Source: Lachnospiraceae bacterium
Lineage (GTDB): Bacteria > Bacillota > Clostridia > Lachnospirales > Lachnospiraceae
Length of the DNA stretch: 41,889 bases
NCBI GenBank assembly: GCA_024688505.1
Contig: JAILDZ010000090.1
Span: forward strand, 1 to 41,889
Reading direction: 5' to 3'
The translations under genes were made by a program, and so were the position numbers. This document shows, one piece after another, positions 1 through 41,889 of this stretch. The notes under the pieces are model-generated. The model saw only the letters and a program-made list of their open reading frames with translations, made no database searches and was not told where the DNA came from. Within the stretch, counting starts at the first letter, position 1; each line of letters opens with the position of its first letter.

Positions 1-267
1 ATTAATCTCCTGAATAAGAAATATGAGAGAGATATGAGTCCCATCGAGGAAGGCTGTGGATGTCCCGCATGCCAAAAATACAGCAGGGCCTATATCAGGC
101 ATCTTTTGAAAGCAAAAGAAATGCTTGGCATGCGCCTTGCGGTCATGCATAATCTGTATTTCTACAATACCATGATGGAAGAGATCAGAGGAGCCATAGA
201 CGAAGGCAGATTCGCTGAGTATAAAAAGGCAAAGCTTTCAGGTATGGCAGAGGCTGAAAAAGAGTAG
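1..267 (+). CDS. tgt: Queuine tRNA-ribosyltransferase, C-terminal part (truncated by window start)
   Basis: Open frame from base 1 (INLLNKKYERDMSPIEEGCGCPACQKYSRAYIRHLLKAKEMLGMRLAVMHNLYFYNTMM) with the Tgt zinc-site C-x-C-x2-C pattern and conserved C-terminus; followed by yajC as is common. Confidence 0.93.
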   Translation: MNLLNKKYERDMSPIEEGCGCPACQKYSRAYIRHLLKAKEMLGMRLAVMHNLYFYNTMMEEIRGAIDEGRFAEYKKAKLSGMAEAEKE

Positions 268-329
268 ACTTTTCGGGCATTTTCATATAAAATAACAGGC
301 AGCGTTTAAGTGTTAGGAGGAAATTAAAA

Positions 330-695
330 ATGTTATTAGCTAGCAGTAGTACAGCAGGCGGATTTGCTGCATCAAACTGGTTCTCGGTTCTTTGGATCGT
401 AGGACTTTTTGCAGTAATGTATTTTCTGATGATCCGTCCCCAGAGACAGGAACAGAAGCAGAAGAGCGCCATGATGTCCACACTTGCCGTAGGAGATACG
501 GTACTCACAAGCAGCGGCTTCTATGGAGTGGTAATAGATATACAGGATGACACAGTGATAGTGGAATTCGGAAGCAATCGTAACTGCCGTATTCCTATGC
601 AAAAAGCTGCGATCGCTCAGATAGAAAAACCCGAAGACGCAGTGAAAGAGCAGGAAAAAGACAAGGATAAGAAGAGCAAAGAAGATAAGAAATGA
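330..695 (+). CDS. yajC: Preprotein translocase subunit YajC
   Basis: Single N-terminal TM followed by YFLMIRPQRQEQKQ, the YajC signature; RBS aggagg upstream. Confidence 0.93.
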   Translation: MLLASSSTAGGFAASNWFSVLWIVGLFAVMYFLMIRPQRQEQKQKSAMMSTLAVGDTVLTSSGFYGVVIDIQDDTVIVEFGSNRNCRIPMQKAAIAQIEKPEDAVKEQEKDKDKKSKEDKK

Positions 696-2464
696 CCATC
701 TTTAATTTCTTAAGCCTCATCGGCGGTATAGCCCTCTTTCTCTATGGCATGAGTGCTATGGGAGACGGGCTTTCGAAAGTAGCCGGCGGGAAAATGGAAT
801 CTATACTCGAACACCTTACCAGCACGCCCTTTAAGGGTGTGCTGCTTGGCGCTGTGGTGACAGCCGTGATACAGTCTTCGGCAGCCACCACAGTCATGGT
901 CATAGGTTTCGTAAACTCCGGTATCATGAAACTGACACAGGGTATCGGGATCATAATGGGTGCCAATATCGGTACCACCATCACAGCATGGATACTGGCT
1001 CTTTCCGGTATCCAGGGAGAAAGCATAATACTTCAGCTCTTAAAGCCATCCTCATTTTCACCGGTGGTGGCTTTCATCGGTATTTTGATGATGATGTTTG
1101 CAAAGAGCGACAGGAAGAAGGATGTAGGGCAGATCCTCTTGGGATTCTCGGTGCTCATGTATGGAATGACCGCCATGAGCGATGCTGCATCACCTCTTTC
1201 AGAAATGCCCGAATTCTCCCAGTTCATTCTGAAACTGAATAACCCCATACTGGGGATCATAATAGGTATAGTGCTCACCGTAGTGGTACAGAGCTCTTCC
1301 GCATCCATCGGTATTCTGGAAGTCCTGGCCATGACAGGTGTCATTAATTACTGGACAGTTATTCCGGTGATCCTGGGGGAGAACATCGGCGGATGTTCCA
1401 CAGCCATGATATCCAGTATCGGAGCCAAGGCCAAGGCCAAGAGAGCGGCCTTCATACATCTGTATTTTAATGTGATAGGAACTGTCATATTTGTGCTCAT
1501 TTTCTATACCATCAATCTGTTCCATCCATTTGCATTTTTAAATACCACGGCTTCCACATGGGGTATAGCCATATTCCATACTTCATTTAATGTGGCCACC
1601 ATGCTGATCCTGCTTCCCGTGAACGGCCTGCTGGAGAAGCTGGCAGAGCTTACCATCAAAGATGATGAGGATGATACGGATAAGGAGATGGAAGGATACA
1701 CGGCAGAGCTTCGTATGCTGGACGAAAGATTCCTGGAGCAGCCTGCTTTCGCTGTGGCACAATGCATCACAGTATCCGACCGTATGGCTGAGCTCACAGA
1801 AAAATGTCTTAAGAATGCACTGGACCTTTTAAATGTATTTGACAAGAAAAAGGCGGCAAAGGTCACCGCACTGGAATCTGCCATAGATACATATGAGGAC
1901 AGACTGGGCACCTATCTTGTGAAACTGGGAGGAAAGAATCTCACTGTTTCAGACAGTGAGAAGGTTACCAGAATCCTTCAGAGCATCACCAATTTTGAGC
2001 GTATAAGTGACCATGCCCTGAACATAGCGGAGATCGCCGTTCAGATGAATAAAAAGGAACTGACCTTCAGCTCCAAGGGCAAGGATGAGCTGGATGTATA
2101 TACGGCGGCAGTCCGTGAAATAGTCTCCACCACAGTGACTGCATACAGAGAGAATGATCTTTCTGCCGCCAAGAAAGTGGAGCCTTTGGAAGAAGTTATA
2201 GACGGTCTTAACGATAAGGCCAGAAAGCGCCATGTGAAGCGCCTCCAAAAAGGAAAATGTACCATTGAACTCGGTGTTTTATTAGAGGATATTCTTATCA
2301 ATCTGGAGAGAGTGTCGGATCATTGTTCCAATGTGGCTGTCACCATGATACAGGTGGATGACGACATGCTGGATGCCCATAGCTACATAGGGAATCTGAG
2401 AGAGGAGAATACACCGGAGTTTGAATCCATGTATAAGATGTACAGTGAAAAATATAACTTCTAA
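692..2464 (+). CDS. Na/Pi cotransporter family protein (NptA/PNaS type) with C-terminal PhoU-like domain
   Basis: Duplicated QSSAATTVMVIGFVNSG / QSSSASIGILEVLAMTG motifs in a multi-TM protein; helical PhoU-like C-terminus; ATGA overlap with yajC. Confidence 0.9.
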   Translation: MTIFNFLSLIGGIALFLYGMSAMGDGLSKVAGGKMESILEHLTSTPFKGVLLGAVVTAVIQSSAATTVMVIGFVNSGIMKLTQGIGIIMGANIGTTITAWILALSGIQGESIILQLLKPSSFSPVVAFIGILMMMFAKSDRKKDVGQILLGFSVLMYGMTAMSDAASPLSEMPEFSQFILKLNNPILGIIIGIVLTVVVQSSSASIGILEVLAMTGVINYWTVIPVILGENIGGCSTAMISSIGAKAKAKRAAFIHLYFNVIGTVIFVLIFYTINLFHPFAFLNTTASTWGIAIFHTSFNVATMLILLPVNGLLEKLAELTIKDDEDDTDKEMEGYTAELRMLDERFLEQPAFAVAQCITVSDRMAELTEKCLKNALDLLNVFDKKKAAKVTALESAIDTYEDRLGTYLVKLGGKNLTVSDSEKVTRILQSITNFERISDHALNIAEIAVQMNKKELTFSSKGKDELDVYTAAVREIVSTTVTAYRENDLSAAKKVEPLEEVIDGLNDKARKRHVKRLQKGKCTIELGVLLEDILINLERVSDHCSNVAVTMIQVDDDMLDAHSYIGNLREENTPEFESMYKMYSEKYNF

Positions 2465-3926
2465 GATTCTTTCAATCATATTATTATCTGTCATATTAGC
2501 CCTGTCCATTTTTCCGGAGAGGGCTTTTGCTGACCCCAGACTTCAGACTACCGGGGATCATGTGGTGATAGTCATAGATCCGGGACATGGGGGCAGTAAC
2601 GAAGGAGCCAATGCCTACGGCCCCATAGAAAAGAACATGACGCTCATCACCGCTCAGGCCATGTATGCGGAACTGTCGAAATACGATAACTGCACGGTAT
2701 ATATGACCAGAAATTCCGATGTGGATATGTCTCTTTCGGACAGAGCGCAGTATGCCCAGAATGTGGGCGCCAGTTTTCTTTTCAGTATCCACTATAATGC
2801 CAGCAACGACCATAAAAAATACGGCTCCGAAGTGCTGATCCAGAAAAGCACTCCATTCAATAATTACGGATATCAGTTTGCACAGCTATTTCTGTCGGCT
2901 ATGGGAGCAAACGGTTCGCTTATCAGAGGGGCAAAGACCAGAAACGGTTCTGACGGAGCAGATTATTACGGTCTGCTTCGGGAGACAGCAAACAGGGCTA
3001 TTCCCGCTGTCATAATAGAACATTGCTATCTGGACTATTCATCGGATTTGGAGAAATGCAATACCATAGAAAAACAACAGGCACTTGGAGTGCTTGATGC
3101 CACCTGTGTGGCTCAGTATTTCGGCCTGTACAGCACATCCACCGGAGTAGATTACAGGGGCTTTGCAGCTACCTCTCTCCAAAGTGTCCCGTTAGGGTCA
3201 TCCGTAGTGGCTACGCTTGATGAACAGACCGCACCCGATGCATGTACCGTGACACAGGTCCATGCAGATAAAGAGACCGGGGAAGTGAAGCTTTCAGTCC
3301 ACGGAGAAGATAAGGACGATGCACTTATATACTATGATTATTCACTGGATAAAGGGCTCACGTATTCCGAATATATTCCCTGGCCGGGAAATAATGCCCT
3401 GTATAATTCCTATGATGAGGACTTTGAATTCACCGTAAAACTGGATCCGAAAAAAGAAACCTATGTGGTGGTGCGCGCGCATAATATGTTTGACGGGGAT
3501 CTGGCCAGCGATCCTCTAAAGATAGACTGGGAAAACGGCGAAGGAAAGCCGGAAGATACGGAAGATGACCGGGACGAGTATGTGGCCACGGAAGAGCCTC
3601 TCGTGCCGGAAACCGGAAGCACTTCAGGATCTACGAGTAATGTATGGGGGAGTTCATATCTGCCCCAGGCATCCACCCAGGATACTCATGAGTACAGCAC
3701 AGAGGAGGCTGTAGCCCCCACAGAGACTGCCACGGATAATACCGTGGGAAACTCTCATAAACTGAAGAAAAAGCAAAAGATGGCATTTTATATAGCTGCA
3801 TTCAGCATATTCACCGGGGCCGTTATTACAGGAGGCCTGATATACATCTTTATGCTCATGGGCAAAAAGAATAACAGAAACAGTAAAACCGGTGCGAAAG
3901 TGAAACATGGCAAAAGAAGATCTTAA
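2445..3926 (+). CDS. N-acetylmuramoyl-L-alanine amidase (Amidase_3) with C-terminal TM anchor
   Basis: VIVIDPGHGGSNEGA, SIHYNAS and IIEHCYLDYSSD motifs of Amidase_3; signal peptide from GTG at 2445 (MKNITSKILSIILLSVILALSIFPERAFA); Thr/Ser/Glu-rich linker, then TM and basic tail. The ORF track start (TTG 2421) is an upstream alternative. Confidence 0.88.
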   Translation: MKNITSKILSIILLSVILALSIFPERAFADPRLQTTGDHVVIVIDPGHGGSNEGANAYGPIEKNMTLITAQAMYAELSKYDNCTVYMTRNSDVDMSLSDRAQYAQNVGASFLFSIHYNASNDHKKYGSEVLIQKSTPFNNYGYQFAQLFLSAMGANGSLIRGAKTRNGSDGADYYGLLRETANRAIPAVIIEHCYLDYSSDLEKCNTIEKQQALGVLDATCVAQYFGLYSTSTGVDYRGFAATSLQSVPLGSSVVATLDEQTAPDACTVTQVHADKETGEVKLSVHGEDKDDALIYYDYSLDKGLTYSEYIPWPGNNALYNSYDEDFEFTVKLDPKKETYVVVRAHNMFDGDLASDPLKIDWENGEGKPEDTEDDRDEYVATEEPLVPETGSTSGSTSNVWGSSYLPQASTQDTHEYSTEEAVAPTETATDNTVGNSHKLKKKQKMAFYIAAFSIFTGAVITGGLIYIFMLMGKKNNRNSKTGAKVKHGKRRS

Positions 3927-5178
3927 ATGGGAACGGCTGGATAACACAGCAAACATCTTTCCTGTCATAGCAGGAGAGGACATGACAAATACATACAGAC
4001 TCAGTGTGATCCTGAAAGAAGAGATAGATCCCGAGATCCTTCAGCAGGCAGTGGACCGTGTGACACCCAAATTCCCGGGCTTTAATCTGCGCCTTCGCAT
4101 AGGCTTTTTCTGGTTCTATTTCGAAGAGAACGGTAAAAAGGCACCCAGAGTGAAGCCGGAGGATACATATCCCTGCAGGCTTATACATGCCACGAAGAAT
4201 AACAGCTATCTTTTCCGTGTCACATATTATAAGACCAGGATCAATGTGGAAGCATTTCATGCTCTGACAGACGGAATGGGAATAATAGGCTTCACGCGGG
4301 AGCTGGCATTCCAGTATCTTCGCCTGTCGCACCCAAAACTGATGGAAAAAATGGGAGACGGACTGTCTGCCGACACTTCACTGGACAGGGAAGACAGCTA
4401 TAAGAGAAATTATAAAAAGGGTAATAAGAGCATATATAAATCCACCAAATCCTTTATGATCCGCGGCGAAAAACTGCCATATGACGGCTTTGGCGTGGTA
4501 CATGGATTTATGCAGGTGGCAGAGCTTAAAAAGGCTGCCAAGGAAAAGTACGGATGCTCCATAAATGAGTATCTGATCGCTGCATATATCTATGCTATCT
4601 ATCAGGAAAACAGAGCCCGTATCACAGTTAAAAAACCTGTGAGGATAGCGGTACCCGTGAACTTGCGTCCCTTCTTTGAATCCAGCACCACGAAGAATTT
4701 CTTTGCCATGGTGAGTGCGGAGTTTAAACCGGAAAAGGATGATTATTCATTTGAGGAAATAACGGCTATCACCAGAGAAAGCCTTCGGTCACAGATCACC
4801 AAGGAAAACCTGGAAGCCATCTTTTCATATAATGTTTCAAACGAGGATCTGTTCATAAGCAGGGCAGTGCCGCTGCCGCTTAAGAATATGGCCATGAAAC
4901 TCATTTATGAAAAGAATGCCACTGCAAATACATCCACGGTGACAAACATAGGAAATATTCAGGTTCCACCTGAATACGAGCCCTATATAGACATGTTCTA
5001 TTCGTTCCTGTCATTCTCTATAGGGCAGAATATAAAGGCTACCATCACATCATATAAGGACACACTGGTATACACATTCACATCTGCATATATGAGCTCT
5101 GCCATTCAGAGAAATGTGTTTCGTCAGATAGCTCGTGACGGAGTGAGTGTGCGGATAGAGACAAACGGGGTATATTAA
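3907..5178 (+). CDS. Condensation-fold / alcohol-acetyltransferase-like acyltransferase
   Basis: HALTDG matches the HxxxDG catalytic motif of the condensation/acyltransferase superfamily; later region (VPVNLRPFFESSTTKNFFAM) matches the family pattern. Confidence 0.65.
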   Translation: MAKEDLKWERLDNTANIFPVIAGEDMTNTYRLSVILKEEIDPEILQQAVDRVTPKFPGFNLRLRIGFFWFYFEENGKKAPRVKPEDTYPCRLIHATKNNSYLFRVTYYKTRINVEAFHALTDGMGIIGFTRELAFQYLRLSHPKLMEKMGDGLSADTSLDREDSYKRNYKKGNKSIYKSTKSFMIRGEKLPYDGFGVVHGFMQVAELKKAAKEKYGCSINEYLIAAYIYAIYQENRARITVKKPVRIAVPVNLRPFFESSTTKNFFAMVSAEFKPEKDDYSFEEITAITRESLRSQITKENLEAIFSYNVSNEDLFISRAVPLPLKNMAMKLIYEKNATANTSTVTNIGNIQVPPEYEPYIDMFYSFLSFSIGQNIKATITSYKDTLVYTFTSAYMSSAIQRNVFRQIARDGVSVRIETNGVY

Positions 5179-5841
5179 ATGAGCAGATGTAATGCATGCA
5201 TGATAGAGGTGTCCGATACATCGGAAAAGTGTCCTCTTTGTCATACAGTCCTGGAAAAAGACGACAAGGTGGAAGACTGGTATCCGGATATCAAGGTAAA
5301 GACGAAAAAGATGAATTATGCCTTCAGGATCATTCTTTTCATCTGGATCATCACAACAGCCATATGTGTTTTTATTAATTATAATGTGCCAACCAAGTAT
5401 ATGTGGAGCATTGCGGTGGCGGCTATCCTTGCCTATCCCATTTTCATCCTGTATGAACTGGCAAGGGATAAAGGATACCTTCACAGGATTTTCTTTATAA
5501 TGATCACGGGAGTGCTTTTGGTGGCGCTGGTGGATTATATCTTCGGAGCCTACGGATGGTCCGTGGATTATATACTGCCGGGAGCTCTGGCCGGAGTGGA
5601 TATTGTTTTTATAATACTAATGTTTACGAACAGGAGAAACTGGCAGACATACATGATGCCTCAGCTTTTTGTGATAGTGCTGGGGGTCGTTACGCTGATA
5701 CTTATAAAGACGGGTGTGGTGAAGCACCCCCTCATGTCAGAAATCGCTTTTTTATCCGCAGTGCTGGTATTCCTCGGCACACTTATCCTGGGGGGCAGGA
5801 CTGCCCGCATGGAGCTTAGAAGGAGGTTTCATATAAACTGA
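5179..5841 (+). CDS. Zinc-ribbon + multi-TM membrane protein (DUF6320-like)
   Basis: N-terminal CNACMIEVSDTSEKCPLCH zinc ribbon followed by several hydrophobic helices; starts directly after the upstream stop. Confidence 0.6.
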   Translation: MSRCNACMIEVSDTSEKCPLCHTVLEKDDKVEDWYPDIKVKTKKMNYAFRIILFIWIITTAICVFINYNVPTKYMWSIAVAAILAYPIFILYELARDKGYLHRIFFIMITGVLLVALVDYIFGAYGWSVDYILPGALAGVDIVFIILMFTNRRNWQTYMMPQLFVIVLGVVTLILIKTGVVKHPLMSEIAFLSAVLVFLGTLILGGRTARMELRRRFHIN

Positions 5842-5843
5842 CT

Positions 5844-6794
5844 ATGGAAGGTATGACTTTTTACTATAACTGGGAAGTGCAGCTTATGGAAGCTATCCAG
5901 AGCATTCTGGGCACCGCCGGAGTGTATATAATGTCTTTCTTTACCACCCTCGGAGAAGAGGCTGTGATGATCGGCGTCATGGCGTTTCTCTATTGGTGCT
6001 ATGACAAGGAGATGGCAAAGTTCATAGGGATAAACATGGTCACGGGCCTGGTCTTGAATCCTATGATAAAAAACGTGTTCCTTAGAAGAAGACCGTATTT
6101 TGACAATCCCGGGATCAAGTGCTTAAAACCTGTGAACAGTAAATATGATATATATGATATAGCCGCCCAGGGTTTTTCATTTCCCAGCGGACATTCCATG
6201 AATTCAGGCATCATGTACGGATCCTTTCCGGCATATAAGGGCAGGGAAGGAAAAAACTTTAAGATCCTGCTTGCTATCGGAATAGGTATTCCCTTTTTAG
6301 TGGGCATTTCCAGATTCAGCCTGGGTGTGCATTATCCCACAGACGTGTTGGTGGGATGGACTGTGGGCTTTGCGGTGATAATGATCATTCCGCGCCTGGA
6401 GAGAGCGTTAAAAAGCCGTTATAAGATGATGTTCATTATCTGGCTCATATCTCTTATCGGCATTTTTTACTGCAGGACAAATGACTATTTTACCGGCCTC
6501 GGTATCATGACAGGACTATTTGCAGCCATATGGTTTGAAGAAAGATATGTGGATTTTAAAAACACAAAGGACCCTGTGAAATGTGCGCTTCGTCTGATCT
6601 TCGGCCTGGCATTTTATTTTGGACTTAACACACTGCTTAAATTACCGTTTTCATCGGATTTTTTAAGTTCGGGAACCATGGCTTCGTTTATGGTCCGCAC
6701 TGTAAGATATACGATAGTGACTTTTGTGATACTGGGAGTATATCCGCTATGCTTTGACAGAATAAAGCTCGGCAGGAAGCCGGGAGAAAAATGA
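5844..6794 (+). CDS. PAP2-family (type 2 phosphatidic acid phosphatase) membrane protein
   Basis: KNVFLRRRPYF ... FSFPSGHSMNSG ... SRFSLGVHYPTDVLVG, the three PAP2 motifs. Confidence 0.9.
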   Translation: MEGMTFYYNWEVQLMEAIQSILGTAGVYIMSFFTTLGEEAVMIGVMAFLYWCYDKEMAKFIGINMVTGLVLNPMIKNVFLRRRPYFDNPGIKCLKPVNSKYDIYDIAAQGFSFPSGHSMNSGIMYGSFPAYKGREGKNFKILLAIGIGIPFLVGISRFSLGVHYPTDVLVGWTVGFAVIMIIPRLERALKSRYKMMFIIWLISLIGIFYCRTNDYFTGLGIMTGLFAAIWFEERYVDFKNTKDPVKCALRLIFGLAFYFGLNTLLKLPFSSDFLSSGTMASFMVRTVRYTIVTFVILGVYPLCFDRIKLGRKPGEK

Positions 6795-6879
6795 TCGTGT
6801 CCATATAATCGGACATTATGTGTTGTAATCTGATCTCAACAAAAATTAAGGAACAGTGATTTTTGAAAGGAGATCGGTT

Positions 6880-7074
6880 ATGAACAAAGAAACTATAATC
6901 ATATGCGGGATAGTGGCTATCATGGAGGCATTCGGAGGAGTGTTTTCTCTTATGCTCCTGATCGGAAGAAATATATATAACACTGACCCGGCCATCATCA
7001 TTTCTGCCATATCTTTATTATCCGGCATCATCTGGTGCTATCTTTTATTATCCGAAGCAGAAAAAAGAAGATAG
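6880..7074 (+). CDS. Small two-TM membrane protein, unknown function
   Basis: ATG at 6880 preceded by gaaaggag; MNKETIIICGIVAIMEAFGGVFSLMLLIGRN... with two hydrophobic segments. Confidence 0.55.
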   Translation: MNKETIIICGIVAIMEAFGGVFSLMLLIGRNIYNTDPAIIISAISLLSGIIWCYLLLSEAEKRR

Positions 7075-7160
7075 ATATTTACACATCGGTATATTATAAT
7101 CAAGTTGTATTATTGTGCTGCAAAGGCAGCGATATCTTTCGATTCTGGAGGAAAACTAAA

Positions 7161-7574
7161 ATGGCAGTGATCGAACAACTAATCAGAAGTGAGTCAGATG
7201 GAAGCATCAGCTTCGGAGATTATACCAGAGCTGACAAATCGAAACTGGACGGCTTTAAGCATGAAGGCGCTACATATAAGGTGAAGACCTTTAAGGAAAT
7301 AACGAAGCTGGAAAAAGACGGTGCATTTGTATACGAATCCGTACCCGGAACAGCGGTAGAAAACCTGAAGTCTTCTGAAAACGAAGTGTCTTTCAAAGTA
7401 TCCGGCCCCGATGATTCACAGATCACACTTGAACTGCTGCCTGAGACTGATTACAACATCAAATTAAACGGCAAGGACGCAGGTCTTATGAAGACAAACC
7501 TGGGCGGAAAGCTTTCATTCGGTGTGGAGCTTGATGAGGGCGGCTCCGTAGATGTGAAGGTAACTAAGGCATAA
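7161..7574 (+). CDS. Conserved protein upstream of radA (often annotated 'endosialidase'-like)
   Basis: ATG at 7161 with ggaggaaaac RBS; MAVIEQLIRSESDGSISFGDYTRADKSKLDGFKHEGATYKVKTFKEITKLEKDGAFVYESVPG. Start chosen over the ORF-track start at 7035. Confidence 0.6.
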   Translation: MAVIEQLIRSESDGSISFGDYTRADKSKLDGFKHEGATYKVKTFKEITKLEKDGAFVYESVPGTAVENLKSSENEVSFKVSGPDDSQITLELLPETDYNIKLNGKDAGLMKTNLGGKLSFGVELDEGGSVDVKVTKA

Positions 7575-7582
7575 GTCATAAA

Positions 7583-8941
7583 ATGGCAAAATCTTTAAAA
7601 AGCGTATTTTTCTGTCAGTCCTGCGGATATGAGGCTTCAAAGTGGATGGGACAGTGCCCCGCCTGCCACGAATGGAACACTTTCGTGGAAGAGGTGGTGG
7701 ACAAGAAAGCCACTAAAACGGAACGGAAAGCAGTATCCCAGGCTACGCCCATGCGGCTTTCAGAGATAGAATCCACATCTGAAGAAAGGACATCCACACA
7801 TATCGGTGAACTCGACAGAGTGCTGGGTGGAGGAGTGGTGAAAGGCTCCATGATACTGGTGGGAGGAGACCCCGGCATCGGGAAATCCACCCTCCTTCTT
7901 CAGGTATGCAGGAATCTTTCGAAGGACGGAAGAAAACTGTTATATGTATCCGGAGAGGAATCTCTCCATCAGATCAAAATGCGGGCAAGCCGAATGGGCG
8001 ATTTTTCGGATAGCCTGACACTTCTTTGCGAGACATCCCTGGAAATAATAAGAGGCGTGATAGAACGGGAGAAGCCTGAGATAGTGGTGATCGATTCTAT
8101 CCAGACTATGTATAATGACGACGTGAGTTCCGCACCGGGATCTGTTTCCCAGGTGAGGGAATCCACAGGAGTTCTGATGCAGATCGCAAAAGGACTTAAC
8201 ATTTCCATATTCATAGTGGGACACGTGACCAAGGAAGGTGTGGTGGCGGGCCCCAGAGTGCTGGAACACATGGTGGATACGGTACTCTATTTCGAAGGAG
8301 ACAGACATGCTTCATACCGCATTCTTCGGGGAGTGAAGAACCGGTTCGGATCCACCGATGAGATAGGCGTGTTTGAAATGCGTTCGGACGGACTGTCCGA
8401 GGTCATGAATCCTTCGGAGTTTATGCTGGAGGGACGCCCAAAGGGGGAGAGCGGCTCCATTGTGGCATGCTCCATAGAAGGCACCAGACCCATTTTGATA
8501 GAGATCCAGGCGCTGGTGAGCAGGAGCGCTTTCGGCATGCCAAGACGTACTGCCGTGGGCACAGATTATAACAGAGTGAACCTGCTTATGGCAGTGCTGG
8601 AGAAGAGAATGAGGATCCCCCTGGGAGACTACGATGCATATGTGAATATAGCAGGTGGGATCAAGATGAATGAGCCGGCGGTAGATCTGGGACTGATGCT
8701 TGCCATATATTCATCCTTTAAAGACAAGGTAATAAGCGAGGATACCATTTGCTTCGGAGAGGTGGGACTCTCCGGCGAAGTGAGATCCGTGAATATGGCC
8801 GAACAGCGGGTGAATGAGGCTTCAAAGCTTGGGTTTAAAAAATGTATACTACCACGCAGTTCCTTAAAGGGCATAAAGAATCCTGAAGGGATAGAACTGA
8901 TCGGAGTGGACAGCATAAGGGATGCAGTGGAACATATCTGA
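7583..8941 (+). CDS. radA: DNA repair protein RadA
   Basis: N-terminal CQSCGYEASKWMGQCPACHEWNT zinc finger, Walker A GGDPGIGKSTLL, RadA motif KNRFG. Confidence 0.97.
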   Translation: MAKSLKSVFFCQSCGYEASKWMGQCPACHEWNTFVEEVVDKKATKTERKAVSQATPMRLSEIESTSEERTSTHIGELDRVLGGGVVKGSMILVGGDPGIGKSTLLLQVCRNLSKDGRKLLYVSGEESLHQIKMRASRMGDFSDSLTLLCETSLEIIRGVIEREKPEIVVIDSIQTMYNDDVSSAPGSVSQVRESTGVLMQIAKGLNISIFIVGHVTKEGVVAGPRVLEHMVDTVLYFEGDRHASYRILRGVKNRFGSTDEIGVFEMRSDGLSEVMNPSEFMLEGRPKGESGSIVACSIEGTRPILIEIQALVSRSAFGMPRRTAVGTDYNRVNLLMAVLEKRMRIPLGDYDAYVNIAGGIKMNEPAVDLGLMLAIYSSFKDKVISEDTICFGEVGLSGEVRSVNMAEQRVNEASKLGFKKCILPRSSLKGIKNPEGIELIGVDSIRDAVEHI

Positions 8942-8963
8942 TCACTTATAACGGAGAATAGTT

Positions 8964-9764
8964 TTGGATAAGATAATACTTTGCAGCAGCACAGCCTATG
9001 CGCTCTCTGATGTGGATGAGATCCTTCGAAACGTAAAAGCATTTGAGCTTATCACGTGTGAAAATGGAATAGAGGCGGGAGTGGCTCTGTACGAAAAAGA
9101 AAAAGCGGATCTTCTGATCGTCAATCTGGAGGATCTTCATGATAATGCAAATGTGGACATTATGAAGCTTCAGACAGAAAAGGGCGGGAAGATACTGGCT
9201 TTCGGAACCACCCTTAAATATACGGAATTTCTGGCCAAATACCTGGGGGACCCCATAGGACAGCTGGAAAAACCGGCAGAAGCCATGGATGTGTTAAAGA
9301 CTGTGACAAGGGCGCTGGATATGGCTCCTGAAGTGCAAAAAGCCATTTTAAACAGCTATTCTTCGGCTTATTATGATAACAGGCCGAAGGTCATGATAGT
9401 GGATGATAATGCGGTATTGCTACGAAGCCTGCGGGCTGTGCTGAAGGAAGAATACAGAGTTTCTGTATCAAGCTCCGGAAAGGCAGCGCTAAAAGCACTG
9501 AAGAAAAATAAGCCGGATCTTATGCTGCTTGATTACGAGATGCCTGAAATGGACGGAAGAGAGGTACTGGAAAACATCCGAAATAATCCGGAGACAAAAG
9601 ACATGAAGGTCCTTTTTCTCACCAGTGTGAATGATAAGGACATGATCAGGGCTGCCATGAAATTAAAACCCGAGGGCTACCTATTAAAGCCCATGGAAAA
9701 CGAGCTTCTCATGAAAGCCATAAATGCAGCATTACAGGATAAATCTGCCAATGCGTTAGTATGA
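8964..9764 (+). CDS. Two-receiver response regulator (pseudo-REC + canonical REC)
   Basis: C-terminal VMIVDDNAVLLRSLR...LMLLDYEMPEMDG...LFLTS...KPM is a canonical REC; the N-terminal half looks REC-like but has LLIVNLEDL where the acceptor Asp would be. TTG start with ggag upstream. Confidence 0.75.
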   Translation: MDKIILCSSTAYALSDVDEILRNVKAFELITCENGIEAGVALYEKEKADLLIVNLEDLHDNANVDIMKLQTEKGGKILAFGTTLKYTEFLAKYLGDPIGQLEKPAEAMDVLKTVTRALDMAPEVQKAILNSYSSAYYDNRPKVMIVDDNAVLLRSLRAVLKEEYRVSVSSSGKAALKALKKNKPDLMLLDYEMPEMDGREVLENIRNNPETKDMKVLFLTSVNDKDMIRAAMKLKPEGYLLKPMENELLMKAINAALQDKSANALV

Positions 9765-9804
9765 TGGCCTGCCGGAAACATATATTTATCAGGAGAGACG
9801 GGGA

Positions 9805-11727
9805 ATGATCTATAATATTGATTTTAACCTTTCGGCAATCGTAATACTCTTATTCATTACTGCATATGTCATTGCAAAAAAAGGACTGACTAAAAGAGCA
9901 AACAGAATATATCTGGCTGTCATTATCTGCTGTCTTATGTGCACCTTTGCAGATATAATGTGTGCTTACATGAATTCTTTCCCGAATCCGGAAAAGCATC
10001 TTAGGCAGGATATATGGAACAATGCTTATATGCTCCTTCATAATGCTCTGCCGTTTCTCATTGGGGTATATCTCATCTATGAGCTTAGGATATTAAAACT
10101 CATGAGGAGAGACTCCATCATTATTCTTTCCATACCGCTTATAGCGGTGGAGATCCTGGTTCTGATTAACCCCGCGAACAGACTGGCTTTTTATTATGAT
10201 GATGCCGGTAGATATACCAGAGGTCCGCTCTTTAATGTGTTCTATCTGGTGGCGGTGTTATATATCTTTTTCGCGGTGGCAATGGCTGTGAAAAACAGAC
10301 ACAGTATGAGCCACGGTAAACAGATGATGCTGGTGTTCCTTATGCTTGCCAGCATTCTTCCCATCATGATCCAGGCAGTATACCCCTATGTACCCATAGA
10401 GAGTTTCTTCCAGTCCATGGGACTCCTTGGCCTGCTTTTCACACTTGATGATAAAGGCGACATAATAGATCATAATACCGGAATATATAACAGATATTCT
10501 TTCATAGAATATATGGGCAGCTTGCTGGAGGGCACAGATGCGCAGCTTATCACGGTGAAGCTTTCAGACATCAATTACTATAACTCCACTATAGGAGTTC
10601 AGTATGTAAATGACATTCTGAAGGAGATAGCGGCATGGCTTCAAAGGACAGGCGGAGACATGCAATGTTATTATTGCGGAAACGGCTGCTTTGTTCTTTG
10701 CGGGATGCATATGGCAGAAGAGCAGACGAACCTTCTGAAGGAAGAGATATTTGCCAGATTTGACGATCCCTGGGGAAAAAGAGATTTTCAGTCGGTGTTT
10801 CCTGTGCAGATATGCACTGTCAGGATCCCACGGGACGTGTCCACACTGGAGCAGATCCTTCTTCTTATCGACATGAAATTTAAGGGGAATGATTCAAACG
10901 AGCTTAACGCACTTACAGCTATAAGCAGCTACCAGCACAGGATAAAGACTGAAAGTGCGGTAAAGAAGGCGCTTCGGAACGGATCTTTTAAGGTGTATTA
11001 TCAGCCTATCTGGGATAAGAAGACGGGAACCATCCTTTCTGCCGAGGCGCTGCTTCGTCTTTTTGATGATGAGCTGGGATTCATTCCGCCGGATGAATTT
11101 ATTCCTGTAGCAGAGAAGAACGGAACTATTCTCGATATTGGTGCCTTTGTGTTTGACGAGGTCTGCAGATTCTATCAGGAAAGGCAGCTGTACCGGATCG
11201 GCATTCAATACGTGGATATCAATCTATCTGTGGTGCAGTGCATGAACAGGCGTCTGGTAAACGAATTTGAAAGGACTATGGCCAAGTATCAGATATCACC
11301 TGAAAGGATCAATCTGGAGATCACAGAGTCCGCAACAGCAGACAGCCCGGGAGCCCTGGCAGGCACCGTTAAGAGCCTTTTTAATAAAGGATTTGATATT
11401 TCCCTTGATGATTTCGGTACGGGATATTCTAATTTCTCATATATGGTGGAGATGCCGTTTACGGGGGTCAAGCTGGACAGGTCTATCCTGTGGAGTGCCA
11501 TACATCCCAAGAACGGTGAAGGAGACGAGAACGCTATGCTGTATCTGGAAAACACCATTCGCATGCTTCATGAGATGCACTATAAGATCACGGTGGAGGG
11601 CGTGGAGACAGTGGAGCAGAAGGTCCTTCTGGAAAAACTGGGATGCGACCAGCTCCAGGGATTCTATTTCTCGAAGCCGGTACCCGCTGATACATTTATA
11701 GATTTTGTAAAGGTGGTGAATGCATAA
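9805..11727 (+). CDS. Multi-TM protein with degenerate GGDEF and intact-looking EAL domain (c-di-GMP phosphodiesterase candidate)
   Basis: Hydrophobic N-terminus; GGDEF position reads CGNGCF (degenerate); EAL motifs AEALLRL, NLEITES, DDFGTGYS, KLDRS, EGVET, QGFYFSKPVP. Confidence 0.85.
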   Translation: MIYNIDFNLSAIVILLFITAYVIAKKGLTKRANRIYLAVIICCLMCTFADIMCAYMNSFPNPEKHLRQDIWNNAYMLLHNALPFLIGVYLIYELRILKLMRRDSIIILSIPLIAVEILVLINPANRLAFYYDDAGRYTRGPLFNVFYLVAVLYIFFAVAMAVKNRHSMSHGKQMMLVFLMLASILPIMIQAVYPYVPIESFFQSMGLLGLLFTLDDKGDIIDHNTGIYNRYSFIEYMGSLLEGTDAQLITVKLSDINYYNSTIGVQYVNDILKEIAAWLQRTGGDMQCYYCGNGCFVLCGMHMAEEQTNLLKEEIFARFDDPWGKRDFQSVFPVQICTVRIPRDVSTLEQILLLIDMKFKGNDSNELNALTAISSYQHRIKTESAVKKALRNGSFKVYYQPIWDKKTGTILSAEALLRLFDDELGFIPPDEFIPVAEKNGTILDIGAFVFDEVCRFYQERQLYRIGIQYVDINLSVVQCMNRRLVNEFERTMAKYQISPERINLEITESATADSPGALAGTVKSLFNKGFDISLDDFGTGYSNFSYMVEMPFTGVKLDRSILWSAIHPKNGEGDENAMLYLENTIRMLHEMHYKITVEGVETVEQKVLLEKLGCDQLQGFYFSKPVPADTFIDFVKVVNA

Positions 11728-12815
11728 TGGTATTAATATATTATCTTTCCATGTTTATTATTGTTACCATATGCTCTGCCATATATTTTTGGAGATGGCA
11801 TAAAAACTGTGACATCAGTTTTACGCTGATATATGTGCTTATGCCCCTTGCTACCATAGGATATGTGATGGTGGCGGTATCTCCGGATGTGGGTGCAGCC
11901 ATGTCGGGTACGAAATTCGTCTACCTGGGCGGCGTATATATGGAACTTGTCATCACTATCAGCATCTTTTCTCTGGGAAAGATAAAACTCCCCAGGTGGG
12001 CTATCTTTATTGCTTTGCTGGCCAGTTCCTTTATCTATGCAGGAGCCCTTTCTACCGGATTTGACCAGGTATTTTATAAGAAAGTGACCATTATAAAGCA
12101 GTATGGGATTTCCGTACTGGATAAAGAATACGGACCTGTACATGCCTTCTTCTATCCCCTGGTGATCCTGTATGTGGTGATAGGTCTTGGTGCTTTGATA
12201 TATGCCTTTAAAAAGAAACCAGATGCATCCAGAACGAATCTCAGCCTTATGGTGGTGACCCAGGTGGTGACGGTGTTTGCATTCTTCGTGGGAAGGATGA
12301 TAACAGAGGCAGTGGAATGGGTTCCCGTAGCATATGCTGTGGATGCCATAGTGTATCTCATCATTATGGACAGGACCACACTGTATTCCATGGATGACAC
12401 CATTTTGGAGACTTTGCTGAACAGCGGAGATGTGGGCTATGTATCCTTTGATTTCAGACAGAATTTTCTGGGAGCCACAGATAAGGCCAAGTTCTATCTG
12501 CCTGCTCTTCAGCACACTTTTGCCGACAAGCCTATTGCTGATGAGGAGATCAGAAATATGGTGGATAAATGGATCCTGGATTTCCTGAGTGATGAGGTCT
12601 CCAGGGAACAGTATTATGAGAATAACGGCAGGATATATAAGATCGGCGTGAAGTATCTTTACGATGGGAAGAGGGTGCGAGGCTTCCAGATGAGGATTGA
12701 GGATGACACCGATCATCAGCAGTATCTGCATACGCTGGAAAGCTATAATAAGAATCTGAAAGAGGAACTCACTCTGAAGACAAAGCTTTTGGAAGAATGC
12801 CGAAATAAAGCATAA
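11727..12815 (+). CDS. 7TM sensor-like membrane protein with PAS-like segment and C-terminal coiled coil, no recognisable output domain
   Basis: About seven hydrophobic segments, soluble region (LNSGDVGYVSFDFRQNFLGATDKAKFYL...), then YLHTLESYNKNLKEELTLKTKLLEECRNKA coiled coil and stop; ATG overlaps the upstream stop. Confidence 0.55.
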   Translation: MVLIYYLSMFIIVTICSAIYFWRWHKNCDISFTLIYVLMPLATIGYVMVAVSPDVGAAMSGTKFVYLGGVYMELVITISIFSLGKIKLPRWAIFIALLASSFIYAGALSTGFDQVFYKKVTIIKQYGISVLDKEYGPVHAFFYPLVILYVVIGLGALIYAFKKKPDASRTNLSLMVVTQVVTVFAFFVGRMITEAVEWVPVAYAVDAIVYLIIMDRTTLYSMDDTILETLLNSGDVGYVSFDFRQNFLGATDKAKFYLPALQHTFADKPIADEEIRNMVDKWILDFLSDEVSREQYYENNGRIYKIGVKYLYDGKRVRGFQMRIEDDTDHQQYLHTLESYNKNLKEELTLKTKLLEECRNKA

Positions 12816-12841
12816 AGAAGATAAAGGAAGTGTATTTGGAA

Positions 12842-13804
12842 ATGAAAAAGAAAGTATTAAGTGTTTTCTTAGCGATGGGAATGGCGATATCTATGCTGAG
12901 TGGCTGCGGAGGAGCAGCCACGGATGATGCTTTGGATAAGGCTGAAGAGGAGACAGTAAGTGACGCATCTGAAGATGCAGTCACAGAGCCGCAGAAGTCT
13001 GAATCTACAGGAGATTCCAAAAGCGACAGCGATCTTTATGAACTGTTTAAGGGTGGTGAAGTGAAGGCCGTATATACGGGGGCAGCAGATAAGGCTGAGT
13101 ATGTGAGCCCGGGGAATGTGCTTTCGGTGGGAAGCGCCTATGACATAAATGAGATCATTGATCTGATCTCCTCCGGGGATGAATACATGGAAATGCATGT
13201 TTCTTCAGATCCCATGTACAGAATGATTGACTGCGGTTCCGACGGAGAGCCGGAGCTTCTTGTAAGTGTGGAATTCGAGGGACCGGAGATTTTCACTCTG
13301 TTTCTGGTGATAAAGGAGATAGACGGAGAACTAAATATCATATATGACGCAGACATGTGGTCCAGATCGGAAACCATCATTAACGATGACGGAACCATCG
13401 AGACCGGAGGTTCAGGCGGTGCAGCCATCCATTACTCCAGTGATGCCTTCATAGATAAAGACGGCAACTATAAATTCTATTACGGCGTGGAAACTGAATA
13501 CTGCCCGCTGGAGTTCTATGTGGATCGTAACGGATCTTTTGAACCCATATCCTTTGAGGGTACCGATACAGACCATCTGGTGGTATATACATATTCCACA
13601 GAAGCAGCGGGTGGGGATACCACCTATTATTACTCATACGGAGTGCTCGATGATAACTTTAATGAGATAACGACTGAGGCTGATTTCAGCGATGACAATG
13701 CCTATAAGCAGGTCTTTATGAATGCGGGGATAGATGTATATTCTAAGTCTGAGATAGATAGTATTCTTTCGAATAAAGCTACAGAGATAGGCTATCCTTT
13801 ATAA
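12842..13804 (+). CDS. Secreted lipoprotein, unknown function
   Basis: MKKKVLSVFLAMGMAISMLSGCGG signal peptide with LSGC lipobox, acidic Ser-rich linker, then a soluble domain. TTG 12836 is an alternative start. Confidence 0.7.
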   Translation: MKKKVLSVFLAMGMAISMLSGCGGAATDDALDKAEEETVSDASEDAVTEPQKSESTGDSKSDSDLYELFKGGEVKAVYTGAADKAEYVSPGNVLSVGSAYDINEIIDLISSGDEYMEMHVSSDPMYRMIDCGSDGEPELLVSVEFEGPEIFTLFLVIKEIDGELNIIYDADMWSRSETIINDDGTIETGGSGGAAIHYSSDAFIDKDGNYKFYYGVETEYCPLEFYVDRNGSFEPISFEGTDTDHLVVYTYSTEAAGGDTTYYYSYGVLDDNFNEITTEADFSDDNAYKQVFMNAGIDVYSKSEIDSILSNKATEIGYPL

Positions 13805-13901
13805 CTGGATGGCACGTCCCACATGTGGCGAGTCTTCATGGAAGCCGCCGCAGTAGTGGCAGCTCTCTGTATAGGGCATATCCGGCAAAAGGGTATAAAA
13901 A

Positions 13902-13974
13902 AGCTCCGAATCCGGCTTGAACGGACGACCCCTTCATTACGAGTGAAGTGCTCTACCAACTGAGCTATCGGAGC
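13902..13974 (-). tRNA. tRNA-Thr (anticodon CGT)
   Basis: Reverse complement GCTCCGA-TA-GCTCAGTTGGTAGAGC-A-CTTCA-CTCGTAA-TGAAG-GGGTC-GTCCGTTCAAGCCGGAT-TCGGAGC-T folds as a cloverleaf with anticodon CGT; no encoded CCA. Confidence 0.93.
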
Positions 13975-14095
13975 AATACAACGGTTATTATATTAGAGCC
14001 CCCCTATTTTTTCAATGGTAATTTCACAAATTATAAATACATTTTCCGAAAGTATGCTATAATACTTCATCGTATTAATTTAGCGAGGTAATGTC

Positions 14096-14509
14096 ATGAA
14101 CGATTCACAGGTTTCTAACAATAATTTCTATGAAAAGTATAAGCTGTTTATCCTTATAGCGCTGTATCTGGTGGCATCTGTGGCTGCAGCTATCATATGT
14201 GTAAAGCCCTTACGCTACGGCATCATCCCGGTACTGGTATTTATAGTGCTGGAAGCGCTGCTTTGCTTTTTCCTTGATAATACACCGGTATGGCTTCACG
14301 GGGCAGTGATCATAGTCCAGCTGGTATTTGGATATATCACAAAGAATATATATTTCACACTGGTTATGGCAGCAATATACATAGTGGCACTTGTGGTCAT
14401 GTATTTCTATCACAGGGCACCCGGTATGCTGCCTGTGAAGGCATTATTCGGAAAGAAGGAAGCCGCAGAACCGGCAGTAGAAGAATCCGAAGAGGCAGAT
14501 GACAAATAG
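14096..14509 (+). CDS. Small multi-TM membrane protein with acidic C-terminal tail, unknown
   Basis: ATG with gaggtaatgtc upstream; about four hydrophobic helices then KKEAAEPAVEESEEADDK. Confidence 0.6.
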   Translation: MNDSQVSNNNFYEKYKLFILIALYLVASVAAAIICVKPLRYGIIPVLVFIVLEALLCFFLDNTPVWLHGAVIIVQLVFGYITKNIYFTLVMAAIYIVALVVMYFYHRAPGMLPVKALFGKKEAAEPAVEESEEADDK

Positions 14510-15122
14510 GAATTACCAAAAGGAACTGGATGAGATCCTGAAAAGGCTGGAAGGAACTCCGAAACTTCTCATACACAGTTGCTGTGCACCATGCAGCAGT
14601 TATGTGCTGGAATATCTTTCAGAGTATTTTTCCATCACGGATCTTTTCTATAATCCGAATATAGATAAGAAAGCGGAGTACGATAAGAGGCTTCAGGAAC
14701 TGGAACGTCTCATATCGAATATGCCCTTTAAAAACCCGGTGACACTTATGCCGGGGCGGTATGAAACAATAGAGTTCTATGATGCCGTGAAGGGCTTCGA
14801 AAAAGAACCCGAAAGAGGAAAAAGGTGTGAGATATGCTTCAGACTCAGGCTGACCGAGGCTGCAAAAGCAGCAAGGGAGACGGGGGCGGATTATTTCACC
14901 ACTACACTTTCCATAAGCCCGCTTAAGGACGCAGAGCTTCTGAACACCATAGGTGAGGAACTTGCGGCAGAATACGGAGTGAAATATCTTCCGTCGGATT
15001 TTAAGAAAAGAAACGGATATAAAAGGTCTATAGAGCTTTCAAAAGAATATGACCTGTACAGACAGGATTATTGCGGATGCATCTTTTCATATAAGGAGAG
15101 GCATCCTGAGGGAGAGGAATAG
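14499..15122 (+). CDS. queH: Epoxyqueuosine reductase QueH
   Basis: LLIHSCCAPCSSYVLEYL, DLFYNPNI, RCEICFRLRL, TTLSISPLKD, YRQDYCGCIFS - QueH (DUF208) Cys motifs. Confidence 0.92.
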   Translation: MTNRNYQKELDEILKRLEGTPKLLIHSCCAPCSSYVLEYLSEYFSITDLFYNPNIDKKAEYDKRLQELERLISNMPFKNPVTLMPGRYETIEFYDAVKGFEKEPERGKRCEICFRLRLTEAAKAARETGADYFTTTLSISPLKDAELLNTIGEELAAEYGVKYLPSDFKKRNGYKRSIELSKEYDLYRQDYCGCIFSYKERHPEGEE

Positions 15123-15124
15123 AG

Positions 15125-16543
15125 ATGGCACAGCTTTGGGGAGGCAGATTTACAAAAGATACAGATGATATGGTATATGCATTTAATGCATCCATAGAAT
15201 TCGATAAGAGACTTTTTCACGCAGATGTGGAGGGCTCAAAGGCCCATGTGAAGATGCTTTCTTCTGCAGGCATCATTTCGGAAAAAGAACGGGATGATAT
15301 ATTAAAGGGGCTTGATTCTATACTGGAGGATGTGGATAGCGGAAAGCTCATTATCACATCCGAGTATGAAGACATCCATTCCTTCGTGGAGGCTGTCCTC
15401 ACGGAAAGAGTGGGAGATGCCGGTAAGAAGCTCCATACGGGAAGATCCAGAAATGATCAGGTGGCGCTTGATATGAGGCTCTATACCAGAAGCCGCATGG
15501 AAAGCATAGACGAGGCTTTATATGATCTGCTTTCCGAGATCCTTAAGGTGATGAAGGAAAACAAAGAGACATATATGCCGGGCTTTACCCATTTGCAAAA
15601 AGCGCAGCCCGTAACCCTGGCACATCATTTCGGAGCATATTTCGAGATGTTTAAAAGAGACAGGGCCAGGCTTAACGACATGTATTACCGCATGAATTAC
15701 TGTCCTCTGGGGGCCGGTGCTCTGGCAGGTACCACATATCCCCTTGACAGGGAGATGACGGCAGAACTTTTAGGTTTTTTTGGTCCTACATTTAACAGCA
15801 TGGACAGTGTATCAGACAGGGATTACCTCATAGAGTTTTTAAGCGCTCTATCCATGATCATGATGCATCTTTCCAGGTTCTCCGAGGAGATCATCATATG
15901 GAACAGTAACGAATACGGCTTTGTGGAAATAGACGATACCTACAGCACAGGTTCATCCATCATGCCGCAGAAGAAGAATCCCGACATAGCCGAGCTGGTC
16001 CGTGGAAAGACCGGCAGGGTATACGGCGCGTTGACTTCCATGCTCACCACCATGAAAGGCCTTCCGCTGGCATACAATAAGGACATGCAGGAGGACAAGG
16101 AATTCTCTTTTGATGCCATGGATACGGTGGAAAACTGCCTGATACTTTTTACCGGCATGATCCGCACCATGAAATTCAGAAAAGAGAGAATGGAGCGAAG
16201 CGCTAAGCAGGGCTTTACAAATGCTACTGATGCAGCAGACTACCTGGTGAAAAAAGGAATGCCTTTCAGAGATGCCCATAGCGTTATCGGCAGAATAGTG
16301 TTATATTGCATAGATAAAAACATTGCCATTGACGATATGGAGCTTTCGAAATTAAAGGAATTCTCCGATATGTTTGAAAATGACATATATGAAGCAGTTT
16401 CCATGGAGACTTGTGTGAATAAGAGAAACACTAAGGGCGCTCCGGGACTTAATGCAATGGAAAAGGAAATAGAGGAATCCGAAGAATTCCTCAGTATATA
16501 TAATAAAAAGCATCTTTCCGATGCGAGAAAAAAAGAAGGCTAA
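15125..16543 (+). CDS. argH: Argininosuccinate lyase
   Basis: LWGGRFTKDTDDMVYAFNASIEFD, LHTGRSRNDQVALDMRLY, GSSIMPQKKNPD signature. Confidence 0.97.
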   Translation: MAQLWGGRFTKDTDDMVYAFNASIEFDKRLFHADVEGSKAHVKMLSSAGIISEKERDDILKGLDSILEDVDSGKLIITSEYEDIHSFVEAVLTERVGDAGKKLHTGRSRNDQVALDMRLYTRSRMESIDEALYDLLSEILKVMKENKETYMPGFTHLQKAQPVTLAHHFGAYFEMFKRDRARLNDMYYRMNYCPLGAGALAGTTYPLDREMTAELLGFFGPTFNSMDSVSDRDYLIEFLSALSMIMMHLSRFSEEIIIWNSNEYGFVEIDDTYSTGSSIMPQKKNPDIAELVRGKTGRVYGALTSMLTTMKGLPLAYNKDMQEDKEFSFDAMDTVENCLILFTGMIRTMKFRKERMERSAKQGFTNATDAADYLVKKGMPFRDAHSVIGRIVLYCIDKNIAIDDMELSKLKEFSDMFENDIYEAVSMETCVNKRNTKGAPGLNAMEKEIEESEEFLSIYNKKHLSDARKKEG

Positions 16544-16562
16544 CAAGAAAGGAACGTAGATC

Positions 16563-17648
16563 ATGAGTGAGAAGCTGAAAGTAGGAATCCTAGGTGCTAC
16601 CGGTATGGTGGGTCAGAGATTTATTGACCTCCTGGATAATCATCCCTGGTTTGAAGTCACAGCTGTGGCTGCAAGCCCAAGATCCGCCGGACACACATAT
16701 GCCGAGGCTGTGGAAGGCCGCTGGAAGATGGAAAAAGACATTCCGGAGAATGTTAAGAACCTTACCATCCTTAATGTGAATGAAGTAGACAAAGTGGCTG
16801 CAGACGTGGATTTCGTGTTCTCAGCAGTGGACATGAGCAAGGATGAGATAAAGAAGATCGAAGAGGAGTATGCAAAGACAGAGACTCCCGTAGTATCAAA
16901 TAACAGTGCTCATCGCTGGACACCGGATGTGCCCATGATAGTTCCGGAGATAAACCCAGAGCATGCGGAAGTGATCCATGACCAGAGAAAGCGCCTTGGC
17001 ACCAAAAAGGGATTTGTGGCAGTTAAGCCGAACTGCTCCATCCAGTCATATGCACCGGCCCTCACAGCATGGATGCCTTATGAGCCCTATGAGGCAGTGG
17101 TGACCACATATCAGGCCATTTCCGGAGCCGGAAAGACCTTTAAGGACTGGCCGGAGATGGAAGGGAACATCATTCCTTTTATAAGCGGCGAAGAAGAGAA
17201 GAGCGAAAGAGAGCCCTTAAGGATCTGGGGACATGTGGAGAACGGCCAGATCGTACCGGCTACAGGTGTCACCATCACCAGCCAGTGCATCAGAGTGCCC
17301 ATTCTTTACGGTCATACAGCCGCTGCGTTTGTGAAGTTTAAGAAGAACCCCACCAAGGAGCAGCTTATAGAGGCATTAAGAAGCTTTGAGGGCGAACCCC
17401 AGAAGCTGAACCTGCCTTCCGCTCCGAAGCAGTTCATCCAGTATCTGGAAGAGGATAACAGACCGCAGGTGGCTTTGGATGTGAACTATGAGAGAGGCTT
17501 TGGTGTATCTATAGGAAGACTTCGCGAAGATACAGTATATGACTGGAAATTCGTGGGACTTTCTCATAACACCATAAGAGGTGCTGCAGGTGGCGGCGTC
17601 CTCTGCGCAGAGCTTCTGACAGCTAAGAAGTTCATCGAAAAGAAGTAG
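16563..17648 (+). CDS. asd: Aspartate-semialdehyde dehydrogenase
   Basis: VGILGATGMVGQRFIDLL, FVAVKPNCSIQSYAPAL catalytic Cys region, VSIGRLREDTVYDWKFVGLSHNTIRGAAGG. Confidence 0.95.
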   Translation: MSEKLKVGILGATGMVGQRFIDLLDNHPWFEVTAVAASPRSAGHTYAEAVEGRWKMEKDIPENVKNLTILNVNEVDKVAADVDFVFSAVDMSKDEIKKIEEEYAKTETPVVSNNSAHRWTPDVPMIVPEINPEHAEVIHDQRKRLGTKKGFVAVKPNCSIQSYAPALTAWMPYEPYEAVVTTYQAISGAGKTFKDWPEMEGNIIPFISGEEEKSEREPLRIWGHVENGQIVPATGVTITSQCIRVPILYGHTAAAFVKFKKNPTKEQLIEALRSFEGEPQKLNLPSAPKQFIQYLEEDNRPQVALDVNYERGFGVSIGRLREDTVYDWKFVGLSHNTIRGAAGGGVLCAELLTAKKFIEKK

Positions 17649-17690
17649 AAGAAATAAAATTTTAATTGAATTTTTGCGTTGGTTTTTATA

Positions 17691-17733
17691 TAATAGTCTT
17701 ACTCACGTTCAGTGGGTAGGACTATTATTTTTA
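17691..17733 (+). terminator. Rho-independent terminator after asd
   Basis: taatagtcttactcac-gttca-gtgggtaggactatta: 16-bp stem (two G-U pairs), 5-nt loop, followed by a T-rich tract. Confidence 0.85.
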
Positions 17734-17774
17734 GCGCATTTACGGACAATTTTGACCGTGCAGATGAGGTTTTT

Positions 17775-19139
17775 ATGATTAACAGAGCGGCGGAAGAAAA
17801 GGCACTGGAAAAGATTTATTCAGAGGCAGGAAACAGCCTTACACTGATCTATGGAAGCAACAGATCGGATAAGGAGTCATTTATCCGTTCTTTTTGTAAG
17901 GATAAGGATGCCTTCTATTACAGAGTCCGAAATGCTTCTCCAAAGGAGCAGCTTTCTCAGCTTAAATCCGAAGTGGAAGATAAATTCGGTATAAAACTGG
18001 GGCTGGAGTGTACTTATGATGACTGCTTCCGTAATTTTAAAAGCAAAACCGGTCAGAAGATCGTGGTGGTGATAGATGAGTTTCAGACCATTGCCAGAAA
18101 GGACGAAGGCTTCTTCCCCACGATGATCAATCTGAAAGAGAAGAAACTATATCCGGGGCCTGTGATGATCATTCTCTGCAATTCTTCCCTTGCCTGGACC
18201 GAAAAGGAAATGGATGACTGTCTTGGATCCGCAGCCCAGAAGATAGATGAGAGGATAAAGCTTTCCGAAGTGTCCTTCCTCGATATAGTGCGTCTTTTCC
18301 CGGATTACACAGTGGAAGAGAGCGTGAAGACCTACGGTATCCTGGGAGGTGTGCCGGAGTATCTTTCTTTATGGAATAAAAAGAAGACCGTTAAAGAGAA
18401 TATCTGCGAGCTCATACTCACTCCCGGAGGGGCTTTATTCAGAGAAGCAGAGGATTTCATAGGATCCGAGCTTCGTGAACTTTCCGTATACGACACCATC
18501 CTTTCATCCATAGCCAGAGGAAATGAAAAGCTGAATGATCTTTTCATAGATACCGGTTATTCCAGGGCGAAGATCAGCGTGTATATGAAGAATCTGGCAG
18601 CTTTTGACGTGATTGAAAAGGTGGTTTCTTTCGAAACAGGCGGCTGGGACAATGCTAAAAAAGGTGTATACCGTATTAAGAACCACTTCGTGAATTTCTG
18701 GTTCAGGTTTATTTATCCCCATTTATCCGCTTTGTATCTTACTACGCCGGAGAAATTCTATGAAGAATATATAGAGAAGGATCTGGATGTATACTTACGG
18801 AGATTCTTTGTGGAAGTGTGCCAGGAATACCTGCTTCTTATGAACCGTGTGGGCAAAGTACCTATCAGGCTGGAGCGTATGGGCACATGGGTCGGAAAAA
18901 CCGGCACCATAGATATCATCGGTGAGGATAACGACAGGAACCATATTGTGGGGATATGCAATTGGGAAAAGCCGAACCTCACTATGGAAGAATATGAAAA
19001 ACTCCTGGAAAATATGGGACTGGCCCGCATCAAAGCAAGGACAGTTTACCTGTTTTCAGCAAAGGGATTTGACCTTAAGATCACATCTTATGCCAAGGAT
19101 AATAAGAATGTGGTGCTTGTGGATATGAAGGAACTTTAA
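17775..19139 (+). CDS. AAA-type ATP-binding protein of the archaeal-ATPase/DUF234 family, motifs degenerate
   Basis: MINRAAEEKALEKIY start; Walker B-like VVVIDEFQTIA; DUF234-like C-terminus (WVGKTGTIDIIGEDNDRNHIVGICNWEK). ATG 17775 chosen because GTG 17712 lies inside the terminator hairpin. Confidence 0.75.
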   Translation: MINRAAEEKALEKIYSEAGNSLTLIYGSNRSDKESFIRSFCKDKDAFYYRVRNASPKEQLSQLKSEVEDKFGIKLGLECTYDDCFRNFKSKTGQKIVVVIDEFQTIARKDEGFFPTMINLKEKKLYPGPVMIILCNSSLAWTEKEMDDCLGSAAQKIDERIKLSEVSFLDIVRLFPDYTVEESVKTYGILGGVPEYLSLWNKKKTVKENICELILTPGGALFREAEDFIGSELRELSVYDTILSSIARGNEKLNDLFIDTGYSRAKISVYMKNLAAFDVIEKVVSFETGGWDNAKKGVYRIKNHFVNFWFRFIYPHLSALYLTTPEKFYEEYIEKDLDVYLRRFFVEVCQEYLLLMNRVGKVPIRLERMGTWVGKTGTIDIIGEDNDRNHIVGICNWEKPNLTMEEYEKLLENMGLARIKARTVYLFSAKGFDLKITSYAKDNKNVVLVDMKEL

Positions 19140-19142
19140 AAT

Positions 19143-21173
19143 ATGGGAAAATCCCTTTTTATAGCGGAGAAGCCCAGTGTAGCCAGGCAGTTTGCCGATG
19201 TGCTGCATGAAGGCAACATGAAAAACCGTGACGGATATATTGAGGGGGATAATATCGTGGTGACATGGTGTGTGGGACACCTGGTCAGTATGAGTTATCC
19301 GGAGGTTTACGACGAGAAGTATAAAAAATGGCGCCTGGACACTCTGCCCTTTATTCCGAAAGAATTTAAATATGAAGTCATTAAAAGCGCTGCCAAGCAG
19401 TATAAGGTGGTGTCTTCCCTTCTGAATCGGGAGGATGTGGACAGGATATATGTGTGCACAGACTCCGGACGTGAAGGAGAATATATCTATCGCCTGGTCC
19501 GTCAAATGGCCGGAGTTCATGACAAGGAAGAGCGAAGAGTCTGGATCGATTCCCAAACAGAGGAAGAAATAAAGAGAGGCATAAAGGAAGCAAAAGAACT
19601 TTCTTTTTATGATAATCTGTCGGATTCCGCATATTTAAGGGCGAAAGAAGATTATCTCATGGGAATAAACTTCTCACGGCTTTTGACATTGCTCTACGGC
19701 AGGGAGATGGCCGGCTTTTTAAATGAGAAGTATGTGGTGATCTCCGTGGGCAGGGTCATGACCTGTGTGCTGGGAATGGTGGTCCGAAGAGAACGGGAGA
19801 TCAGGGAATTTGTGAAGACTCCGTTTTTCAGAGTGTTCGGAAACACGAAGATAAAGGAAACCCCATTATCTTTGGAATGGAAAGCAGTATCAGGCTCGGA
19901 ATACTTTGAATCTCCGTTACTGTATAAGGAAAACGGGTTTAAAGAGGAAAAAGACGCTAAGGCACTGATAGATAAGCTTAGCGCCACGGATAAAAAAGCC
20001 ACCATAGTAAAGGTGGAAAAGAAGAAGGAGAAGAAGAATCCTCCCCTTCTTTATAATCTGGCGGAAATACAGAATGACTGTTCAAAGTTCTTTAAGATAA
20101 GTCCGGATGAGACTCTGAAGATCATTCAGGAATTATACGAAAAGAAACTGGTAACATATCCCAGAACAGATGCCAGAGTGTTAAGTACCGCTGTGGCCAA
20201 GGAAATAGACAAGAATATTAAAGGGCTGCTTAATATTCCGGGAGTGTCAAATATCGCAAAACACATTTTGGACAATGGCCTCTATAAGGGGCTTGAAAAG
20301 ACCAGGTATGTGAACGATAAGCAGATCACAGACCATTATGCCATTATCCCCACAGGACAGGGCCTTAGGAACCTGGGTGGGAATGCCCTTAACACAAAAG
20401 TATACGAGCTTATAGTCCGAAGATTCCTTGCCATATTCCTGCCGGCGGCAGAGTATGAAAAAATCTCGCTGGAGGCTGAGATCAATAAGGAGCATTTCTT
20501 CGCCACATCCAAATATCTGAAGGAGCCGGGGTATCAGGCGGCTATGGAGTATTCGTTTAAAAAGGATGCCCCGAAAGAATCCGAGGAAAAGGATGAAAAG
20601 GAAGAAAAAGAAGATAATCTGATACCCAAGGATATAGCGGAATCCTTAAAGAAAGGAGATATACTTGACTTTGATTCCTTTGAGATAAAAGAAGGAGAGA
20701 CATCTCCACCGAAAAGGTATAATTCCGGATCTATAATCCTTGCCATGGAAAATGCCGGTAAGCTCATAGAAGACGAGGAGCTGCGTGAGCAGATCAAGAG
20801 CAGCGGCATAGGCACATCCGCTACTAGAGCAGAAATATTAAATAAGCTTATAAGAAATAAATATCTGAATCTGAATAAAAAGACACAGATCATAACACCT
20901 ACTTTACAGGGAGAAATAATCTACGATATCGTGGGTGCATCTATCCCGTCGTTATTAAATGCAGAGTTAACTGCGAGCTGGGAAAAAGGCCTGAACATGG
21001 TGACAGAGGGCAGCATCACTTCTGACGAATATATGGTGAAGCTTAATAACTTTATCATACAAAAGACCGACAAGGTGATGAAGTCCGGCAGAAACACCTC
21101 GGGATTAAAGGCTATGTTCATACGGGATGCAGGTTTTTATAAGGATAATAAAAAGCAGGAGAAGAAAAAGTAA
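19143..21173 (+). CDS. topB: Type IA DNA topoisomerase (topoisomerase III-like)
   Basis: SLFIAEKPSVARQFADVL TOPRIM start, CTDSGREGEYIYRLV, KKLVTYPRTDARVLS catalytic Tyr, SGIGTSATRAEILNKL. Confidence 0.9.
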   Translation: MGKSLFIAEKPSVARQFADVLHEGNMKNRDGYIEGDNIVVTWCVGHLVSMSYPEVYDEKYKKWRLDTLPFIPKEFKYEVIKSAAKQYKVVSSLLNREDVDRIYVCTDSGREGEYIYRLVRQMAGVHDKEERRVWIDSQTEEEIKRGIKEAKELSFYDNLSDSAYLRAKEDYLMGINFSRLLTLLYGREMAGFLNEKYVVISVGRVMTCVLGMVVRREREIREFVKTPFFRVFGNTKIKETPLSLEWKAVSGSEYFESPLLYKENGFKEEKDAKALIDKLSATDKKATIVKVEKKKEKKNPPLLYNLAEIQNDCSKFFKISPDETLKIIQELYEKKLVTYPRTDARVLSTAVAKEIDKNIKGLLNIPGVSNIAKHILDNGLYKGLEKTRYVNDKQITDHYAIIPTGQGLRNLGGNALNTKVYELIVRRFLAIFLPAAEYEKISLEAEINKEHFFATSKYLKEPGYQAAMEYSFKKDAPKESEEKDEKEEKEDNLIPKDIAESLKKGDILDFDSFEIKEGETSPPKRYNSGSIILAMENAGKLIEDEELREQIKSSGIGTSATRAEILNKLIRNKYLNLNKKTQIITPTLQGEIIYDIVGASIPSLLNAELTASWEKGLNMVTEGSITSDEYMVKLNNFIIQKTDKVMKSGRNTSGLKAMFIRDAGFYKDNKKQEKKK

Positions 21174-21844
21174 TGGAGAATTGTAAGATCATCAATATGT
21201 ACAGTCTGGATCAGACCATAGCAAAGGATCTGTTTAAGGATGTGACCTATCCCTGGGAGGTGCTTCCGAAGATAGGAGACTTTATTAAGAAACTGGGGCC
21301 CACTTTGGATCCTGAGATCTATGAAAAAAGGGGAGAAGATATCTGGGTGGCAAAAAGTGCTGTAGTTTTCGATTCGGCATATCTTCACGGACCGCTTATA
21401 ATCGACGAGAACGCTGAGATACGCCAGTGTGCGTTTATCAGAGGAAATGCCATTGTGGGAAAGGACAGCGTAGTGGGTAATTCCACGGAGCTTAAGAATG
21501 TGGTGCTTTTTAACCATGTTCAGGTGCCACATTATAACTATGTGGGAGACTCCGTACTTGGCTATTATTCCCATATGGGTGCAGGTTCCATCACTTCGAA
21601 TGTGAAGTCCGATAAGACTCTTGTGGTGGTAAAAGACAAATATGAAAGAGAAGAAATAGAAACAGGACTTAAGAAATTCGGAGCGATGCTGGGAGATCAT
21701 GTGGAAGTGGGCTGCAATACCGTTTTAAACCCCGGAACAGTGGTCTGCCCGGATACAAACATATACCCGGTATCCTGTGTGCGCGGTGTGATTCCGCCCC
21801 ACAGTGTATATAAGGATAAGAACGAGATCGTAACAAAGGAGTGA
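21173..21844 (+). CDS. Left-handed beta-helix (LbetaH) nucleotidyl/acyl-transferase-like protein, GlmU C-terminal-like
   Basis: Hexapeptide repeats (IRQCAFIRGNAIVGKDSVVGNSTELKNVVLFNHVQVPHYNYVGDSVLG, VEVGCNTVLNPGTVVCPDTNIYP). Confidence 0.75.
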   Translation: MENCKIINMYSLDQTIAKDLFKDVTYPWEVLPKIGDFIKKLGPTLDPEIYEKRGEDIWVAKSAVVFDSAYLHGPLIIDENAEIRQCAFIRGNAIVGKDSVVGNSTELKNVVLFNHVQVPHYNYVGDSVLGYYSHMGAGSITSNVKSDKTLVVVKDKYEREEIETGLKKFGAMLGDHVEVGCNTVLNPGTVVCPDTNIYPVSCVRGVIPPHSVYKDKNEIVTKE

Positions 21845-21849
21845 ATGCC

Positions 21850-23220
21850 ATGAAGTATGATGTGATCATTATCGGAGCCGGCCCCGGAGGTATTTTTTCC
21901 GCATATGAATTAATGGAGAAAAAACCGGAACTGAAAGTGGCTGTGTTTGAAGGCGGTAATCCGCTGGAAAGCCGTAAATGTCCCATAGATGGAGACAAAG
22001 TTAAATCATGTATTAAATGCCCCACATGTTCCATCATGAGCGGCTTCGGAGGAGCGGGCGCTTTTTCCGACGGCAAGTATAATATCACAAATGATTTCGG
22101 TGGCACCCTTCATGAGCATATCGGCAAAGAGAAGGCCATAGAGCTCATGGAATATGTGGATGAGATCAATATGAAAAACGGCGGTGAGGGAACAAAGATG
22201 TATTCCACCGCAGGCACATCCTTAAAGAAGCTTTGTATGCAGAATAAGCTGACTCTGCTGGAAGCTTCCGTGAGACATCTCGGCACCGACATTAACTATG
22301 TGGTGCTGGGAAACATATATGACAAGCTAAAAGACAAGGTGGATTTTCATTTCCATACACCGGTGGAACATGTGGAAAAGACTGCTGACGGATTTAAGGT
22401 GATCTATAAAGACGGCAGTGATGAGTGCAGGGACTGCATCGTATCTGTGGGACGTTCCGGAAGCAAGTGGATGGAGCAGGTATGTAACGAACTCGATATT
22501 CCCACCAAATCAAACCGTGTGGATATCGGAGTTCGAGTAGAGCTTCCCGCTGTGATTTTTTCTCACCTCACGGATGAACTCTATGAAAGCAAGATCGTGT
22601 ATCAGACAGCCAAGTTTGAAGACAGAGTCCGCACGTTCTGCATGAACCCCAGAGGTATAGTGGTTAACGAGAATACCAACGGCATAGTTACCGTAAACGG
22701 ACACTCCTTTGAAGACCCGGCCAAGGGAACTGACAATACGAATTTTGCTCTTCTTGTGGCAAAGCATTTTTCCGAGCCCTTTAGAGACAGTAACGGATAT
22801 GGTGAATCTATAGCACGCCTTTCAAATATGCTGGGCGGAGGCGTGATCGTTCAAAGATTCGGAGATCTTGAGAGAGGAAGACGAAGCAATGCTAAACGAA
22901 TTGCCGAGAACCTGGTGCGTCCGACACTGAATGCCACTCCGGGTGATCTTTCACTTGTGCTCCCAAAGAGGATCATGGACGGTATCATTGAGATGATCTA
23001 TGCACTGGATAAGATCGCTCCCGGTACAGCAAACGATGATACTCTGCTCTACGGCGTGGAAGTGAAGTTCTATAACATGGAAGTGGAGATAGATGAGAAT
23101 CTGGAGACCTGCCATAAGGGACTCTATGTTATCGGAGACGGCTCCGGCGTGACTCATTCCCTTTCACACGCTTCTGCCAGCGGAGTTCATGTGGCCAGAA
23201 AGATAGCATCGGGGAACTGA
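21850..23220 (+). CDS. NAD(P)/FAD-dependent oxidoreductase
   Basis: MKYDVIIIGAGPGGIFSAYELMEK dinucleotide-binding motif; CIKCPTCSIMSGFGGAGAFSDGKYN; GLYVIGDGSGVTHSLSHASASG. Confidence 0.85.
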   Translation: MKYDVIIIGAGPGGIFSAYELMEKKPELKVAVFEGGNPLESRKCPIDGDKVKSCIKCPTCSIMSGFGGAGAFSDGKYNITNDFGGTLHEHIGKEKAIELMEYVDEINMKNGGEGTKMYSTAGTSLKKLCMQNKLTLLEASVRHLGTDINYVVLGNIYDKLKDKVDFHFHTPVEHVEKTADGFKVIYKDGSDECRDCIVSVGRSGSKWMEQVCNELDIPTKSNRVDIGVRVELPAVIFSHLTDELYESKIVYQTAKFEDRVRTFCMNPRGIVVNENTNGIVTVNGHSFEDPAKGTDNTNFALLVAKHFSEPFRDSNGYGESIARLSNMLGGGVIVQRFGDLERGRRSNAKRIAENLVRPTLNATPGDLSLVLPKRIMDGIIEMIYALDKIAPGTANDDTLLYGVEVKFYNMEVEIDENLETCHKGLYVIGDGSGVTHSLSHASASGVHVARKIASGN

Positions 23221-23251
23221 TATAAATAGCACTTTCTATGTAAAATCAAGG

Positions 23252-23279
23252 TTGACAAGAGTAAGTAAAGTGCTAGAAT
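23252..23279 (+). promoter_or_regulatory. Candidate sigma-A promoter for ilvN
   Basis: TTGACA (23252-23257), 16-nt spacer, TAGAAT (23274-23279). Confidence 0.6.
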
Positions 23280-23331
23280 AGTTCTAACGTTCAATTTCGT
23301 ACATTAAAGCAGAAAAGTAAGGAATATAATA

Positions 23332-23844
23332 ATGAGAAAACAGGTATTATCCATTTTGGTTGAGAATACCTCAGGTGTGCTTTCACATGTTTCCGGTCTT
23401 TTTTCCCGAAGAGGGTATAATATAGACAGTTTCTCCGCCGGAGTGACCACTGACCCCAGGTATACCCGGATGACAATAGTGACATCCGGTGATGAGCAGA
23501 TCCTGGAACAGATAGAAAAACAGGTGGCCAAGCTGGAGGACGTGGTAGACATTAAAATACTGGAGCCCGAGGCTTCCGTCAGAAGAGAGCTTATGCTGGT
23601 CAAAGTGAAAAAGGCGCTGCCGGCTGAGCAGAAATCTCCCTATTCACTGGCAGAACTCACCAATAATTTCCATGGTAAATCCGTGGATGAGACACCGGAT
23701 TCGGTACTTATCGAGGTGACGGGAAACACTGACAAGCTGGATTCGTTTCTTGAAAATCTCCAAATAGATTATGAGATACTGGAACTAGCCAGAACGGGAC
23801 TCACAGCTTTATCCCGCGGCGCGGATGATGTGGTATTTTTATAG
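23332..23844 (+). CDS. ilvN: Acetolactate synthase small (regulatory) subunit
   Basis: ACT domain LSILVENTSGVLSHVSGLFSRRGYNIDSFSAGVTTDPRYTRMTIVTSGDE. Confidence 0.95.
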   Translation: MRKQVLSILVENTSGVLSHVSGLFSRRGYNIDSFSAGVTTDPRYTRMTIVTSGDEQILEQIEKQVAKLEDVVDIKILEPEASVRRELMLVKVKKALPAEQKSPYSLAELTNNFHGKSVDETPDSVLIEVTGNTDKLDSFLENLQIDYEILELARTGLTALSRGADDVVFL

Positions 23845-23863
23845 AAGAAACGCATCACATTAA

Positions 23864-24955
<1,092 letters not shown>

Positions 24956-24991
24956 AGAAATACTGATTATATCAGCATAGTAGAGTACATT

Positions 24992-25023
24992 AAAAGAGCT
25001 GTTAGAAATAACAGCTCTTTTAT
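24992..25023 (+). terminator. Rho-independent terminator/attenuator-like hairpin between ilvC and leuC
   Basis: aaaagagctgtt-agaaat-aacagctctttttat: perfect stem followed by T's. Confidence 0.75.
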
Positions 25024-25044
25024 AAAATAGGAGGAGAACGATCC

Positions 25045-26304
25045 ATGGGAATGACAATGACCCAAAAAATATTGGCAGCACATGCGGGACTGGAAAGCGT
25101 CACTGCCGGCCAGCTCATAGAAGCAGATCTGGATCTGGTGCTGGGAAACGATATCACATCCCCGGTAGCCATTCATGAAATAGAAAAGATGAAGAAAGAG
25201 GGCGTGTTCCATAAGGATAAGATCGCTCTGGTAATGGATCACTTTGTCCCCAATAAGGACATCAAGTCTGCAGAGCACTGCAAATGTGTGCGGGAATTCG
25301 CGGCAAAAAATGAGATCACTAATTTCTTTGATGTGGGAGAAATGGGTATAGAGCATGCTCTTCTTCCGGAAAAAGGACTTACGGTGGCAGGAGATGTGGT
25401 AATCGGAGCTGATTCCCATACCTGTACATACGGAGCTCTCGGTGCATTTTCCACAGGCGTGGGCAGCACGGATATGGCTGCGGGAATGGCTACGGGAAAA
25501 GCATGGTTTAAGGTGCCCTCAGCCATAAAGTTTAATATCACGGGAAAGCCGGCAGAGCATATCAGCGGAAAGGACGTGATACTCCATATCATTGGAATGA
25601 TAGGCGTGGACGGAGCGCTGTATCAGTCCATGGAATTCACGGGAGACGGTATCAAATATCTCTCCATGGATGACAGATTCACCATAGCAAATATGGCCAT
25701 TGAGGCCGGCGGAAAGAACGGCATTTTCCCTGTGGATGAGCAGACAGAAGAGTATATGAAGGCTCATTCAAAGAGACCTTATAAGAAATATGAGGCAGAT
25801 CCCGATGCGAAGTACACTGCTGAATACACTATAGATCTGTCCAAACTCCGTCCTGTGGTGGCATTCCCCCATCTGCCTTCAAACACGAAGACCATAGATG
25901 AGGCTAAAGGAGTAAAGATAGACCAGGTGGTGATCGGTTCCTGTACAAACGGACGTATCTCCGATATCAGGATCGCTGCAGAGATCCTTAAGGGAAAGAA
26001 AGTGAAGAAAGGCATCAGAGTCATCATCATTCCCGCCACTCAGGAAGTGTATCTGGAAGCCATGGAGAAAGGCTATTTACGGACCTTTATAGAGGCAGGG
26101 GCAGTGGTGAGCACACCTACATGCGGCCCGTGCCTGGGAGGATATATGGGAATCCTGGCAGAGGGAGAGAGATGTATATCCACCACTAACAGAAACTTTG
26201 TGGGCAGAATGGGACATACGGAATCTGAAGTATACCTTTGCAGTCCGGCTGTGGCTGCTGCCAGCGCCATCACCGGAGAGATCACAGATCCCGCATCAGT
26301 ATAG
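25045..26304 (+). CDS. leuC: 3-isopropylmalate dehydratase large subunit
   Basis: [51 protein letters not shown] aconitase-family Fe-S motifs. Confidence 0.97.
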
Positions 26305-26317
26305 GAGGAATGAGATA

Positions 26318-26809
26318 ATGGAATCAGCAAACGGAAAAGTGTTTTTATACGGCGACAATGTGGATACCGATGTTATCATTCCTGCCAGATATCTGAATTC
26401 ATCCGATCCAAAGGAACTGGCTGTGCATTGTATGGAAGACATAGATAAGGACTTTGTGAAAAACATGAAAGAGGGAGACATTATAGTGGCCCATAAGAAT
26501 TTCGGCTGCGGATCTTCCAGAGAGCATGCACCTCTTGCCATTAAGGCATGCGGTGTGAGCTGTGTGATAGCAGAGACCTTTGCCAGGATTTTCTACAGAA
26601 ACGCCATTAACATCGGGCTCCCCATTATAGAATGCGAGGAGGCCAGCAAAGAGATCAAAGCAGGAGATGAAGTCAGTGTGGATTTTGATTCCGGGGTGAT
26701 CACGGATAAGACCACGGGAAAGACATATAAAGGACAGGCGTTCCCGCCATTTATGCAGAAGCTTATAGATGCAGGCGGACTTGTGAATTACATCAACGAA
26801 TCTATGTAA
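26318..26809 (+). CDS. leuD: 3-isopropylmalate dehydratase small subunit
   Basis: [51 protein letters not shown] at 26318 after ataggaggaa. Confidence 0.97.
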
Positions 26810-27609
26810 TCCATGTATTTTTTTGGAAGGTGAACTGAGGTATAGGTTTCGGCATATTCCTTCGGAGAATATTCAACTACATAATTCATGATGAAATCCT
26901 TTACAAGGCCGTGGTCTCTTGCATAGTCCACGGCTTTGTTATAGGCTACGGCAGCCTTGGAATCGGTGGAATATCTGCCTATCAGAAAATCACCGTTTAG
27001 GTGGATCTTTGCCTGATAGCTGATCCTGCCGTTTTTTTCAATACGGGTGACACCGTGATATTTGTTTACCACGATCACATTCTGATAGCGAAAATCTGTG
27101 GGATCACCATTTGCAAAGGTATAGTCTTTACCGGCCACGGCAAAGCTCTTTATACCGAAGCGGGAGAGGATGCTGTACTGCATGCCATAGTCATTAACAT
27201 AGAGATGACCCTGCCGCATAAGGATGCGGTGGCTGGAATAATAGAACAGGTCGTCGTTATCGAATTTAAGCTCACGGCCGTCCTTCATGAAATATGAGAA
27301 ATAGCCGGTGCGAAGATATATGGGAGTTTTGATATATATCCTGTTATCGCGGTGATTCAGGATGGTGACTGCCTTATCCATGGGAAGGAATCTGATCTTA
27401 CGGGAGTAATTATCCAGGGTGATGGACGGAGTGTGATAGAGTTTGTCCGCTTCTTTATAGCATTTATGAGCATCGCGCTCTGTATCAAAAGAGCCCAGGC
27501 TCACATGGGTACCCATAAAGTGGATACTGCTCCTGTAATATACAGTGCCGTTTTTCTTTTTTGCTTCATAAACACCTGCTAACATATATAAAATCATATC
27601 ACATATCAC
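26788..27609 (-). CDS. Protein with two AP2/ERF-like DNA-binding domains
   Basis: Two AP2-like units: [46 protein letters not shown] and [50 protein letters not shown]. No HNH signature seen. Start may be internal ([11 protein letters not shown]). Confidence 0.7.
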
Positions 27610-27694
27610 GTGGTTATGGTATAATTCTGTACTGTACGTAAGTCCTGCAGTATATACATGTGTTATCTGCAGGCATTACGCCCCAGGATTATAC

Positions 27695-27845
27695 GGATAT
27701 CAGTTTGCAGTTTCCATATATGCTTTCCAGGCACGCTCTCGCTATGACTCCGGCGTAGCGGATACTAAGCTCATGCTACGCATTCGCTAAGTACCAACGC
27801 CTACGTAATGCCTGAAAATCATATATGGCAACTACAACGATATCC
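27695..27845. repeat. 151-bp imperfect palindromic element upstream of thrC
   Basis: Left arm ggatatcagtttgcagtttccatatatgctttccaggca (27695-27733); right arm tgcctgaaaatcatatatggcaactacaacgatatcc (27809-27845) reads ggatatcgttgtagttgccatatatgattttcaggca in reverse complement. Internal hairpins, e.g. gcgtag/ctacgc (27753-27758 / 27776-27781). Confidence 0.75.
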
Positions 27846-27883
27846 TTAAATAACAATAATCTATAGTCAGGAAAGGACAAGAC

Positions 27884-29371
27884 ATGAGTATACTCTACGA
27901 AAGCACAAGAGATAAGAGTCTGAAAGTACAGGCCTCAGAGGCCATCCTGCAGGGTCTTTCAAAGGACGGAGGACTGTTCGTCCCCACAGAGATCCCGAAG
28001 CTGGATAAGAGCTTAAAGGAGCTTGGAACCATGAGCTATCAGGACATCGCTTATAATGTGATGAAACTGTATTTTACAGATTTTACGGAAGAGGAGCTGC
28101 GTTATTGCATAGACCATGCATATGACAGCAAGTTCGACTGCAAGGAGATAGCCCCCCTTAAAGAAACGCAGGATACATACTTTATGGAGCTTTATCACGG
28201 AAAGACCATAGCATTTAAGGACATGGCGCTTTCCATCCTCCCATATCTTATGACCACTTCTGCGAAGAAGAACAACGTGAAAAACGAGATCGTGATCCTG
28301 ACTGCCACATCAGGAGACACAGGAAAGGCGGCTTTGGCAGGCTTTTCAGATGTGCCGGGCACAAAGATCATAGTATTCTATCCGAAGGATGGAGTCAGCG
28401 AGATCCAGAAACTGCAGATGGTGACGGAGCAGGGAAAGAACACCTTTGTAGTGGGCATAAACGGAAACTTTGACCAGGCTCAGACCGGTGTTAAGGAGAT
28501 GTTTAATGATAAGAAACTGGCAGAAGAGCTGGATGAAAAAGGATATCAGTTCTCATCCGCAAATTCCATAAATATCGGAAGACTGATCCCTCAGGTGGCA
28601 TATTATGTATATGCATATGCAAGCCTCTTAAATAAGGGCGTACTAAAAGACGGTGAAGAAATCAACTTCACAGTACCCACAGGTAATTTCGGCAATATAC
28701 TGGCAGCATATTTTGCAAAAGAGATGGGCGTGCCTGTTCATAAGCTGATCTGCGCATCCAATGAAAACAAGGTGCTTTTCGATTTCTTCTCCACGGGAGA
28801 ATATGATAAGAACAGAGATTTTAAGCTTACCAGCTCTCCATCCATGGATATACTCATTTCTTCAAATCTGGAGCGCCTTATATATCTTATCTGCAACCGA
28901 GATGATAAGAAGACATGCGCTCTTATGGAAAACCTTAAGACAGGCGGAAAATATGAGATCACAGCGGATATGAAGAAGGGGCTGGATGCTTTCTACGGAA
29001 ACTACGCCACAGAAGCAGAGACAGCTGAAGCCATCAGATCCAAGTATGATGCTGAAGGATATGTGATGGATACTCATACTGCCGTGGCATATGATGTATA
29101 TACCAAATACCTGACAGATACGGATGATGACATGGTAAATGTGATAGCATCCACTGCCAGCCCCTATAAGTTCACCAGATCAGTGCTGGCAGCTCTGGGT
29201 AAGGATGACAGTTCAAAGAGCGACCTGGAACTGGTGCCGGTGTTAAATGAGGTTTCCGGTATGCCTGTTCCCGGAGCAGTGAAGGAAATAATGGAGCTTC
29301 CCGTTCGCCATAACACTGTATGTGAAGTGGACAAAATGGAAGAGACCGTGAAGGGATTTTTAGGGGTATAG
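27884..29371 (+). CDS. thrC: Threonine synthase
   Basis: LYHGKTIAFKDMALSILPYLM PLP-Lys motif, ILTATSGDTGKAALAGF, FTVPTGNFGNILAAYFAK. Confidence 0.96.
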   Translation: MSILYESTRDKSLKVQASEAILQGLSKDGGLFVPTEIPKLDKSLKELGTMSYQDIAYNVMKLYFTDFTEEELRYCIDHAYDSKFDCKEIAPLKETQDTYFMELYHGKTIAFKDMALSILPYLMTTSAKKNNVKNEIVILTATSGDTGKAALAGFSDVPGTKIIVFYPKDGVSEIQKLQMVTEQGKNTFVVGINGNFDQAQTGVKEMFNDKKLAEELDEKGYQFSSANSINIGRLIPQVAYYVYAYASLLNKGVLKDGEEINFTVPTGNFGNILAAYFAKEMGVPVHKLICASNENKVLFDFFSTGEYDKNRDFKLTSSPSMDILISSNLERLIYLICNRDDKKTCALMENLKTGGKYEITADMKKGLDAFYGNYATEAETAEAIRSKYDAEGYVMDTHTAVAYDVYTKYLTDTDDDMVNVIASTASPYKFTRSVLAALGKDDSSKSDLELVPVLNEVSGMPVPGAVKEIMELPVRHNTVCEVDKMEETVKGFLGV

Positions 29372-29374
29372 GAC

Positions 29375-30124
29375 ATGAATATAGCAATGATAATCGCGGG
29401 CGGTGTGGGAGCAAGGCTCACCGACAAGATGCCGAAGCAGTATATTAAAGTGCTGGGCAAACCTGTGATAGCCTATACCATGGAAGCATTTCAGAATGCA
29501 CCATTTATTGATGCCATTACCATTGTGTGCCGGGAAGACTATGATGATGATATAAAGGCTATAGCCTCTGAATACGGCATTTCGAAATTTGAGCATATCT
29601 TCCATGGCGGGGAAACCGGACAGGAATCCATAAGAAACGGCGTTTTCGGTCTGGAAGAATTCTATGATGAAGATGACCTTATTCTGATACATGATGCCAT
29701 CCGTCCTCTGGTGGATGAAGAAGTACTGCGGGACTGTGTCAGGGTGGCTGAAGAAAAGGGAAATGCTATCGTGTGCATTCCATGTGTCACCACAATGATG
29801 CAGAAAGTTCGGGATGAAAAAGGCGAAGACGGCAAGGGACTGGAGTGCTCCGATGCCATATATCCAAGAGATCTTATTATGGAGACTCAGACTCCTCAGG
29901 CATTTAAACTGGGACTGCTTTCAAGGAAGCATCGCGAAGCGCTGGAAAAGGGTATTCTTAATGAAACCGCATCCTGTGCTCTGATGACAAGGCTCGGAGA
30001 ACGTGTATATTTCTCAAAGGGATCCGAGAAGAATATAAAGATCACTGTGGAAGAAGATCTGGATCTTATGGAAGCGATCCTCATTTCGGGAAAAGGCAAA
30101 TGGAGAGAGGATAATCATATATGA
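29375..30124 (+). CDS. IspD/TarI-family cytidylyltransferase
   Basis: MNIAMIIAGGVGARLTDKMPKQYIKVLGKPVIAYTMEAF, LIHDAIRPLV, ETQTPQAFKLGLL, DLDLMEAIL. IspD versus TarI cannot be decided by eye. Confidence 0.85.
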   Translation: MNIAMIIAGGVGARLTDKMPKQYIKVLGKPVIAYTMEAFQNAPFIDAITIVCREDYDDDIKAIASEYGISKFEHIFHGGETGQESIRNGVFGLEEFYDEDDLILIHDAIRPLVDEEVLRDCVRVAEEKGNAIVCIPCVTTMMQKVRDEKGEDGKGLECSDAIYPRDLIMETQTPQAFKLGLLSRKHREALEKGILNETASCALMTRLGERVYFSKGSEKNIKITVEEDLDLMEAILISGKGKWREDNHI

Positions 30125-30561
30125 AAAAAGTCTTCGAAAATGAAGTGGCTGTTATTCCTGCAGACGAGATAAACGGTGCATTAAAGCATACATTTCGTCA
30201 ATACATCCAGGGAAACCTGAAGCAGGACCAGGATATATCCTTTATCAGGACCGGAGATTCAGAAATAGGGATTTCCGATTATAAGGAGTATTCTCATGAT
30301 GACCCCCATTATCATGACAAGGTGATGGAAACGAATTATGTCATTTCGGGTAAGGTATGCATGAGGATAATAGACACGAACGAAGACTACGTGATAGAAG
30401 CGGGGGGAGTTTTTTCCATTCCGCCCCATGTGAAACATGTGTTGAAGATCAAGGCCGGAACCAGGATCATATTTGTAAAAACGCCCAGCATAAATGATAA
30501 GCATGTGCTGGATTTTGATGAACTGGATCTTAATGCGTGGTTCGAAGACGAGGACTTTTGA
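30121..30561 (+). CDS. Cupin-domain protein
   Basis: PHYHDKVMETNYVISGKVCMRIIDTNEDYVIEAGGVFSIPPHVKHVLKIKAGTRIIFVKTP matches the two cupin motifs; ATGA overlap with upstream gene. Confidence 0.8.
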   Translation: MKKVFENEVAVIPADEINGALKHTFRQYIQGNLKQDQDISFIRTGDSEIGISDYKEYSHDDPHYHDKVMETNYVISGKVCMRIIDTNEDYVIEAGGVFSIPPHVKHVLKIKAGTRIIFVKTPSINDKHVLDFDELDLNAWFEDEDF

Positions 30562-30562
30562 C

Positions 30563-31765
30563 GTGAAAAATAAGACCTTTAAGGAAAGATACGTAGAATA
30601 CAAGGAAAGAGCAAAGCGGCTTAATGATCTCATAAAGGGCAGTGACGGAAACCGTTCATATTATCTAAAGACCTGGTTTACCATGTCGGCAACCGTAATC
30701 GGAGGAGTGGTGGCTGTGTGGCAGCTGCCGGATATCCTGTGGGATTATAAGATAAATAATCTTCTGGAAGCCATATTCGGCGGAGATATCATGTTCTGGA
30801 ATGCTTTTACACTATCCGTGTTTCTGGTGATCTGTGTCATTGTCATTCTTATCAGTAGAGCGGCGAGCAGAAATGAGATCAGAAAATACCTGCATAAAGT
30901 GGTGGAAACCGAACGGCCGGGATGCAGACTGGAGCTTCGTGTCTCTGACAGCTATCTTACAAATGCGTTTGTGAATTATCCGAAGTGTGCCATGGTGATA
31001 GGCATCAATAAGGCTTTTTTATTTGAAGAAGCGGAAAGCAGATCCCTTATCGCAGATATGTATGAGTATCTGGAGAAGAACTACGGTATAGATAAGCATG
31101 ATATCCAGATGGACATTGATAAGGCTGTCGCTAAATTGAAAGAAAAATTCGGGGACAAGATAATAGATAAGACCAGGCCGAAGGTGCAGGTGCGGTGCGC
31201 TTCCAGTGAAAGCGGTACACAGCTTCGTGATAATTATAAGATAGGAACCATGGTGGGGGTGGATATCAGGTCCAAGGATCCCAATAGACCACTTTTCAAG
31301 AAACTTTTTCTCATCGCAAATTCCGAGATCGTGCAGGGCAAGGATGAATATGAACCCCTGGTGGTGACTTCTGATGTGAAAGCTTCTGTGGTGGAAAACT
31401 ATTATAAGATATGGGATTTCTTCGAACCGGGAGAAATGGGTACACTGCCTCCGGAAAATAAGCTCTGTGCACCGCTTCTTATCCCGCTTATAGGCGGAGG
31501 TGTGGCAAACGAGGGCTATTCGGATACGGAGATGTTTTCTACGATAGTGGATATGTATTTTGAGAGGCTCCGTGAGAGCATGAGACTGAATAAAAAGCCC
31601 GCAGTGGCAAGCGTGATCATCAATATACGTAACGATACAGCCATTAAGGGTGATAAGAATACATATAAGAGCAGAAAGATAGACCTGCAAAATGCTTTCT
31701 GGTATATGGATTTCAGAAGAAAGGTGCGTCCCGTAAAGCCTATGAAGTGGGAGATCGCAGAATAA
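30563..31765 (+). CDS. Two-TM protein with candidate macro-like (DUF6430/ThsA-like) C-terminal domain
   Basis: TMs WFTMSATVIGGVVAVWQL and AFTLSVFLVICVIVILI; C-terminal pattern CAMVIGINKAFLF ... NYKIGTMVGVD ... CAPLLIPLIGGGVANEGYSDTEMFSTIVDMYFERLRES ... PAVASVIINIRND resembles macro-like DUF6430. GTG start at 30563 right after the cupin stop. Confidence 0.55.
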   Translation: MKNKTFKERYVEYKERAKRLNDLIKGSDGNRSYYLKTWFTMSATVIGGVVAVWQLPDILWDYKINNLLEAIFGGDIMFWNAFTLSVFLVICVIVILISRAASRNEIRKYLHKVVETERPGCRLELRVSDSYLTNAFVNYPKCAMVIGINKAFLFEEAESRSLIADMYEYLEKNYGIDKHDIQMDIDKAVAKLKEKFGDKIIDKTRPKVQVRCASSESGTQLRDNYKIGTMVGVDIRSKDPNRPLFKKLFLIANSEIVQGKDEYEPLVVTSDVKASVVENYYKIWDFFEPGEMGTLPPENKLCAPLLIPLIGGGVANEGYSDTEMFSTIVDMYFERLRESMRLNKKPAVASVIINIRNDTAIKGDKNTYKSRKIDLQNAFWYMDFRRKVRPVKPMKWEIAE

Positions 31766-31770
31766 ACAAT

Positions 31771-31801
31771 AAAAGCAGGTGACTGATCACCTGCTTTTTT
31801 A
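31771..31801. terminator. Bidirectional rho-independent terminator between convergent genes
   Basis: aaaagcaggtgactgatcacctgctttttt: strong stem flanked by A's and T's. Confidence 0.9.
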
Positions 31802-31823
31802 ATGAGTCTTATTTATCTTATTC

Positions 31824-32702
31824 TTAGTAGAATGAAAGTATCAGTGAAACTGTTCCGAAGGGGAAGATTACGGGGAGCATGAAAGAATTCTTCGGAAGCA
31901 TAAGAAGGTCCCCGCTTTCTTCATATGGCGGTTCCAGTATCAGCTCCATAGATGCCTGATTAGACATATTCACACTAAAGAGTCCGTTGTGAAGATTCAG
32001 GAAGTCTTCGAGGGAGGCGGTGACATATTCATCAAATTCGGAAAAATCCATCTTGGCATATCTGGATGCAAACTGAATGGCAGCATCTCTTCCCATATCC
32101 ATACGGGACTCAATATTCATCTGTCCTGTAACTTTCTGGGTCACACAGAAATCTATGGGATAATCCTCCAGTGCCACCGGTGCGAGAGGAGTGAAGTCAG
32201 ATCCCACAAACCGGATCAGGTCGTTAAACAGCAGATTCATATAAAGAATGGTCTCGTCATTGACATGCTGACCCGAAATCTTAAAAAACGTATGAATAAG
32301 TTCTACTGATTTATCGTTATTCTCGATACTCATGTCATCAATAGCGGTCTCGCTCTGATATTCACTCATGAGACGCTCAAGATCTGTATTTGACAGGGCA
32401 CCGATATCTACCAGGTTCTGTCCCAGCAGAAGATAATCGGGAGTCTGGGCTTTAAGAAGGGAATCTACCTGAGAATCTGTCAGATATCCGCGGGATACAG
32501 CAATCTCACCGAATCTTTTATCTTCCCTGGTCTGAATGAAACATACTTCGTCTACTTCGCTGGCGGTCATAAGAGACTGATGCATAGCGAGGGTACCGAG
32601 CTTTATCCTGGCATCGGACAGCTTCTGGATGGCCTCTGACAGCTGATCCCTGGTGACAGCTTCTTTGTTTAAAAGATATGCCCCGAAAAATTGTGCAAAC
32701 AT
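31824..32702 (-). CDS. Tandem MshEN-like N-terminal region fused to a CheX/CheC-like domain
   Basis: Four successive half-motifs: FFGAYLLNKEAVTRDQLSEAIQ, KLGTLAMHQSLMTASEVDEVCFIQ, RFGEIAVSRGYLTDSQVDSLLKAQ, LLGQNLVDIGALSNTDLERLMSEYQ; C-terminal ASLEDFLNLHNGLF resembles the CheX phosphatase helix. Confidence 0.7.
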   Translation of the reverse strand: MFAQFFGAYLLNKEAVTRDQLSEAIQKLSDARIKLGTLAMHQSLMTASEVDEVCFIQTREDKRFGEIAVSRGYLTDSQVDSLLKAQTPDYLLLGQNLVDIGALSNTDLERLMSEYQSETAIDDMSIENNDKSVELIHTFFKISGQHVNDETILYMNLLFNDLIRFVGSDFTPLAPVALEDYPIDFCVTQKVTGQMNIESRMDMGRDAAIQFASRYAKMDFSEFDEYVTASLEDFLNLHNGLFSVNMSNQASMELILEPPYEESGDLLMLPKNSFMLPVIFPFGTVSLILSFY

Positions 32703-32708
32703 ATTGTA

Positions 32709-33089
32709 TTATTCCCCCTGTATACGTGAACGCAGGACTTTCTCCACCTGAGTAGCGGAAAACGGCTTCTGAATGAAGTCTCTGGCACCGGCCTCAATGG
32801 CATTTTTCAGCTGAGTCTGTGTTCCGGTAGAAGATACGATAATGATCTCTGCATCTTCATCGTATTCGGATATTTCCTTAACAGCAGTGATCCCGTCTTT
32901 TACAGGCATAACAATATCGAGAAAGATCACATCGGGATTAAGTTCTTTATACTTATCTACGGCTTCCTGTCCGTTAGCAGCATCGAATATCTCTGCATCG
33001 GGAGCGGTAGCATAGATAACGTCCTTTAACTGCTTGCGGGCTAAAATGGAGTCATCACATACAAGTATTGTTAATTTTTCTGCACCCAT
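32709..33089 (-). CDS. CheY-like single-domain response regulator
   Basis: ILVCDDSILARKQLKDVI, DVIFLDIVMPVKDGI, IIVSSTG, FIQKPFS - canonical REC. Confidence 0.93.
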   Translation of the reverse strand: MGAEKLTILVCDDSILARKQLKDVIYATAPDAEIFDAANGQEAVDKYKELNPDVIFLDIVMPVKDGITAVKEISEYDEDAEIIIVSSTGTQTQLKNAIEAGARDFIQKPFSATQVEKVLRSRIQGE

Positions 33090-33209
33090 TTTCTATACCT
33101 CTGTATTCAAAAAAACTTCTAATCGTAATTTTACACTATTCACTTTACGTTTTTCAACAGTTTTGAAAATATATTTGCGAATGAAAACTAACTGTTATAT
33201 AGTAACCCT

Positions 33210-33557
33210 ATGAGTAAAATACCGTTTCTGCAAATATTCGATGTGATTGTTATATTCCTTGGTGCATATATCATCTTCCAAAGCGTGAAGATGCGAAATG
33301 ACCAGGAGGTACCGGGCCTTTTTATGACCCAGGAGGAGATGCGTCTTTGTACCAATAAAAAGGGGCTTATTAACTATCTGTACTCCCGGGCATTGGCCTT
33401 TGGGGCAGTGGATATGCTCTTCGGCCTGGCCGGACTGTATAATGATTTTATCTATAATTTCTCCGATGCGGTAAACTGCGTTCTGGTTATCATATTCTTA
33501 GGCGTATGGATCTGGTTTTCCATGGCCCTGAGAAAGGCAAAGACCGAGTTCTTCTAG
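33210..33557 (+). CDS. Small multi-TM membrane protein, unknown
   Basis: MSKIPFLQIFDVIVIFLGAYIIFQSVKMRNDQEVPGLFM...; three hydrophobic segments. Confidence 0.6.
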   Translation: MSKIPFLQIFDVIVIFLGAYIIFQSVKMRNDQEVPGLFMTQEEMRLCTNKKGLINYLYSRALAFGAVDMLFGLAGLYNDFIYNFSDAVNCVLVIIFLGVWIWFSMALRKAKTEFF

Positions 33558-33568
33558 GCCTGTCTCTT

Positions 33569-34936
33569 TTATTTTCTGTCTTCCATCGGAATGTAATCCC
33601 TATGAGGCTCTACCGTCATATATGCGGGTCGCATTATCTTATTGTCATGGTTTATTTCTTCCATGCGGTGTGCACTCCAGCCTGCAATACGAGCTATGGC
33701 AAAGATGGGAGTGTATAATTCTGTGGGAAGCCCCAGCATCTGATACACGAATCCGCTGTAAAAATCCACGTTCGGGCTCACACCCTTATAGATCTTTCTT
33801 TCTTCGGCAATGAGTTCCGGAGCCAGCTTTTCGATGAGAGTGTACAGGGCGAATTCTTTTTGATATCCCTTTTCTTCGGATAATGCCTCCACAAAAGACT
33901 TAAACACCACTGCACGGGGATCGGAAAGGGAGTATACAGCGTGTCCCATACCGTATATCAGACCGGCATGATCAAATGCTTCTTTATTAAGGATCTTACG
34001 AAGATAATCCTTCACTTCCTTTTCATTGGTCCAGTCCTTCACGTGTTCTTTTATATCAGCGATCATCTTAATGACCTTAAGGTTAGCACCGCCGTGTCTG
34101 GGTCCTTTAAGGGATCCGAGAGCCGCAGCAATGGCTGAATACGTGTCTGTGCCGGAGGATGAAACAAGGCGTGTGGTGAATGTAGAGTTATTACCGCCGC
34201 CGTGCTCCATGTGAAGGATCAGTGCCACATCCAGAAGGTTTGCTTCGAGAGGAGTGAACTGCTTGTCATCACGAAGACAGTGAAGGATGTTCTCGGCTGT
34301 GGAGTATTCCTTCTGTGGCTTATGTATGATCAGACTGTCATCCAGGTAATAGTGGCGATAAGACTGATATCCGTATACGGAAAGCAGCGGGAACATGGCA
34401 ATGAGCTGCAGACACTGACGCAGCACATTTGCCTTTGAGGTGTCATCGGAGTGATCATCATAGGAATAGAGCATGAGCACTGAACGTGACAGAGTATTCA
34501 TCATGTCCTTACTGGGCTTTTTCATGATAACGTCACGGACAAAGTTTGGGGGAAGTGATCTGTAATCGCTTAAGATATCGCAAAATTCACTTAATTCTTT
34601 TTTATTGGGAAGCTGTCCGAAGAGCAGGAGATATGCACACTCTTCGAAGCCGAAATGATCCTTCCCGGGATGACGACGGATAAGCTCCTGGACATTATAA
34701 CCCCTGTAATACAGCTCGCCGTCTATGGGAGTGGACACTCCGTTTATTATCCTTGTGGAAGTGACTTCAGATATATTTGTAATACCTACCAGCACACCTT
34801 TACCGTTTACATCACGAAGACCGCGCTTCACACCATATTCGGTATATAATTCCGGAGCCACTTCGGCAGCCTGGGCCGTCTTCCCCGCCAGCTCCATAAG
34901 TTCGGGCGTAACAGTGCTGTAATTAGATTCTGTCAT
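33569..34936 (-). CDS. gltA: Citrate synthase
   Basis: GVLVGITNISEVTSTRIINGVSTPIDGELYYRGYNVQELI, EHGGGNNSTFTTRLVSSSGTD, GMGHAVYSLSDPRAVVFK, NVDFYSGFVYQMLGLP. Confidence 0.95.
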   Translation of the reverse strand: MTESNYSTVTPELMELAGKTAQAAEVAPELYTEYGVKRGLRDVNGKGVLVGITNISEVTSTRIINGVSTPIDGELYYRGYNVQELIRRHPGKDHFGFEECAYLLLFGQLPNKKELSEFCDILSDYRSLPPNFVRDVIMKKPSKDMMNTLSRSVLMLYSYDDHSDDTSKANVLRQCLQLIAMFPLLSVYGYQSYRHYYLDDSLIIHKPQKEYSTAENILHCLRDDKQFTPLEANLLDVALILHMEHGGGNNSTFTTRLVSSSGTDTYSAIAAALGSLKGPRHGGANLKVIKMIADIKEHVKDWTNEKEVKDYLRKILNKEAFDHAGLIYGMGHAVYSLSDPRAVVFKSFVEALSEEKGYQKEFALYTLIEKLAPELIAEERKIYKGVSPNVDFYSGFVYQMLGLPTELYTPIFAIARIAGWSAHRMEEINHDNKIMRPAYMTVEPHRDYIPMEDRK

Positions 34937-35060
34937 TTATAAAAGCCTCCAAAAATCTTCATATTAACCTGTGTATTTTATCATTTTAGCGTGGTAAAGG
35001 CAAATAGATGGAAACAGTTTTTATAAACCCTGAAATTGTACTTCTGAAAGTACAAAAGAA

Positions 35061-35089
35061 TTGACAAAACCAAGGCTTAAAAGTATGAT
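35061..35089 (+). promoter_or_regulatory. Candidate sigma-A promoter for pckA
   Basis: TTGACA (35061-35066), 17-nt spacer, TATGAT (35084-35089). Confidence 0.7.
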
Positions 35090-35148
35090 AAACGAGTACG
35101 AAAAAATAGAGGACTTACCTCTAAATACAATATAAAGGAGATGGAATT

Positions 35149-36762
35149 ATGGCAAACGTTGATTTAACACAGTACGGCATCACAGGCACAACAGAGATCG
35201 TTCACAATCCTTCATATGAAATGCTCTATGAAGAAGAGAAGAAGCCTGAACTTACAGGTTACGAAGTGGGCGTAGATACAGAGCTGGGTGCTGTGAACGT
35301 TATGACAGGTGTTTACACCGGTCGTTCTCCCAAAGATAAGTATATCGTTATGGATGAGAACAGCAAGGACACTGTATGGTGGACCACCGAGGAGTATCCG
35401 AATGACAATCATGAAATGTCTCAGGATACATGGAAGGTGGTAAAGGACATCGCTAAGAACGAGCTTTGCAATAAGAGACTCTTCGTAGTGGATGCTTTCT
35501 GCGGAGCTAATAAAGACAGCCGCATGGCAGTTCGCTTCATTATGGAAGTGGCATGGCAGGCACATTTCATTAAGAATATGTTTATCCAGCCTACAGATGC
35601 AGAACTCGAGAGCTTCAAACCCGATTTCGTGGTTTACAATGCTTCTCTTGCAAAGGTAGAAAACTACAAAGAGCTGGGTCTTAATTCCGAGACCTGCGTA
35701 GCTTTCAACATCACATCCCGTGAGCAGGTTATCATCAACACATGGTACGGCGGAGAAATGAAGAAGGGTATGTTCTCAATGATGAACTACTACCTGCCGC
35801 TTAAGGGCATGGCTTCCATGCACTGCTCGGCAAATACAGATATGAAGGGTGAGAATACAGCCATCTTCTTCGGACTTTCCGGAACAGGAAAGACCACACT
35901 CTCCACAGATCCGAAGCGTCTTCTTATCGGTGATGACGAGCACGGCTGGGATGATAACGGCGTATTCAACTTCGAAGGCGGATGCTATGCCAAGGTTATC
36001 AACCTGGATAAGGACAGCGAGCCCGATATTTACAACGCAATTAAGAGAGATGCGCTTCTTGAGAACGTTACTGTAGACGGAAACGGAAAGATCGATTTCG
36101 CAGATAAGAGCGTAACAGAGAATACACGTGTATCTTATCCCATCAACCATATCAAGAACATCGTGCTTAATGTGCATGAGACATCTTCAGGCCCTGCAGC
36201 ACAGAATGTTATCTTCCTTTCCGCTGATGCATTCGGAGTGCTTCCTCCCGTATCTATTCTGACACCGGAGCAGACACAGTACTACTTCCTTTCAGGATTC
36301 ACAGCTAAGCTGGCAGGAACAGAGCGTGGTATCACAGAGCCCACACCTACATTCTCAGCATGCTTCGGTCAGGCATTCCTGGAGCTTCATCCCACCAAGT
36401 ATGGCGAGGAGCTGGTAAAGAAGATGCAGAAGAGCGGTGCCAAGGCATATCTGGTTAACACAGGCTGGAACGGCACAGGAAAGAGAATCTCCATTAAGGA
36501 TACCAGAGGTATCATCGATGCCATCCTTAACGGCGATGTGCTGAAGGCTCCCACAAAGAAGATCCCGATCTTCGATTTCGAAGTTCCCACAGAGCTTCCC
36601 GGAGTGGATCCCGCTATCCTGGATCCCAGAGATACATACGCTAATGCTTCCGAATGGGAAGAGAAGGCAAAGGATCTTGCAAACCGCTTCGTAAAGAACT
36701 TCAAGAAGTATGAAGGAAACGATGCAGGTAAGGCTCTGGTAGCAGCAGGCCCCAAGGCATAA
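35149..36762 (+). CDS. pckA: Phosphoenolpyruvate carboxykinase (ATP)
   Basis: [74 protein letters not shown]. Confidence 0.98.
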
Positions 36763-36790
36763 TATAAGAAGAAAAACAGATCTTATATAC

Positions 36791-36830
36791 AAAACCCCCG
36801 AAGAAAGGTGTTCTTCGGGGGTTTTCTTTG
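36791..36830 (+). terminator. Rho-independent terminator after pckA
   Basis: aaaacccccgaagaa-aggtg-ttcttcgggggttttcttt. Confidence 0.93.
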
Positions 36831-36870
36831 TGCATAAATCATAAATCGAATTAATTGCCCATAAAACCTA

Positions 36871-36899
36871 TTGACATAGTATGCAAGTATGATTATGAT
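36871..36899 (+). promoter_or_regulatory. Consensus-like sigma-A promoter for the Cys-rich leader ORF
   Basis: TTGACA (36871-36876), 17-nt spacer, TATGAT (36894-36899). Confidence 0.75.
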
Positions 36900-36929
36900 G
36901 TAAAACATCAAAAGAAAGGAAGAACATAA

Positions 36930-37031
36930 ATGATGAAAGCACTAACAAATAATTCAAACTACATGATGTGTTGCTGTTGTATTCATTCCCGGGCATATGA
37001 TATGGCTGGTGTGTGTTCACGCCGATCTTGA
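36930..37031 (+). CDS. 33-aa Cys-rich leader peptide candidate (MMKALTNNSNYMMCCCCIHSRAYDMAGVCSRRS)
   Basis: ATG with aaaggaag RBS 7 nt upstream, promoter immediately upstream, attenuator-like structures immediately downstream; below the ORF track length cutoff. Confidence 0.75.
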   Translation: MMKALTNNSNYMMCCCCIHSRAYDMAGVCSRRS

Positions 37032-37091
37032 TACTTAAAAGATGATAAATGCCATATGATTCCGGGAGCAAACTAAGAGCTCCCGTTTTTT
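36987..37091 (+). promoter_or_regulatory. Candidate transcription attenuator: mutually exclusive antiterminator and terminator hairpins
   Basis: Antiterminator: tcccgg (36987-36992) with ccggga (37062-37067) and atatggc (37000-37006) with gccatat (37051-37057). Terminator: cgggagc (37063-37069) with gctcccg (37079-37085) followed by six T's (37086-37091). Both use 37063-37067. Confidence 0.65.
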
Positions 37092-37133
37092 ATGTAAACG
37101 ACTTAGACAGATCAGACAGAAAGGAAAGAAAAA

Positions 37134-38342
37134 ATGGCAAATGCATGCTCTTTAGAAAACAGACCAAATAATACATATACAGATGAACTGGCAGAAAAGT
37201 TCGCAAAAGAGGTGGGAGTGGATCCCAGACCAAACGAAGTGAATGACGAGCTGGATGAGAGAGGTGCTTTCGTCCGTCAGGCAAACACATTTATCACACC
37301 CTTCGGTGACGGAGAGAATGATCTTAAGGCTGAGGCAGACAGATATGCGATCTACTGGATGCACGGATGCCACTGGTCAAACCGCCCGGTGATAGTGAGA
37401 GACATTTTGGGGCTTACTGATGTGATAAAGGATGTGGCCACCACCCATACGGGACAGTCGAATGTGTACGGTCACGGATTTGCAGATCAGAAAGACTTTA
37501 AGGACCCTATCCTGGGAGCATACTTCTTAAGTGAGTTCTATAAGAAAGCCAAACCCGATTTCACCGGAAGAGCAACCACACCCACACTGGTGGACACAAG
37601 AGAAAGGACAGCAGTAAACAATGATTACCATCGTCTTACAAATTATATCGAGGTACAGTTCAGAACGTTACAGCCTGTCGACGCACCGGATCTTTACCCG
37701 GTGAAATACAGAAAAGAGATAGACGAGTTTAATGACTGGCTTTTCCCCACTGTAAATAACGGACATTATCGTATGGCCTTTTGCCAGTCGTGGGAAGCAT
37801 ACAGCGAAGCATATGAAGACTTTTATGACTCCATAGAAAAGCTGGATAAGAGGCTTGAAACAAACCGCTTCCTCTTCGGGGATTACATAACAGATTCGGA
37901 TATCAGGCTATATGTGACACTGGTACGGTGGGAGACAAGTTATTACCACAATGTGGGCCCCACGAAGAAAAGACTCACAGAATATCCGAGCATATGGGGA
38001 TATGTGAAAGATCTGTACAGCCTGCCGGTATTTAAGAAATACACATTCTTCGAGTTCCCGAAGACAGACTCAAAAGAATTCTTTGTGAGTTTTGCGGCTC
38101 GTATCGCTTCCCAGGTGCCCTACGATGAACTCTGGAAGACAGACGGAAGCAGAAAGAAGCTTTCAAACGATCCTGAAAATGTGTATAAAAAGCATCCCGA
38201 AGGAGAGACTGCAGAGGATTATCAATCAGTGATCTCGGTTTCCAAATGGAATGCAAAAGATCCGGCAGAAAGGGACTCAAATAAGAGAACCATATCGCAG
38301 GATCCGGCCGTTAACCCTATCACATCAAAGCTTAGAGATTAA
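37134..38342 (+). CDS. Glutathionyl-hydroquinone reductase / Xi-class GST-like protein
   Basis: ADRYAIYWMHGCHWSNRPVIVRDILGL (family motif CPWA reads CHWS), TPTLVDTRERTAVNNDYHRLTNYI, GDYITDSDIRLYVTLVRWETSYYHN. Confidence 0.75.
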   Translation: MANACSLENRPNNTYTDELAEKFAKEVGVDPRPNEVNDELDERGAFVRQANTFITPFGDGENDLKAEADRYAIYWMHGCHWSNRPVIVRDILGLTDVIKDVATTHTGQSNVYGHGFADQKDFKDPILGAYFLSEFYKKAKPDFTGRATTPTLVDTRERTAVNNDYHRLTNYIEVQFRTLQPVDAPDLYPVKYRKEIDEFNDWLFPTVNNGHYRMAFCQSWEAYSEAYEDFYDSIEKLDKRLETNRFLFGDYITDSDIRLYVTLVRWETSYYHNVGPTKKRLTEYPSIWGYVKDLYSLPVFKKYTFFEFPKTDSKEFFVSFAARIASQVPYDELWKTDGSRKKLSNDPENVYKKHPEGETAEDYQSVISVSKWNAKDPAERDSNKRTISQDPAVNPITSKLRD

Positions 38343-38360
38343 AAGAGAGAGATTAATAAA

Positions 38361-39125
38361 ATGGCAAAACTATTTGATTTCCAACTGGTATTTACAGAGA
38401 TCCCTGACCTCCTGGCATATCTTCCCACCACACTTTTTCTGACATTTGTGGCGCTTCTCATAGGACTTCTGGTGGGCTTTGTCATAGCCATAGTCAGGAT
38501 GAATAAGATACCGGTACTCAGTCAGCTGGCTACAGCATTCGTGTCTGTACTTCGCGGCACACCCATAATAGTGCAGCTTTACATCAGCTACTTCGGAATA
38601 CCTATAGCTTTAAAGTACATTAATTACTATCGTGGCACAGACTTTAACATTAACGACATACCCGGGATCATATTCGCCATGATAGCTTTGGGACTGAATC
38701 AGTCCGCATTTGATTCCGAAACCATAAGATCGGCGATACAGTCCGTGGATAAGGGTCAGCTGGAGGCAGCAAAATCCATGGGCATGACAGGATGGCAGGT
38801 TCTTCGCAGAGTGACCATACCCCAGGCTGTATCCGTCGCCCTCCTGCCACTCGGTAATTCCCTTATAGCGCTAATAAAGGGTACCTCACTGGCATTCACA
38901 TGTTCCGTAATGGAGATCACGGCGGCAGGTAAAGTGCTGGCGGGCAGGAACTACAGATACTTTGAAGTGTACTGCTCCCTGGCCATCATATACTGGGTCA
39001 TCACATTCATCTTAGAAAGAGTGATGGCAGCCATAGAAAAGAAGGTCTCCATACCTGAACAACCTCCGGAAACGGAGAAATCGCTTCCAAAGCAGAGTGA
39101 AGCAAGAAAGGAGGCTCTGGCATGA
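38361..39125 (+). CDS. Amino-acid ABC transporter permease (cystine/polar amino-acid type)
   Basis: FVSVLRGTPIIVQLYISYFGIP and EAAKSMGMTGWQVLRRVTIPQA (EAA motif). Confidence 0.92.
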   Translation: MAKLFDFQLVFTEIPDLLAYLPTTLFLTFVALLIGLLVGFVIAIVRMNKIPVLSQLATAFVSVLRGTPIIVQLYISYFGIPIALKYINYYRGTDFNINDIPGIIFAMIALGLNQSAFDSETIRSAIQSVDKGQLEAAKSMGMTGWQVLRRVTIPQAVSVALLPLGNSLIALIKGTSLAFTCSVMEITAAGKVLAGRNYRYFEVYCSLAIIYWVITFILERVMAAIEKKVSIPEQPPETEKSLPKQSEARKEALA

Positions 39126-39889
39126 GTCTTGTGGAAATAAAAGGACTGAAAAAGTCCTTTGGCAATAACGTGGTGCTGGACGGTATCGACCTTAGCATTG
39201 AGGAAGGCGAAGTGGTAGCCATCATAGGTCCATCCGGCACAGGTAAATCCACACTTCTAAGGAGTATTAATCTGCTGGAAAAACCTGAAGACGGGCAGAT
39301 TACTATAGACGGAGAAACATACGACTTATCTAGGATCACATCAAAGGAAAAACTGGGTCTTCGTCAGCATACAGAAATGGTTTTCCAGCAGTTTAATCTA
39401 TTTAAACACAGAAATGCACTTGAAAACGTGATGGAAGGACTGCATGTAGTGAAGAAGCTTTCTAAAGAAGAGGCAAGGCAGGCGGCTCTGCAGGAACTTC
39501 GGAAAGTGGGGATGGGAGACAGGCTATATCACTATCCCAGACATCTTTCGGGAGGTCAGCAGCAGAGAGTGGCTATAGCCAGAGCCCTGGCACTTAAACC
39601 AAAGCTCCTTCTTATGGATGAGCCAACCTCAGCGCTGGATCCGGAACTGGTGGGTGAGGTGCTTCTTACCATAAAACAGGCAGCCAAAGACGGATATACC
39701 ATACTCCTTGTGACGCATGAGATGGATTTCGTGAAGAATGTGGCAGACAGGATCATATTCCTGGAAGAAGGAAAGATCGTGGCGGACGGCACACCGAGGG
39801 AGATACTCGATAATCCTGAAAACGAAAGGCTTCGCACATTCTTAAGAAACATTAATATGCTCCGAACAGCAGATGATTACGTGATATAA
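39122..39889 (+). CDS. Amino-acid ABC transporter ATP-binding protein
   Basis: Walker A GPSGTGKSTLL, signature HLSGGQQQRVAIARAL, Walker B LLLMDEPTSALDPE. Confidence 0.95.
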   Translation: MSLVEIKGLKKSFGNNVVLDGIDLSIEEGEVVAIIGPSGTGKSTLLRSINLLEKPEDGQITIDGETYDLSRITSKEKLGLRQHTEMVFQQFNLFKHRNALENVMEGLHVVKKLSKEEARQAALQELRKVGMGDRLYHYPRHLSGGQQQRVAIARALALKPKLLLMDEPTSALDPELVGEVLLTIKQAAKDGYTILLVTHEMDFVKNVADRIIFLEEGKIVADGTPREILDNPENERLRTFLRNINMLRTADDYVI

Positions 39890-39900
39890 GAGGCAAAAAG

Positions 39901-41133
39901 ATGAGCAGAACAGCTATAAAAAACGTCAACGTGTTTGACGGCATAAATGAAAAACTGCAGGAAAATGTGTCGGTGATCATTCAGGACAACAAGGTGGAGG
40001 ACATCCTTTCCGGGGAGTATTCATCGGAACAGATAGATGAAGTGATAGACGCAAAAGGCTATACACTGATCCCGGGACTGACCGACTGCCACGTGCATAT
40101 AGCTCACTCCCGTACCTTTGATGACAGAGTGGATCAGAAAGTAGTGCAGGGAGTGGCAAATGCAAAGGACTTCCTGATGAAGGGATTCACCTCTGTCAGG
40201 GATGCTGGTGGTATCACATACGGGCTTAAGGAAGGCATAGATAACGGCATCGTAGACGGACCCAGGATCTTCCCGTCCAATGCATTTCTGACACAGACCA
40301 GCGGTCATGCGGATTTCAGACAGAGTAAATCGGAATTTCGTATAGCAGACCGCATATATGCATCAGGTGCAGCCATGACAGGAGAAGCCTGGTATGCGGA
40401 TGGAGTGGCTGAAGTGCTTAGGGGAGTGAGGGAAAACTTTTTCCTGGGTGCGTCGCAGATAAAGATCATGGCCGGTGGAGGTGTGATGTCATTAAGTGAT
40501 CCGATAGACACCATACAGTTTACCAAAGAGGAAATGGAAGCTGCTGTGAATGCGGCGGCAGACTATGGCACATATGTGATGGCACATTTATACACTCCAC
40601 CTTCCATAATGAGGGCGGTGAAAGCAGGAGTGAAGAGCTTCGAACACTGTCAGCTTATGGATGAAGAGTGTGCCAGGGCCCTCTCGGATGCGGATGCTTT
40701 CATAGATCCCTGTCCCAATATGGCAAAGGAAGCACCGCCTGTCATAATGAATCACCCCATAAGGCGCGCTAAGCAGCTTCGTGTGAGCACAGGTGAAAAA
40801 CATGAGGCAGAGTTGATCGAAAAATACAAACTGAAGCTTCTCTTCGGAACGGACAGTAACGGAGGAAATCCGGAAGATCTTTCACATTATAAAGAACGGT
40901 GGGGAAGCCTTGAAGGATTAAGATCAGCCACTGGAAACGTGAATGAACTGACGAAGCTTACCACTTATCAGAATCCGTATCCCGACGGCGAGATAGGAGT
41001 GATAAGAAAAGGGGCTTTCGCAGATCTATTAATAACAAAAAATAATCCGGTAAAGGATCTGGACATACTATCAGATCCGGATAACCTGCTTCTTATCATG
41101 AAAGACGGCAAGGTCTATAAAAACGGATTATAA
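39901..41133 (+). CDS. Metal-dependent amidohydrolase (imidazolonepropionase/prolidase-like)
   Basis: GLTDCHVHIAHS (HxH), QIKIMAGGGVMS (Lys), VMAHLY and SFEHCQLM (His), LLFGTDSNGG (Asp). Confidence 0.88.
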   Translation: MSRTAIKNVNVFDGINEKLQENVSVIIQDNKVEDILSGEYSSEQIDEVIDAKGYTLIPGLTDCHVHIAHSRTFDDRVDQKVVQGVANAKDFLMKGFTSVRDAGGITYGLKEGIDNGIVDGPRIFPSNAFLTQTSGHADFRQSKSEFRIADRIYASGAAMTGEAWYADGVAEVLRGVRENFFLGASQIKIMAGGGVMSLSDPIDTIQFTKEEMEAAVNAAADYGTYVMAHLYTPPSIMRAVKAGVKSFEHCQLMDEECARALSDADAFIDPCPNMAKEAPPVIMNHPIRRAKQLRVSTGEKHEAELIEKYKLKLLFGTDSNGGNPEDLSHYKERWGSLEGLRSATGNVNELTKLTTYQNPYPDGEIGVIRKGAFADLLITKNNPVKDLDILSDPDNLLLIMKDGKVYKNGL

Positions 41134-41160
41134 ATAAGTCAAACTAAGGAGGACAAGAAA

Positions 41161-41889
41161 ATGAAGAACATGAAACTCGCAAAGAAGATCGTAAGCATTA
41201 TCGCAGCCACAGCGCTCACAGCAGGTATGCTGGCAGGATGCGGTGCCAAAGCTGCTTCAGATAGCACATCGGTAAGTGATACAGAAAATGCTGCAGAAGA
41301 TGTGGCAGAGGTGTCCACATCAGATGTGACTACCATAGTAGCGGTGACAGGGGCAAGTCCCAGACCCTTCACATATTACGATGACAATAATGAACTGGTG
41401 GGACAGAACATTGAGCTTGTGAACGCTATTTTTGAGAAGCTTCCACAGTATGAACTGAAGTGGGAGGTGACAGACTTCCCGTCCATTTTTGCAGGACTTG
41501 ATTCCGACAGATATCAGCTGGGAGTAAATAACTTCGGTATGAATGATGAGAGAAAAGAGAAGTATCTCTTCTCAGATCCTATCTTCGCAAATCAGCTGAT
41601 CATCGTATCCGGTAAGGATGTGGATCTGCCGGAGGGAGAAGAGTTGGATTATTCAGACCTGGCCGGACTGGAATTTGTGGGCCAGGCAGCTGTGAACCAG
41701 ACCACAAATGTAGAGAACTATAACGATGAAAATCCCGATAATCCCATCACTCTCACATACACAGAAGAGGATCTGGCAAACCAGCTTCAGGCTATCCAGG
41801 ATGGAAAGTATGATTTCACCACTATCGATGCTCCCATGTACTACGGATATTACCAGCCTGAATTCGGTCTGGATCTGAAGGTTAACTAC
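41161..41889 (+). CDS. ABC transporter substrate-binding lipoprotein (polar amino acid type), truncated by window end
   Basis: MKNMKLAKKIVSIIAATALTAGMLAGCGAK lipobox; PFTYYDDNNELVGQNIELVNAIFEKLPQYELKWEVTDFPSIFAGLDSDRYQLGVNNFGMNDERKEKYLFSDPIF typical SBP_bac_3; no stop before window end. Confidence 0.88.
   Translation, partial: MKNMKLAKKIVSIIAATALTAGMLAGCGAKAASDSTSVSDTENAAEDVAEVSTSDVTTIVAVTGASPRPFTYYDDNNELVGQNIELVNAIFEKLPQYELKWEVTDFPSIFAGLDSDRYQLGVNNFGMNDERKEKYLFSDPIFANQLIIVSGKDVDLPEGEELDYSDLAGLEFVGQAAVNQTTNVENYNDENPDNPITLTYTEEDLANQLQAIQDGKYDFTTIDAPMYYGYYQPEFGLDLKVNY

Follow-up and report, generated by a model that had tools for sequence, protein, structure and literature searches.

A probable cysteine-responsive leader-peptide attenuator upstream of a glutathione-S-transferase-like and cystine-type ABC transporter operon in Lachnospiraceae

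The leader region and its operon

The window, by which we mean the whole 41,889-nucleotide (41.9-kb) stretch of DNA analyzed here, derives from a Lachnospiraceae genome represented by a 2.2-Mb assembly that is 77% complete. It ends in an operon on the + strand, to which all coordinates below refer, whose first gene (37134-38342) encodes a glutathione-S-transferase-like (GST-like) protein (GST_C_2). This gene is followed by an amino-acid ABC permease of the cystine/glutamine type (38361-39125; best match a cystine permease, below cutoff), an ABC ATPase (39122-39889; best match TcyN (L-cystine), likewise below cutoff), an amidohydrolase that is possibly a peptidase (39901-41133) and an amino-acid ABC solute-binding protein (41161-41889), which is cut at the contig end and clusters with its counterparts in related operons. 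On inspection, the gene 5' of the leader described below appears to encode phosphoenolpyruvate carboxykinase and has its own terminator. Two more GST-like genes were observed in tandem elsewhere in the same genome (G000:C120; L006 and L007), and no Cys leader was found upstream of them.

The operon is preceded by a sigma-70-type promoter sequence, TTGACA-17-TATGAT (36871-36899), which matches 11 of 12 consensus positions and is assigned from that match only; two promoter-like sites occur in the region against 1.6 expected by chance. The Shine-Dalgarno-like (SD-like) sequence AAAGGAAG (36915-36922) lies 7 nt 5' of the ATG of a leader peptide ORF of 33 residues, MMKALTNNSNYMMCCCCIHSRAYDMAGVCSRRS (36930-37031), with homologous leaders in relatives, and those relatives kept by the scans also have an SD-like site 5' of the leader start. 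The putative sensor consists of the tandem Cys codons TGT TGC TGT TGT (36969-36980), which are found in relatives as well and are adjoined on the 5' side by Met-Met (36963-36968), while a fifth Cys codon, TGT, is located at 37014-37016. Across the window, no other run of at least three TGY codons falls in a short ORF that has both an SD and a start codon. The leader peptide matched no Pfam or NCBIfam family, and a pattern search of its own genome for poly-Cys leaders gave 12 matches, with a clear leader fit only for the one in the window. The initial annotation had proposed the promoter, the ribosome-binding site, the ORF and its Cys codons, and all were confirmed from the sequence at these positions.

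Directly past the sensor codons, fold predictions and covariation delineate a long-range hairpin composed of the antiterminator 5' arm A, TCCCGGGCATATGATATGGC (36986-37006), which is located inside the leader ORF, an enclosed and conserved mid-hairpin H (37007-37024), which contains the fifth Cys codon, and the antiterminator 3' arm B (37051-37068). Folded alone, the A:B hairpin has a free energy of -33.1 kcal/mol (z -4.7; 0 of 200 shuffles). Arm B shares bases with the 5' arm of an intrinsic terminator (37063-37091), predicted from its fold (-13.0 kcal/mol, z -3.85), with a 7-bp stem (37063-37069/37079-37085) followed by T6 at 37086-37091; because its loop is 9 nt, this terminator is missed by a simple terminator scan. 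The two structures are mutually exclusive, as their arms overlap at 37063-37068. Of the pairing originally suggested, 36987-37006 with 37051-37067, the arms themselves held and the 3' end needed moving one base further, to 37068; the 7-bp terminator stem with T6, overlapping the antiterminator partner, was borne out as drawn. In relatives, terminators were found at a comparable distance.

Homologous leaders in other genomes

Relatives were gathered with the GST-like protein, giving a set of 397 Lachnospiraceae genomes and 79 named loci; many have an SD-preceded, short Cys/Met-dense ORF directly 5' of the gene and then a terminator. An alignment of 14 leaders of one type (type I), including the window (A2), was the basis of the covariance model R1, which matches 45 of the 397 genomes (about 1 in 9) in 41 genera and, in a class-level sample, nine of 290 genomes besides the window's own, spanning four other families. 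A second model, R2, built from 18 sequences with the window left out, recovers the window element at 36969-37093 with an E-value of 1.4e-6, the runner-up in the window having an E-value of 0.53; in the complete 2.2-Mb assembly, the element is the only match (E 7.5e-5), and in a 300-genome phylum sample one further genome matches. A strict poly-Cys pattern was found in only four of the 397 genomes (the reversed pattern gave no matches among the genomes listed); the mixed Cys/Met type, which the model catches, escapes it. Since the GST operon is absent from the three sampled congeners, the conservation is across genera and not within the genus. The window leader is one member of a wider leader family. 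Cys/Met-rich leaders near GST/ABC operons were also observed in records labelled Bacillales, Acholeplasmatales and Treponemataceae (L058 at 974; L092 at 3436 and 6317; L099 at 4850).

Both A:B and H are supported by covariation. Among 70 aligned matches, 88.1% of the cells in the antiterminator and H are paired, compared with at most 49% when the structure is slid along the alignment, and 20 of 25 pairs have changed on both sides. The double-changed cells number 130 against 48.3 +- 6.6 in shuffles, and the covariation score is 0.264 against 0.154, neither value being reached in 500 shuffles; this alignment was fitted to the model and is biased toward the structure. In A4, a MAFFT alignment of 18 sequences without the window and without model fitting, 16 double-changed cells were observed against 7.4 (0 of 500 shuffles), and the smaller MAFFT alignment A2 has the same, weaker trend, its double changes alone not exceeding the shuffles. 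The 3' arm of the terminator is more variable and less well aligned, with 71% of its cells paired. Conservation had been named as a check in the initial annotation, and upon running it we found leader, Cys codons, antiterminator and terminator kept in dozens of genera, with covarying stems. That a short Cys-run ORF merely came to lie above an ordinary intergenic terminator is a reading consistent with the unremarkable promoter consensus, taken alone, and with the single such element in its own genome; it is refuted by the leave-one-out model match, by the covariation and by the dozens of genera that have homologous leaders, and we give it practically no credence.

In 55 distinct motif-bearing leaders, a Cys/Met-rich block is followed by R-M-x-x-S-[RQ]-A, giving a consensus reading of M-C-C-R-M-x-x-S-[RQ]-A. 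Before the conserved R, Cys and Met account for 15.6% and 15.4% of the residues, respectively, with Cys encoded by TGT 176 times and by TGC 52 times. CGA is the codon for the conserved R in all but one of the 55 leaders (54), under a search motif that admitted four variants and no others; in A2, an alignment unselected for CGA, CGAATG is present in 13 of 14 sequences. The exception is the window, which has C-I in place of R-M and is therefore a divergent member of the family. A conserved Cys/Met-rich motif might also mean that the peptide itself acts, as a small metal- or redox-binding protein for which the terminator is incidental, and metal binding through CCCC or MCMC is possible. However, outside the Cys/Met block the leader sequences vary freely, the conserved S-[RQ]-A segment is the translation of arm A and is explained by the covariation of this arm with arm B, and the terminator lies at a short distance and overlaps arm B, all of which make an acting peptide improbable.

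The genes controlled in relatives were examined for 51 of the 54 family-level matches, some of them assigned by similarity to scanned homologues. About 49 of the 51 matches sit 5' of sulfur-related genes, those of cystine-type ABC transporters among them. The first genes encode O-acetylhomoserine/O-acetylserine sulfhydrylase (TIGR01326), in many cases with CysK next in the operon, or else CysK itself, a cystathionine gamma-lyase-like protein with CysK, MetQ, MetN-MetI, an SBP_bac_3-NlpA/MetQ fusion, amino-acid ABC solute-binding proteins, GST-like proteins or a sulfopropanediol dehydratase. At one locus (L185), a short-chain dehydrogenase gene lies 5' of CysK, and the two misfits, a putative cyclase (L132) and an unassigned gene (L145), have no obvious sulfur fit. 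In the closest element-bearing GST orthologs, the element heads a longer operon in which the leader is followed by genes for a PepT-like peptidase, a TauA-like binding protein, CysK, GST, CysK and ABC proteins. The Cys codons match the predicted sulfur role of the downstream genes, a cystine-type ABC transporter in the window and cysK, the OAH sulfhydrylase gene and others in relatives. Several further arrangements were observed. Some operons contain two Cys leaders, one before the GST gene and one before the PepT-like peptidase gene (L071 at 10458, L074 at 8958, L079 at 8958 and L080 at 8963), and fusions of SBP_bac_3 and NlpA/MetQ solute-binding proteins occur at L126, L129, L133, L134, L140 and L143. 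At L153 (1740-3149), a (2S)-3-sulfopropanediol dehydratase-like glycyl radical enzyme is encoded 3' of the element, a context that suggests sulfonate use under the same control.

Amino-acid genes in Firmicutes are thought to be controlled mainly via T-boxes and riboswitches, and Cys T-boxes, which link Cys-tRNA charging to the transcription of cysteine genes, are common in this phylum. A structured, conserved RNA 5' of sulfur genes could accordingly be a metabolite- or tRNA-binding RNA that the ORF overlaps fortuitously. Against this, no Rfam model, T-box RF00230 included, gave the element a score that reached or approached threshold, no T-box was detected in its genome (by a search of low sensitivity in a control run), and the Cys codons are conserved in the reading frame of a start codon that follows an SD, which renders a binding RNA very improbable. 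Weak His_leader-like Rfam scores at gathering and relaxed thresholds fell on the upstream terminator only and were discarded.

Sensing of Cys alone does not predict that Met is enriched as much as Cys, and the two sulfur amino acids may be sensed together. The rival reading that the attenuator senses sulfur amino acids generally, or chiefly Met in some members, draws on these nearly equal proportions before the conserved R, on MetQ or MetNI downstream of some members and on the Met-Met directly 5' of the Cys run in the window. We nevertheless regard it as rather unlikely, since in 41 of 55 leaders the residue just before the conserved R is Cys, several members have four to six tandem Cys codons with no comparable Met-only leader seen, and Cys genes are as frequent as Met genes among those controlled. 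Class-I leaders, in which Met is enriched equally with Cys before the conserved R, include L126, L129, L133 and L144.

Predicted operation of the switch

The element is very probably a cysteine-responsive, ribosome-mediated transcription attenuator, a reading supported by its parts and their conservation, by covariation in both A:B and H, by the genes that it precedes and by folding simulations; its translation, the stalling and the cysteine response we infer. The simulations are equilibrium folds with the ribosome footprint masked. In the window, the terminator probability is 0.42 and 0.27 with Cys codon 1 and 2, respectively, in the A site, 0.71 and 0.87 with codon 3 and 4, and 0.92-0.99 with the ribosome past the Cys run and over arm A. 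Most type-I relatives change in the same direction, often more sharply (e.g., from 0.01 to 0.95 in L069 and from 0.00 to 0.96 in L088). As simulated, a stall at Cys therefore favors read-through, while progress favors termination. With the ribosome at the stop codon and arm A free again, the terminator probability in the window is 0.61, so that either fast kinetics or an unseen anti-antiterminator would be needed.

In the proposed mechanism, polymerase would start at the promoter at 36871-36899, followed by a ribosome translating the leader. Under a shortage of Cys-tRNA, this ribosome would stall on the first Cys codons (36969-36980), leaving arm A free to pair with arm B around H, which would block the terminator and allow transcription of the GST/cystine-type ABC operon. 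When cysteine is sufficient, the ribosome would cover arm A during synthesis of B, and B would instead pair with the 3' arm of the terminator, so that transcription would stop near 37091.

The initial annotation had found no strong 1:2 anti-antiterminator, and we likewise found no 1:2 hairpin in the window; the stem tried, 36976-36983 with 36999-37006, has a free energy of -0.9 kcal/mol and zero ensemble probability. In a subset of relatives, the segment CGAAUGC, which would be covered by a Cys-stalled ribosome, can pair with GCGUUCG, the 5' strand of H, so that arm A is left in the loop. The pairing GUCGAAUGC:GCGUUCGAY reaches p<0.05 in about 25% of 64 relatives (mean z -0.9, t -4.2). CGAAUGC:GCGUUCG is thus a candidate anti-antiterminator in this subset and is absent from the window.

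A second leader type (type II, MMMCCCCC), with straight Cys runs and a layout differing from that of the window, was observed in Lachnospiraceae including Butyrivibrio (e.g., L066, L070, L071, L074, L078, L080 and L086). Most type II leaders share the position of the arms TGAAAC/GTTTCA, 8-15 nt past the stop codon (mean z -0.75). Because these arms are not individually significant, it is only suggestive that type II may have its antiterminator arm past the stop codon, where a stop-parked ribosome could mask it.

Relation to known attenuators

We found no earlier description of a cysteine leader-peptide attenuator of this architecture in Clostridia among the papers of an open-literature search. 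A broader proposal, which we hold only tentatively, is that the family represents a widespread, undescribed sulfur regulon of Clostridia in which cysteine synthesis, uptake of cystine, methionine and sulfonate, and use of thiol peptides are coordinated not by T-boxes or S-boxes but by stalling at mixed Cys/Met codons, the near-invariant CGA being part of an anti-antiterminator or a built-in pause. A cysteine attenuator conserved across Lachnospiraceae of the rumen and gut would allow the sulfur regulons of many uncultured species to be recognized from sequence alone and roles to be assigned to unnamed transporters and GST-like genes, and would offer a ready-made cysteine-responsive switch.

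The resemblance to trp/his-type attenuators noted in the initial annotation is supported, as the element shares with them a short leader ORF in which cognate codons follow one another, a terminator with a mutually exclusive antiterminator and an operon matching the sensed amino acid. Those attenuators occur in Proteobacteria and Actinobacteria, whereas the present one concerns cysteine in Clostridia, has its antiterminator 5' arm inside the ORF directly past the sensor codons, encloses a conserved mid-hairpin and, in the window, is without a 1:2 stem. In Firmicutes, leader-peptide attenuation has been reported for hisS/hisZ in bacilli and was considered surprising even for hisS (PMC2965389). 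The uORFC-8-2 element, found exclusively 5' of cysS in Rhodobacterales (alphaproteobacteria) and proposed to act by ribosome-mediated attenuation (PMC8632094), likewise combines tandem Cys codons in a uORF with an intrinsic terminator. However, its two Cys codons lie inside the first stem and its target is cysS only, whereas here the Cys codons precede arm A and the genes are those of sulfur uptake and synthesis, the window gene being GST-like. Poly-Cys leaders, thought to be cysteine-sensing, are known or proposed in Actinobacteria (PMC1262725), including the mycobacterial poly-Cys sORFs of Canestrari 2020, as cited in PMC9094748. These share with the present element poly-Cys short ORFs 5' of cysteine genes; the mycobacterial sORFs are reportedly leaderless and without conserved terminator hairpins, in contrast to the SD, 5' UTR, terminator and covarying antiterminator identified here. 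Unlike in the Cys T-box (RF00230), of which no signature was found here, sensing in the element would be performed by the translating ribosome.
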